From Cryptosporangium minutisporangium (GTDB lineage Bacteria > Actinomycetota > Actinomycetes > Mycobacteriales > Cryptosporangiaceae), in contig NZ_BAAAYN010000054.1 of NCBI RefSeq assembly GCF_039536245.1, positions 1-49,316 of the forward strand: a stretch of 49,316 nucleotides of DNA. The letters are read 5' to 3'. Positions 1 to 49,316 of the stretch are shown in pieces. The first letter of the stretch is position 1. Every line of letters begins with the position of its first letter. The translations under genes were made by a program, and so were the position numbers. Below the pieces are notes generated by a model, which was not told the DNA's origin, did no database searches, and saw only the letters and a list, made by a program, of their open reading frames with translations.

Positions 1-57
1 CTCCCCCTTCGTCGTCTGCGCGGTGCGGGCGATCAACGACTTTCGGGCAATCAAAAA

Positions 58-93
58 GGCGAAGGCCGGCACTCGGTCGTGCTGGCCTTCGCC
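58..93 (-). terminator. Rho-independent terminator of cspA
   Basis: Arms 58-72 and 79-93 pair over 15 positions (one G-U) around a six-base loop. Read on the minus strand the stem is followed at once by TTTTTGATT. It lies 21 bases past the cspA stop codon, so it is a classic intrinsic terminator for that gene. Confidence 0.9.
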
Positions 94-114
94 CTAGTCA
101 GCGGCTGCTGTGGG

Positions 115-318
115 TCAGAGCGGACGGATGTTCGCCGCCTGCGGGCCCTTCTGGCCCTGCGTCACGTCGAACTCGACCTGCTGACCGTCGGTCAGCTCCT
201 TGTAGCCCTGGGTCTGGATCGCTGAGTAGTGGGCGAAGACATCGGGGCCTCCACCGTCCGGCGCGATGAAGCCGAAACCCTTTTCCGCGTTGAACCACTT
301 GACGGTGCCGGTTGCCAT
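115..318 (-). CDS. cspA: Cold-shock protein, CspA family
   Basis: A 67-residue single cold-shock domain (OB fold) that binds single-stranded RNA and DNA and acts as an RNA chaperone in the cytoplasm. The sequence shows the RNP1-like motif [11 protein letters not shown] and the RNP2-like DVFAHYSAI, with the usual N-terminus [10 protein letters not shown]. Length is exactly that of the family. The frame stays open upstream to 417, but the ATG at 318 fits all cold-shock proteins and the upstream part has no family similarity. The gene is monocistronic: it has its own terminator at 58-93 and a large hairpin about 100 bases upstream that may form part of a long leader. Function is sure at family level; whether it is cold-induced cannot be read here. 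Confidence 0.97.
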
Positions 319-415
319 GCACGTTCTCCCTCTGGCGGGCAGTGTCGGACCCACACTTCGTGGGCCCCATGTCGCGGTCGTGCTCGCCCAGCTCCAAAAG
401 GAGGCCAGAACAAAC

Positions 416-447
416 AAGAGCGCCTGGATTACAACCCAGGCGCTCTT
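416..447 (-). promoter_or_regulatory. Strong hairpin in the cspA upstream region
   Basis: Arms 416-427 and 436-447 form a perfect 12-bp stem around an eight-base loop, 98 bases upstream of the cspA start. On the plus strand it is followed by TTTTC. On the minus strand, the direction of both flanking genes, it is followed by a weaker T-rich run (GTTTGTTCT). It could end transcription of the gene at 519-1004 or be a structured element of a long cspA 5' leader. A TACGGT -10-like box on the minus strand near 483-488 would place the hairpin inside the cspA transcript. Confidence 0.6.
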
Positions 448-518
448 TTCATGCGAACCAAAGACTGCAACGGCGGTAACCGTAGCATGCAGGCCCGCGG
501 TCTATCTCGTCACCGGCT

Positions 519-1004
519 CTAATGTTTGTCCGCACGTCTGCGGACGGCTAGTGGCGCCCCGGCTAGGTCTTCCTCGTTGCAGAGCAACTTGACCTCGTAA
601 TAGGGCGCGCCCTCGTCGTCGTCGTAGTCCAGGTGGATGGCGATGACGTCCACCGGCTCGGACAGCCACGCTTCGGTCTCCCGGAGCCAGGCTGCTGCGC
701 GTTCCAAGGCGCTGGGTAGGTCGTCGTCGCGGAACTGAACCGGACGGTAGGGCACCCCCTCGACGCGGTCATTCGGGTGCGCCGGAGCAGGAAGGTCGAC
801 TGCCAGGCCGGACTCGTCGAGCCGGAGCTCGATCGTCTCCTCGATCACCTCATCGAGTCTTCGCCATTCTCGGCCGGTCCACAAGCCGAGACGGGTAAGT
901 GTTACCCGGTCGAGCACCGCGGCTCGTCCGGTTGGGCCGGGTTGACCCGTCGAGGTGGTCAGGTGAGCCGACGAGCCGGCCGCGCCGTGCGTCCGCTGGG
1001 TCAC
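519..1004 (-). CDS. Hypothetical protein, 161 aa
   Basis: I do not recognise the family. The first 30 or so residues are low-complexity (Gly, Thr, Pro, Ser rich). The rest is acidic and looks like one folded domain: a helix rich in Glu near residues 50-63, a segment with VPYRPVQFRDDDL, an amphipathic helix SALERAAAWLRETEAWL, and a strand with IAIHLDYDDDEGAPYYEVKLL. No membrane segment or signal peptide is seen. It starts with GTG at 1004 with only a weak ribosome-binding site, so the true start may be further in. It sits between two strong hairpins (1013-1056 upstream, 416-447 downstream), which suggests its own transcription unit. Amino-acid composition and GC-rich third positions support a real gene. 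Confidence 0.6.
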   Translation of the reverse strand: MTQRTHGAAGSSAHLTTSTGQPGPTGRAAVLDRVTLTRLGLWTGREWRRLDEVIEETIELRLDESGLAVDLPAPAHPNDRVEGVPYRPVQFRDDDLPSALERAAAWLRETEAWLSEPVDVIAIHLDYDDDEGAPYYEVKLLCNEEDLAGAPLAVRRRADKH

Positions 1005-1012
1005 TTTCTCGA

Positions 1013-1056
1013 CGAGCGAGGGTGGGAACGCGGCGACGCGTTCCCACCCTCGCTCG
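1013..1056 (-). terminator. 20-bp perfect hairpin between two genes
   Basis: Arms 1013-1032 and 1037-1056 are perfectly complementary over 20 bp with a GCGA tetraloop. It begins 23 bases after the stop codon of the small antitoxin-like gene and lies only 8 bases before the next start on the same strand. No U-tract follows, as is common for actinobacterial terminators. The most likely role is termination of the 1079-1264 gene. Confidence 0.7.
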
Positions 1057-1078
1057 GTTCGATCGGGAAGCCCTGGAG

Positions 1079-1264
1079 CTACCGCGGGTCGTTGGTGTCC
1101 CCGCCGCCGGTGCGTTCCTGGGCGAGGTCCACACCCTTGTCGATCTGCGACGAGTGCTTCTGCCCGGTGCGGTCGTCCACCAGGTCGCCGCCTTTCTCCA
1201 GGCCCTGGTCGACCTGCTTGTCATGCTTATCGGCGAGATCCTTCGCCTTGTCCATGAAGCTCAT
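1079..1264 (-). CDS. MT0933-like antitoxin family small protein
   Basis: A 61-residue very hydrophilic protein rich in Asp, Lys and Gln, beginning MSFMDKAKDLADKHDKQVDQG and containing two related halves (KHDKQVDQGLEKGGDLVDDRTG, then SSQIDKGVDLAQERTGG). This pattern of repeated 'D-x-G-x-D-x-A/V' helices is that of the actinobacterial MT0933-like antitoxin family, whose name is by homology and whose role as an antitoxin is often untested. The ATG at 1264 is preceded by AGGAGG at a good distance; the longer open frame upstream is rejected. No toxin gene lies beside it, so an antitoxin role in this organism is uncertain. It may instead be a stress-type small acidic protein. Confidence 0.72.
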   Translation of the reverse strand: MSFMDKAKDLADKHDKQVDQGLEKGGDLVDDRTGQKHSSQIDKGVDLAQERTGGGDTNDPR

Positions 1265-1361
1265 CCGCACCTCCTGAGGGAAGCGATCCGGGCGCGGGGA
1301 GTGCCGGATCGTCACGTAGGTGATCGGAGGCCGGGTTCCCGGCCGGGCTCGGACCAAACGG

Positions 1362-2258
1362 TCAATCGTTGCGCGGCGCCGGGACTCCCACCGGGTTGGG
1401 GAACGGCAGGACGCCGGCGGCCACGATCGTCGTCGCGAGCGGGGTCAGCAGCTCGGTCAGCTCGACCGTCCGCTCCGTCCCCAGGACGCGGTACGGGCCG
1501 GTGGCCAACCGGTCGGTGTCCTCCTCCAGCGTCTCCCGGGCCGCCGTCCCCTGCGGGGTGAGCGTCCAGTCCTCCCGGAGCCAGCCGCGGGCGACGAGGT
1601 TCTCGACCCCGGCGTCCCAGTCGTCGTCCGACCACTTCCGGGCCGTCCGCAGCAACTCCGCCGACGACCGGCCGGACGCGATCGACAGGATGTGCGCCTC
1701 GACCGGGCCGATCTCACCGGCCACCAGGAGCGCGACGTGGCCGTCGCCGCGGTGCTCGCGCAGCACCGTGAGCGCGTGCCAGAGCGCCAGGTGCGGCTCT
1801 TCCGGGACCGGGAGGGCGGCGTTCGCGGCGGCCAGCGGCCGACCGGAGATCTCCGGACCGCGGACCGCCGCGGCGGCCTCCAGTGCGAGATCGGTGGCCT
1901 GGCGGATGGTCGGGTCCTCGGCGATGTTTTCACCGGCCAGCCGCCGCAGCGCGGCGTCGACGCCGGCCAGGCGCGCCTCGATCAGCTGCTCGGGCGTGGC
2001 GTAGGACCAGACGTCGGGCACGGCCCGCTGCACCATCGCCGGGTGGAAGTTGTGGAACGTCGCGGTCACCGTCGCGGCCGAAACCGCGCCCAACGGCGCT
2101 GCCCGGCAGCCGAAGTAGCCCATCCAGTAGCCCTTGAGTCCGAGCGCGTCGGTCACCTGCCGGCTCTCCGGCGCGAAGTAACTCAAGATGTGGACGACCT
2201 CGAGGGCCTCCCACGCACGGCGGGCCAGTGCGGGGAACGGGTCGCGGAGATCGGGCAC
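1362..2258 (-). CDS. SCO6745-family protein, helical with C-terminal winged-helix-like part
   Basis: A 298-residue soluble protein resembling the uncharacterised actinobacterial SCO6745 family. Family-like features are the N-terminal LARRAWEALEVVHILSYFAPE segment, a GYWMGYFGCRAAPLG motif near residues 43-57 and a FHNFHPAMV motif around 69. The C-terminal half contains a DUF-like winged-helix shape (WDAGVENLVARGWLRED followed by LTPQGTAARETLE), similar to the wing region of MarR/HxlR proteins, so DNA or ligand binding is possible but unproven. It is divergent from the HxlR regulator at 2417, with 158 bases between them, which makes it the likely regulatory target. No enzymatic residues can be assigned. 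Confidence 0.8.
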   Translation of the reverse strand: MPDLRDPFPALARRAWEALEVVHILSYFAPESRQVTDALGLKGYWMGYFGCRAAPLGAVSAATVTATFHNFHPAMVQRAVPDVWSYATPEQLIEARLAGVDAALRRLAGENIAEDPTIRQATDLALEAAAAVRGPEISGRPLAAANAALPVPEEPHLALWHALTVLREHRGDGHVALLVAGEIGPVEAHILSIASGRSSAELLRTARKWSDDDWDAGVENLVARGWLREDWTLTPQGTAARETLEEDTDRLATGPYRVLGTERTVELTELLTPLATTIVAAGVLPFPNPVGVPAPRND

Positions 2259-2416
2259 AGATCCTCCCGGGCGGCGGAGGGACGAGCGGGCGTCAGTCAG
2301 CGTGCCACAGGACTCAGCGCGATCGCCTCCTCACCAGATAGTTCCCGCAGTTCGGACCGATTGACTGGGTATTCGCCCGGTGGTCGCTGTCGGTTTGACA
2401 TGGCAACCTGGTTCAC

Positions 2417-2935
2417 GTGAGTGACGACGTGTTGGAGTTCGACGCGACGACCATCCCCGGGCGGCCGTGCTCGATGGCCGCCGCCCTGTCCCTGGTCGGC
2501 GAGAAGTGGGCCTTGTTCGCGGTCCGCGAGATCTTCTGGGGCAACCACCGGTTCGACGAGATCGCCCGGAACACGGGAGCGCCGCGCGACCGGCTGGCCG
2601 CGCGGCTGCGAGGGCTGGAGGCGGCCGGCGTCGTCGAGCGTCGCCCTTACTCGGATCGTCCGCTGCGCCACGAGTACCACCTGACGCCGGCGGGCCGGGA
2701 CCTCTCGACCGTCATGCAGGCGCTGCGGAGCTGGGGCGACCGCTGGCTGATCGGGGAGCCACCGGCCGCGGTCGCCCACAGCTGCGGGGAAGACCTGGAT
2801 GCGTTATACGTGTGCCGCCACTGCGGCGACGAGGTGCGCAACCGCGACCTCGAGCTGCAGATGCGCACCCCGCACTGGGACCTCGCCGGTCCGGTTGCGC
2901 CGCCCGCCCAGGAGGAGGCCGCCGCGCGGGCCTGA
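2417..2935 (+). CDS. HxlR-family winged-helix transcriptional regulator
   Basis: A 172-residue regulator. The HxlR domain runs from about residue 16 to 105: CSMAAALSLVGEKWALFAVREI, then FDEIARNTGAPRDRLAARLRGLEAAGVVERRPYSDRPLRHEYHLTPAGRDL. The conserved N-terminal Cys18 of the family is present; in several members it senses electrophiles or oxidants. An extra C-terminal tail carries HSCGEDL and CRHCGDEV, resembling a small zinc ribbon, seen in a subset of HxlR proteins. The GTG start at 2417 overlaps no neighbour. Divergent from the SCO6745-family gene, it most likely binds the shared 158-bp region and controls that gene and itself. The effector is unknown. Confidence 0.9.
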   Translation: MSDDVLEFDATTIPGRPCSMAAALSLVGEKWALFAVREIFWGNHRFDEIARNTGAPRDRLAARLRGLEAAGVVERRPYSDRPLRHEYHLTPAGRDLSTVMQALRSWGDRWLIGEPPAAVAHSCGEDLDALYVCRHCGDEVRNRDLELQMRTPHWDLAGPVAPPAQEEAAARA

Positions 2936-2960
2936 CCTCCGGCTCTGCCCTGATCCGCGA

Positions 2961-2981
2961 CGCCCCGCCTTGGACGGGGCG
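2961..2981. terminator. Hairpin between convergent genes
   Basis: CGCCCCG (2961-2967) pairs with CGGGGCG (2975-2981) around a seven-base loop in the gap between the converging HxlR gene and the gene at 3003. A short GC-only stem without U-tract; bidirectional termination is the likely role. Confidence 0.5.
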
Positions 2982-3002
2982 CGACGTCGGCGATCGATCG
3001 CT

Positions 3003-3197
3003 TCAGAACAGCTGGTGGCGGCGGTAGTGGCCGTCGAGCGTGCGCACCCACAGCGGGGGACGGGCGTAGTAGGACGGATCGTCCCAGAGCCGACCGAGGT
3101 AGTACCCGCCGAGCAGTGCGATCAGTGTGCCGGTCCGGCGGCGGCGGGTGAGCCGGATCAGCAGCAGCATCCCGATCGTCAGGAGGGTGCGTTTCAC
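3003..3197 (-). CDS. Small membrane protein, 64 aa
   Basis: A short protein with one or two hydrophobic stretches (LLTIGMLLLIRL and GTLIALLGGYYLGRLW) separated by a basic RRRR cluster, and an aromatic C-terminus (DPSYYARPPLWVRTLDGHYRRHQLF). Not recognised as a named family. The start is the GTG at 3197, whose bases overlap the TGA stop of the upstream gene in GTGA, so the two are probably translated together. Position of the basic cluster suggests a hairpin in the membrane or one segment with a positive cytoplasmic anchor. Confidence 0.65.
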   Translation of the reverse strand: MKRTLLTIGMLLLIRLTRRRRTGTLIALLGGYYLGRLWDDPSYYARPPLWVRTLDGHYRRHQLF

Positions 3198-3598
3198 GCC
3201 GCCCACCGCCGTGCCGGGGGCGCCGGCGTACGCGCCGGACGCCGGGTCAGCGGAGTCACCCGCGGCTCGGCCGCGCACTCGGCTGCGTAACGGACCCGAG
3301 CCGCCGCCGTTCCGGCTTCCACGCGCCGGGGGTGCCGGTACTGCCTGCGCCAGCGTCCGAGCCGTACGACTTCCCAGCCCGCGTCCCGCATGCGGGCATC
3401 CGGGCGGGCCCAGAGCCGGGTCTCGACCCGGTCGAGGAAGCTCGGCTGCGTGCGGCGCCGGCGTCCGGCCGCGGCCCACGCAGGCAAACGCGGCGTCAGC
3501 GGCCCGGCGGCCGCGCTCGGCCCGGTGGCCGGAACCGGGTAGACCCGCAGCCTCGCGGCGGCGGTGATGTCGTCGGGATGAAATCTGCCGTGCATCAT
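3194..3598 (-). CDS. Hypothetical basic protein, 134 aa
   Basis: An Arg- and Ala-rich soluble protein starting MMHGRFHPDDI. The most ordered part is around residues 53-92: PSFLDRVETRLWARPDARMRDAGWEVVRLGRWRRQYRHP, which looks like a short helix-strand unit conserved in actinobacterial proteins of unknown function. The C-terminus is low-complexity. It ends in a GTGA overlap with the small membrane protein gene, so the two form a pair. No function is proposed. Confidence 0.55.
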   Translation of the reverse strand: MMHGRFHPDDITAAARLRVYPVPATGPSAAAGPLTPRLPAWAAAGRRRRTQPSFLDRVETRLWARPDARMRDAGWEVVRLGRWRRQYRHPRRVEAGTAAARVRYAAECAAEPRVTPLTRRPARTPAPPARRWAA

Positions 3599-3944
3599 GA
3601 CGTCTCCCGTCCGAAGCTGCTGTCGACCCCGTGCGCTTCGGATCGTGCGGCGGGGGCGGAGCGGGTTCGTGCTGCTGGGCGGGCGGTACGGCCGGCAGGT
3701 ACACCTGCGGCGGTCGACGCCCGGGCGGACCCGAGTGGCGGATCGGGCGGTCGGCGGACGATTCCTCTACGGAAAGAGGGGAAGCCGGATGCCGGTAGGG
3801 CCACTCGCAGCGCTGCGACGCGCGGTAAAGTTATGTAACGTCCCTATCGGCCTGACGATAGAGAAGTAAGGTACCTACAAATATGGTGCCTCGCCGCAGA
3901 GCCGTGGTCAAGCCTCTGCGCCGAGAGTTCGTGTGGAGGCGGCA
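3599..3944. other. Intergenic region upstream of the GntR gene
   Basis: A 346-base gap between divergent genes. Open frames here lack family features and look like chance frames. From about 3825 the DNA becomes AT-richer and holds operator-like elements: the inverted repeat at 3844-3861, the palindrome AGGTACCT at 3869-3876 and a TATGGT -10-like box at 3882-3887, 58 bases before the GntR start. Confidence 0.5.
3844..3861 (+). promoter_or_regulatory. Inverted repeat, candidate GntR operator
   Basis: CTATCG at 3844-3849 and CGATAG at 3856-3861 form a perfect dyad with a six-base spacer. It lies about 20 bases upstream of a TATGGT -10-like box and about 85 bases before the GntR start codon. GntR-family dimers bind such dyads and often repress their own gene, so this or the adjacent AGGTACCT palindrome is a candidate autoregulatory site. 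Confidence 0.4.
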
Positions 3945-4760
3945 ATGGCAGCCGTGAACGGCGAGCAGCCCCAGCGTCCGGATCAACCAGCGCGTTCCGA
4001 GCCGAGCCCGTATCACGACCAGCCGCAGTACCAGGTGATCGCGAACGATCTGCGGGCTCGGATCCAACGGCGCGAGTTGCCTCCCGGTGCTCAGGTGCCG
4101 ACCGAGAAGGACCTCGCCGCGACGTACGGGTGCTCACGCAACACCGTGCGGATGGCGTTGTCGGCACTGGCGAACGAGGGGCTGATCTCCGCCGGCCGCG
4201 CCCGGGCCGGTCGTACCGTCCGCAGGCGTGAGCAGTTCGTCCTCACCCACCGGGTCGAGGAAGAGCTCGGCGCCACCCGGCTACGCGGCCCGGACAGCTT
4301 CGCCGACCAGGCACACCGTCTGGGCCGGGCGCCGACCCAGGACATCGAAGTCTCGATCGTGGCGGCCGGCCCGGAGTACGCCACTCGGCTGGAGATACCC
4401 GCCGACGAGCGACTCGTCGTCCGCAGGCGGGTGCGGTACCTCGACGGCACGCCCTCGCACCTCTCGGAGTCGTACTACCCGCTGATGCTGGTCAAGGACA
4501 CCCAGGTCCTCGACCCGACCGAGATCGTGCCGAGCGTCGTCCCGCTGCTGGCCGCGCTGGGGCACCGGCAGGTCCGCTACACCGACGAGATCCTCAGCCG
4601 GATGCCGGATCCGGCGGAGGTGCGGCTGCTGGAGATCGGTGTCGGGGTCCCGGTGATCGAGCACCTGCGAACCGGCTGGAGCGCGGAGCGTCCGGTGCGG
4701 CTCACCCGAACCGTGCTGCCGAGCGATCGCCACCAGCTCCGGTACGAACTACCGAGCTGA
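3945..4760 (+). CDS. GntR-family regulator with UTRA domain (HutC subfamily)
   Basis: A 271-residue regulator. The winged helix spans about residues 28-95: YQVIANDLRARIQRRELPPGAQVPTEKDLAATYGCSRNTVRMALSALANEGLI. The UTRA ligand-binding domain follows, with the typical strand RLEIPADERLVVRRRVRYLDGTPSHLSESYYPL and the closing LEIGVGVPVIEHLRTGWSAERPVRLTRTVLPSDRHQLRYEL. Such proteins bind small sugars, amino acids or related effectors. The ATG at 3945 follows GGAGG by five bases; a GTG four codons upstream lacks a site. The last 12 bases overlap the end of the convergent DMT gene. In many actinomycetes these orphan regulators have no local target, and none is evident here. Confidence 0.92.
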   Translation: MAAVNGEQPQRPDQPARSEPSPYHDQPQYQVIANDLRARIQRRELPPGAQVPTEKDLAATYGCSRNTVRMALSALANEGLISAGRARAGRTVRRREQFVLTHRVEEELGATRLRGPDSFADQAHRLGRAPTQDIEVSIVAAGPEYATRLEIPADERLVVRRRVRYLDGTPSHLSESYYPLMLVKDTQVLDPTEIVPSVVPLLAALGHRQVRYTDEILSRMPDPAEVRLLEIGVGVPVIEHLRTGWSAERPVRLTRTVLPSDRHQLRYELPS

Positions 4761-5825
4761 GGCTCGCCGAGGCCGGTCGGCACGGTGGCGGCCGTTGGCG
4801 TCCGCGGCGCCGTTGTTTTGGTTGCGGACGCTACGCGGCGCCGCACCGTTCGCCGGGACGCCAGCCACGGGTACGCCGTTCGGGGCCGGCACCGTTCTGC
4901 GCTCCGCCGCCGTCCTGGGCCGACACCGTTCCTCGTACCGGGCGCGGACGTGATGCTGCGGCTCGGCGTACCGGGTCAGCAGGAGCACCGAGCCGAGTGC
5001 GGCGACGAACCCGATAGCGGCGAGCCACTCCCGGCCCGGCGCGATCCGGTCCCCGAGCAGGAGCAGGCCGACCAGAGCCGGCGGAATCGCCGCCGCGGCG
5101 TCCATCGACGCGACGGCCGCGGTGGTGGAGCCCCGCTGCATCGCCAGCCCGAGCAGCAGCTGCCCGACCACGGTGTGCGCCAGCAGGATGTAGAGCAGCG
5201 GGTCGGTGACGAAGGCGCCGGCCGAGTGCGCGCTGGCCAGCGGACGCGAGGCGATCGCCACCGCCCCGAACGAGAGACCGGACAGTGCGCCGAGCGCCAC
5301 CGAGCCGGGTGACCCGTGCAATCGCGCTCCGAGGCGGCCGAGCAGGCCGACGATGGGCACGCTCAGCGCGAGCGCCGCGACCTCCGGGCCGTTGAGCGGT
5401 CTGGCCTGACTCACCTCGGCGGAGACGATGAGCGCGGCCAAGCCGAGTACGAGGACGCCGAGGAGCACGACCTCGCTGACCGGATGTCGCCACCGGAGGA
5501 ACGCGACGCCGAGCAGCACGGTGACCCCGAGGCCACCGGCGACCGCCGTCTGCACCAGGAACAGCGGAAGGTCACGCCGGGCGAGGAACGCGAACAGGAA
5601 CGCGCCCAGCTGGCAGACCAGCCCGGCTACGTAGATCCGGTGCCCGGCGAGCTTGAGCAACAGACCCGGATCGAGTTTCGCGTGCACGGTGACGCGGGCA
5701 GCGGCGACCGACTGCAAGAAGTTCGCCACGCCGTAAGCGACGACCGAAGCGCCCAGGAAAATCCATCCGAAGGACACTCCTGCGAGGATAAGCCCCCACC
5801 TCACCAGGCGCGCGCGGAGGCACAC
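4749..5825 (-). CDS. DMT-type (EamA-like) multi-span membrane protein
   Basis: A 358-residue integral membrane protein with about nine hydrophobic segments between residues 10 and 285, among them WIFLGASVVAYGVANFLQSVA, LPLFLVQTAVAGGLGVTVLLG, VSEVVLLGVLVLGLAALIV, LALSVPIVGLLGRLGA and LAAIGFVAALGSVLLLTRYA. This layout is that of drug/metabolite (DMT) transporters and related NIPA-like proteins. From about residue 290 a long hydrophilic tail rich in Arg, Asn and Ala extends into the cytoplasm. Substrate cannot be told. The start at 5825 is one of several possible; a GTG 16 codons later would also leave the first segment intact. It is convergent with the GntR gene. Confidence 0.75.
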   Translation of the reverse strand: MCLRARLVRWGLILAGVSFGWIFLGASVVAYGVANFLQSVAAARVTVHAKLDPGLLLKLAGHRIYVAGLVCQLGAFLFAFLARRDLPLFLVQTAVAGGLGVTVLLGVAFLRWRHPVSEVVLLGVLVLGLAALIVSAEVSQARPLNGPEVAALALSVPIVGLLGRLGARLHGSPGSVALGALSGLSFGAVAIASRPLASAHSAGAFVTDPLLYILLAHTVVGQLLLGLAMQRGSTTAAVASMDAAAAIPPALVGLLLLGDRIAPGREWLAAIGFVAALGSVLLLTRYAEPQHHVRARYEERCRPRTAAERRTVPAPNGVPVAGVPANGAAPRSVRNQNNGAADANGRHRADRPRRASAR

Positions 5826-5906
5826 GCAACACCCGTTCGGGCCATAGGTGTCGCCTCGTTGCTCGTCATGTGTCCAGAACTCCCTGGTCGAATAGCTAAA
5901 GCGGGG

Positions 5907-6695
5907 TCAGTCCCTGCCGATGACCTTCATTACCCCGTCGTGCAACAAACCATTGGTGGCCACCGCACTTCCGCCCGCGGGCCCCGGCCGGCCGGACAGA
6001 TCGGTGAACCGGCCACCGGCCTCGGTGACGATCGCCGAGAGCGCCGCCAGGTCCCAGAGCGACACCTCGGGCTCGCACGCGACGTCGACCGCGCCCTCGG
6101 CCAGCAGTACGTAGCTGTAGAAGTCGCCGTAGGCCCTGGTGCGCCACACCGATCGGGTCAGGTCGAGGAAGTCGCCCAGCGCTCCCCGCTCTTCCCACCC
6201 GGACAGCGACGAGTAGGAGAGTGACGCGTCGGCGAGTTCGCCGACCGCGGACACCCGGATCGGGGCACCCGCCGTCGGACGCCGTCCCGCGTACGCGCCG
6301 CAGCCCTTCGCCGCCCACCACCGGCGACCCAGCGCCGGCGCGGTCACCATCCCGGCGACCGGCTCGTCGTTCTCCAGCAGCGCGATCAACGTCGCCCACA
6401 CCGGAACGCCCCGGACGAAGTTCTTGGTGCCGTCGATCGGGTCGATCACCCAGCGCCGTACACCGTGACCGCTGACCTCACCGAACTCCTCGCCGATGAT
6501 GCCGTCGCGCGGGCGGGCCCGGTTGAGCGTCGCGCGCAGCGCCTGCTCGACCGCGGTGTCGGCGTCGGTCACCGGAGTCATGTCCGGTTTCGACGACACC
6601 CGGAGGTCCTGTGCCTTGAAGCGCGCCGTGGTGATCCGATCGGCGGTGTCGGCCAGGACGTGGGCGAACGCCAGATCGTCGGAGTAGCGGGGCAT
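5907..6695 (-). CDS. hisN: Histidinol-phosphatase, inositol-monophosphatase fold
   Basis: A 262-residue metal-dependent phosphatase. Motifs of the IMPase family are complete: GEEFG near residues 68-72, [12 protein letters not shown] at 82-93 (metal ligands Asp85 and Asp88, phosphate-binding Gly-Thr), and [19 protein letters not shown] near 215-232 with the third Asp. In actinobacteria this subgroup dephosphorylates L-histidinol phosphate in histidine synthesis, and it commonly sits near aroA and rsgA, as here. Other IMPase substrates cannot be excluded. It lies 17 bases after the gene at 6713-7084, so they are likely co-transcribed. Confidence 0.88.
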
Positions 6696-6712
6696 GGGGT
6701 GGAGGCTACCGG

Positions 6713-7084
6713 TCAGAGCCGAACCAGCTGTTCTGCCGCGTTCGGATCGTCGTACGCGCCGTAGCGCAGCAGCACCGACGCCGGTCGGGCCGGGAACGAG
6801 CGCAGCGCGGGCTCCATCGCCGCGAACAACCGGTTCGCGTCCGGGCCGTAGGCGGAGAGAACCAGCTCGTTCTGGCCGCTCTCGTCGCGGCCGAACTGCG
6901 GCGGCTCGAACTCACCCGCTCCGGCCGTCTCGATCGCCGACGCCAACTGCTCCTCCAACGCGTACACGTTGTGGAGGTTGGTGGCGGTGCCGCTCGGCCC
7001 CGGTGCGAGGCGGAAACGCGCGACGACGACGTGCTCCGAGACGTCCGCCATGGCGAAAGGGTGCTTGCGGGAAAAGAGTCCCAA
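6713..7084 (-). CDS. Hypothetical protein, 123 aa
   Basis: A soluble protein of unknown function: after [20 protein letters not shown] it has a strand-helix pattern ([36 protein letters not shown]), an acidic segment with [27 protein letters not shown], and ends [24 protein letters not shown]. The shape resembles a small ferredoxin-like alpha/beta fold found in uncharacterised actinobacterial proteins that report gradients of a residue pair. It overlaps nothing and precedes hisN by 17 bases. A second ATG 12 codons in (MADVSEH) is an alternative start. Confidence 0.7.
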
Positions 7085-7361
7085 TGTCCGTGTCCCTAGT
7101 TTCTAGGTGGCCCCCACTGCTGGCGATTCCAGCGAGAGCGGGCCGACCGCTACGACCCCCCGCGGGCGCACTGTACCGCTGCGGGTAATTCGGTTGCACG
7201 GGACACGAACACATCCGGACCGGGTGGCGGGGACCTGATCGGCCGGTCGTCGGATAGCGCTGGGGAAGCGCTGACGACACTGGTTTTGATTCCGGTTAAG
7301 GAGGTGGGTGGGGGTGTAGGGACGTGTTCGACAAGCTCCTTACCAGTGTCTTTACGCCACG
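7085..7361. other. Gap between rsgA and the hisN unit
   Basis: About 277 bases between the end of rsgA and the next gene on the same strand. No convincing small gene or hairpin was found. It probably holds the promoter of the 6713-7084/hisN pair. Confidence 0.4.
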
Positions 7362-8357
7362 TTAGAAATTGCCGAAATCGCCGCGGCTGGCGAGGAGGTG
7401 GCGGTACGAGGCGAGCCGCTCCGGCCCGGCATGACCGGCCGCTACCCAGGCGTCCAGCGCGCACCCCTCCTCTGCGGACCGGTGCTCGCAGTTGGCCGGG
7501 CACTCGTCGGCGCCCTCCGCGAGGTCTTCGAAGCCGGCGAGCAGACTCGCCGGTGAGACGTGCGCCAGCCCGAACGACCGGACGCCGGGGGTGTCGATCA
7601 CCCAGCCACCGGCCGGCAGCGCCAGCGCGACCGCCGACGTCGAGGTGTGGCGGCCCTTGCCGACCGCGCTCACCCCGCCGGTCGCGCGGGCCGCGTCCGG
7701 CACCAGGCGATTGACCAACGTGGACTTGCCCACTCCGGAGTGCCCGATCAAGACGGACATCCGTCCGGTGAGCCGCTCGGCGAGAACGGTCGGCTCGGCG
7801 TCCCGACGGGTGGTGACCACCGGCAGATCGAGCGCGGCCCAGTGCTGGCTCAGCTCCTCCGCAGCGCGGGGCGGTGCGAGGTCGCCCTTGGTCAGGCAGA
7901 GCAGCGGCTCGACCCCGGCGTCGAACGCCGCCACCAGGCACCGGTCCACGAAACCGGTCCGCGGCGGCGGGTCGACCAGTGCGGTGACGATCACCAGCTG
8001 GTCGGCGTTGGCCACGATCACGCGTTCGTACGGATCGTCGTCGTCGGCCGTGCGCCGCAGGACGCTGCGCCGCTCGCCGATCCGGACGATCCGCGCCAGC
8101 GCGTCCGGACCGCCGGACACATCGCCCACCAGCGCCACGGTGTCGCCGACCACCACTGATTTACGGCCCAGCTCGCGGGCTCGCATCGCGGTCACGACGG
8201 ACTCGTCGAGCCAGCACGTGTACCGACCGCGGTCCACTGCGATGACCATGCCGTCCCGGGCGTCGGAGTGGCTCGGTCTCGTCCGAGTGCGCGGCTTCGA
8301 ACGACGTCCCGGACGGACCCGGACGTCGTCCTCGTCGAGTTCCCGCCGCGGGCTCAG
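7362..8357 (-). CDS. rsgA: Ribosome small-subunit-dependent GTPase A
   Basis: A circularly permuted GTPase that helps mature the 30S subunit. From the proposed start the protein has 331 residues: a basic N-terminal segment ([23 protein letters not shown]), an OB fold around [15 protein letters not shown], then the GTPase motifs in permuted order: G4 as LTKGDL, P-loop [12 protein letters not shown], switch KGRHTSTS, and G3 [10 protein letters not shown], closing with the zinc-binding CPANCEH...GC. No ATG, GTG or TTG codon lies in frame near aroA's stop. The best fit is a CTG at 8357-8355 that overlaps the aroA stop as CTGA, with GGTGAG six bases upstream. The next ATG, at 8249, would remove 36 residues including the basic tail. 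Translationally coupled to aroA. Confidence 0.93.
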
Positions 8358-9667
8358 GGCTGACTCACCAACTCGGTCCAGACCGCCGTGAACGTCGGCA
8401 TGGTCTTCGCGGTCGTGGCGACGTTCTCCACCGCGATGCCGTCGACCGCGAGCCCGAGCAGCGCGCCGGCTTGGGCCATCCGATGGTCGTGGTAGCTGCC
8501 GAACACGCCGCCGTGCAGCGGGCGCGGCTCGATCCGAAGCCCGTCGTCGGTCTCGGTGACGTTTCCGCCCAGCTTGTTCAGCTCGGTCACCAGCGCGGCG
8601 AGGCGGTCGGTCTCGTGGCCGCGGAGGTGCGCGACGCCCCGCAGCCGGGACGGCGTCTCGGCCAGGGCCGCCAGCGCCGCCAGCACCGGGGTCAACTCGC
8701 CGACGTCGTGCAGGTCCGCGTCGAGGCCGATCAGCCGCGGCCCGGCGGCGACGGTCAGCCCCCGGTCGTCCAGAGTGACCACCGCTCCCATCCGAGCGAG
8801 CAGGTCGCGCAGCGCGTCGCCGGCCTGCGTCGTGCGGGTCGGCCAGCCGGTGATCGTCACGGAGCCGCCGGTCACCAGGCCGGCGGCGAGGAACGGTGCG
8901 GCGTTGGAGAGGTCGGGCTCGACGTCCAGGTCGAGCGGCGCGATCGGCCCCGGCTCCACCCGCCACGTGTTCGGCTCGCTGTCGTCGACGCTGACGCCCG
9001 CGTCGCGGAGCATCGTGACGGTCATCTCGATGTGCGGGAGGCTCGGAACCGGCCGCCCACCGTCAGCGCTGTGGTGGACGACCAATCCTTTCTCGTACCG
9101 CGCGCCCGAGAGCAGCAGCCCGGAGACGAACTGCGACGACGCCGACGCGTCGATCGTCACGCTTCCGCCGGGCAGTCCACCGCGTCCGGCCACCGTGAAC
9201 GGCAGCGCCGCCCGGCCGTCGTCCTCGATCTCCGCGCCGAGACCCCGGAGCGCGTCGATCAGGCGTCCCATCGGCCGTTCCCGCGCCCGGCTGTCACCGT
9301 CGAGCGTCACCGGGCCGTCGGCGAGCACCGCGGCCGGTGGCAGGAACCGCATCACGGTGCCGGCGAGGCCGCAGTCCACCGTCGCCGGGCCGCGCAGCGT
9401 TGCCGGGACGATCCGCCAGGACCCGTTCGCGTCGTCCTCCACCCCGACGCCCAGCGCGCGTAGTGCGTCGGCCATCAGCAGGGTGTCGCGGCTGCGGAGC
9501 GGCGCGCGCAGCGTGGACGGTCCGGACGCCAGGGCCGCGAGGAGGAGCGCGCGGTTCGTCACGGACTTCGACCCCGGCATGGTGACCGTGCCGACGACCG
9601 GAGCGGCGGCGCGCGGGGCCGGCCACGGCTGAGCTGGGGTCGATGGGGAGAGCGGGGCGTTCTGCAT
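8354..9667 (-). CDS. aroA: 3-phosphoshikimate 1-carboxyvinyltransferase (EPSP synthase)
   Basis: A 437-residue enzyme joining shikimate 3-phosphate and phosphoenolpyruvate in the aromatic amino-acid pathway; the cytosolic target of glyphosate. Family motifs: the N-terminal [20 protein letters not shown], the PEP-site region [14 protein letters not shown] (actinobacterial variant of the usual GNAGTAMR), [25 protein letters not shown] in place of RAKESDR, and [13 protein letters not shown] near the C-terminus. The ATG at 9667 gives the family length; the open frame beyond it has no similarity. It overlaps rsgA and is divergent from the SRAP gene 82 bases away, an order shared with mycobacteria. 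Confidence 0.96.
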
Positions 9668-9749
9668 GGATGTCAGTCTGCCGGTTGGGCTGCCGGGATG
9701 TGGGAGCGGTCGACCGAGAATGTCGGGGGTCGTCAGTAGCCTTGCGGCC

Positions 9750-10466
9750 ATGTGCGGTCGGTATGCCTCCACCCGAAGCGCGGACGATCTGGTGGCCGAG
9801 TTCGACGCGATCGGGCCAGAGTTCGACGAGCCACTGCGGCCTGACTACAACGTGGCCCCGACGACCCAGGTGCCGGTCGTCCGGGTGTCCGCGTCCCGGG
9901 GCGGCCGGGTCGTGGATTCGCTGCGCTGGGGTCTGGTGCCGTCGTGGTCCAGTGACCTCTCGGTCGGCGCCCGGATGATCAACGCCCGCGCCGAGTCGGT
10001 CGCGACCAAGCCCGCGTTCCGGTCGGCGTTCGCGCGGCGCCGGTGCCTGGTGCCCGCCGACGGTTGGTACGAGTGGTCCGCGCGGCCGGACGGTCCGGGT
10101 AAGCAGGCCTGGTACCTCACCAGGGAGGACGGAGGGTCCTGCGTCTTCGCCGGGCTCTGGGAGGTCTGGGGTTCCGGCGACGAGAAGGTCGCGACCTGCT
10201 CGATCGTGACCACCGATGCGCTCGCACCGCTGACCGAGGTGCATCACCGGATGCCGTTGTTGCTGCCGCGCGAACGGTGGGCGGAGTGGCTCGGTGAGTC
10301 CCCGGTGGACGCCGACGCCCTGCTCGCTCCGCCGTCGCCGGAGTGGCTGGCCGGAATGGAGCTGCGTCCGGTCGGGTCCGCGGTCGGCAACGTCCGGAAC
10401 AACGGCCCGCAGCTACAGGCGGCGGTCGACCGGTCGACCCCGGTACCGCTCGACACGTTGTTCTGA
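9750..10466 (+). CDS. SOS-response-associated peptidase (SRAP/HMCES family)
   Basis: A 238-residue single-domain protein that shields abasic sites in single-stranded DNA by forming a covalent thiazolidine link through Cys2. The catalytic set is visible: Cys2 right after the initiator (MCGRYAST), Asn34 in DYNVAPT, Glu in DGWYEW and His in [10 protein letters not shown]. The ATG at 9750 must be the start because Cys2 has to become the N-terminus after Met removal. The sequence TAGCCT lies just upstream and no Shine-Dalgarno site is seen, so the mRNA is probably leaderless. It is divergent from aroA. The family is often linked to DNA-damage response genes; here it is near the sigR stress locus. 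Confidence 0.95.
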
Positions 10467-10726
10467 GACCGGGCGATCCGAAGTTTTCCGCCCGCCCGGC
10501 GAAACCCCGTAACGACCCCTTCCCCGCCTCGTTGTCTGTGTCGTAGCGAGTGAACTCCTTTCGACCGGCGCCTGCTGAGGTCGCCCTCGGCGGAGGCCGG
10601 AGATCGAAACGAGTTCAACACGGCCCGTGGCACACGGTTTACTGCTGGCGCTTCCGCCGGGGGTGGCGCCCGTGTCACGGGGACACCGGTACAGGCACGC
10701 ACCCGTGCAGGAAGGAGAGCAGACAC

Positions 10727-11149
10727 GTGACTCGGGCCAGGCTGCCGAGGCCACACGAGGTGCTCGCGGCGAGCCGCGATCCCCGGTTGCTGGCGGCGAG
10801 GGCGGCGCGACCGGCCGACCCGACGTGGCGCACGCGCGGACGCTGTCGGACCGTCGACCCGGAGACGTTCTTCCCGCTCCCCACCGAACCGGCGGATCCG
10901 GCGCTCAGCTTCTGCCACTCCTGTGACGTCCAGGCAGATTGCCTCGCGGCCGCGCTCAACGCCGGCGACTGCGAAGGGGTCTGGGGTGGCACGACGCCCC
11001 GGGAACGACGCGCCATGCTGGTGGCATGGCGGAATCGGACCGGAGTGGCCGGCGCACCGACATCGTTCACGGCCGCGACCAGCGCACGCGCCCGGGCGGA
11101 ACGGGCGGAGCGCGCGGAACGCGCGGACAGCGCGCGGCACGACCACTGA
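10727..11149 (+). CDS. WhiB-family iron-sulfur transcription factor
   Basis: A 140-residue WhiB-like protein. The four cluster ligands are Cys40, Cys63, Cys66 and Cys72 (spacing C-x22-C-x2-C-x5-C), followed by the tryptophan turn EGVWGG and the basic TTPRERRAML helix that contacts DNA or sigma region 4. The C-terminal 40 residues are an Ala/Arg/Glu repeat with RAERAERAERADSARH. The GTG at 10727 is preceded by GGAG at a normal spacing; the frame is open further upstream without similarity. It differs from the shorter WhiB1 at 28772 in having a longer N-terminus. A hairpin follows at 11151-11183. Its regulon cannot be told. Confidence 0.92.
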   Translation: MTRARLPRPHEVLAASRDPRLLAARAARPADPTWRTRGRCRTVDPETFFPLPTEPADPALSFCHSCDVQADCLAAALNAGDCEGVWGGTTPRERRAMLVAWRNRTGVAGAPTSFTAATSARARAERAERAERADSARHDH

Positions 11150-11150
11150 T

Positions 11151-11183
11151 CCCGGAGGAGCCCGCCGGGGGGCTCCCTCCGGG
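11151..11183 (+). terminator. Hairpin downstream of whiB-like gene
   Basis: CCCGGAGGAGCC at 11151-11162 pairs with GGCTCCCTCCGGG at 11171-11183 with one bulge. It starts two bases after the whiB-family stop codon. No U-tract follows. Likely terminator or attenuator before the hydrolase gene. Confidence 0.6.
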
Positions 11184-11220
11184 TGATCGGGGTATCGAGA
11201 CCCGACGCGGACCGGCCCGG

Positions 11221-11811
11221 GTGCGGATCGACGCCCCGTCCGGTCGATTCCACTCCCTGCTGGTCCTCGGCCACGGCGCGGGTGGCGACGTGGACGCGCC
11301 CGATCTGACGGCGGTGACGGATGCGGTGGTCGCGGCCGGCGTCGCGGTCGCTCGCGTGACCCAGCCCTACCGGGTGGCCGGCCGACGGGCACCGGCTCCC
11401 GCCAATCACCTGGACGAAGCGTGGCTGGACGTCGTCCGCGCGCTGCGGCCGCTCGTTCCGGAGCTGCCGCTACTGGTCGGCGGTCGGTCCAGCGGCGCCC
11501 GGGTGGCCTGCCGCACCGCAGCCGAGCTGGACGCCGCGGCGGTGGTGGCGCTGGCGTTCCCGACGCATCCGCCCGGCAAGCCGGACCGTACCCGGGTGGA
11601 CGAGCTTCCCACCGACCGGCCGACGCTGGTCCTCAACGGCGACCGTGACGCGTTCGGCGTCCCCCCGATCGTCGGAGAGATGACGTTGCACGTGCTCCCC
11701 GGCGCGGACCACACCCTGAAGAAGGCCGCGGGCACCGCGGCGGGACTCGTCCTCGCGTGGTTCCGCACGCACGGCTGGGCGGCGTCCGAGGGGAGCAGTC
11801 GGGAGGCCTAG
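11221..11811 (+). CDS. Alpha/beta hydrolase family protein (KANL3/Tex30-like)
   Basis: A 196-residue alpha/beta hydrolase of the dienelactone-hydrolase-like group. Visible features: the oxyanion strand VLGHGAGGDVDAPDL near residues 16-30, the nucleophile elbow GGRSSGARVACRTAA (Ser in G-x-S-x-G replaced by GRSSG), the acid loop LVLNGDRDAFG and the final His in LPGADHTLKK. The substrate is unknown. The GTG at 11221 is the first start after the hairpin; an ATG at 11026 would overlap the WhiB gene by 124 bases and is less likely. The stop overlaps that of the convergent ybaK gene by four bases. Confidence 0.85.
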   Translation: MRIDAPSGRFHSLLVLGHGAGGDVDAPDLTAVTDAVVAAGVAVARVTQPYRVAGRRAPAPANHLDEAWLDVVRALRPLVPELPLLVGGRSSGARVACRTAAELDAAAVVALAFPTHPPGKPDRTRVDELPTDRPTLVLNGDRDAFGVPPIVGEMTLHVLPGADHTLKKAAGTAAGLVLAWFRTHGWAASEGSSREA

Positions 11812-12290
11812 CTGGCGGCGGCGATCGGGGCGACGGTCGCGCCGGTGAGACGGACCAGGTCGGCGGGGGAGAGCTCCACCTCGAGACCCCGGCGGCCGGC
11901 GGACACGAACACCGTCGGGTGCTTCTCCGCGCTGGCGTCCACGACCGTGGGCAGCCGCTTGCGCTGCCCGAGCGGGCTGATGCCGCCTCGGACGTACCCG
12001 GTCGTCCGCTCGGCCAGCGTGGGGTCGGCCATCGCTGCCCGCTTCTTGCCGACCGCCGCGGCGAGCCCCTTCAGGTCCAGGCCCCCGGTGACCGGCACCA
12101 CCGCGACGTGCAGCGCACCGTCCACCTGGGCGACGAGCGTCTTGAACACACGCTCCGGTGGGACGCCGAGCGCCTCCGCCGCTTCCAGCCCGTACGACCC
12201 CGCCGCCGGATCGTGGTCGTACTCGTGCACGGTGAAGTCGGCGCGTGCTTTTGTCAGTGCCTGTGTCGCGGGGGTCCCTCGGCCTGCCAT
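11808..12290 (-). CDS. ybaK: Cys-tRNA(Pro) deacylase
   Basis: A 160-residue trans-editing enzyme that hydrolyses Cys-tRNA made in error by prolyl-tRNA synthetase. The YbaK fold is clear: N-terminal HEYDHDPAAGSYGLEAAEALGVPPERVFKTLVAQVDG, the catalytic-lysine region LKGLAAAVGKKRAAMADP and the strand GYVRGGISPLGQRKRLPTVVDASA, which is diagnostic for YbaK/EbsC. Start ATG at 12290 gives the usual length. It is on its own, convergent with the hydrolase and divergent from sigR. Confidence 0.94.
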   Translation of the reverse strand: MAGRGTPATQALTKARADFTVHEYDHDPAAGSYGLEAAEALGVPPERVFKTLVAQVDGALHVAVVPVTGGLDLKGLAAAVGKKRAAMADPTLAERTTGYVRGGISPLGQRKRLPTVVDASAEKHPTVFVSAGRRGLEVELSPADLVRLTGATVAPIAAAS

Positions 12291-12625
12291 GCGGGCGATC
12301 GTAGGTCGCCCGACGTCCGCTGGAACATTCGCCCGGAGCGCGGTGTTGTCCGGGCGTGTGGGATGAGTGGACCGTAGGGGATCAGAAGGCGACCAAGGGT
12401 ATGTCCCGGGTCGTAACGGGTAGTTCCTGGACCGCCGACCGGCGCACCGGGGCGGTGGTGGCTCCGGAACGGTCGGTGCCGACCGTGGTGCTCGGCGATC
12501 TGTCCGACCCGAAGGCGGTGGAGTTCAGGCCGTCGACCAGCCAGGATACGTATTCGCTCGACGCCGTCGTTACGGTGAGCGGTGATGCGGGTTACGGCGC
12601 CGGAGGCGTGATCGACCTATCCTCT

Positions 12626-13405
12626 ATGACGAGCCCGGTATCGGCGCTCCGGTCGGGTTCGGTCCCGACGCCCATCCATCCGGGAGAAGACTTGCCCACA
12701 GCCCCCCAGCCTGACGGCGTGACCGGCGCGCAGCCGGACGTCGACCCAGAGCCTGGCACGGACGCCGCTGACGAGGTGGTACCGGCCGAGGCCGCGCCAC
12801 CCGTCGCCGAGGCAGGCGAGACGGTGGCTGAGCGCAACGCCCGGTTCGAGCGCGACGCGCTGCCCTACCTCGACCAGCTCTACGCCGCGGCACTCCGGAT
12901 GACGCGTAACCCGGCCGATGCCGAGGACCTCGTCCAAGAGGCGTTCGTCAAGGCGTATGCGGCGTTCCACCAGTTCCAGGCCGGCACCAACCTCAAGGCC
13001 TGGCTCTACCGCATCCTCACGAACACCTTCATCAACAACTACCGCAAGCGTCAGCGGCAGCCGCAGCAGAGTCCGACCGAGCAGATCGAGGACTGGCAGC
13101 TCGCCGCGGCGGAGTCGCACTCCTCGTCGGGCCTGCGCTCGGCGGAGGTCGAGGCGCTGGACCGGCTGCCGGACTCCGACGTGAAGGACGCGCTGCAGGC
13201 GCTGCCGGAAGAGTTCCGCCTCGCCGTGTACCTGGCGGACGTGGAAGGCTTCTCCTACAAGGAGATCGCCGACATCATGGGTACGCCGATCGGCACCGTG
13301 ATGTCGCGGCTGCACCGCGGGCGACGTAACCTGCGGCGTCAGCTGGAGCAGTACGCGCTGGACCGGGGAATCGTCCGCGCCGCACCCGAGGGGGTGTCGT
13401 CGTGA
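12626..13405 (+). CDS. sigR: ECF sigma factor, SigR/SigH (thiol-oxidative stress) type
   Basis: The product, 259 residues from the chosen ATG, directs RNA polymerase to thioredoxin-type stress promoters when its anti-sigma factor is oxidised. Region 2 starts near residue 76 ([33 protein letters not shown]) with [22 protein letters not shown]; region 4 has [53 protein letters not shown]. The start is uncertain: a GTG at 12608 is preceded by GGAGG only one base away, and a GTG at 12824 would give a 193-residue form closer to usual length. The open frame extends back to 12356. Streptomyces SigR exists in long, unstable and short forms, so alternative starts may be real. It overlaps rsrA as GTGA. 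Confidence 0.93.
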
Positions 13406-13722
13406 GCTGTGGTGGACCACACGAGGTCGATTGCGCCGAGGTGCTGGCCGAGGTATGGCTGTACCTCGACGCGGAGACCGATGGGCCGAGCCGGGAGAAG
13501 ATCGCCGAGCACCTGGACGAGTGCGGGCCGTGCCTGCGCGAGTTCGGCATCGAGCAGGAGGTCAAGGCGCTGGTGGCACGCTGCTGCGGCGGCGAGGTCG
13601 CGCCGGACAGCCTGCGGCGGCGACTGATCACCACGATCCGCCAGGCGGTGGTGACGTCCGACGACGGCACGCGCACCGCCGTCTACCAGGAGACGACCGT
13701 CGAGGTCCGACGAGAAGCCTAG
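13402..13722 (+). CDS. rsrA: Zinc-binding redox-sensitive anti-sigma factor
   Basis: A 106-residue ZAS-family anti-sigma factor holding the SigR-type factor inactive until disulfide stress releases zinc. The ligands fall at the positions known from Streptomyces RsrA: Cys11, His37, Cys41 and Cys44 in the H-x3-C-x2-C motif HLDECGPC. Cys3, Cys61 and Cys62 are further cysteines. The GTG start at 13402 overlaps the sigma stop codon by four bases, ensuring coupled synthesis. A terminator follows at 13752-13779. The pairing makes the identity of both genes secure. Confidence 0.95.
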
Positions 13723-13751
13723 GCGCTTCGCCCGGCCGAACAGTCGGATGC

Positions 13752-13779
13752 CGCACCCGCCGGTCGCCCGGCGGGTGCG
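13752..13779. terminator. Terminator between rsrA and bL37
   Basis: A perfect 12-bp stem (13752-13763 with 13768-13779) around TCGC, followed on the plus strand by TCCGTTTCC. It lies 30 bases past the rsrA stop and 40 bases past the end of the convergent bL37 gene, so it may serve both. Confidence 0.75.
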
Positions 13780-13818
13780 TCCGTTTCCGGACGGCCCAGC
13801 GGCTGGGTCAGCCGTGGG

Positions 13819-13893
13819 TCAGCTGTTGGGGCGACGACCGTGGTTCGCCTTCTTGTTCTTCCGGGCCTTCTTCTTACGAGCGCGCCGAGCCAT
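13819..13893 (-). CDS. 50S ribosomal protein bL37
   Basis: A 24-residue, extremely basic protein (MARRARKKKARKNKK, ending NHGRRPNS). It matches by recall the actinobacteria-specific ribosomal protein bL37 seen in mycobacterial 70S structures, which has the same length, Arg/Lys density and NHGKRPN-type C-terminus. The start ATG at 13893 has AAGGAGG at the right distance, which supports translation of so short a frame. It lies between rsrA and the biotinyl carrier, as in mycobacteria. Easy to miss because of its size. Confidence 0.9.
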   Translation of the reverse strand: MARRARKKKARKNKKANHGRRPNS

Positions 13894-13988
13894 GCCGGCC
13901 TCCTTCCGTTGACGTTGCTCCCCAGCATGTCACGATGAGCGGGACCCGGGTCGTCCGGGACCGGCCCGCTAAGCGGAGGGGGAGCGCC

Positions 13989-14201
13989 GTGGAGGAGATC
14001 CGCGCCGACATGGTGGCGAACGTCGCTCAGATCGTGGTGGCACCCGGGGACACGGTCGCGGGCGGTGACACGCTCGTGGTGCTGGAATCCATGAAGATGG
14101 AGATCCCGGTCCTCACCGAGGATGGCGGGACGGTCGACCAACTCGCGGTGCACGAGGGCGACGTGATCCAGCAGGGCGACCTGATCGCGGTGATCAGCTG
14201 A
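13989..14201 (+). CDS. Biotin/lipoyl attachment domain protein, TB7.3-like
   Basis: A 70-residue single biotinyl domain. The modified lysine lies in LESMKMEIPV, the second M of E-S-M-K-M being the usual context; the flanking turn TVAGGDTLVV and C-terminal VHEGDVIQQGDLIAVIS are typical. It would be biotinylated by BirA and serve as a carboxyl carrier, or have another role, since small free-standing forms such as mycobacterial TB7.3 are only loosely assigned to acyl-CoA carboxylases. The GTG at 13989 follows a GGAGGGGGAG site. It stands beside the sigR-rsrA locus as in mycobacteria and, here, also beside the biotin-synthesis genes. Confidence 0.92.
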   Translation: MEEIRADMVANVAQIVVAPGDTVAGGDTLVVLESMKMEIPVLTEDGGTVDQLAVHEGDVIQQGDLIAVIS

Positions 14202-14235
14202 GCGGTGATCGGCCGAGGTCGGACCGTGCTGACGG

Positions 14236-14424
14236 TCAGGCCGTGCTGTGCGTCGAGCCGTGCCGGGAGCACCGGGCCGACCAGCCGACCGGAGTCACCT
14301 GGACGACCATGCGCCGGCGGCAGGCCGGGCAGTACCGCGGCGGTTCGAGCGCGAGAGCCCGGACGCACCCGGCATGATCGCCGCCGCCGAGGAGTTCGCC
14401 GCAGCGCGCGCAGTAGTCGTTCAC
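14236..14424 (-). CDS. bsaP: Biotin synthase auxiliary protein
   Basis: A 62-residue cysteine-rich protein: C5-A-R-C8, C20, then [29 protein letters not shown], giving six or seven Cys in two zinc-ribbon-like knuckles. The pattern EPPRYC-x2-C-x3-MVVQV-x4-GW-x2-RCSRHG is that of BsaP, the small iron-sulfur partner that mycobacterial BioB needs for activity. Co-location with bioB, one gene away, supports the call. It ends the minus-strand bio cluster, 16 bases after the GNAT gene. Identification is from motif recall; no search was done. Confidence 0.85.
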
Positions 14425-14440
14425 AGCGTCCCCGTAGTCG

Positions 14441-14962
14441 TTACAGCGTTTTGGTGTAGGCGAGCAGCTCGACGTCGGGCATGGGAGCCCAATCCAGTTG
14501 CGGGGTCCGCTCGAAGCCGAAGCGGTCGTAGAGGCGCTGCGCTCTGGTCATCTGCGTCTTGGTCGAGAGGACGACGCTGTGCGCGCCGTTCCGGGCCGCC
14601 AGATCGAGGCACTCTCTGACCAGGCGGGCACCGACGCCACGTCCGCGGTGAGCGGGCGCGACCGCGAGCATCCGGAACTCGGCCTGGCCCTCGTGGGACA
14701 GCTCCGCGTAGGGCGAACCGGGAAGGCAGAACGTCACCGTTCCGAGCAACCGACCCTGCTCGTCGACGGCGACGAGAAGATCGCAGTGGTTGGCCCGGTG
14801 CTCGGCGTCGCGCAGCTCTTCCGCGTAACCGGAATCGTTGGCCAGCAGGCCATCGGCCGCGTAAGCGTCGAACGTGAGCTCACCGATCTCCGCGTACTCG
14901 GCGGGGAGCGCCGTGCGGATGGTGATCACGCCGACGGGCGGCGGGTGGGACGACGTTGTCAC
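14441..14962 (-). CDS. GNAT-family N-acetyltransferase
   Basis: A 173-residue acetyltransferase. The acetyl-CoA pyrophosphate loop is [19 protein letters not shown] (Q/R-x-x-G-x-G/A), with [17 protein letters not shown] at the start and [16 protein letters not shown] at the end. The substrate is unknown. It is sandwiched between bioB and bsaP with small gaps (16 and 46 bases), so it is part of the bio transcription unit. A role in biotin metabolism is only suggested by position. Confidence 0.88.
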
Positions 14963-15008
14963 AACGCTTGTGTACCAGACATCCGGGACCGGGCCGGAGG
15001 ACTGACCG

Positions 15009-16034
15009 TCACAAAGTCGCCGAGAGAGCCTTGATCGGCATCTTCAAGTCGGCCAACATGGCGAGATCTTCGGTGGCCGGGCGCCCGAGCGTCGTGAGGT
15101 AGTTGCCGACGATCACCGCGTTGATTCCGCCCAGCACGCCGCGTTCGGCCAGGTCACCGAGGGTGATTTCACGCCCACCGGCGAACCGCAGGATGGCGCG
15201 GGGCAGCGCGAGGCGGAACGTCGCGACCGTGCGCAGTGCCTCGTTGGCCGGCATCACCGGCTGATCGCCGAACGGCGTCCCCGGGCGGGGGTTGAGGAAG
15301 TTCATCGGAACTTCGTCCGGCTCGAGCTCGGCGAGCTGCGCGGCGAACTCCGCGCGCTGCGCTCGCGTCTCACCCATGCCGACGATGCCGCCGCAGCACA
15401 CCTCCATGCCGGCGTCCCGGACCATCGTGAGCGTGCTCCACCGCTCTTCCCAGCTGTGGGTGGTGACGACCGTCGGGAAGTAGGAACGCGCGGTCTCGAG
15501 GTTGTGGTTGTAGCGGTGGACGCCCATCTGGACGAGTTCGTCGACCTGCTCCTGAGTGAGCATGCCGAGCGAGGCGGCGACGTTGATGTCGACGGCGTCC
15601 TTGATCGCCGCGACACCGGCGCGCATCTGGGACATCAGCCGGGCGTCCGGCCCGCGGACTGCGGCGACGATGCAGAACTCGGTCGCACCGGTGGCGGCCG
15701 TCTGCTTCGCCGCCTCGACCAGCGACGGGATGTCGAGCCACGCGCTGCGTACCGGGGAGGTGAAGAGCCCGGACTGGGAACAGAAGTGACAGTCCTCCGG
15801 GCAGCCGCCGGTTTTCAGCGACACGATGCCCTCGACCTCGACCTCCGGACCGCACCAGCGCATCCGTACGTCGTGGGCGAGCGAGAGCAGTTCGTCCAAG
15901 CGGTCGTCGGGGAGCTCGAGGCACGCGAGCGCCTGCGCTTGCGTCAGGCCGCGGCCCTCGTCGAGTACCTGCGCCCGTGCGGTCTGGAGGATGTCCTCCT
16001 GGATACCGGTGGGTGCGGCGGCGGTCGCGGTCAT
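15009..16034 (-). CDS. bioB: Biotin synthase
   Basis: A 341-residue radical-SAM enzyme that inserts sulfur into dethiobiotin to make biotin. The [4Fe-4S] ligands are Cys78, Cys82 and Cys85 in [14 protein letters not shown]; the sacrificial [2Fe-2S] cluster ligands are supplied by Cys in [10 protein letters not shown] and [40 protein letters not shown] and the C-terminal [15 protein letters not shown] are family-typical. The usual length is 320-350. It lies 51 bases after bioD and 46 bases before the GNAT gene. Actinobacterial BioB needs BsaP, which is encoded just downstream. Confidence 0.97.
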
Positions 16035-16085
16035 CGGTTGACCTTCTTCCTGGTCCAGGGCCCGCTGCTCCGGGGGAGCGCGGGC

Positions 16086-16823
16086 CTAGTGCGGGGCGGA
16101 GGTCGTTGCCGGGGTCGGGTCGATGCTGGTGCGGAACGCCGCGGCGTCGAACGTCCCACCCCAGGAGTCGTTCAGTCCGGCGCGGGCGACCGAGAGGAAA
16201 TCGGTCTCGTGGGGGGCTCCGGCAGGCAGGACGCCGTCGAGCGGGCGGCCGGTCACGGTCTCCAGGTCGGCGACGTTGCACCGGGTGGCCAGGTCGGGAT
16301 CGGCCGGCCAGCTGCCGACCACCAACCCCGCGAGCGGGACGCCCCGGCCGTCCAGCGCCTCCGCGGTGAGCGCGGTGTGGTTGAGCGTGCCGAGTCCGGC
16401 GGCCGCGACCAGCAGCACCGGCGCCTGAACCGCCCACGCCAGGTCGGCGAGCGTCCAGCCGTCAGGTCCGAATCGGACGAGCAGCCCGCCCGCGCCTTCG
16501 ACCAGCACGAGGTCGTAGTCGTCGTCCAGCGCGGCGATGCTCTTCGCCACCGCGGCCAGCCGGAGCGGCCGGTCACCAGTCTGTCGGGCTGCCGCCTCGG
16601 GGGAGAGCGGATCGGGGTACCGGGCGTACTCGTACGTCACCACGCCCGGGGCGAGCCGTTCGACTTCGGCCAGGTCGCCGGGCTCGTCGGGGCGGAGACC
16701 GGTCTGTGCGGGTTTGATCACGGCGACCGAGCGGCCCCGCGATCGCGCCAGCGCCGCGATGGCCGCGGTCGTGACGGTCTTCCCTACCTCGGTGGAGGTG
16801 CCGGTGACGGCGACGATGCCCAC
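16086..16823 (-). CDS. bioD: Dethiobiotin synthase
   Basis: A 245-residue ATP-dependent enzyme that closes the ureido ring from 7,8-diaminopelargonate and CO2. The P-loop is [14 protein letters not shown] at residues 8-21; KPAQTG near 37-42 corresponds to the catalytic Lys region; VEGAGGLLV and the downstream [14 protein letters not shown] complete the family pattern. The ATG at 16823 is the first gene of the bioD-bioB-GNAT-bsaP unit on this strand. BioF, which would precede it in the pathway, is found 8.6 kb away on the same strand. Confidence 0.95.
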
Positions 16824-16925
16824 AGCGAGCCACCCTACGACGGCACGGTGCCCTCAGCCGTCCCTCGACACCACATGTGACCGTCGCCATCACCGTTCAC
16901 CGCGTGCCGGGCCGCCAGCAGACCT

Positions 16926-16941
16926 TTTCGTACCAACCAAA
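16926..16941 (+). promoter_or_regulatory. Dyad TTTCGT-N4-ACCAAA upstream of XRE gene 1
   Basis: TTTCGTACCAACCAAA, an imperfect 6-4-6 dyad (TTTNGT-N4-ACNAAA), 62 bases upstream of the start codon. A near copy stands at the same distance before the second XRE gene. A TACGAT -10-like box follows at 16956-16961. It is a candidate binding site for the XRE proteins. Confidence 0.55.
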
Positions 16942-17003
16942 TGAGCGATCAGCTATACGATGCCCGTGGTGCAGGCCGAATCTGGCGCAGGAGGCGACCA
17001 TCC

Positions 17004-17867
17004 ATGCCGCGAACGAGTCCTACCGTGCGCCGTCGTCGCCTGGGACAGGAACTGCGGGCGCTGCGCGAGGGCAAGGGCCTGACGGTCGATCAGGTCGCCA
17101 AGGAGCTGGACTGGTCCCCGTCCAAGGTGAGCCGGATCGAGACGACCGGTATCAAGGTGGGAACCGTCGATCTCCGCGCGTTGCTGGACGTCTACGGCGT
17201 CACGGACGAGGAGCGCCGCCACGGGATGTTGGAGCTCGGGCGCGAGTCCCGGGAGACCGCGTGGTGGATGAAACTGCAAGACCGCACTCCGGTCGGCAGC
17301 TTCCACGGCTTCGTCGGGTTCGAGGCCGAGGCTCGCCAAATTCTCGCCTACGAAATCTCGATCGTTCCGGGCCTGCTCCAAACGGAGGCCTACGCGCGCG
17401 CGATCATGCGCGCGCTCTACATGAAGGACGCGAATCTCGAGACCGCGATCAAGCTCCGCATGACACGGCAGGAGCTCCTGGTCCGGGGCGACGATCCGGT
17501 GAAGTACACGGCGATCATCGACGAGGCGGCGCTGCGACGACCGGCCGGCGGCGCACGGCGGAAACAGGTGATGCGCGAACAGATCGAGAAGCTGCTCGAG
17601 CTGTCCGATCGATCGAACGTCGCGATCCGGGTCCTGCCGTTCGCGAATGGTCTGCACCCGGGAATGAACGGGGCGTTCACGATCCTGGAACTTCCGCACC
17701 CTGACGACCCCGACGTCGTCTATGTCGAAGCGGGGTTGGCCGGCGTCCTGCTCAGCGACGGGGAGAGCGTGCGCTACTACAACCGGGTCTTCGACGGCGT
17801 ACAGCAGGAGGCGCTCGGGCGGGACGCGTCGGAGACGTTCTTGCGCGAGGTGCTCGCGAGCTACTGA
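17004..17867 (+). CDS. XRE-family regulator with DUF5753 domain (copy 1)
   Basis: A 287-residue helix-turn-helix regulator. The XRE domain is at residues 11-70: LGQELRALREGKGLTVDQVAKELDWSPSKVSRIETTGIKVGTVDLRALLDVYGV. The DUF5753 domain follows from about residue 100 with FVGFEAEARQILAYEISIVPGLLQTEAYARA and ends with LLSDGESVRYYNRVFDGVQQEAL. Such proteins form a large actinobacterial family, some members of which (WhiJ, Scr1) affect development and antibiotic production together with small DUF397 partners. The ATG at 17004 follows GGAGG. A close paralogue lies 94 bases downstream, on the same strand. Confidence 0.94.
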   Translation: MPRTSPTVRRRRLGQELRALREGKGLTVDQVAKELDWSPSKVSRIETTGIKVGTVDLRALLDVYGVTDEERRHGMLELGRESRETAWWMKLQDRTPVGSFHGFVGFEAEARQILAYEISIVPGLLQTEAYARAIMRALYMKDANLETAIKLRMTRQELLVRGDDPVKYTAIIDEAALRRPAGGARRKQVMREQIEKLLELSDRSNVAIRVLPFANGLHPGMNGAFTILELPHPDDPDVVYVEAGLAGVLLSDGESVRYYNRVFDGVQQEALGRDASETFLREVLASY

Positions 17868-17888
17868 CAGGTCGGTACAGCTAGCGGC

Positions 17889-17904
17889 TTTCGTACCTAC
17901 TAAA
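17889..17904 (+). promoter_or_regulatory. Dyad TTTCGT-N4-ACTAAA upstream of XRE gene 2
   Basis: TTTCGTACCTACTAAA matches the element before copy 1 at 14 of 16 positions and lies 57 bases before the ATG. A TACCAT -10-like box follows at 17917-17922. The shared sequence in otherwise diverged upstream DNA points to a conserved operator or promoter. Confidence 0.55.
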
Positions 17905-17961
17905 CGCGGCTGCGAGTACCATTTCCAGTGAGTGGGGATTGTCGCAGCGCAGGAGGCCGCA

Positions 17962-18888
17962 ATGGCACGCACGAGCCCGACGGTCCGGCGCCGTCGACTG
18001 GGGCAAGAACTCCGCTCCCTCCGCGAGATGAACGGCATGACGGCAGAGCAGGTCGCCAAGGAGCTGGACTGGTCGCCGTCCAAGGTCAGCCGCATCGAGA
18101 CCACCGCGATCAAGGTGGGAACCGTCGCGCCGCGCCTTGTCGACGACGCCGTAGACGTCGAGCAGGGAACCGTCGATCTCCGTGCCCTGCTCGACGTCTA
18201 CGGCGTCGTCGACAAGGCGCGGCGCGACGGTCTGCTGGAGTTGGGCCGGGAGTCCCGGGAGACCGCGTGGTGGATGCGGGTGCAGGACCGCACCCCGGTC
18301 CGGGGGTTCAAGGACTTCATCGGGTTCGAGGCGGAGGCCCGGCGCATCCGGACCTACGAGCCGTCGATCGTGCCCGGCCTGCTGCAGACCGAGGACTACG
18401 CGCGGGCGATGCTGCGCGTCATGCGGACCGCGGATGTCGACCTCGACGAGGCCGTCAAGCAGCGCTTGGAGCGCCAGCAGATCCTGGTCCGGTCGGATGA
18501 CCCGGTGTTCTACACGGCGCTCATCGACGAGGCGGCGCTGCGCCGGCCGATCGGGGGCAAGATCCGCGTGACCGTGATGCGTGACCAGATCGACAAGCTC
18601 CTCGAGCTGTCCGACGTGGAGAACATCGAGATCCTGGTCGTGCCGTTCGAAGCCGGTGGCCACCCCGGGATGGGTGGCGCGTTCACCGTGCTGGACCTGC
18701 CGCATCCCGATGATCCGAACATCGTCTACGTCGAGGCGATCACCGACGCGATGCTGCTCAGCGACGACAAGAGCGTGCGGTACTACAACGACGTACTCGA
18801 CGGCGTGCGCAGCGAGGCGTGGGGGTTCGACCGCTCTGCCGAGTTCCTGCGCGCGCTCCGGGACGAGTACGCCGCGAAGGTGCGCTGA
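17962..18888 (+). CDS. XRE-family regulator with DUF5753 domain (copy 2) with 16-residue insertion
   Basis: A 308-residue paralogue of the gene just upstream. The HTH (LGQELRSLREMNGMTAEQVAKELDWSPSKVSRIETT) and DUF5753 (FIGFEAEARRIRTYEPSIVPGLLQTEDYARA to LLSDDKSVRYYND) are intact. After KVGTV it carries 16 extra residues (APRLVDDAVDVEQGTV) before DLRALLDVYGV. These come from an in-frame 48-bp insertion that is the inverted copy of the next 47 bp, flanked by the direct repeat GGGAACCGTCG. The insertion falls at the end of the HTH domain, between it and the following helix, so folding or dimerisation might change. RBS AGGAGG precedes the ATG by five bases. Confidence 0.93.
   Translation: MARTSPTVRRRRLGQELRSLREMNGMTAEQVAKELDWSPSKVSRIETTAIKVGTVAPRLVDDAVDVEQGTVDLRALLDVYGVVDKARRDGLLELGRESRETAWWMRVQDRTPVRGFKDFIGFEAEARRIRTYEPSIVPGLLQTEDYARAMLRVMRTADVDLDEAVKQRLERQQILVRSDDPVFYTALIDEAALRRPIGGKIRVTVMRDQIDKLLELSDVENIEILVVPFEAGGHPGMGGAFTVLDLPHPDDPNIVYVEAITDAMLLSDDKSVRYYNDVLDGVRSEAWGFDRSAEFLRALRDEYAAKVR
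18121..18231 (+). repeat. 47-bp perfect inverted repeat inside XRE gene 2
   Basis: 18121-18167 is the exact reverse complement of 18185-18231, with a 17-base spacer. The left arm is absent from the paralogous gene, so the left arm is the insertion. An 11-bp direct repeat (GGGAACCGTCG at 18117-18127 and 18165-18175) marks the joints and defines a 48-bp insert. Confidence 0.95.
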
Positions 18889-19751
18889 GTCGCTGATCTG
18901 TGCCGACCTCACCGGTTCGGATGTATTGCCGACGCTACGCGGGTGGCACTCGGCACGGGCACGCAGCGCTGTGGGCCCTGGGTGGCGCAATGTGCGCTGC
19001 GCCGTGGGCTCGGGTGAGTCGAGTCTCCGTGCGGCAAGGGCGCGCCGGGTAGCCCCTAGACACTTCTGTGTCATCGTTGCCCACAGTGAACGGGGCGCGC
19101 GTGCAGGAGGGAAAGCTCACGGATGGTCGGCGACGAAATCGTAAGGCCTCGCGAGCAGGCCGATCTGGCGTGAAACCGCCGCTGACCGGTACATCTGTAT
19201 CACGCGTCGCGCGCTGGACTGTTCAGCAAACCGTGCTACTTGCGCCCCCGCATCCCCGGTTCGGCCAAGAAAGCCTAACTGAGTGTCGTCATGTGCGCTT
19301 GTCAACAAGCAGTGAGCAAGCTACGTTGTGCAATATGCTTTCCTCGTCGAGGGCGTACTCGCGGAGGGCAGAGGCGCGGGATCCGGCGCGTCCCTGCCCC
19401 GCCACGCGTGTGGCGCGACGTTCTCAGTGCTTCGGATGCAGGTCGGGATCTGTGGCGTGACCAGCCACCGTCCGACGCGGCTCCGTCGAACTCCCCAACC
19501 GGGACGCTCGCGGATCGCCCTCGTTCCGGAGGTGGGGTTCAGAGGTCGCGGGCACGGGCCTCGCGCTCAACCCGCCTCTGGATTCGTCTTACCGCGATGT
19601 AGCGCTTTGGGCGGACTGCTGCTCCGTTGAGCGGTGCCGGAGTCGAAATCATTCGCTCGAATGGTGTGTCATCTCTGCTGCGGTCCGTATGGGTCTGTGC
19701 GGGCCCCGTGTTTCCTGTTTCTCGAGAATTCTGACGAAGGGTGTAACGCAA
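18889..19751. other. Gene-poor gap after XRE gene 2
   Basis: 863 bases with no supportable gene. Several open frames of 60-130 codons exist but show no family features, many Cys/Arg/Ser residues and no good start site. A DUF397 gene is normally found right after an XRE-DUF5753 gene, but here the first lies at 19752, so this may be decayed DNA. Confidence 0.4.
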
Positions 19752-19943
19752 ATGTCCATGACACAAGCTGCGGGACCATGGCGGAAGGCCACGGCGAGCG
19801 GCATCGGGAACTGCGTTGAAGTTCGCAATCGTGCTGGTTGGGTTGATATCCGGGACAGCAAGCGCCCTGGTGACCCATTCCTCAGTCTCCCGCCGGCCGC
19901 ATTCGCTAGCTGGATCGACTCGCTAAAGAGTCCGCGCCACTAA
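19752..19943 (+). CDS. DUF397 family protein (copy 1)
   Basis: A 63-residue small protein of the DUF397 family, usually the partner of XRE-DUF5753 regulators. Conserved features: WRKATASGIGNCVEVRNRAG at residues 9-28, then WVDIRDSKRPGDPFLSLPPAAFASWI, in which the G-N-C-V-E-V motif, the D-S/T-K box and the final W/F-x-x-I/F are diagnostic. The GAAGGG site precedes the ATG at 19752. In Streptomyces such pairs act in developmental or antibiotic regulation; the molecular role of DUF397 is not settled. It stands 864 bases from the nearest XRE gene, which is unusual. Confidence 0.92.
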   Translation: MSMTQAAGPWRKATASGIGNCVEVRNRAGWVDIRDSKRPGDPFLSLPPAAFASWIDSLKSPRH

Positions 19944-20250
19944 GCGGGCGCTCCAGTCGTGTGGCCGGGGCGGTGATGGTCCGTGCGTCCGCGTGAAGGG
20001 CACTTCCGCTACTCCGCCTCGGCCTTCAGTGGTATTGCTGCAGTCAACGGCGTCGACGGACGCTCTGATCAACTCGAAGTGGAGCGGGCTCGCTGCTCGG
20101 CCAGCTGGTAGCCCTCACTTCGGTCCCCGAGCCCGACCGCATAGGTGCCTTCCCGCCTACTGTGGCCGGGCTCCCTCGTGTTCGATCCGGCTGCGGCGCG
20201 ATTTGTGTGCTGTGACGTGGGCGGCGTCCGAATCGAGAAGGATAGAGGGA

Positions 20251-20340
20251 ATGTGCGTTAATGCCTCCCTCCCCGACCCTCCGATATGCATACTGAAGAG
20301 TGACCCAGGGCGTGGCTACTACACGGCTGACAATCACTGA
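20251..20340 (+). CDS. Possible 29-residue small ORF
   Basis: A short frame, ATG at 20251 to TGA at 20340, with AAGGA eight bases upstream. The peptide starts MCVNASLPDPP and ends RGYYTADNH with two Cys. It has no known family. It lies in a gene-poor gap between two DUF397 genes, so it may be meaningless. Confidence 0.2.
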   Translation: MCVNASLPDPPICILKSDPGRGYYTADNH

Positions 20341-20580
20341 TCACCCACCGTGAGTACGCAGAAACGGTCGGGAGAAGGGAGTGGCCGGTGGGAATTGTGC
20401 AGTGTCTGGGGGCGGGCAAGTGCGACCGCGTACTGCGGTCGTGGGGAAGAAATGGGGCATTCTGAGGGGTGTCTCCACCGGATGGCCGACAACAGCTGTC
20501 AGGCCTGCGGCCGCAGTGGAGACATCCGCGGAACGTAGACGGGTCGCTCGCCGCTGCGCGACGGCCGGTGCGCATGCTGC

Positions 20581-20603
20581 CTGCGCATGACGAGGATGCA
20601 CAG
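20581..20603 (+). repeat. 23-bp element, copy A
   Basis: Differs at two positions from 21062-21084, which is the apex of the terminator after the second DUF397 gene. Both have the form CTGCGCA-loop-TGCGCAG. Copy A carries one mismatch in the stem and no extended arms. It may be a decayed terminator from a duplicated DUF397 unit. Confidence 0.5.
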
Positions 20604-20806
20604 GGCTTCCGGGCTGAGTCCCGGACCGGCCGCCGGTGGTCGGGAACCTGACCGCTCGCGGTGGAGGCGCGCACCGGTGACTGCGCCTCGGAATTCCAGC
20701 GATCGAACGATCGCCTGCGGCTCGGCGGCGGGCCCGGCCGTGCATGGCCTCCAGGCACCGTCGCGGCCGAGTCTGGTTCCGGTTCAAACGAAAGGTGATT
20801 CGTCGA

Positions 20807-21007
20807 ATGACCGCAAAGCCGAAGTGGCACAAGAGTACGTACAGCGCTATCGGAAACTGCGTAGAGGTCACGACCGCACCGATCAATGGCCTAGTGGGAC
20901 TTCGTGACACCAAGGATCGAGGGGTCGAATTAGCGTTTCCGACCCACTCCTGGAAATTGTTCTTGGACGGCGCGAAGCAAGGCGAATTCTCGCCGGAAGC
21001 TCCCTGA
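20807..21007 (+). CDS. DUF397 family protein (copy 2)
   Basis: A 66-residue DUF397 protein, with KWHKSTYSAIGNCVEVTTA at residues 5-23, GLVGLRDTKDRGVELAFPTHSWKLFL and a tail GAKQGEFSPEAP. The motif W-x-K-S/T-x-Y-S-x-x-G-N-C-V-E-V is canonical. The AAAGGTGA site precedes the ATG. A very strong terminator follows at 21051-21095. It is on the same strand as the XRE genes and probably belongs to the same regulatory family set, though 1.9 kb away from them. Confidence 0.93.
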   Translation: MTAKPKWHKSTYSAIGNCVEVTTAPINGLVGLRDTKDRGVELAFPTHSWKLFLDGAKQGEFSPEAP

Positions 21008-21050
21008 GTCGGCGGTGACGGCGAACCATCGCGCAATGCGCTGAGAGGGC

Positions 21051-21095
21051 GGCCGTCTCCTCTGCGCAGGACGAGGATGCGCAGAGGAGACGGCC
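21051..21095 (+). terminator. 18-bp perfect terminator after DUF397 copy 2
   Basis: Arms 21051-21068 and 21078-21095 are perfect over 18 bp around a nine-base loop, followed by TTTTCTC. A clear intrinsic terminator for the DUF397 gene; it may also serve the convergent SMI1/KNR4-like gene. Confidence 0.9.
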
Positions 21096-21179
21096 TTTTC
21101 TCGGCCCCCCACCCCTTTGGGCCGAGGCTCATCGGGTGCTGGGTCGTCGAAATGATCCGCGAGCCGATCCGTGAGCCGG

Positions 21180-21902
21180 TCAGCCGGCGGTGAGTGGCTG
21201 GATCTCCGGACCCGGCAGGCGGGCCAACAGATAGCCGGTGGCGGTGGTGCGGTGCAGTGTGAGGCCGTCGAGTTCGGTGGTCATGACGACCACCGGCCAG
21301 GTGTCGGGTTCGTCCGAAGTGACTGCCCAGCCGACGATCTGCCGGCCGTGCAGGAGCCCCCAGGGCAGGATGCCGCCCGGCTCTGGATGAAACGGTGGTG
21401 GGAAGTGGTTGCAGGTGATCGTCCGCAGCGAGATGACTAAACGCCGGATGCCTTGGATCCACGGCACCAGGTCGAGGTTTCCGTCGATGCCGCCGGGGCC
21501 GTACACGACGACGTCCGCGACGATGCCCGGCCCGCGGTCGTCGATCAGTTCGCGGTAGTCCGTGGGAAGTTCGGTGCCGAGAAGCCGCTCGGTGTCCGTC
21601 CAGGAAGCCCGGCGTCGGCGCTGGGCCCTAGGCGGGTCCACGCGACGGAGCAGGGCGACGGCCCCTGGCTGTGGCGGCTCGGCGGTCGTCCCGGCGAGAT
21701 CCCCCCACCCGGACGGGAGGGTGCCGATGCCTCCGTGCAGGCGACCGCGTTGCGCCGCCGAGCAGGACGCGAGCTCCGACACCACCCAAACCGTCTCGCG
21801 CCGGAAGCGAAGCGTCCGCAAGGCGGGCGGCGTGGCGTCGGTCCGCACCCGCAGGGCGCGGCGTACATGGTGGAGTCCTCTGCGTGCCCAGAGAGTGTTC
21901 AT
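21180..21902 (-). CDS. SMI1/KNR4 (SUKH)-like domain protein
   Basis: A 240-residue protein whose C-terminal part resembles SMI1/KNR4 domains: SWTDTERLLGTELPTDYRELIDDRGPGIVADVVVYGPGG at about residues 99-137, then PWIQGIRRLVIS, PWGLLHGRQIVGWAVTSDEPDTWPVVVMTTE and LTLHRTTATGYLL. The SUKH superfamily includes many immunity proteins against polymorphic toxins, but chromosomal members also have other roles, and no toxin gene is adjacent. The N-terminal 95 residues are Arg- and Ala-rich and less clear. The ATG at 21902 is preceded by GGAGGGG; a longer frame runs to 21998. The upstream region holds a GCAA repeat array. It is encoded opposite to the XRE/DUF397 genes. Confidence 0.72.
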   Translation of the reverse strand: MNTLWARRGLHHVRRALRVRTDATPPALRTLRFRRETVWVVSELASCSAAQRGRLHGGIGTLPSGWGDLAGTTAEPPQPGAVALLRRVDPPRAQRRRRASWTDTERLLGTELPTDYRELIDDRGPGIVADVVVYGPGGIDGNLDLVPWIQGIRRLVISLRTITCNHFPPPFHPEPGGILPWGLLHGRQIVGWAVTSDEPDTWPVVVMTTELDGLTLHRTTATGYLLARLPGPEIQPLTAG

Positions 21903-21949
21903 CGCACTCACCCCTCCGACGGGCTGCCCATCACCCGTCCGAAGGCAGT

Positions 21950-22041
21950 ATGCAAGATGCACGGCGCGTATCGCAAGCAGCAACGTAAGCTTTCGCAAAA
22001 CTCGCGTCGCAAGTGTGCGTCAGCAAGTGCCCACTCGCAAA
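21950..22041. repeat. Array of GCAA elements at multiples of about 7 bp
   Basis: GCAA occurs at 21952, 21973, 21980, 21995, 22009, 22023 and 22037, spaced 21, 7, 15, 14, 14 and 14 bases. The last units read TCGCAAGTG, AGCAAGTG and CGCAAAGTG. It lies between the divergent SMI1/KNR4-like gene and the LPG-synthase-like gene, in relatively AT-rich DNA. A direct-repeat binding platform for a regulator is the likely role. Confidence 0.6.
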
Positions 22042-22176
22042 GTGACACCAGGATTCGATCCGTGTGTGGGCGGCTCGTTGGTAAATCAATGGGCACAGAA
22101 GTGATTTAGGTGTTCAGAGTGATTTTGGACGAGGTCAAGGTCCAACACCTCGACCGCAGATGACACCATCCTTGCC

Positions 22177-24744
22177 ATGACGACGTCGGGGCGCTCGGAG
22201 TCGCCGGCCGCGCAGCAGCGCGTCGCCGGCCCTGAGCCGACGGAGCCGACCGAGCTGACGGGGCCCACTGAGCTGACGGGGCCCACTGAGCCGACCGGGC
22301 TCTCTCCGTCCATCGACGACACCGTCGCCGGTTCGGTCCGTGAGGACGGATCCGGCCCGGGCGGCGAACCACCGCCCGCCGACGGGGCGCCGACGATCGA
22401 GGCACCCGAACCGCCTCGCCGCATCCACCGCCCCCTGGACCTGGTCCGGCTCCTCGTCTCGATGGCCGGCCTCGCGGTCGCGATGCTGATCGGTGCCTTC
22501 ACCACGAACACGGTGGCCGGCATCGACGCGGACGTCACCGCAGCCACCGCCCCGCTCCCGACCGCGCTCGACGTTCTCGTCACGACCGGCTCCGGCCTGC
22601 TGATGCTCGCCCTGCCCGCCGTCATCGTCGTCGACCTCCTGATCCGCCGGCGACTGCGAGTTCTGGCGGACGGCACACTGGCCTTCCTCGCGTGCCTTGC
22701 CTGGGTGGCCGCGCTGCAGTCGGTGCTACGCCAGATCGGCAACGCGGACGCGCTCGCGGCGTCGCTCACCGCGGCCCAGGCCGCCGCCCCGGACATCACC
22801 GGATTCAGCGCCGGGGTCGCCGCGATCGCCACGGTCGCGCAGATCGGGCGCCAACCCCGGCTGCGCGTGCTGGCCGGCGTCGTCTTCGTGCTGTTCGGAC
22901 TGGCCCAGGTCACGCTCGGTGCGACCGCGATCGCGGTGCTGATCTCGCTGCTCATCGGCCGCGTCGTCGGCATGTTCGTCCGGTGGGCGGCCGGTACCAA
23001 CCCGTCCCGGCCCAGTCCCCGTGCGGTCGTGGCCGAGCTGCGGCGAGCCGGCGTCGAGTTGGTTTCGCTGCGCCCTCGCCACCTGGACATCGACGATCCG
23101 GTGTTCTTCGACGCGGTCGACCGCGACGGGCGCGCGCTCGTCGTCCACGTGCTCGATCGCGACCACGAAGGCGCGGGTGTCCTGCAGGCGGTCTGGCGTA
23201 CGGTCCGGTTCCGCGAACCGGCCGGCCGGAAGGCCCTCGTGTCGCTGCGCCGCGCGGTCGAGCACGAGGCGCTGATCAGCGCTGTGATGGCGGCGGCGGG
23301 CGCGCGCGTGCAGGGCATGGTCGCCGCGGTGCCGGTGGAGCCGGACGCCGTCGTGCTGGCCTATGAGGACGTTCCCGGTCCCTCGCTCGACGAGATCCCG
23401 CTCGAGCAGTTGGACGACGATCGCCTGGGCGCCGTCTGGGGGCAGGTGCTGCTGCTGCACCGTCGGGCGATCGCGCACCGGGGCCTGGTCGGGCAGAACG
23501 TCGTGTTCCCGCCGGACGGCGGCGCCGGACTCCGGTTCAGTGGCGCAGGGCTGATCGCGGCGCCGGTCACCGCCCTGCGTATCGACCTCGCGCAGCTGCT
23601 GGTCACGCTCGCGCTCAAGGTCGGCGTCGACCGGGCCGTCGAGAGCGCGTTGCGTGCGCTCGGCACCGAGCGGCTGGCCGGGGCGGTGTCGGCGCTGCAA
23701 CCGGTGGCGCTCGGCCGGACGAGCCGGCAGGCGCTGCGCCGCGACAAAGGTTTGCTCGACACGCTCCGCGACCGCGTGTTGGACGTGATCGGCACGGCCC
23801 CGCCGGAGCCGGTCCGCTTGGAACGCCTCCGGCCGCGGACGATCATCTCGGTCGTCGCGCTCACCGCGGCCGCCTACGTCCTGCTCGACCAGATCGCGGG
23901 CCTGGATCTGGTCGCGGTGATCAGCGCGGCGGACTGGCGGTGGCTCGCGGTCGCCGTGCTGCTCGGCGCCGTGCGGTTCGTCGGCGCGGCCGTCGCCCTC
24001 ACCGGCTTCGTCGCCGAGCGTCTCCGCTTCGCCCGGACCTTCCTCGTCCAGGTCGCGTCGTCGTTCCTCGGGCTGGTGGCGCCGGCCGGCGTCGGAGGTG
24101 CGGCGCTCAACGTCCGGTACCTGCAGCAGGCGGGCGTGCCAGCGGCCGCGGCGGTGGCCGCGGTGGCGCTCTGGCAGCTCGGAACGGTGGCGGTGACCGT
24201 GCTGCTGCTCATCGTCGTCGGCCTGGTCGCCGGGAATGACCAAGCCCGCTCGCTCGAGGTGCCGGACAGTGCGCTGATCACGCTCGGGGTCATCATGGCG
24301 ATCGTCGCCGCGGTATTCATGATTCCGGTCGGCCGGCGGTTTCTGCTGGCCCGGCTCCGCCCGTATCTCGCCCAGATCACGCCGCGGCTGGCGAGCGTCT
24401 TCACCCGGCCGGCCCGCCTCGGCGCCGGGGTCTTCGGAACGATCCTGCAGTCGGTCGCGACCGTGCTGGTGATGAGCGCCTGTATCGAGGGCTTCGGTGG
24501 GTCGCTGTCCTGGTCGGTCGTCGCGGTCGTCGTGCTCGCCGGGACCGCGTTGGGTTCGGCGGCGCCCACACCCGGTGGCCTCGGAGCGGTCGAGGCCGTG
24601 CTGTCGGCCGGCCTCACGGCGGGTGGCCTCGACGGCGCCACCGCGATCTCGTCGGTTCTGCTCTTCCGCCTGCTGACGTTCTGGCTGCCCGTGCTGCCCG
24701 GTTGGCTCGCGTTCACGTTCCTGAGCCGCAAGCAATTGGTCTAA
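22177..24744 (+). CDS. Lysylphosphatidylglycerol synthase TM-domain protein with kinase-like middle part
   Basis: An 855-residue integral membrane protein. Residues 1-95 are hydrophilic and contain a tandem PTELTG repeat. Two to four segments at about 100-260 (LVRLLVSMAGLAVAMLIGAF, LLMLALPAVIVVDLLI) are followed by a soluble portion (about 270-545) with weak protein-kinase-like features: ELRRAGVELVSLRPRHLDIDDPVFF, ALISAVMAAAGARVQGMVAA, LLLHRRAIAHRGLVGQNVVF. The C-terminal 300 residues are the LPG_synthase_TM/UPF0104 domain with APAGVGGAALNVRYLQQAG and SAAPTPGGLGAVEAVL. This family includes lipid flippases and aminoacyl-lipid related proteins. No RBS is apparent. The substrate is unknown. Confidence 0.85.
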   Translation: MTTSGRSESPAAQQRVAGPEPTEPTELTGPTELTGPTEPTGLSPSIDDTVAGSVREDGSGPGGEPPPADGAPTIEAPEPPRRIHRPLDLVRLLVSMAGLAVAMLIGAFTTNTVAGIDADVTAATAPLPTALDVLVTTGSGLLMLALPAVIVVDLLIRRRLRVLADGTLAFLACLAWVAALQSVLRQIGNADALAASLTAAQAAAPDITGFSAGVAAIATVAQIGRQPRLRVLAGVVFVLFGLAQVTLGATAIAVLISLLIGRVVGMFVRWAAGTNPSRPSPRAVVAELRRAGVELVSLRPRHLDIDDPVFFDAVDRDGRALVVHVLDRDHEGAGVLQAVWRTVRFREPAGRKALVSLRRAVEHEALISAVMAAAGARVQGMVAAVPVEPDAVVLAYEDVPGPSLDEIPLEQLDDDRLGAVWGQVLLLHRRAIAHRGLVGQNVVFPPDGGAGLRFSGAGLIAAPVTALRIDLAQLLVTLALKVGVDRAVESALRALGTERLAGAVSALQPVALGRTSRQALRRDKGLLDTLRDRVLDVIGTAPPEPVRLERLRPRTIISVVALTAAAYVLLDQIAGLDLVAVISAADWRWLAVAVLLGAVRFVGAAVALTGFVAERLRFARTFLVQVASSFLGLVAPAGVGGAALNVRYLQQAGVPAAAAVAAVALWQLGTVAVTVLLLIVVGLVAGNDQARSLEVPDSALITLGVIMAIVAAVFMIPVGRRFLLARLRPYLAQITPRLASVFTRPARLGAGVFGTILQSVATVLVMSACIEGFGGSLSWSVVAVVVLAGTALGSAAPTPGGLGAVEAVLSAGLTAGGLDGATAISSVLLFRLLTFWLPVLPGWLAFTFLSRKQLV
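22234..22305 (+). repeat. 18-bp tandem repeat in the 5' end of the LPG-synthase-like gene
   Basis: GAGCTGACGGGGCCCACT occurs at 22252-22269 and 22270-22287 as exact copies, flanked by diverged half units. It encodes repeats of Glu-Leu-Thr-Gly-Pro-Thr and probably varies in copy number between strains. Confidence 0.8.
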
Positions 24745-24985
24745 CCCGGGCTTCTGCGACCGACGGGCCCCGTGGGATCAACGAGGCCAGAGGTAATTCG
24801 GCGCCCGATTTCTCATGGTCATTAGTTGCCTTGTGCATGATGCATAGTTCAGGCATGCTATTTGCAACTCATCGATCGCATCACTATTGCTGCGGCTTGA
24901 TCGCAGAGAATTGCGGCGGTAGGAGGGTAGCGAGTAGCAACGGCGCTGCGTGGGTTCCGGAGCCGGGTCGAGTGGGGGTGGCGAC

Positions 24986-25408
24986 ATGAACGCGGAGGCG
25001 TGGATCGGCCTGGTGACGGCGGTACTCGCGGTCGTGACGATCCTGGTGATGTACCGCCTGTCCCCGCGTGCACCGGACGGTCCGCGCTTCGCCGTGCTGC
25101 GTCGGCCCACTGATGCCGGGTGGTCGATCACCGCGCACAACACGGGCCGCACCGAGGCGCCGCTCGCCTGGTTCGAGCTGGTCGCCGATCCGACGGGTCG
25201 GGCCGCCGCGATCGACCCGGGCACCGCCGCCCGGGTGCCCGCCGGAGGAACGCTCCATGCCGAGGTGCGGCGCGCCGACCGGCCCGGTGGGCTCGGCGTG
25301 GAGCTGTGCTGGCTCGACCGCGGCAGGGAGGAGCACCGATCGTCGGTGCCGCTGCCGGAGCCCGAGCAGCCGGTCGGCAAGAGCCGCCGTCTCCGCCGCC
25401 CTTCCTGA
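24986..25408 (+). CDS. Membrane-anchored hypothetical protein, 140 aa
   Basis: One N-terminal transmembrane segment (WIGLVTAVLAVVTILVMYRL, residues 5-24) with no signal cleavage site, then a single soluble domain with a beta-rich pattern (FAVLRRPTDAGWSITAHNTGRTEAPLAWFELVADP, LHAEVRRADRPGGLGVELCWLDRG). It looks like a small immunoglobulin-like or DUF fold; I do not recognise a family. GGGGGTGGCGAC precedes the ATG at 24986. The gene is separated from the LPG-synthase-like gene by a 240-base low-GC gap and ends 24 bases before the convergent bioF stop. Confidence 0.65.
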   Translation: MNAEAWIGLVTAVLAVVTILVMYRLSPRAPDGPRFAVLRRPTDAGWSITAHNTGRTEAPLAWFELVADPTGRAAAIDPGTAARVPAGGTLHAEVRRADRPGGLGVELCWLDRGREEHRSSVPLPEPEQPVGKSRRLRRPS

Positions 25409-25432
25409 GGAACCGGTCCCCGACGCTCCGGC

Positions 25433-26596
25433 TCAGTGACGGGAGGGGATGCGCAGGCTCCGGGCCACCATGGTGAACGCGCGAGCGGCCAGTGCGACCT
25501 CGGCGTCCGACAGATCAGCGCGGGCGGTGAGTCGCAGGCACGCGCGGCCCTCGGGGACGGAGGGCGGGCGGAAGCAGCCCACCTTGAGTCCGAACTCGGC
25601 GCAGATCGCCTGCGCGTGCAGCGCCGCGTGTGGATCGCCGATCGTCACCGACAGCACGGCGCCGTCCGGACGGGTCACCGTCAGCCCGGCCGAGCGAGCC
25701 GCCCAGGCCAACTCGCTGGCCCGGGCGCGGACCGTGGCCACCAGCTCCGGCGTGGACGCGAGGATCCGGAGCGCGGTCAGCGCCGCGGCTGCGGACGCCG
25801 GCGCGAGGCCGGTGTCGAAGATGAACGGCCGGCCGCGGTCGATCAACTCCTGGATCACTTCCGACGCCCCGAGGACGGCGCCGCCCTGCGAACCCAGCGA
25901 TTTCGACAGGGTCACGGTGCGGACGACGTCCGGCTCGGCGGCCAGCCCCGCGGCGTACACCGCGCCCCGGCCCCGGTCCCCGACGACGCCCAGCGCGTGC
26001 GCCTCGTCGACGACGAGCAGGGCACCGTAGTTGCGGCACACGGCGTGCAAGTCGGGGAGCGGTGCGAGATCGCCGTCGACGCTGAACAACGCGTCGGTGA
26101 CCACCACGGCGTGCTCCTCGGCCCGTCCGGCCAGCGCCCGTTCGACCGCGCCGACGTCTCGGTGCGGCGTGATCGACACCCGCGACCGGGACAGCCGGCA
26201 GGCATCCACGATCGAGGCGTGGTTGACGGCGTCCGAGACGACCAGCACGTCCGGGCCGCCGAGAACGGTCACTGCGCCGAGGTTGGCCAGGTACCCCGAC
26301 GAGAAGACCAGCGCGTCCGGGGCCCCGGCGAACCGGGCCAGCGCGGCCTCCAGGTCGGCGTGCAGCACCGTGGTGCCGGTGACCAGCCGGGATCCGGTCG
26401 CGCCGGCTCCCCAGGTCAGAGCCGCAGCCGCCGCCGCCGAGACCACCCGCTCGTCGCGGCTGAGCCCGAGGTAGTCGTTGCCGGCGAGGTCGACCAGGCC
26501 GTCGCCACCCACCGGCCGCGGTCGCAGCCGCCGGGTCAGTCCGGACACGGTCCGGACGGAGTACGCGTCGCGGAGACGCTGCAATGGATCGCTCAC
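25433..26596 (-). CDS. bioF: 8-amino-7-oxononanoate synthase
   Basis: A 387-residue PLP-dependent enzyme condensing pimeloyl-thioester and alanine at the first committed step of the biotin ring pathway. Motifs: LAGNDYLGLSRDERV, ATGSRLVTGTTVLHADLE, the ring-stacking DAVNHASI, VVDEAHALGVVGDRG, and the Schiff-base Lys in TLSKSLGSQGG. The GTG at 26596 gives the family's usual length (VSDPLQRL). A GTG at 26659 with the site GGAAAGG is an alternative giving 408 residues. It is on the same strand as bioD-bioB but 8.6 kb upstream of bioD. bioA is not in the window. Confidence 0.95.
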   Translation of the reverse strand: MSDPLQRLRDAYSVRTVSGLTRRLRPRPVGGDGLVDLAGNDYLGLSRDERVVSAAAAAALTWGAGATGSRLVTGTTVLHADLEAALARFAGAPDALVFSSGYLANLGAVTVLGGPDVLVVSDAVNHASIVDACRLSRSRVSITPHRDVGAVERALAGRAEEHAVVVTDALFSVDGDLAPLPDLHAVCRNYGALLVVDEAHALGVVGDRGRGAVYAAGLAAEPDVVRTVTLSKSLGSQGGAVLGASEVIQELIDRGRPFIFDTGLAPASAAAALTALRILASTPELVATVRARASELAWAARSAGLTVTRPDGAVLSVTIGDPHAALHAQAICAEFGLKVGCFRPPSVPEGRACLRLTARADLSDAEVALAARAFTMVARSLRIPSRH

Positions 26597-27000
26597 GGAA
26601 GGTCGGCGCGCGGTATGTCGCGGCGCGGGGCCGTTCGCGTCGGTGCTCCGGACATGCACCGCACCTTTCCTCTCGGCCGGACGGAGACTCCGCGTCCGGT
26701 TCCTCACTTGCCTTATAGCCGCTGCCTGCGGTTATGCCCCGTGGTCCGGAGTCTGGCACAAAGCTGCCGCGAGCCGGGACGAGTCGCGTGGATCCATTAC
26801 CGAGCAGTAGCGCGGACCACCTCCCGATTGCGGGCTGCGACCAGGGGCGCACCCTCCGAAGGGAGGATCAGCGCGGGCGCGGAGCGAACTGTCCGTTCGG
26901 ATGACCGGTTTGTGACGCCGCTGCGGGCGCTGCGGGGCCCTGTTCGGTGGTTGGGGCGGTCGGTCGTGACGCCGCTGTGGGGACTGTCGGAGGGGCGTGC

Positions 27001-27006
27001 CATATT
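27001..27006 (+). promoter_or_regulatory. -10 box of a leaderless pdtaS-like gene
   Basis: CATATT ends seven bases before the GTG start at 27013 and no ribosome-binding site is present. This is the geometry of a leaderless promoter, common in actinobacteria, with transcription starting at the G of GTG. Confidence 0.5.
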
Positions 27007-27012
27007 TGGGCC

Positions 27013-28488
27013 GTGTCGACGTTGCGGGATCTGGTGGAGGAGCACACCTCCCTCTCCGGTGAGGATCTCGAGCACCTGCACCGTCTCGCCGGCGACTGGC
27101 AACTGCTCGCCGACCTGAGCTTCGCCGACCTTCTGCTTTGGTTGCCGGTCGCGGAGAGCGGCTTCCTCTGTGCGGCGCAGGTCCGCCCGACGACGGCGCC
27201 GACCGCCTACCACGACGACATGGTCGGCAAGATGGCGACCGGCTCGGTGGTCGATCAGCTCTCCACCGCGATGATCGAGCGCCGGATTTGGCGCGAGGGT
27301 GACCCGGTCTGGCACGACGGCGTCCCGGCTCGGCAGGAGGCGATCCCGGTGCGCCGCGGCGATCGGGTGATCGCGGTCGTCGGGCGGGTGACGAACCTGG
27401 CGGCGACGCGGGTGCCGAGCCAGCTGGAGCTCAGCTACCTGCAGGCCGCCGACGATCTTTGCCTGATGGTGGCGGGTGGCACGTTCCCGCCGCCGCCGGC
27501 CGAGGAGAAGACGGCCTCGGCGCCGCGGGTCGGTGACGGCTTGGTCCGGCTGAACTCGCTGGGCGTCGTGACGTACGCGAGCCCGAACGCGCAGTCGGCG
27601 TACCGACGGCTGGGGCTGGCCGGGGACATGGTCGGCGAGGAGCTCGCAACGCTGACCCGGAGCCTGGCGACCGACCCGCTCGACGGCGGCGAGGTCTGCG
27701 CCCGTATCCAGGCGGCGGTCCACGGCGAGGTGAAGGGCCGCACCGAGGTCGAGGCCCGCGGCGCGACCGTGCTGATCCGGGCGCTGCCGCTGCTGCCGGA
27801 CGGCACGCCGATCGGTGCGCTGGTGCTGGTCCGGGATGTGACCGACGTCCGTCGTCGGGACAAGGCGCTGGTCACCAAGGACGCGACAATCCGGGAGATC
27901 CACCACCGGGTCAAGAACAACCTGCAGACGGTGGCGGCGCTCCTGCGGCTCCAGGCACGCCGGGTCGGCTCGACCGACGCTCGGGCTGCGCTGGAGGAGT
28001 CGGTGCGCCGGGTCGCGTCGATCGCGCTGGTGCACGAGACGCTGGCGTCGTCGCTGGACGAGACCGTGGACTTCGACTCGATCGTCGACCGGGTGATCTC
28101 GATGGTGGCCGAGGTCGCGGCGCCGGAGTCGCGGGTGCTGGTGCGGCGGGTCGGTTCGTTCGGTGTGCTGTCGGCGCAGATCGCCACGCCGCTCGTGACG
28201 GTCGCGACCGAGCTGGCGCAGAACGCGGTCGAGCACGCGTACGGCCCGGGGGAGACCGGCGAGGTCATCGTCGCCGCGCACCGGTGGCGCGGCCGGCTGC
28301 ACGTCCGGATCACCGACAACGGCCGCGGGTTGCCGGAGAACTTCCAGTTGGACAGCTCCGAGCGGCTCGGCCTGCAGATCGTTCGGACGCTCGTGACGGG
28401 GGAGTTGAACGGAACGCTCGAACTCCGCCCCCGCGCCGACGGCGGCACCGAGGCCGTCCTCATCGTCCCGCTGATCCCGTCGAGGTAG
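27013..28488 (+). CDS. pdtaS: PdtaS-like sensor histidine kinase (HisKA_2 family)
   Basis: A 491-residue cytosolic kinase. An N-terminal GAF-like part (LSGEDLEHLHRLAGDWQLLADLSFADLLLWLP to about residue 160) is followed by a PAS-like part (about 180-275, LNSLGVVTYASPNAQSAYRRLG). The HisKA_2 dimerisation helix is IREIHHRVKNNLQTVAALLRLQARR, with His297 and His298; one of these is phosphorylated. HATPase motifs follow: ELAQNAVEHAYGPGETG, ITDNGRGLPE and LGLQIVRTLVTGEL. In mycobacteria PdtaS works with the antiterminator PdtaR and is next to whiB1, as here. PdtaR is not in the window. The frame upstream of GTG 27013 is open but unlikely to be used. Confidence 0.92.
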   Translation: MSTLRDLVEEHTSLSGEDLEHLHRLAGDWQLLADLSFADLLLWLPVAESGFLCAAQVRPTTAPTAYHDDMVGKMATGSVVDQLSTAMIERRIWREGDPVWHDGVPARQEAIPVRRGDRVIAVVGRVTNLAATRVPSQLELSYLQAADDLCLMVAGGTFPPPPAEEKTASAPRVGDGLVRLNSLGVVTYASPNAQSAYRRLGLAGDMVGEELATLTRSLATDPLDGGEVCARIQAAVHGEVKGRTEVEARGATVLIRALPLLPDGTPIGALVLVRDVTDVRRRDKALVTKDATIREIHHRVKNNLQTVAALLRLQARRVGSTDARAALEESVRRVASIALVHETLASSLDETVDFDSIVDRVISMVAEVAAPESRVLVRRVGSFGVLSAQIATPLVTVATELAQNAVEHAYGPGETGEVIVAAHRWRGRLHVRITDNGRGLPENFQLDSSERLGLQIVRTLVTGELNGTLELRPRADGGTEAVLIVPLIPSR

Positions 28489-28524
28489 GCCAGCGCGTCC
28501 GCCGCGCGGGCCGCGCGGTGGTAC

Positions 28525-28625
28525 GGGCGGATTTTCGGGAAGCCAACCCCTGCGGGCGGGCGCCGAGGTGGTCTTTCGGGAACCCAATCTCGGGGCGGCG
28601 GCGCGTGGGCGGATTTTCGGGAACT
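28525..28625. repeat. Three 41-bp-spaced repeats between pdtaS and whiB1
   Basis: TTTTCGGGAA at 28532-28541, CTTTCGGGAA at 28573-28582 and TTTTCGGGAA at 28614-28623 are exactly 41 bases apart. The flanks are also similar (GGGCGGAT before the first and third). A degenerate tandem repeat with no coding potential. Confidence 0.75.
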
Positions 28626-28713
28626 CAGCCGCGGCGGTGGCGGGCGCGGCTCGGCGCGGCGGGCGTGCGCTGGGCGGGAACTTCGCGCGGGAGCTGGCGG
28701 GGCCGGAAACGTA

Positions 28714-28753
28714 ACCGGCCCGGCTACCCCCGTAGCTGGGGTGCCGGGCCGGT
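28714..28753. terminator. Terminator of whiB1 and pdtaS
   Basis: ACCGGCCCGGC-x-ACCCC (28714-28730) pairs with GGGGTGCCGGGCCGGT (28738-28753) with one bulge. The hairpin is 18 bases past the whiB1 stop on the minus strand, and it also lies downstream of pdtaS on the plus strand, so it may be bidirectional. Confidence 0.75.
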
Positions 28754-28771
28754 CAGGCTCGTGCGAAGGTT

Positions 28772-29020
28772 TCAGGCGGTGCGGGCACGCTGCCGGTTGC
28801 GACGCTTGAGCGCCCGGCGTTCGTCCTCGCTCATGCCGCCCCACACGCCGGCGTCCTGACCCGACTCGATCGCCCACTGCAGGCAGGCCTCAGTGACCGA
28901 ACAGCGGCGGCAGACGGCCTTCGCTTCTTCCACCTGCAGCAGCGCCGGCCCGGTCGTCCCGATCGGGAAGAACAGCTCGGGGTCCTCGTCGCGGCAGAGG
29001 GCGCGGTGGCGCCAGTCCAT
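28772..29020 (-). CDS. whiB1: WhiB1 (WblE) iron-sulfur transcription factor
   Basis: An 82-residue WhiB protein. Cluster ligands Cys9, Cys37, Cys40 and Cys46 are at the exact positions of mycobacterial WhiB1; the turn is DAGVWGG and the C-terminus is the basic EDERRALKRRNRQRARTA helix that contacts DNA. In mycobacteria the protein binds the housekeeping sigma factor, its [4Fe-4S] cluster reacts with nitric oxide, and the gene is essential and CRP-controlled. The ATG at 29020 follows AAGGAGA; the open frame beyond is not conserved. It is transcribed towards pdtaS, and a CRP-like site is found about 90 bases upstream. Confidence 0.96.
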   Translation of the reverse strand: MDWRHRALCRDEDPELFFPIGTTGPALLQVEEAKAVCRRCSVTEACLQWAIESGQDAGVWGGMSEDERRALKRRNRQRARTA

Positions 29021-29106
29021 GCCAATTCTCCTTGTATCTGATCTCGGGTCGCCGTCCTTGCCCACACCGAGCCTGACGGCGACTGGAGCTCACGTGTGGT
29101 GTTGCT

Positions 29107-29122
29107 TGTGAATGCTTTCACG
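29107..29122 (-). promoter_or_regulatory. CRP-like binding site upstream of whiB1
   Basis: TGTGA-N6-TCACG at 29107-29122 differs from the CRP consensus TGTGA-N6-TCACA by one base. A second half site TGTGA is at 29145-29149. Both lie upstream of whiB1 on the minus strand near a TTGACA box (29134-29139, complement). In M. tuberculosis CRP controls whiB1, so this agrees with inherited control. Confidence 0.6.
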
Positions 29123-29513
29123 AACAGCGGCTATGTCAAGGGGTTGTGAACCTTATTTAGACCGGCCGTGAGCCGACTCACCTGCGGTTAGATCGGACAA
29201 TACGCTAGTAACGGTGTACTTCACCCTCATATGAGGCCCAAACCGCGGCGAGAGTTACGCTCCGCCACCACCGTCCGCGTCCGTGCCGCTCAGCGTCAAC
29301 ACATGGCGTGTTGAAGTGCTCAGCATCACGGTTGTCGGTTGACCACCCTGAACCGCGAGAGAGTTCCCGGCTGAACCACTACGGCCGATCCGGTCGGTAA
29401 CGCCCCTCACTGTCATGAACGCTCATGCGGCGGGGGGTTCCGCACTTCTTAACGCCTAAAACGCACACGCACGAGGAATTTTTAAGGTCCAGCCGTCGGT
29501 GTGCGCGGACAAC

Positions 29514-29543
29514 ACCGTCCGGTCATCCGAATAAGCGGACGGT
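29514..29543 (-). terminator. Hairpin downstream of the diacylglycerol-kinase-family gene
   Basis: An eight-base-pair stem (29514-29521 and 29536-29543) with a 14-base loop, 20 bases past the stop codon at 29563. A modest terminator candidate. Confidence 0.5.
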
Positions 29544-29562
29544 GGTTGGACGAGAGTGTGTC

Positions 29563-30513
29563 TCACACCACGACGCGGAGCGCATGCGGCACACCGGCGA
29601 ACCGGAGCTCGGTGAGTTCACCGAGGTAGTCGCCGTCCACCTGTGCGGCGAGCGGGGTGTCCGAACGCAGGACGAACCCGGAGAGGTCATGGCGGCGGAC
29701 TATCTCGCGACCGCGCGGATCGGGCTTCGAAGAAAGAATCTGCTGAACCGTCCGGAGTGTGCTCGGCAACCGGAGCGCTCGTGCCGCCAGGAAATCCAAA
29801 CCGGCGTCGAACGAGGCTTCCGGACAGGGATTCACCGGACGTGGCCCCAAATAGGTCCATGGTGAACAGTTCTGCACGATCACCGCGGCGAAGCGTCCGC
29901 TCGGCTCTGTCTCGGAATCGACGCCGTCCGACGGCGGAGCGTCCAGTTTCAGTTCGATGCTCGACATCGTCCGCTCCGGACCGCGGAAGTACTGGGCCAC
30001 CGCCGACCTCACGTACAGCCCCGGCGTCGCGGTCTTGCCGTTGCTGCGGGCCCGCTCGACTCGGCCGACCACCGCCGCGTCGAGGCCGTAGCCCGCGCAG
30101 AAGATGAACCAGCGATCGTTGACCCGGCCGAGCCCGATCGTGCGCCGACGGTTCGCCCGGAGGGCTTCCAGGAGTAGTCCGGTGGCGTCCACCGGATCGC
30201 GCGGCCCGCCGAGTGCGCGGATGAACACGTTCGCCGACCCGCCGGGCACCACGCCGAGTGCAGGCAGGTCGCCGCTCGGACCGTCGACGAGCAACCCGTT
30301 GACCACCTCGTTGACCGTGCCGTCGCCCCCCAGGGCCACGATGACGTCGAACTTCTCGCGGGCGGCGCGGGTCCCCAGTTCGATGGCGTGGCCGCGGTGA
30401 GTGGTCTCCGCGACCTCAAGGTCGAGTTCGGTCGAGAGCGCTGACACCAGCACCTCACGAGTGCGTGGCCGAGTGGTCGTGGCGGTAGGGTTGACCACCA
30501 GAAGTGCACGCAT
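29563..30513 (-). CDS. Diacylglycerol kinase family lipid kinase
   Basis: A 316-residue enzyme of the DAGK/NAD-kinase fold that phosphorylates a lipid such as diacylglycerol, sphingosine-like lipid or a related alcohol. The signature is ALGGDGTVNEVVNGLLVDGP near residues 60-79, then LGVVPGGSANVFIRAL (nucleotide loop). The start MRALLVVNPTATTT is the typical first strand. The C-terminal part with QVDGDYLGELTELRF is the conserved D-G-E/D motif. Divergent from a small membrane protein gene with 34 bases between starts. The substrate cannot be told from sequence. Confidence 0.92.
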   Translation of the reverse strand: MRALLVVNPTATTTRPRTREVLVSALSTELDLEVAETTHRGHAIELGTRAAREKFDVIVALGGDGTVNEVVNGLLVDGPSGDLPALGVVPGGSANVFIRALGGPRDPVDATGLLLEALRANRRRTIGLGRVNDRWFIFCAGYGLDAAVVGRVERARSNGKTATPGLYVRSAVAQYFRGPERTMSSIELKLDAPPSDGVDSETEPSGRFAAVIVQNCSPWTYLGPRPVNPCPEASFDAGLDFLAARALRLPSTLRTVQQILSSKPDPRGREIVRRHDLSGFVLRSDTPLAAQVDGDYLGELTELRFAGVPHALRVVV

Positions 30514-30547
30514 GGTGGCGACTCTACTTGTCGGTAGGCTTGAGCTT

Positions 30548-31009
30548 GTGACAGACCGTCCAGACCCCGCTGTCGAAGCCGCCGAAGTCGACGCGTCGGG
30601 CCCGGGAGGCGCCGGTGCGACTCCGGACGACGGCCCGCTGACGCTGCGCGTGGGCGTCCTCGTGCTCTGGATTCAGGCGGTGCTCGTTGCCCTGCTCGCG
30701 GTCGCCGAGATCGTCGGCCTGATCCGCGACGGCACCGACCAGCTCGAGTGGGCGGCCTGGATCATCGCCGGCCCGTTGGTGGCGGCAGGCGCGTTGTTCG
30801 TCGCCGGGCGGCTGCTGGTCCACCGGCGCCTGGCCGGCCGGGGATTGGCCGTCGCGCTCCAGCTGTGCGCGATCCCGGTCGTGTTCTTCATGGTGACCGG
30901 CGACAGCGATACCTGGGTGAAGGTGCTCGGTGGGCTGATCGGTGCGTCGGTCGTCGCCTGCGTCGCGCTCATCGTGGCCCCGGCGTCCCGACAGGCCCTG
31001 AACGCCTGA
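30548..31009 (+). CDS. Four-span hypothetical membrane protein, 153 aa
   Basis: Four hydrophobic segments can be seen: VLVLWIQAVLVALLAVAEIVGL, WAAWIIAGPLVAAGALFVAG, LAVALQLCAIPVVFFMV and VLGGLIGASVVACVALIV, after a hydrophilic start VTDRPDPAVEAAEVDASG. The pattern is that of small actinobacterial integral membrane proteins of unknown function. The GTG at 30548 follows TAGGCT by seven bases without a ribosome-binding site, so transcription is probably leaderless. It is divergent from the lipid kinase and convergent with sigF. Confidence 0.8.
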   Translation: MTDRPDPAVEAAEVDASGPGGAGATPDDGPLTLRVGVLVLWIQAVLVALLAVAEIVGLIRDGTDQLEWAAWIIAGPLVAAGALFVAGRLLVHRRLAGRGLAVALQLCAIPVVFFMVTGDSDTWVKVLGGLIGASVVACVALIVAPASRQALNA

Positions 31010-31041
31010 TCTGCCGGTTACTGGGGGTCACGAAACGGTCA

Positions 31042-32073
31042 CTACTCTGCGTGCCCCAGACCCTCACGCAAGTGTGCCAACGTCCGGCTGAGCAACCGGG
31101 ACACGTGCATCTGTGAGACGCCGATCTCTGCCGCAATTTCCGATTGGGTCATGTTCGCGAAGAATCGGAGCGCGAGGATCTGCCGCTCGCGCGGGGTGAG
31201 CCGGCTGAGCAGCGGCCGCAACGACGCCCGGTGCTCGACGTTCTCCAGTGCGGCCTGCGCATCCCCGGCCGCCGGGTGGGCGGCGCCGCCGGGGGAATCG
31301 TCGGCCAGCTCGACGTCGAGCGAAACGGTCGTGTAGGCGTGCGCGGATCCGATCGCCTCCAGGACCTCTTCCTCGGTCAACTGGGTGTACCCGGCGAGCT
31401 CCGCGATCGTGGGGGACCGAGACAGTCGGCCGAACAGGTCGCCGGTCGCCCGGGAGACCGCCAGCGTGTGCTCCTGCATGCGCCGGGGAACGCGGATCGC
31501 CCAGCCGCGGTCGCGGAAGTGGCGTTTGACTTCGCCGACGACGGTCGGGGTCGCATATGTGGAGAATTCGACCCCGCGTTCGAGGTCGAAGCGGTCCACG
31601 GCCTTGATCAGCCCGATCGTGGCGACCTGGATCAGGTCGTCCATCGGCTCGCCGCGCCCGGCGAACCGCCGCACCAGGTAGTGCGCGAGCGGCAGATGAC
31701 GGCGGACCAGCTCGTCCCGATGCGTCCGCCACTCCGGGCTGCCGGGCACGCAGGCCTGCAGGCGCCGGAACAGCTCATGGGAGGCGTAGCGGTCTCGCTC
31801 CGCCCCGGTGAGCACGACGTCGGACGTGTCGCCGGAGTCGGTCGAGTCGGCCACCGACGCCTGGCGTCGCAGCGGCGCGCGTCGCAGCGGCGGGCGCTCG
31901 TCGGTCGGCCCCTCGTCGGTGGTGCGGTCGTCGACCGGACCGGCCGGAACGGGCACCCGGGACGGGTCGTGCTGGGTCGGTTCGCTCCGTCCGGCCCGAC
32001 GACGGGCTGGACGCACCACCGGGTCCGAGGACGGGTTGCGGCTCGCGGAACCCGGGCGTCTCGCGCTGGTCAC
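31042..32073 (-). CDS. sigF: RNA polymerase sigma factor, SigF/SigB type
   Basis: A 343-residue alternative sigma factor of the group 3 SigB/F/G type used in stress or development. After a 75-residue Arg/Pro-rich extension come region 2 (LPLAHYLVRRFAGRGEPMDDLIQVATIGLIKAVDRFDLERGVEFSTYATPTVVGEVKRHFRDRGWAIRVPRR), region 3 (LFGRLSRSPTIAELAGYTQLTEEEVLEAI) and region 4 (LTPRERQILALRFFANMTQSEIAAEIGVSQMHVSRLLSRTL). It overlaps the anti-sigma gene by GTGA and is translated with it. Such factors are held by RsbW/UsfX-type anti-sigma kinases, encoded directly upstream. Confidence 0.95.
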   Translation of the reverse strand: MTSARRPGSASRNPSSDPVVRPARRRAGRSEPTQHDPSRVPVPAGPVDDRTTDEGPTDERPPLRRAPLRRQASVADSTDSGDTSDVVLTGAERDRYASHELFRRLQACVPGSPEWRTHRDELVRRHLPLAHYLVRRFAGRGEPMDDLIQVATIGLIKAVDRFDLERGVEFSTYATPTVVGEVKRHFRDRGWAIRVPRRMQEHTLAVSRATGDLFGRLSRSPTIAELAGYTQLTEEEVLEAIGSAHAYTTVSLDVELADDSPGGAAHPAAGDAQAALENVEHRASLRPLLSRLTPRERQILALRFFANMTQSEIAAEIGVSQMHVSRLLSRTLAHLREGLGHAE

Positions 32074-32705
32074 GAGGCGCGGCTCCGCCGCTTGACCAGC
32101 CCGATGGTGAGCTGGTCGTTGCTGACCTCGGCGTCCACCTCGCCGGTCAGGGCGGTGAGCACCTGCCAGGCGAACGTGTTCTGCGGGGGCAGACTGCGGC
32201 GGACGCCAGGGAGCGTCACGGTGACGGCGATCTCGTCCGGGGTCAATGTAAAACGGCAGTGCAGTTCCGAGTCGGGGAGCTCTTCGCCGTTCAGCAACAT
32301 CGCGCAGGCCTCGTCGACCGCGATGCGCAGGTCCTCGATCTCGTCGAGCGTGAAGTGCAGGCGGGCGGCGAGACCGGCGGTGGCGGTACGCAGTACGGAG
32401 AGGTACACGCTGTTGGCCGGCAGGGTCAGCAGGACGATGTCCGGGCCGCCCTCCACACGCCCACCCTCCACGCTGCTCAGCCCTTTCGTGGCGCTGGGTT
32501 GGTCCGTGGCGTCGGGCGCGGCCATGCTTCCCGGCCGGTCCGTCGAGCTCGGCGCGGTGGTGAGCCCGGCGGCGGGGTCGCCCGGGGCGCGCGAGCCAGG
32601 GACGTAGCCGGCGATCGGCACGTCCGGAGTGGGTAGTAGAACGCCCGAGCTCGACGCCTGGCCGGCCGCGGCGCCGCCGCGGTGCTGCGCTGCCCTCGCC
32701 TCCAC
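32070..32705 (-). CDS. rsbW: Anti-sigma factor, RsbW-like ATPase
   Basis: A 211-residue protein whose C-terminal 140 residues are a GHKL-type HATPase with LPANSVYLSVLRTATAGLAARLHFTLDEIEDLRIAVDEACAMLL (N-box DEAC) and LTPDEIAVTVTLPG. This is the partner switch that binds SigF and phosphorylates an anti-anti-sigma protein. The N-terminal 75 residues are disordered-looking (Ala, Gly, Pro, Thr). The GTG at 32705 is preceded by GGGGAGGGG. It is co-translated with sigF (GTGA). No anti-anti-sigma gene is in the window. Confidence 0.9.
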   Translation of the reverse strand: MEARAAQHRGGAAAGQASSSGVLLPTPDVPIAGYVPGSRAPGDPAAGLTTAPSSTDRPGSMAAPDATDQPSATKGLSSVEGGRVEGGPDIVLLTLPANSVYLSVLRTATAGLAARLHFTLDEIEDLRIAVDEACAMLLNGEELPDSELHCRFTLTPDEIAVTVTLPGVRRSLPPQNTFAWQVLTALTGEVDAEVSNDQLTIGLVKRRSRAS

Positions 32706-32737
32706 GCCACCCCTCCCCGTGTGCCGTCGGGGGCCGC

Positions 32738-32860
32738 GCCCGACCTTGTCACGGTCGCGCTCTGCGGCGCACTCCCGCGAGCGCGACCATGTGCCCGACC
32801 TTTCCACGGTCGTGCTCCGACCGTGTGTTTGTCGCGCTATGCGGTGTTCCCCCGCCCGCA
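32738..32860. repeat. Diverged tandem repeat upstream of rsbW
   Basis: GCCCGACCTTGTCACGGTCG at 32738 recurs as GCCCGACCTTTCCACGGTCG at 32793, an offset of 55 bases. A second piece, TCGCGCTCTGCGG, recurs as TCGCGCTATGCGG further on. This lies in the promoter region of the rsbW-sigF operon (gap 32706-33043), which holds no gene. Confidence 0.55.
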
Positions 32861-33043
32861 CTTTACGGCCCGGGACGGTCCGAGGGGAGTCCACACGCGA
32901 GTAGCAATCGTGATCGGTGTCGACAGAAGCGCGTGACACGCCCGTAGAGTCTGTTTCCGCGTCGGCGTGTCGCGGATCGGGTCAGCGGCCGGTCGGTCGG
33001 ACGAGTTCGGCGCCGCCGGGGGAGGCCGCGCGTAAAGGAAAGT

Positions 33044-33709
33044 TCACGACCAGCTCGCGGGCAGGTTCCACCGACGTACGACCGGGCGGCCGTGCTCGGT
33101 GTCCAGGACGCTCACGGTCGCGGTGCTCAGCGCGAACAGCCTGCCCTCGGAGGCGGGCAGTCCGAGCCAACGGGCGGTGAGCACCCGCAGGATGTGGCCG
33201 TGCGCGAAGAGGACGACGTGCCCGTCCGGCAGTGCACTCCGCACCCGCTCCAGCACCCGGTCGACGCGGTGGCCCGCCTGTTCGGCGGTCTCCCCGTCGG
33301 GTACTGCGCCGGTCCAGACGGTCCAGCCCGGGTCCTGCTCGCGGATCTGCGGCGTCGTGATGCCCTCGTACCGGCCGTAGTCCACTTCACGCAGGTCGTC
33401 GTCGATCTGCACGGAGATGCCGGCCAGCTCGGCGGTGTGCTTGGCGCGCTTCATCGGGCTGGAGAGGGCGAGCGCCGGTGCTCGGTTCCCGAGCAGCTCC
33501 ACCAGCAGCGGCCGCAGTGCGACGGCTGCGGCCTCGCCGACCTCGGTCAACGGGAGGTCGGTCCGGCTCGTGTGCTGTCCCGACTTCGACCACTCGGTCT
33601 CCCCGTGGCGAACCAGGTAGAGCGCGGAGTGGTCGGACGGAACGGCAGCGTCGGCCGCCTCCACCGAGGCGGAGGCGGCCGACGCCGTGTCGTCCGTGCT
33701 AGGCGTCAC
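33044..33709 (-). CDS. Histidine phosphatase superfamily protein
   Basis: A 221-residue phosphoglycerate-mutase-like phosphatase. The catalytic RHG motif is LYLVRHGETEWS near residues 30-41; Arg/Glu (SSPMKRAKHTAE), Glu in EVDYGRYEGIT and the second His in VVLFAHGHILRVL complete the active site. The substrate is unknown: members act on sugar phosphates, nucleotides or alpha-ribazole phosphate. The GTG start at 33709 overlaps the sodN stop in GTGA, so the protein is co-translated with nickel SOD. The first 27 residues are acidic and Ala/Ser-rich. Confidence 0.9.
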   Translation of the reverse strand: MTPSTDDTASAASASVEAADAAVPSDHSALYLVRHGETEWSKSGQHTSRTDLPLTEVGEAAAVALRPLLVELLGNRAPALALSSPMKRAKHTAELAGISVQIDDDLREVDYGRYEGITTPQIREQDPGWTVWTGAVPDGETAEQAGHRVDRVLERVRSALPDGHVVLFAHGHILRVLTARWLGLPASEGRLFALSTATVSVLDTEHGRPVVRRWNLPASWS

Positions 33710-34110
33710 GCCTTCTTGGTCTCCCAGAAGATCTCGGCGATCTCGTCGATCTTGCCGAGAAGCTGGTCGGCGACCGCGACGTCCAGCGTGCCCTTGCCGC
33801 CGGCTGCGCCGGCCAGCTTGGTGGCCTCGTTGAACAGGGTGTGCAGCTGCGGGTACTTCTCGAAGTGCGGCGGCTTGAAGTAGTCCGTCCACAGCACCCA
33901 CAGGTGGTGCTTGACGAGCTCCGACCGCTGCTCCTTGATGAGGATGGCCCGAGTGCGGAACACCGGGTCCTCGTTGGCCTGGTACTTCTCGATGATCGCC
34001 TTCACCGACTGCGCCTCGATCCGGGCCTGGGCCGGGTCGTAGACGCCGCAGGGCAGGTCGCAGTGGGCATGTGCGACAGTGCGCGGCGCAAGGAAGCGCG
34101 GCAACCGCAT
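33706..34110 (-). CDS. sodN: Nickel superoxide dismutase, precursor
   Basis: A 134-residue precursor. The first 15 residues are the propeptide removed by SodX; the mature protein begins HCDLPCGVYDP, in which His1, Cys2 and Cys6 form the nickel hook. Long helices follow (AIIEKYQANEDPVFRTRAILIKEQRSELVKHHLWVLWTDYFKPPHFEKYP), as in the four-helix bundle of hexameric NiSOD. It disproportionates superoxide in the cytosol. Its expression in Streptomyces rises with nickel. Divergent from sodX, 132 bases away. Its stop overlaps the histidine phosphatase start. Confidence 0.97.
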   Translation of the reverse strand: MRLPRFLAPRTVAHAHCDLPCGVYDPAQARIEAQSVKAIIEKYQANEDPVFRTRAILIKEQRSELVKHHLWVLWTDYFKPPHFEKYPQLHTLFNEATKLAGAAGGKGTLDVAVADQLLGKIDEIAEIFWETKKA

Positions 34111-34242
34111 GGTCTCAGTCCTCCGGTGGGATGATGCGTCCGACGAACGACTACGACCCGAACCCTACTCCCGGTTAAGCGGCGCGCTTTCGACGCGGGC
34201 AGGGTTCCCGGACGGTTCCGAGCGGAAGGCCGGTGGTGACGG

Positions 34243-34638
34243 ATGGCCCAGCCGGGCGCCGCACCCACCCCGTCGGAACCCGGAACGGCAGCGGAGCGGT
34301 CGCTCGGACGCTCGCGGTGGGTGCACATCCTGGTCAGCGGTCCGTCGATGGTGCCGACGTTGAAACACGGCGACCACATCCTGGTGCGCCGGACCGGCCG
34401 CATCCGCGCGGGTGACGTCGTCGTCGGTGCGTTCCCCACCCGCCCTGACCTGCTCGTCGTCAAGCGGGCCGTCCGCCGGGTCGGTGGCGGCTGGTGGCTG
34501 GCGTCGGACAACGAGGCGGTCGCCGACGACTCGCGTCGGTACGGTCCGGCCGAGGTCTACGGGCGCGTTGTGGCACGCTGCTGGCCGCTCCGCCGCATCG
34601 GTATTCTGACCAGGACGGATCTCGCCGAGACCCAGTGA
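34243..34638 (+). CDS. sodX: Nickel-type SOD maturation protease (S26 family)
   Basis: A 131-residue signal-peptidase-like serine protease that removes the SodN propeptide so nickel can bind. The Ser-Lys dyad is Ser35 in VSGPSMVPTLKHGDHILV and Lys74 in LLVVKRAVRR. Unlike signal peptidase it lacks a clear transmembrane anchor, as expected for SodX. The ATG at 34243 follows GGTGGTGACGG. It is divergent from sodN, so both may share nickel-responsive control. Confidence 0.94.
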   Translation: MAQPGAAPTPSEPGTAAERSLGRSRWVHILVSGPSMVPTLKHGDHILVRRTGRIRAGDVVVGAFPTRPDLLVVKRAVRRVGGGWWLASDNEAVADDSRRYGPAEVYGRVVARCWPLRRIGILTRTDLAETQ

Positions 34639-34823
34639 ACAACGCACTGGAGTCCCAGCACGTGGTACACCTGATCGATTCACCCGTGCGAGAATCCTGT
34701 GTTATCTCCGGGCGACCCCCGGGTGACGCGACGCCGCACCCACGACCGTGGGGTCATGCCGCACTGCCGGGCGATGAGCCGTGCTCGTCGTCGCCGCCGC
34801 ACACCCGAAGTCGAGGAGCCCCC

Positions 34824-36023
34824 GTGAGCGCCCTACCCATCGATCCCTCCGCCCCGGAGGACATCGCCGCCGCCCCAGACCCTGTTTTCGCCGCTCACCG
34901 TGGCGGCAAGATGGAGATCGCCGCAACGATCCCGCTCGCCGGCCGCGACGACCTCTCGATCGCGTACACGCCCGGCGTCGCCAGGGTCTGCAGCGCGATC
35001 GCCGCCGAGCCGGCCCTCTTCGACGAGTTCACCTGGGCGTCCCGCACGGTCGCCGTGGTGACCGACGGCACCGCCGTGCTCGGGCTGGGCAACATCGGCC
35101 CCAAAGCGGCGATGCCGGTGATGGAGGGCAAGGCGGTGCTCTTCAAGAAGTTCGGCGGCATCGACGCGATCCCGATCTGCCTCGCGACCACCGATCCCGA
35201 GGAGATCGTCGAGACCGTCGTCCGCCTGGCGCCCTCGTTCGGCGGCATCAATCTGGAGGACATCAGCGCGCCGCGGTGCTTCGCGGTCGAGGCGATGCTG
35301 GCCGAGCGTCTGGACATCCCAGTGTTCCACGACGACCAGCACGGCACCGCGGTCGTCGCCACCGCCGCGCTCCAGAACGCGGCCAGACTCACCGGCCGAG
35401 CGCTCGCTGACCTCCGGGTCGTCGTCTCCGGGGCCGGCGCCGCCGGTGTCGCGGTGACGAAGATGCTGCTCGCCGCTGGTGTCGGTGACATCGCGGTGGC
35501 CGACTCGAAGGGCATCATCCACCTCGGCCGCAGCAACCTCACCCCGGTCAAGAGCGAGCTGGCCGCGATCACCAACAAGAACGGCATCACCGGTTCGCTG
35601 GAGGACGCGCTCAAGGGCGCCGACGTGTTCATCGGGCTCTCCGCCGGCAAGGTGCCCGAGTCGGCGGTGGCGACGATGGCGCCGGACAGCTTCATCTTCG
35701 CGATGGCCAACCCCGACCCCGAGGTGCACCCGGACGTCGCGCACAAGTACGCCGCGGTGGTGGCCACCGGTCGCAGCGACTATCCGAACCAGATCAACAA
35801 CGTGCTCGCGTTCCCGGGCATCTTCCGTGGCGCGCTCGACGTCCGGGCGACCGCGATCACCGAAGGCATGAAGCTGGCGGCCGCGGAGGCGCTCGCTGCG
35901 GTGGTGGCGTCGGAACTGCGCGCCGACCACATCATCCCGAGTCCGTTCGACCCCCGGGTCGCGCCCGCCGTCGCGGCAGCGGTCGCCGCCGCGGCCCGCA
36001 AAGACGGAGTCGCCCGGCTCTGA
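34824..36023 (+). CDS. NAD(P)-dependent malic enzyme
   Basis: A 399-residue short malic enzyme that oxidatively decarboxylates malate to pyruvate. Motifs: IAYTPGVARVCSAIA with the catalytic Tyr, VTDGTAVLGLGNIGPKAAMPVMEGKAVLFKKFGGIDAIPICL with the catalytic Lys, FHDDQHGTAVVATAALQNA (metal-binding Asp), and the Rossmann VVSGAGAAGVAVTKMLL. Length fits the prokaryotic short type without the phosphotransacetylase domain. NAD or NADP preference cannot be read with certainty. The GTG at 34824 follows GAGGAG by five bases. A 185-base gap separates it from sodX. Confidence 0.95.
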   Translation: MSALPIDPSAPEDIAAAPDPVFAAHRGGKMEIAATIPLAGRDDLSIAYTPGVARVCSAIAAEPALFDEFTWASRTVAVVTDGTAVLGLGNIGPKAAMPVMEGKAVLFKKFGGIDAIPICLATTDPEEIVETVVRLAPSFGGINLEDISAPRCFAVEAMLAERLDIPVFHDDQHGTAVVATAALQNAARLTGRALADLRVVVSGAGAAGVAVTKMLLAAGVGDIAVADSKGIIHLGRSNLTPVKSELAAITNKNGITGSLEDALKGADVFIGLSAGKVPESAVATMAPDSFIFAMANPDPEVHPDVAHKYAAVVATGRSDYPNQINNVLAFPGIFRGALDVRATAITEGMKLAAAEALAAVVASELRADHIIPSPFDPRVAPAVAAAVAAAARKDGVARL

Positions 36024-36231
36024 CCGCTGTTGAAGCGCCGCCAGGCGCGGAGTAGTTGCTCGAACCTGGAGCCCGCCCAGAGCGGCGCTGGCTGTCGAGC
36101 GCGAGGCCGCCGCGAACCACTGATCCGCCGTTGTCAGGCGCCGCGCGAGGCAGCTTCCGCTGGGCTCGACCTCGCGGTGGTCTCAATGCCTCGCGCTCGC
36201 CTGTCAGCGTCGTTCTGGGCGGGCCGTGCGC

Positions 36232-36495
36232 TCAGACCCTGGACGTGCGGGTGGGGCGGACGTAGTCGGCACCGTGCCAGACCTTCCCCAGCAGGGTGAC
36301 CACGACGACCAGCCCCACGATGCCGACGTAGTTCCAGGCGCCCAGTGCCTCCAGCGGCGGCACCTCCAGCAGCGTGTAAGCGAGTAGCCACGCCGCACCG
36401 AGGAACGTCAGCCCGCTGGTGAGCGCGCCCAGCCACGGAGGGGACGGCTGGCGTCCGGTCGCGGCGTACGGTCCCTGGTTTCCCGCTGCGGTCAT
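36232..36495 (-). CDS. Two-span hypothetical membrane protein, 87 aa
   Basis: Two hydrophobic segments, LGALTSGLTFLGAAWLLAYTLL and YVGIVGLVVVVTLLGKVW, joined by a short loop with EVPPLEALGAWN. The N-terminus is short and polar (MTAAGNQGPYAATGRQPSPP) and the C-terminus basic. The arrangement is like that of small cell-division-related proteins such as CrgA (cell wall synthesis protein), whose two spans and position near other genes would differ; here CrgA is a possible but unproven identity. It is divergent from alkB across about 208 bases. Confidence 0.6.
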   Translation of the reverse strand: MTAAGNQGPYAATGRQPSPPWLGALTSGLTFLGAAWLLAYTLLEVPPLEALGAWNYVGIVGLVVVVTLLGKVWHGADYVRPTRTSRV

Positions 36496-36583
36496 GGTCC
36501 CTCCGAGGGTGTGGCAGCCGTCACGTGTACCGGAGAGTAGCGCTTGTCGCGGTCAGCGACACAGATCCGGATCGTGACAGTTC

Positions 36584-36612
36584 CGCTGACATTTCCAAGT
36601 CTCTTGTCAGCG
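36584..36612 (+). promoter_or_regulatory. Inverted repeat upstream of alkB
   Basis: CGCTGACA (36584-36591) and TGTCAGCG (36605-36612) are perfectly complementary with a 13-base spacer. Two more GTCAGCG copies are at 36552-36558 and 36636-36642. It lies 92 bases before alkB, in the gap between divergent genes, and suits a TetR-type dimer, encoded just after alkB. Confidence 0.6.
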
Positions 36613-36703
36613 CGGGTGATCGCTGCCACAGTCGAGTCAGCGCTTCGATGCCATTGCACGGTGTCGAGGTCCGGCTCCCGCCTCATCGGAGAGGACCCAC
36701 CAC

Positions 36704-37885
36704 ATGACGACCGAAACCAGCAGAGCCACGTGGCGCGACGGTCGCCGGTACCTGTGGCCGTCGGCCATCATGGTTCCGATCCTTCCGTTCTTGAGCTACG
36801 GGATCGTGTCGCAGACCGGCGTCGAGGGCTGGTGGTGGCTCACGCCCGGCCTGGTCTTCGTCCTGATCCCGCTGGTCGACATGGTCGGCGGTGACGACGT
36901 CGGAAACCCGCCGGAGGACGCCGCGAAGACGCTGCAGGCCGACCGGTACTACCGCTGGCTCACCTACCTCTACCTGCCGCTCCAGCTCGGCGGGCTGGTA
37001 CTCGGGTCCTGGCAGTGGCAACAGGGCGACCTCGGCTGGGTCGGCCTGCTCGGCATCCTGGTCTCGGTCGGCACCGTCAACGGGATCGCGATCAACGCCG
37101 CCCACGAACTCGGCCACAAGCGGGAGAACCTGGAGCGCTGGCTCTCCAAGATCGCGCTCGCGCCGACCGCGTACGGGCACTTCTACGTCGAGCACAACCG
37201 CGGGCACCACACCCGGGTGGCGACGCCGGAGGACCCGGCCAGCTCCCGGCTGGGCGAGACGTTCTGGCGCTTCTGGCCCCGCACGGTGTGGGGCAGCCTG
37301 CAATCGGCGTGGCACCTGGAGAGCAGCCGATTCACGTTACGGAAGCGCAACCCCTGGACCTGGCGCAACGACGTGCTCAACGCCTGGGTGATGACGCTGG
37401 TGCTGTTCGTCGCGCTCACCGTCGCGTTCGGACCCGGGCTGATCCCGTTCCTGATCGCCCAGGCAGTGCTCGGCTTCTCGTTCCTGGAGGTCGTCAACTA
37501 CCTGGAGCATTACGGGCTGCGGCGGGAGCGCGTCGGCTCGCGCTACGAGAAGGTGGACGAGCAGCACAGCTGGAACTCCAACCGGCTGGTCACCAACATG
37601 TTCCTCTACCAACTGCAGCGGCACAGCGACCACCATGCGAACCCGATCCGGCGCTACCAGATCCTCCGCACGTTCGACACCTCGCCGCAGCTTCCGGCGG
37701 GCTATGCCACGATGATCGTCGTGGCGCTCTTCCCTCCGCTCTGGCACCGGATCATGGATCCGCGGGTGATCGCCCACTACGACGGTGACCTCGACCGGGC
37801 CAACCTGCACGCGCCCGCCCGCGCTCGCCTGCTCGCCCGGTACGGCCCCCGGCCCGGCGGTCAGCTCGCGGCGGACACTCCTTGA
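36704..37885 (+). CDS. alkB: Alkane 1-monooxygenase
   Basis: A 393-residue membrane diiron enzyme that hydroxylates the terminal carbon of n-alkanes. The His boxes are all present: HELGHK at 134-139, EHNRGHHTR near 163-171 and LQRHSDHH at about 304-311, with the extra NYLEHYG at 265-271. Hydrophobic segments such as YLWPSAIMVPILPFLSYGIV and TLVLFVALTVAFGPGLIPFLI span the membrane. It needs rubredoxin and rubredoxin reductase; neither gene is adjacent. The gene ends in a TTGA overlap with the TetR gene. Confidence 0.95.
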   Translation: MTTETSRATWRDGRRYLWPSAIMVPILPFLSYGIVSQTGVEGWWWLTPGLVFVLIPLVDMVGGDDVGNPPEDAAKTLQADRYYRWLTYLYLPLQLGGLVLGSWQWQQGDLGWVGLLGILVSVGTVNGIAINAAHELGHKRENLERWLSKIALAPTAYGHFYVEHNRGHHTRVATPEDPASSRLGETFWRFWPRTVWGSLQSAWHLESSRFTLRKRNPWTWRNDVLNAWVMTLVLFVALTVAFGPGLIPFLIAQAVLGFSFLEVVNYLEHYGLRRERVGSRYEKVDEQHSWNSNRLVTNMFLYQLQRHSDHHANPIRRYQILRTFDTSPQLPAGYATMIVVALFPPLWHRIMDPRVIAHYDGDLDRANLHAPARARLLARYGPRPGGQLAADTP

Positions 37886-38523
37886 GTACGGACGAGTTCG
37901 TCGGCGCCGGCTCCTCCGAGGGCCGGCGCCGGTACGTCGAGCGGGCCCGCGCCGGGATGCGCGAGGCCGTGCTCGACGCGGTCGAGGTGCTGGTGCGCGA
38001 CCGAGGCTGGCAACAGACCCGGATGGCGGACGTCGCCGACGCGGCCGGGGTGAGCAGGCAGACCGTCTACCAGCTGTTCGGCTCGCGCGAGGAACTCGCG
38101 CAGCACTACGTGCTCCGGGAGGCCGACCGGTTCCTCGGCACGGTGGAGGACGCGGTCGCGGGCAACGCCGACGACCCCTACGCGGCGGTGGAGGCAGCGC
38201 TCGACGCGTTCCTCACCGGCGCGGCCGACAACCTGATGGTCAAGGCGATCCTCTGCGGTGACGGCAGCAGCGACCTCCTGCCGCTGGTCACCACCCAGAG
38301 CTTGCCGGTCATCGAGGTGGCGAGGGAGCGGCTGATCGCGGTGATCGACGCGCACTGGCCGACGCTCGCCGAGGGCGACGTGCGGGTGTTCGCCGAGACG
38401 ATCGTCCGGCTGGCGATCAGCCACGCCACGGTGGCCAGCGGCGACACGTCGCGCGCGGTACAGGACGTCGCCGTGGTCCTGCGCCCGTTCATCGCCGAGG
38501 TGTTCGCGCAGGCGTCGTCCTAG
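37882..38523 (+). CDS. TetR-family regulator
   Basis: A 213-residue regulator. The N-terminal HTH at residues 25-70 reads GMREAVLDAVEVLVRDRGWQQTRMADVADAAGVSRQTVYQLFGSREELAQHY; the rest is the ligand-binding helical domain. The TTG start at 37882 overlaps the alkB stop (TTGA), so the two are translated together. In rhodococci the gene after alkB-rubredoxin genes is also TetR-like (AlkU), so control of alkB by alkane or fatty-acid intermediates is plausible. Candidate operator: 36584-36612. Confidence 0.92.
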   Translation: MSTDEFVGAGSSEGRRRYVERARAGMREAVLDAVEVLVRDRGWQQTRMADVADAAGVSRQTVYQLFGSREELAQHYVLREADRFLGTVEDAVAGNADDPYAAVEAALDAFLTGAADNLMVKAILCGDGSSDLLPLVTTQSLPVIEVARERLIAVIDAHWPTLAEGDVRVFAETIVRLAISHATVASGDTSRAVQDVAVVLRPFIAEVFAQASS

Positions 38524-38535
38524 CCGTCCGAAGTG

Positions 38536-39051
38536 CTAGCCGTCCGCAAAGCCCGAGCCGTCCGGCCCGCCCCAGCCGTCCGGCGCGAGTCGGCGATAGC
38601 GGCCGTGCGCGAACACCAGCGGGTCGTTCTCGGCGCGCAGCCCGGCCGCGGTGACGCGGCCGGTCACGAACAGGTGGTCCCCGGCCGGACTCACCGACTC
38701 CAGCGCGCAGTCGATCCAGGCGATGACGCCGTCGAGCACCGGAGCGGTGGACATCGGAGCGGGACGCCATCCGACGCCCGCGAATCGGTCGGCTACCGCT
38801 CCGGCGAACCGGTGGGCCAGCGGCTCCTGGTCGACCCCGAGCATGTTCACGCAGAACGCGCCGACCTGCTCGATCGCCGGCCACGACCGCGAGGTCACCG
38901 CGGGGAAGAACCCGACCAGCGGCGGCTCCAGCGAGACCGCGGTGAACGAGTTGATCGACAGCCCGACCGGGCCCGGGACGGTCGCCGCGGTGACGATGAC
39001 GACGCCGGTCGCGAAGTGGCCGAGCACCTGCCGATACGTGTGACGGTTCAC
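38536..39051 (-). CDS. Flavin reductase family protein
   Basis: A 171-residue FMN/FAD-binding protein. Motifs: FATGVVIVTAATVPGPVGLSINSFTAVSLEPPLVGFFPAVTSRSWPAIEQVGAFCVNML, with the conserved flavin-binding NSFTSVSL-type strand and a final GDHLFVTGRV. Such proteins supply reduced flavin to two-component monooxygenases or act as NADH:flavin reductases. Partner unknown. It is convergent with the TetR gene and divergent from the MDR gene. Confidence 0.92.
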   Translation of the reverse strand: MNRHTYRQVLGHFATGVVIVTAATVPGPVGLSINSFTAVSLEPPLVGFFPAVTSRSWPAIEQVGAFCVNMLGVDQEPLAHRFAGAVADRFAGVGWRPAPMSTAPVLDGVIAWIDCALESVSPAGDHLFVTGRVTAAGLRAENDPLVFAHGRYRRLAPDGWGGPDGSGFADG

Positions 39052-39086
39052 AACCCGATCAGCCTACCCGCCGGTAGTGTCAGGTC

Positions 39087-40028
39087 GTGTTCGCCGCATA
39101 CGCCGCACGTATCGATGACGCCGATCCGCTCTCCGCTCTCGAGGTGGGAGACGTACCGGATCCCACCCCGCCGGACGGCTGGGTCGTGGTCGACGTCGTC
39201 GCCAGTGCTCTCAACCACCACGATCTCTGGTCGCTGAAGGGCGTCGGCCTGGGCGAGGACGCGCTGCCGATGATCCTCGGCTGCGACGCCGCCGGCCGCG
39301 ACCCCGACGGTAACGAGGTCGTCGTCTACCCCGTGGTCGCCGACCCGGCGACCGGGAAGACCTCGATCCTCTCGGAGAAGTTCCCCGGGACGCTGGCCGA
39401 GAAGGTCGCGGTGCCGCGGGCTTCGCTGGTGCCCAAGCCGGCCGAGCTCTCGTTCGCCGAGGCCGCGTGCCTACCGACGGCGTGGCTCACCGCGTACCGG
39501 ATGCTGGTCTCCTGCGGGCAGGTGGGGCCGGGCTCGTCCGTCCTGGTGCAGGGTGCCGGCGGTGGCGTCGCGACGGCGGCGGTCGCGATCGGCGTAGCGC
39601 TCGGCGCGACCGTGTACGCGACGAGCCGGGACGCCTCGAAGCGGGAGCGAGCCGAGAAGCTCGGCGCGGTCGCGGTGGAAAGTGGTGCTCGGCTGCCCGA
39701 GCGCGTCGATTGCGTGATCGAGACCGTGGGTGAGGCGACGTTCGACCACTCGCAGAAGTCGCTGAAGCCGGGCGGCCGGCTGGTGGTGTCCGGAGCGACG
39801 TCGGGCCACCTGCCGCGGCTCGACCTGCGTCGGCTGTTCTTCCACAACATCTCGGTGCTGGGGACGTCGATGGGGTCGCCGGAGGAGCTGGCCGGCCTGC
39901 TCGCCCTCTGCGCACGCACGGGCCTGCGCCCGATCATCGACTCGACGTTCACGCTCGCGAACGTCCGGGACGCGTTCGCCCACCTGCACGCGGGCGATGT
40001 CTTCGGCAAGGTCGTCGTCACGGCGTGA
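39087..40028 (+). CDS. Zinc-independent MDR alcohol dehydrogenase / quinone oxidoreductase
   Basis: A 313-residue medium-chain reductase. The N-terminal GroES-like domain has VDVVASALNHHDLWSLKGVGLGED; the nucleotide domain has VLVQGAGGGVATAAVAIGVALGATVYATSRD; the C-terminus has GDVFGKVVVTA. The structural zinc cysteines of true alcohol dehydrogenases are not seen, so a quinone-oxidoreductase-like role is preferred. The GTG at 39087 lies six bases after TAGTGT with no ribosome-binding site, so it is probably leaderless. A terminator follows at 40037-40065. Confidence 0.88.
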   Translation: MFAAYAARIDDADPLSALEVGDVPDPTPPDGWVVVDVVASALNHHDLWSLKGVGLGEDALPMILGCDAAGRDPDGNEVVVYPVVADPATGKTSILSEKFPGTLAEKVAVPRASLVPKPAELSFAEAACLPTAWLTAYRMLVSCGQVGPGSSVLVQGAGGGVATAAVAIGVALGATVYATSRDASKRERAEKLGAVAVESGARLPERVDCVIETVGEATFDHSQKSLKPGGRLVVSGATSGHLPRLDLRRLFFHNISVLGTSMGSPEELAGLLALCARTGLRPIIDSTFTLANVRDAFAHLHAGDVFGKVVVTA

Positions 40029-40036
40029 GCGAAGCC

Positions 40037-40065
40037 GGATCGGGCTCCCGGAGCGAGCCCGATCC
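40037..40065. terminator. Terminator between the MDR gene and lipoprotein 1
   Basis: GGATCGGGCTC (40037-40047) pairs perfectly with GAGCCCGATCC (40055-40065) around a seven-base loop. It is nine bases past the MDR stop and 15 bases before the convergent lipoprotein stop, so both may use it. Confidence 0.8.
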
Positions 40066-40079
40066 GCGTTCGCTCGGGG

Positions 40080-40814
40080 TCAGGCCTTCTCGAGGTCAGT
40101 GAGGATGCCTCGGATGGCGGGCTCCAACGTCTTCTGGGGATCGCCGGCCGCAGTGCTGCCGTGGGCCACCGAGATCAGGTTGTGCCCCACCGCGAACTGG
40201 CACCAGGTCAGGTAGACCGGTGTCCCCTCGACCGTGAACGACATTTGGATCGCGGCCTGCTTCTCACCGAGCGCGAGCGGCGTCAACTTTCGCGCGGTCA
40301 TCCGGTCGGTGCTCTCGTCGTCGGTGACGGTGAACGACGCGCACTCGTCCACGGCCGAGCTCGCCTCGATCGGCAGCCCGCTGTCGGCGGCGTTCGTCCA
40401 GGACGCGACTTCGAAGAAAACCTCGGTAAAGCCGGTGGCTTCGGTGCCGTAGCCGGTGCTCTCCACGGCCGCGATCTTCGGCTTGTAGCCGCTGTGGTCG
40501 GTCGCGGTCTCGGACCAGAGCCGGGCGCAGGAGGCTGGCTCGACCTTGGATTCGCCGCTGTCGGGAGGGATCGGAGTCGCCTGCCAGCCGCTGCCGGGCA
40601 GGTCGGTCACGGCGGGGAGCGCGGCCTTCGCCTCGGCGGCGGTGAGCAGGCGGCCCTCCGGCGCCTCGCTGGGGCTCGGGGAGGGAGAGGTGGACGCCGA
40701 CGCCTTCCCGTCGGCGGCCGGCTCGGTAGCGGGATCGGAGTCGTTGCTGCACCCGGTGAGCGCGAGAGCCAGGGCACAGGTGACGGCGGCTAAGGCAGCC
40801 GAGCGAGTGAACAC
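40080..40814 (-). CDS. Paralogous lipoprotein 1
   Basis: A 244-residue secreted lipoprotein. The signal peptide MFTRSAALAAVTCALALALTG ends in the lipobox LTGC with Cys22. A Ser/Pro/Ala linker follows, then a domain starting EGRLLTAAEAKAALPAVTDLPGSGW, with GFTEVFFEVASWTNAADSG, ARKLTPLALGEKQAAIQMS and YLTWCQFAVGHNLISVAHG. The same domain recurs in the next two genes. I cannot name it with certainty; it recalls PknH-like extracellular sensor domains of mycobacterial lipoproteins. Function is unknown. Confidence 0.85.
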   Translation of the reverse strand: MFTRSAALAAVTCALALALTGCSNDSDPATEPAADGKASASTSPSPSPSEAPEGRLLTAAEAKAALPAVTDLPGSGWQATPIPPDSGESKVEPASCARLWSETATDHSGYKPKIAAVESTGYGTEATGFTEVFFEVASWTNAADSGLPIEASSAVDECASFTVTDDESTDRMTARKLTPLALGEKQAAIQMSFTVEGTPVYLTWCQFAVGHNLISVAHGSTAAGDPQKTLEPAIRGILTDLEKA

Positions 40815-40878
40815 TCGTTCACGCTACTGAGCAAATGCTGGGAGGGTTAGGGGGCGGGATGCAACTAATTCGCGCGGC

Positions 40879-40911
40879 GCGGCCGTCCGGAGCGTCGCCC
40901 CGGACGGCCGC
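40879..40911 (-). terminator. Terminator of paralogous lipoprotein 2
   Basis: A perfect 12-bp stem (40879-40890 with 40900-40911, nine-base loop) 16 bases past the stop codon at 40927 on the minus strand. Separates the second and first lipoprotein genes. Confidence 0.8.
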
Positions 40912-40926
40912 AGGGCTGCCGGGGTC

Positions 40927-41655
40927 TCAGGCGGCCTTCTGCAGATCCGCGATGATGGATTCGACGATGGGCTTGTACTCGTTCGCGCGGTCGGTGGACT
41001 CAGGGCTGGTCTGAACCATGCTGATCAAGTTGTGGCCGATCTTCGCCTCGAAGACCGTCAGGTAAATCTTGGTGCCCTGGAAGCTGGCGGTCAGGCGCAC
41101 CGCGGCCTGCTTCTCACCGATCGGCAGCGGGGTGAGGCGCTCCGCGGTGAACTCGAGCGTCGTCCCCTCGTCGGTCGCGGTGAACGACTTGCAGTCGTCG
41201 GCGAGCTCGGCCGCGGCGAGCGGCAGTCCGGCGTCGGCCTCGTTGGTCCAGGACGCGACCTCGAACAGCAGCTCGGTCTGGCCGGTCGCCTGGTTCGTGA
41301 ACTTGACGCCCTCCTTGGCGGCAAGCTTCGGCTTGTAGCCGCCGAAGTCGGTGGAGAGTTCGTTCATCACCGGAGCGCACTTCGCCGGCGTCACGGTCGG
41401 GCTGCTCTCCTCCGTGGAGACGGCGGTGGAGGTCCAGCCCTTACCCGGCATCTCGGAGACGGTCGGAAGCGCCGCCTTCGCGTCGGCGGGGGTGAGCAGG
41501 CGGCCCTCCGGCTTGTCGGCCGGTGCCGCCGCAGACGCGGAGGCAGCGGGCTTGTCCTCGGCCTCCGCGGGGGAGTCGTTCTCGCTTCCGCATCCGGCCA
41601 GCGCGGCGCCGACGAGCGCCGCAGTGGCCACTAACAAACTCGTGCGAGTGAACAT
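40927..41655 (-). CDS. Paralogous lipoprotein 2
   Basis: A 242-residue lipoprotein with signal MFTRTSLLVATAALVGAALAG and lipobox LAGC (Cys22). It is closest to lipoprotein 1: EGRLLTPADAKAALPTVSEMPGKGW, TGQTELLFEVASWTNEADAGLP, AERLTPLPIGEKQAAVRL and YLTVFEAKIGHNLISMVQTS. Two conserved Cys in the mature part (CAPV, DDCKSF) could form a disulfide. It has its own terminator at 40879-40911. Tandem duplication of the family is evident. Confidence 0.85.
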   Translation of the reverse strand: MFTRTSLLVATAALVGAALAGCGSENDSPAEAEDKPAASASAAAPADKPEGRLLTPADAKAALPTVSEMPGKGWTSTAVSTEESSPTVTPAKCAPVMNELSTDFGGYKPKLAAKEGVKFTNQATGQTELLFEVASWTNEADAGLPLAAAELADDCKSFTATDEGTTLEFTAERLTPLPIGEKQAAVRLTASFQGTKIYLTVFEAKIGHNLISMVQTSPESTDRANEYKPIVESIIADLQKAA

Positions 41656-41730
41656 GTCGGCGCACCATAGTGGACCTTGCCATCGCAGATTGCACAGGCC
41701 CCTGCAACCACTTGTGCACCACGCACAACG

Positions 41731-42468
41731 TCAGGTGGCCAACCGACCGAACAGCTTCTGCAGGGTCGGCCAGTACGTCCCGAGCGGGTCGTCGAACTCC
41801 GTGCCGACGTGGATCATCGTGATCACGTTTCGGTCGACCTTGGCCTCGAACGTCGTGACGTACACGGTGACGCCCTTTACCTGCGTGGTCAGCCGGAACG
41901 CGGTCTGCTCGCCACCGAGTGGCAACGGGCGCATCCGCACGGCCTTCCACCGGTACTCCCCGCTCGCGTCTCGGCCGGTGAACGAGCCGCACTGGCCGGC
42001 GAGCACGTCCACCTCCTCCGGCTGGACGGTGTCCGCGGTGTTCCGCCAAGACTCGACGAGGAACGTGACCGTGGTCTTGGTCCCGCTCGCCGTCGTCCTG
42101 GAGAACGAGATCTCGGACTTGACCGCAGCCCGCCCCCGGTTCCGGTCGACCTCCGGATCGAGCAGCGGAAGGCATACCGGTGGATCGGCCGACGTGGCGC
42201 TGACGTAAGTCGAGGGACTCCCACTATTGGTGGTGGTACGCGGCAGGCCGGGGTCGATCGTCCATCCGGCGCCGTCGATCTCCACGATGGATGGCAGTGC
42301 CCGCTCCGCCTCGGCCGCGGTCAGTAATCGGCCCTCGCGCGCCTCGGTCGCGGAGGGCTCCGGGGACGCGGTGGCCGGGGGATCCGCGTCCTCGGACCGA
42401 AGGAGGCCGCACCCGCCCAGAGCGATGCTCAGGACGAGTGCGGCGGAGGTTGCGAGCCAGGAACGCAT
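41731..42468 (-). CDS. Paralogous lipoprotein 3
   Basis: A 245-residue lipoprotein, more diverged. Signal MRSWLATSAALVLSIALGG, lipobox LGGC. Domain: EGRLLTAAEAERALPSIVEIDGAGW, TVTFLVESWRNTADTV, VRMRPLPLGGEQTAFRL and YVTTFEAKVDRNVITMIHVG. The Cys pair is CLPL and GQCGSF. The ATG at 42468 is five bases after the DUF6104 stop, placing it at the end of the kgd-DUF6104 unit. The more distal copies 2 and 1 probably arose from it or a common ancestor. Confidence 0.84.
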   Translation of the reverse strand: MRSWLATSAALVLSIALGGCGLLRSEDADPPATASPEPSATEAREGRLLTAAEAERALPSIVEIDGAGWTIDPGLPRTTTNSGSPSTYVSATSADPPVCLPLLDPEVDRNRGRAAVKSEISFSRTTASGTKTTVTFLVESWRNTADTVQPEEVDVLAGQCGSFTGRDASGEYRWKAVRMRPLPLGGEQTAFRLTTQVKGVTVYVTTFEAKVDRNVITMIHVGTEFDDPLGTYWPTLQKLFGRLAT

Positions 42469-42472
42469 CGGG

Positions 42473-42649
42473 CTATTCGTCGTCCTCGTCGGAGCGCGCG
42501 AGATAGGTCGCCAGGCGTTCGATCGGGATCTCGAACTCGGGGTTGAGGTCGACAAAATCGCGGAGTTGCTCGGCGAGCCAGCCGAGCGTCACGGTCTCTT
42601 CCCCGCGACGCTCGGCCAGCTCCTCGATGCCTTTGTCGGTGAAGTACAC
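42473..42649 (-). CDS. DUF6104 family protein
   Basis: A 58-residue acidic protein starting VYFTDKGIEELAERRGEETVTL, with GWLAEQLRDFVDLNPEFEIPIERLATYLA and a tail SDEDDE. This is the DUF6104 family found beside kgd in actinomycetes; no function is known. The GTG start at 42649 lies three bases past the kgd stop and its stop is four bases from the lipoprotein 3 start, so all three are likely co-transcribed. The short length makes it easy to miss. Confidence 0.88.
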   Translation of the reverse strand: MYFTDKGIEELAERRGEETVTLGWLAEQLRDFVDLNPEFEIPIERLATYLARSDEDDE

Positions 42650-42652
42650 GCC

Positions 42653-45600
42653 TCAGGCCTTCGTCGGCAGCGCTGCCTCGATCAGCGCCTTCTGCTCCTG
42701 CTCGTGCACCTTGCTCGACCCGACGGCCGGGCTCGCCGCGGCCTTCCGGGAGACCCGACGGAGCCGGATGCCCTCGAGCTGCTCCAGCAGGTTCAGCGCG
42801 ACGAAGCTCCAGGCGCCCTGGTTCGCCGGCTCCTCCTGGACCCACACGTGGTCCTCGGCGTTCGGGTAGCGGTCGAGCGCCGCCCGCGCCTCGGTGACCG
42901 GCAGCGGGTAGAGCTGCTCGAGCCGGATGATCGCGACGTCGTCGAGCTTGCGCTGCGCCCGCGCCGCGGCCAGGTCGTAGTAGACCTTGCCGGAGCAGAG
43001 CAGCACCCGCTTCACCTTCGCCGGGTCCGGCTTGACGCCCTCGAAGCCGGGATCGTCGATGACCGGCTGGAAGTGGCTGCCCTCGGTGAACTCCTCCAGC
43101 GAGGACACCGCCGCCCGGTGGCGCAGCAGCGACTTCGGCGTGAACGCGACCAGCGGACGGTGGATGCCCGACAGCGCCTGCCGGCGAAGCAAGTGGAACC
43201 AGTTCGCCGGGGTGGTGCAGTCGACCACGGTCATGTTGTCTTCCGCGCACATCTGCAGGAAGCGCTCGATCCGGCCGGACGAGTGGTCCGGGCCCTGACC
43301 CTCCTGGCCGTGCGGGAGCAGCAGGCCGACGCTCGACCGCTGACCCCACTTCGCCTCACCGGAGGACACGAACTCGTCGATGACGGTCTGCGCGCCGTTG
43401 ACGAAGTCGCCGAACTGGGCCTCCCACAGCACCAGCGCGTCCGGCTGGGCCAGCGAGTAGCCGTACTCGAACCCCATCGCGGCGTACTCGCTCAGCAGCG
43501 AGTCGTGCACGAAGAACCGGCCGGTGCCCTGGTCGTTGCGCGCGCCGAGCAGGTCGAGCGGCGTGAACTCGGACCCGTTCTCCTTGTCGATGAGCACGGA
43601 GTGCCGCTGGACGAACGTGCCCCGGCGGGAGTCCTGCCCGGCCAGCCGCACGATCTTGCCCTGCGCGACGAGCGTGCCGAGCGCGAGAATCTCGCCGAAC
43701 GCCCAGTCGATGTTGCCCTCGCGGGACATCTTCCGCCGCTTCTCCATCAGCGGCTTGACCCGCGGGTGCGGGTGGAAGCCTTCCGGGTACTCGACGTGCA
43801 CGTCGCCGACCCGGTGGATCTGCTCGAGCGGCACCGCGGTCTCGACGAGCTGCGCGGACGGGTTCGGCTGCAGCTTCGGCTCCCGGCGGGACGTCTGCGT
43901 GGCGTCCTTGGTGGCGCGGAAGACCTGTTCCAGCTTGCCCTGGAAGTCCTTGAGGGCTTCCTCGGCCTCTTCGACGGTGATGTCGCCGCGGCCGATCAGC
44001 GCCTCGGTGTAGAGCTTCCGGACGCTCCGCTTGTTGTCGATGATCGCGTACATCTCCGGGTTGCTCATCGAGGGGTCGTCGCCCTCGTTGTGCCCCCGGC
44101 GCCGGTAGCAGACCAGGTCGATGACGACGTCCTTGTGGAACGCCTGCCGGTACTCGAACGCCAGCCGCGCCACCCGGACGCACGCCTCCGGGTCGTCGCC
44201 GTTCACGTGGAAGATCGGCGCCTGGATCATCCGGGCCACGTCGGTCGAGTAGAAGCTCGACCGCGAGTAGGCCGGGGCGGTGGTGAAGCCGACCTGGTTG
44301 TTGACGACGACGTGAACGGTGCCACCGGTGCGGTACCCGCGCAGCTGGGAGAGGTTCAGCGTCTCGGCGACCACACCCTGGCCGGCGAACGCGGCGTCAC
44401 CGTGGAGCAGCACCGGCAGCACGGTGAAGCCCTCGAGCCCCTTGTCGAGCACGTCCTGCTTGGCGCGGACGATGCCCTCCAGGACCGGGTTGACCGCTTC
44501 CAGGTGACTCGGGTTGCTGGTCAGCGAGACCTTGATCGTGTGCTGGCCGTCCGGGGTCGTGTACTTCGACTCCGCGCCCAGGTGGTACTTCACGTCGCCG
44601 GAGCCCTGGGTGGACTCCGGGTCCATGTTGCCCTCGAACTCGTTGAAGACCTTCTCGTAGGGCTTGCCGACGATGTTCGTGAGCACGTTCAGCCGGCCGC
44701 GGTGCGCCATACCGACGACGAGCTCGTCCAGGTCTTCCTCGGCGGAGGCCTGGAGCACCTCGTCCAGCAGCGGGATGACCGCCTCGGCGCCCTCGAGCGA
44801 GAACCGCTTCTGGCCGACGTACTTCGTCTGCAGGAACGTCTCGAACGCCTCGGCCTCGTTCAGCTTGGCCAGGATGCGCTTCTGCGTCACGGTGTCGGGC
44901 TTGGAGTGCTTGACCTCGACCCGCTTGGCGATCCAGGCCCGCTCCGCCGGGTCCTGGATGTGCATGTACTCGACGCCGATGCGGCGGCAGTACGAGTCGC
45001 GCAGCACGCCGAGGATCTCGCGCAGCTTCATCGTCCGGTTACCGGCGAAGCCGCCGACCGGGAACGTGCGGTCGAGGTCCCAGAGCGTCAGGCCGTGCTC
45101 GAGGATGTCGAGGTCGGCGTGGCGGCGCTGCCGGTACTCGAGCGGGTCGGTGTCGGCCATCAGGTGGCCGCGGACCCGGTAGGAGTGGATCAGCTCGAGG
45201 ATGCGGGAGGTCTTGTCGATCTCACCCTCGTGCACCGTGGTGACGTCGCGGACCCAGCGGACCGGCTCGTACGGGATGCGCAGCGACGCGAAGATCTCGT
45301 CGTAGAAGCCGTCGGCGCCGAGCAGCAGCTGGTGGATCCGCTTGAGGAACTCGCCGGACTGCGCGCCCTGGATGATCCGGTGGTCGTAGGTGCTGGTCAG
45401 CGTGATGATCTTGCTGACCGCGGCCGCCGCGAGCTGCTCCTCGGACATGCCGGAGAACTCGGCCGGGTACTCCATCGCACCGACGCCGATGATCGTGCCC
45501 TGGCCCTTGGTGAGCCGCGGCATCGAGTGCACGGTGCCGATGCCGCCGGGGTTGGTCAGGCTGATCGTGGTGCCGGCGAAGTCGTCGGTGGTCAGCTTGC

Positions 45601-46498
45601 CGTTCCGGGCGCGTCGGACGATGTCCTCGTAGGCCTGCCAGAACTGCGAGAAGTCGAGCGTCTCGCACTTCTTGATGCTGGCGACGACGAGCGAGCGGCT
45701 GCCGTCCTTCTGCTGCAGGTCGATCGCGAGCCCGAGGTTGACGTGGTCGGGCATGAGCAGCGCCGGCTTGCCGTCCACCTCGGTGTAGGAGTTGTTCATC
45801 TCCGGGTGGCTGGCGACGGCCTTGATCAGCGCCCAGCCGATCAGGTGGGTGAAGCTGACCTTCCCGCCCCGCGAGCGGGCCAGGTTGGAGTTGATGACGA
45901 TCCGGTTGTCGGACACCAGCTTCGCCGGGACCGCGCGCACGCTCGTCGCGGTGGGGACCTCGAGCGAGGCCTCCATGTTCTGGACGATCCGGGCCGCCGC
46001 GCCCCGGATCGGTTTGGTGACGGGCCCGGCCTCCTTCGGCTCGGGTGCCTTCTCGGCCGCCTTCGCGGGAGCTGGCTTCGCCGGGGCGGGCTTGGGTGGC
46101 GCCGACTTGGCCGCCGTGCCTCCGGCTGATCCAGTGGAGGTCGCCGTCGGGGCCGGTCCGGGCCTCGGAGCGGGCTTCGGCGGTGCCGGCTTAGGGGCCG
46201 CCTTGCTCGCGAGCGTCGCCGGAGAGGGCGCCGCCCCGTTCGAGGAGGACGTCGAGCCGCCGGCCCGCCCGTCCGCGCGGTCGGCGGTCGGCACGGTGCC
46301 GTTCTCGTCCGTGGCCGGGCCGCTCGTGCTCCCGACGCCGGTCGGCTTGTAATCGGCGAAGAACTCGTGCCAGGCCGGATCGACACTGGCAGGGTCGGCG
46401 AGATACTGCTGATAGATCTCCTCGACCACCCATTCGTTGGCCCCGAAGGCCGCCAGGGAATCCTCGGTCTGCGATGAGGTGCTGCTCTGCGTCGACAC
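42653..46498 (-). CDS. kgd: Multifunctional 2-oxoglutarate decarboxylase/dehydrogenase (Kgd/OdhA)
   Basis: A 1281-residue actinobacterial fusion. It has the N-terminal E1o tail ([29 protein letters not shown]), a long Ala/Pro/Lys linker, a 2-oxoacid dehydrogenase acyltransferase-like domain (about 110-390) with catalytic His373 in DHRIIQG, and the thiamine-diphosphate E1 module (about 430-1280) with [19 protein letters not shown] (TPP-binding Asp701) and [18 protein letters not shown]. It makes succinyl-CoA with Lpd and AceF-type E2 and is inhibited by GarA/OdhI. The GTG start follows GAGAAGAAGG. It is followed directly by DUF6104. Confidence 0.97.
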
Positions 46499-46741
46499 GG
46501 CCGCGTGTTCGCCTTCTTCTCAGCTACTCGTGCGTACGGTTCGTTCGTTTTGGATGAGTTCAGAGGAAGGTTCCACTGAGCCCACAGCGGCACGGTAACC
46601 CCGCCGCCGCAACTGCCCAGGCTACGCCGGAGCGGTGTTGGCTGCCGAGCGCGCCCGGTCAGCGGAAGGGATTTCGAGTGCAACACGACACTCGGGTCCC
46701 AACCGTGTCACTCAACCGAATCGGTTCAGTGTTCAGCAACG
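46499..46741 (-). promoter_or_regulatory. kgd upstream region with palindromes
   Basis: A 243-base gap between the ABC permease stop and the kgd start, on the same strand. It contains AACCGA-A-TCGGTT (46714-46726) and the 14-bp palindrome ACGTCAGCTGACGT (46739-46752) that includes the permease stop. The first may form part of a terminator for the ABC genes or an operator for kgd. No small gene is seen. Confidence 0.45.
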
Positions 46742-47533
46742 TCAGCTGACGTCGCGCGCGGCGGTGATCAACGTGCCGTACGCCGTCGTGATCACGCCGT
46801 AGAGAAGCAGGACGAGCGCGGCGATCCACCAGACCGGCGCGTCGTCGGTGGCGACCAGCGACGTCATCGCGCGTGAGGCCCCGCCCGGCAGGTAGTACTG
46901 CAGTTTGGCGATCCAGTCCTGGTCGAGGGCGGACGCGAGCTGCGGAAACACCAGGCCGGAGCCGAGTTCGGCGAGGTAGAGCACGATCGCCGCGACGACG
47001 GCCACGACCTGGTTGCGGATCAGCGTCCCGATGCCGACGCCGAAGATCATCCAGACGACGTAGGCCAGCGCGTTGAGGGCCACGGCGCCGAGTCCGGTAC
47101 CCAGCCCGGCCCCGACCGGGACGCCGAGCGAGACGAGCATCGCGGTGCCGCCGCCGACCGCCAGCACCGAGCTGATCGCGAAGAACACGAGCGCGAACAA
47201 AAGCCCGGCGACAATTTTCGCCAGTACCACGCGGCTCCGCTTCGGCGTGGCGAGAAATGTCGAGGTGATCGTCTGGTGGGCGTATTCGCTGGTCACAATC
47301 GTGATTCCGAAGATCATCGTGAGCAGCAGCCCGAAGTACTGACCCGCGGTGTAGACGCTCTCCTTCACGTCGGCCGGACTGTCGTCCAGGTATTCCGACG
47401 TCGTCTGGGCCTGCAGGATCAGGTACCAGAACGCCAGGGCGAGCAGCGTCACGACGAGCACGCCGATCGCGGTCGCCCAGCCGACCGCGAGCGACCGGAT
47501 CTTCAACAGCTCGCTACGGACGGTGGCGATCAT
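46742..47533 (-). CDS. ABC-2 type transporter permease
   Basis: A 263-residue six-span membrane subunit. Segments: GWATAIGVLVVTLLALAFWYL, YFGLLLTMIFGITIVTSEYAHQTIT, VVLAKIVAGLLFALVFFAISSVLAVG, LGAVALNALAYVVWMIFGVGIGTLI, NQVVAVVAAIVLYLAELGSG and WWIAALVLLLYGVITTAYG. The TSEYAHQTITSTFLATPKRS segment is typical of ABC-2 permeases of bacitracin/multidrug type. It overlaps the ATPase gene by four bases (ATGA). Substrate unknown. Confidence 0.92.
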   Translation of the reverse strand: MIATVRSELLKIRSLAVGWATAIGVLVVTLLALAFWYLILQAQTTSEYLDDSPADVKESVYTAGQYFGLLLTMIFGITIVTSEYAHQTITSTFLATPKRSRVVLAKIVAGLLFALVFFAISSVLAVGGGTAMLVSLGVPVGAGLGTGLGAVALNALAYVVWMIFGVGIGTLIRNQVVAVVAAIVLYLAELGSGLVFPQLASALDQDWIAKLQYYLPGGASRAMTSLVATDDAPVWWIAALVLLLYGVITTAYGTLITAARDVS

Positions 47534-48444
47534 CGGATCGTGGCCTTCTCGTTGGTCAGGGCGAGGAACAGCTCCTGCAGGTCGGATTGGAGCGGCGTCA
47601 GCTCGTGCAGCTCCACGCCCGCGGCGAGCGCCACCCGACCGATGTCCGCGGCGTGCACGCGCTCGATCAGCAGGACTCCGGGCTCGCCCGCGGCTCGCAC
47701 CGGCACGCCGGGGAGGGCGCGGACCAACCGGTCGGCGTGCGGTGTGCGCACCCGGACGCCGGAGTGCGCCTGTGCCTTGAGCTCGGCGACGCGACCCTGC
47801 CGGACGCTGCGCCCGGCCGCGATGATGACGACGTCGTCGACGGTCTGCTCGACCTCGCTGAGCAGGTGCGACGAGACGAGCACGGTCTTGCCCGCGGCCG
47901 CCAGGGAGCGGAGCAGTTCGCGCAGCCAGCTGATCCCGGCCGGGTCGAGACCGTTGGCGGGCTCGTCCAGGATCAGCACGCGGGGATCGCCGAGCAGGGC
48001 CTGCGCCAGCCCGAGCCGCTGGCGCATGCCCATCGAGTAGCTGCCTACCCGCCGGCCGGCGGCCGGGGACATGCCGACCAGATCGAGCACCTCGTCCGCA
48101 CGGCGCGCGGGCAACCCGGCCGCGGCGCAGAGGACGCGCAGGTGCGCCAGTCCGGTGCGGCGTTTGTGGAACCCGGACGCCTCCAGCGCCGCGCCGACGA
48201 CCTCCAGCGGCCGCGTCAGGTCGGCGTAGCGGTAGCCGCCGATCGTCGCGATGCCGTGCGTCGGAGCGACCAGGCCGAGGAGCATCCGCAGCGTCGTCGT
48301 CTTGCCTGCGCCGTTCGGTCCGAGGAAGCCGGTGACGGTGCCCGGCTCGACCGTGAACGAGAGGTCGTCGACCGCGCGGATCGCACCGAACCGCTTGGTC
48401 AGGTTGCTGACCACGATCCGGCCGGGGTGGTGGGGAGGATGCAA
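47530..48444 (-). CDS. ABC transporter ATP-binding protein
   Basis: A 304-residue ATPase: Walker A GPNGAGKTT at about 42-50, signature YSMGMRQRLGLAQALL (actinobacterial variant of LSGGQ), Walker B VLILDEPANGLDP and the H-loop SSHLLSEVE. The C-terminal 80 residues are the extra domain found in ABC-2-type exporters of the DrrA/BcrA kind. The TTG at 48444 is the first start after a small frame that ends five bases before it; a GTG at 48414 is an alternative. Together with the permease it forms an exporter. Confidence 0.95.
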   Translation of the reverse strand: MHPPHHPGRIVVSNLTKRFGAIRAVDDLSFTVEPGTVTGFLGPNGAGKTTTLRMLLGLVAPTHGIATIGGYRYADLTRPLEVVGAALEASGFHKRRTGLAHLRVLCAAAGLPARRADEVLDLVGMSPAAGRRVGSYSMGMRQRLGLAQALLGDPRVLILDEPANGLDPAGISWLRELLRSLAAAGKTVLVSSHLLSEVEQTVDDVVIIAAGRSVRQGRVAELKAQAHSGVRVRTPHADRLVRALPGVPVRAAGEPGVLLIERVHAADIGRVALAAGVELHELTPLQSDLQELFLALTNEKATIR

Positions 48445-48448
48445 CGGT

Positions 48449-48553
48449 CTACCGATCGGCGAGGCGGGTCACGAATTGCCACACCGAGTGGCCGGCTTGC
48501 ACGCCGAGCTTGCGGAGCAGCGGCGTACCGCTGTTGCCGGCGTCGGAGTGCAC
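48449..48553 (-). pseudogene. 34-residue fragment resembling a DUF3052 N-terminus
   Basis: A frame from GTG (48553) to TAG (48449) whose start SDAGNSGTPLLRKLGVQAG resembles the beginning of DUF3052 proteins, but it then runs WQFVTRLADR into a stop. The typical protein is over 100 residues. It is probably a remnant of a deleted gene, or a short leader peptide for the ABC genes that begin five bases later. Not confirmed. Confidence 0.45.
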
Positions 48554-48867
48554 GCGGTCACGCTAGTGCGTCGGCTGCTCCCGGCGGGACGGAAACCAGA
48601 CGCAGCCCGGCAGTTAATCCCAGGTTTCCGGTGGTGACACCCGGTCTGGGGCGGAAGTGGCAGCTGTTTCCAGGGGATTTCTGTGCTTAGCCGACCAGAA
48701 GCGGACTCCTCAGAAGTTCCTCAGATCTGCGGCTTCGCGGACGAGCTGCGCGGATGCTCTCCGTCAGCGGAAGAACGGGCCACGGTTCGTCGACCGTCCG
48801 TCACCGGGTGCGGACAGCAGGTGGCCGTGGACGCGCTCGCTGAGCGCGATTGGGCTGGGAGGTCACC
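48554..48867. other. Intergenic region before the last gene
   Basis: 314 bases between divergent units, with no supportable gene. It likely holds promoters for the fragment/ABC unit on one side and the final gene on the other. No clear operators or hairpins were seen. Confidence 0.4.
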
Positions 48868-49316
48868 ATGATCCGCTCGGAGGTGGACGCAGTGCGCGCG
48901 GCGATGGTCCGCGCACCGCTGGATCCGGCGTGGGCGCCGTTCGAAGCGGCGATGCTCGTCCGGACGGCGGCGCGGCCGGGCATCTGCCGCTCGCCGGGAA
49001 CCCGCCCCACCGTGCATCACCCCCGTCCGGAGCACTGGGCGGCGGACGAGCCGGGCCTTCTCGCCGAGTTCGACACCGATGCGGCCGCGCGCCGCCTGGT
49101 GTCCACGCTCGCCGCGATCGCGCCGTCGGCCACGGTGGAGTCGGGGTATCAGGGCGGACGGCACCGGTACGAGATCCATCGGGTGACCGTCCCGCGCGAG
49201 TCCGGTGCGCAGCTGCAGGAGGTGCTGGCCCGGTCGGCGTCGGCCGGTGCGGCAGCGCTGCGGACGGGTGCCGGGGTCGCGGTGGTGGGCGGTGGTGCGC
49301 CGGCGGCGGCCGCCGG
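48868..49316 (+). CDS. Hypothetical protein, partial (runs off the window)
   Basis: An open frame of at least 149 codons with no stop before the window edge. It starts MIRSEVDAVRAAM and contains a region with LLAEFDTDAAARRLVSTLAAIAPSATVESGY and a low-complexity tail rich in Gly, Ala and Val. GGGAGG lies six bases upstream of the ATG at 48868. The N-terminus suggests a helical soluble protein; the family is not recognised. The 3' end is missing. Confidence 0.7.
   Translation, partial: MIRSEVDAVRAAMVRAPLDPAWAPFEAAMLVRTAARPGICRSPGTRPTVHHPRPEHWAADEPGLLAEFDTDAAARRLVSTLAAIAPSATVESGYQGGRHRYEIHRVTVPRESGAQLQEVLARSASAGAAALRTGAGVAVVGGGAPAAAA

Follow-up and report, generated by a model that had tools for sequence, protein, structure and literature searches.

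Known Template-Switch and Fold-Back Mutations

A single template switch can create perfect stems (Monttinen and Loytynoja 2022, PMC8794818). In the cases described there, one event yields a reverse-complement copy and with it a perfect stem, four switch points are sufficient to explain both junctions, and the locus described here resembles these cases in each respect. The examples discussed there are RNA genes (microRNA, rRNA), whereas the present insertion lies in frame in a protein-coding gene of a bacterium. Intramolecular template switches have also been measured in E. coli reporters (PMC7202029). The quasipalindrome mutations described there likewise involve intramolecular fold-back synthesis during bacterial replication and result in better pairing of the arms. 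In those reporters, however, a 4-bp frameshift next to a pre-existing 18-bp quasipalindrome is removed, whereas here an almost armless site gained an arm of 47 bp.

Related events have been described in eukaryotes. Template switching in coding genes of yeast changes the protein sequence, as it does here, but the changes outlined in the abstract are arm homogenisation and spacer inversion with up to five neighbouring replacements, in contrast to the insertion of 16 residues at this locus (Abraham and Hazkani-Covo 2021, PMC8604942). Duplications at yeast breaks are, like the present one, local inverted copies primed by microhomology, most of them of ~5-34 bp; in those cases one end is captured by end joining, and the abstract names no flanking direct repeat (PMC11724301). 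Long perfect inverted repeats within coding genes are also reported in the abstract on the mitochondrial genomes of Nematomorpha (PMC6649704), where both arms encode conserved regions, whereas at this locus one of the arms is newly inserted and not conserved. As for the host gene, it resembles the Streptomyces XRE-DUF397 pairs (PMC10364602) in being an XRE regulator followed by DUF397 genes. The abstract of that work names no such insertion, and the arrangement differs in that two tandem XRE genes precede two DUF397 genes.

In the part of the literature that was covered, no title or opening of an abstract reports a bacterial gene with an in-frame insertion made by template switching, which is not a claim that none is in print. 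The insertion reported here is a further, clear case of a type of mutation that is already known and, on present evidence, no new system. It is an unusually clean snapshot of the mutational mechanism, as the arms are intact, the switch points can be read and the short form is retained in relatives.

The Host Regulator Gene and Its Neighbourhood

The window, i.e., the whole stretch of 49,316 nucleotides that was analysed, is contig C54 of the 9.23-Mb draft genome of Cryptosporangium minutisporangium (G000), which is divided into 152 contigs. The genes that concern the insertion are as follows.

17004..17867, + strand: tandem paralogue without the insert, HTH_31 (69.7 bits) and DUF5753 (open reading frame, Pfam, alignment)
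17962..18888, + strand: XRE-family regulator gene with the insertion, 308 aa, HTH_31 and DUF5753 (open reading frame, Pfam)
19689..19943, + strand: downstream DUF397 gene (PF04149, 48.1 bits)
20744..21007, + strand: second downstream DUF397 gene (PF04149, 52.2 bits)

The start codon of the insertion-carrying regulator is placed at 17962, where an AGGAGG-like site and the alignment of homologues suggest it to be. The Pfam scan, which started from an upstream GTG at 17932, gave 48.2 bits for PF13560 (cut-off 27) and 183.1 bits for PF19054 (cut-off 23.4). The HTH_31 score is thus 48.2 bits in the insertion-carrying gene as opposed to 69.7 in the paralogue. DUF397 genes are the usual partners of XRE-DUF5753 genes. 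With its N-terminal HTH_31/XRE domain, its DUF5753 domain and the adjoining DUF397 genes, the gene belongs to the XRE-DUF5753 family, and presumably it encodes a WhiJ/Scr1-like regulator. Upstream of the XRE pair lie two genes on the opposite strand, which we take to be bioD and bioB. The upstream neighbour (the presumed bioD) is present in all three congeners (G001, G002 and G003), and DUF397 matches occur within the fetched flanks in two of them (G002 and G003).

The number of regulator genes varies across the genus. The window holds two tandem XRE-DUF5753 genes and then two DUF397 genes (16941-21007). The fetched flanks of G002 and G003 each hold one XRE gene and two DUF397 matches, and G001 has two XRE genes with no DUF397 match within the fetched flanks. 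These counts point to a lineage-specific duplication of the XRE gene. In an eight-row gene tree it is the paralogue, not the insertion-carrying gene, that groups with the G002 and G003 genes (support 94/95, slightly under the tool's mark for strong, with several forks of the tree unresolved). This grouping suggests that the insertion-carrying gene is probably the extra copy, in which change would be more easily tolerated.

Structure of the Inverted Repeat and Identity of the New Arm

The inverted repeat lies in frame within the regulator gene and consists of the following elements.

18117..18127, + strand: direct repeat GGGAACCGTCG, copy 1; its last 7 nt (18121-18127) form an inverted microhomology with 18225-18231
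18121..18167, + strand: left arm, the new inverted copy; exact reverse complement of 18185-18231, with the insert missing from the other 43 of 44 homologous open reading frames
18165..18175, + strand: direct repeat GGGAACCGTCG, copy 2; contains the GGG that provides the 3-nt microhomology of the other switch point
18168..18184, + strand: spacer of 17 nt, the loop of the hairpin (repeat search, RNA and DNA folding)
18185..18231, + strand: right arm, native, the template; aligns with the paralogue and G002 DNA and with homologous proteins

A first-pass annotation of this DNA had described a 47-bp exact inverted repeat with a spacer of 17, a direct repeat with copies 48 apart, and a paralogue at 17004 that lacks the segment while the frame is kept. 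An exact-repeat search of the window returned the same pair of arms, the two copies of GGGAACCGTCG were found in the sequence at that distance, and the short paralogue and the open frame were confirmed by open reading frame, protein and DNA alignments. The perfect pairing ends at a mismatch in both directions, outward and inward; if one mismatch is permitted, the arms grow to 50 nt and the loop shrinks to 11 nt. The arms and loop total 111 bp. The arms form the longest exact inverted repeat of the window, with the next ones at 20 and 18 bp, and in 20 first-order Markov simulations the longest exact inverted repeat was 12-17 bp as against the 47 observed. The direct repeat makes the ends of the insert ambiguous by 11 bp. 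The extra residues can therefore be written in two ways, as APRLVDDAVDVEQGTV or GTVAPRLVDDAVDVEQ, which correspond to residues 56-71 or 53-68 of the 308-aa protein.

Alignment of the homologous proteins found the 16 residues in only one of 44 distinct open reading frames, the gene at 17962. This set was taken from 67 loci and comprises stop-to-stop frames of at least 200 aa that carry a P[GA]xxQ[TL]-type motif and are distinct on their last 200 residues, with frames that do not carry such a motif left out. The insert is missing from the paralogue, from the congeners G001, G002 and G003, in which the compared genes have the same upstream neighbour as the window locus, and from more distant Streptomyces and Actinomadura proteins. 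In two of the 44 frames (L023 and L026), a single additional residue is present where the insert lies. The idea that the hairpin is an old conserved feature was rejected on this count.

The right arm aligns with the paralogue and with G002 DNA and is native sequence. As the insert is missing from the homologues, it follows that the downstream arm is the native one and the upstream arm the new copy. When the 9.23-Mb genome was searched for a 41-nt stretch of the arm, up to 3 mismatches being allowed, the two arms were the only hits, which indicates a local inverted copy as opposed to a mobile repeat. The insert, which the relatives examined do not share, is an exact inverted copy of nearby native sequence, the pattern by which a template switch would be recognised.

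Junctions and the Proposed Fold-Back Mechanism

Short matches are present at both switch points. At the outer junction the match is of 7 nt, as the native ACCGTCG is the reverse complement of CGACGGT, the end of the native arm. The match at the inner junction is of 3 nt, between GGG and the complement of the native CCC. At random junctions in the window, a match of at least 7 nt arises with a frequency of 2.0e-4 and one of at least 3 nt with a frequency of 0.025 (400,000 draws), and the 3-nt match is weak when taken alone. The insert is very probably the result of one recent fold-back template-switch mutation. The first-pass annotation had proposed template switching or fold-back synthesis, and this origin is well supported by the junction matches, the native right arm and the homologues. 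The reading is based on one genome, in a draft assembly of 152 contigs.

The proposed course of events would begin as the minus strand is copied leftwards, immediately after its 3′ end has copied the GGG with which GGGAACCGTCG begins. This end would fold back on itself, so that its CCC pairs with the GGG that is complementary to the native CCC at 18185-18187. The folded end would then copy ~40 nt of its own new strand, finishing in CGACGGT. Upon release, the CGACGGT end would re-anneal by 7 nt to the ACCGTCG of the original template and replication would resume. These steps would lengthen the sequence by 48 bp and leave behind an inverted copy together with a direct repeat of 11 bp. Had the end switched instead to the opposite parental strand, the product would be identical and indistinguishable from that of fold-back on the nascent strand.

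A Second Insertion in the Same Genome

A repeat scan of the genome revealed a further structure of this kind on another contig.

G000:C17:115995-116209 (locus L095:15995-16209): second fold-back insertion, 74-bp perfect arms, spacer of 67 bp

The layout of this insertion is native arm, spacer, inverted arm and spacer repeated, and the event in the window has the same layout on the opposite strand. The two copies of the spacer differ at a cluster of 4 bases. The C17 insertion is missing from all three congeners and lies between two genes, the stop and start codons of which overlap in the congeners (TGATG in G001 and G002; ATGA in G003).

The scan covered 1,649,316 bases (~18% of the genome) and sought exact inverted repeats whose arms measure 25 bp or more and lie no more than 2 kb apart. 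Three were found: the 47-bp repeat of the window, the 74-bp repeat of C17 and a 28-bp palindrome with no spacer at C17:163146. The same search found none in 400,000 bases of G001 and none in 400,000 bases of G002; in 100,000 bases of G003, for which the scan was a mismatch-tolerant one only, the best score was 21. As the window had been picked for its repeat, the unbiased count of spacer-bearing repeats is 1 in 1.6 Mb of G000 versus 0 in 0.9 Mb of the congeners, and a raised rate is not shown by such a count.

Loss of SbcCD was considered as a possible cause, and sbcC and sbcD were compared in the four genomes. A match to sbcD above the cut-off is present in all four, whereas sbcC falls below the family cut-off in all four and also in 13 of 14 control genomes. 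Only in G000 is sbcC divided between two contigs (G000:C72:1-988 and G000:C127:1-1389). Both pieces align colinearly with G001 as far as the contig ends, with ~950 bp unaccounted for, and for this reason the split resembles a gap in the assembly of GC-rich coding DNA. No trace of an insertion sequence was noticed there. It has been considered whether this species is unusually prone to make, or not to remove, long fold-back insertions, which would be a source of in-frame, codon-complementary segments in GC-rich genomes; in this instance a duplicated regulator would have had its DNA-binding domain rewired at one stroke. This proposal is doubtful.

Alternative Explanations and Age of the Event

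A double-strand break offers another route to an inverted copy. A resected end could fold back at a short match, copy its own strand and be joined by microhomology or by Ku end joining. Ku is encoded in all four genomes of the genus, G000 included, and the abstract on yeast describes short templated inverted duplications made by fold-back in which the other end is captured by end joining (PMC11724301). At this locus, however, the sequence beside the inverted copy is present on both sides of it (11 bp here, ~70 bp in the C17 case). A two-ended break would need a long staggered end to leave such a repeat, whereas a return to the same template would give it directly, and break repair is rather unlikely as the source of the insert. 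An artefact of assembly, amplification or library preparation, in a strain that really has the short form, would also mimic a fold-back. Chimaeras of strand-displacement amplification are often inverted, and the assembly is a draft of 152 contigs with some N bases. Chimaeric by-products of that amplification are described in the abstract of PMC9484634. Against this stand the return to the original template through microhomology and the kept frame, as well as the size of the structure, as 111 bp would fit in one ordinary short read. Furthermore, the repeat copies of the C17 insertion differ by the 4-base cluster and that insertion includes intergenic DNA missing in the congeners, a structure that a simple assembler error would hardly produce. 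An artefact is accordingly judged decidedly unlikely.

The remaining explanations concern function and mobility. The hairpin could be a selected element that controls expression, through an RNA stem or an RNase III site, or that toggles between the 11-bp repeats. The fold is very stable (z -11.4 for RNA and -13.4 for DNA) and the direct repeats would permit a precise loss of 48 bp. Nonetheless, it is shared by no relative examined, so that there is no conservation in favour of selection, and recency alone explains the 47 perfect pairs. The first-pass annotation had raised a pressure to keep both arms, which found no support, as there is a single insert-bearing genome and the identity of the arms only bounds the divergence at ~3%. 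It had also raised toggling by excision, for which no support was obtained even though the 11-bp repeat would allow it in principle; the copies sit at the base of the stem and in the loop, not either side of the stem, and are not brought together by the hairpin. Selection on the hairpin is held to be very improbable. Some palindromic insertions into bacterial genes are mobile repeats, and the genus does possess a dispersed hairpin repeat family. An insertion sequence remnant, a REP/MITE-like element or an attC-like recombination site is barely conceivable here, since the arm is found at one genomic place only, copies adjacent native codons and is unlike the dispersed hairpin family. No copy at an unrelated site was found in the genome search with 3 mismatches allowed, no Rfam family was matched in the window at the gathering threshold, and a mobile element was rejected on both counts.

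A fold-back template switch, the preferred reading, may also be dated to some extent. As none of the 47 pairs differs, the rule of three limits the divergence accumulated after the event to ~3% per site, and the best congener matches have 66-68% protein identity. The event is recent relative to the congeners and not necessarily very recent. Of the first-pass description of a very recent event, the recency with respect to the congeners stood, whereas the ~3% bound does not require the event to be very recent.

Reading Frame and Predicted Folds

The codons of the left arm are the exact reverse complements of those of the right arm. In six genes of the window, the antisense strand read in codon register is free of stops in 2267 of 2299 overlapping stretches of 16 codons, and the other two antisense registers are stop-free in 1419 and 1837 of the 2299. 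The gene stayed open and gained 16 residues because the copy was antisense in codon register and its length was a multiple of three. The 48-bp length keeps the frame, and a multiple of three has a 1-in-3 chance; thus, the kept frame is only weak evidence for selection on the frame and proves nothing on function. Since stops almost never arise in an inverted local copy that keeps codon register, the event suggests a route by which GC-rich bacteria may gain whole protein segments at once.

The insert follows the recognition helix (helix 3) and precedes helix 4. This agrees with the first-pass statement that 16 in-frame residues lie between the HTH and the next helix. AlphaFold2 models of the insertion-carrying protein and the paralogue, built on nine sequences, are of modest quality (mean pLDDT 64.8 and 66.7), and 101-138 and 232-251 are also below 50 in the 64.8 model. 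Both proteins share helices 8-23, 28-35 and 39-47. The insert region of the long form, 51-66, is modelled at pLDDT <50, and the next helix begins at 64, whereas the position corresponding to the paralogue helix 54-63 would be 70-79.

Folding of 18090-18260 as RNA gives -133.9 kcal/mol, and as single-stranded DNA -85.3. RNase III would be expected to accept an mRNA stem of 47 perfect pairs as a substrate. The likely present effect would be a DNA-binding domain that is still folded but altered, together with an mRNA carrying a 47-bp hairpin, in an extra copy of the gene.

Other Hairpins in the Genus

At 36071-36224 the window holds a copy of a dispersed hairpin repeat with imperfect arms of ~37 bp and the core GCGGCGCTGGCAGTCGAGCGCGAG. 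With up to 3 mismatches, this core has 53 matches in G000, 6 in G001, 26 in G002 and 4 in G003, and a reversed control of the core has 1, 0, 2 and 1, respectively. The hairpin, which like the rest of the window has no Rfam match at the gathering threshold, may represent a REP- or MITE-like family.

Perfect palindromes with no spacer and with arms of 22-28 bp were seen at G000:C17:163146-163201, G000:C44:132973-133016 and G002:C1:267517-267564. These are probably intergenic terminators that are unusually long and perfect.
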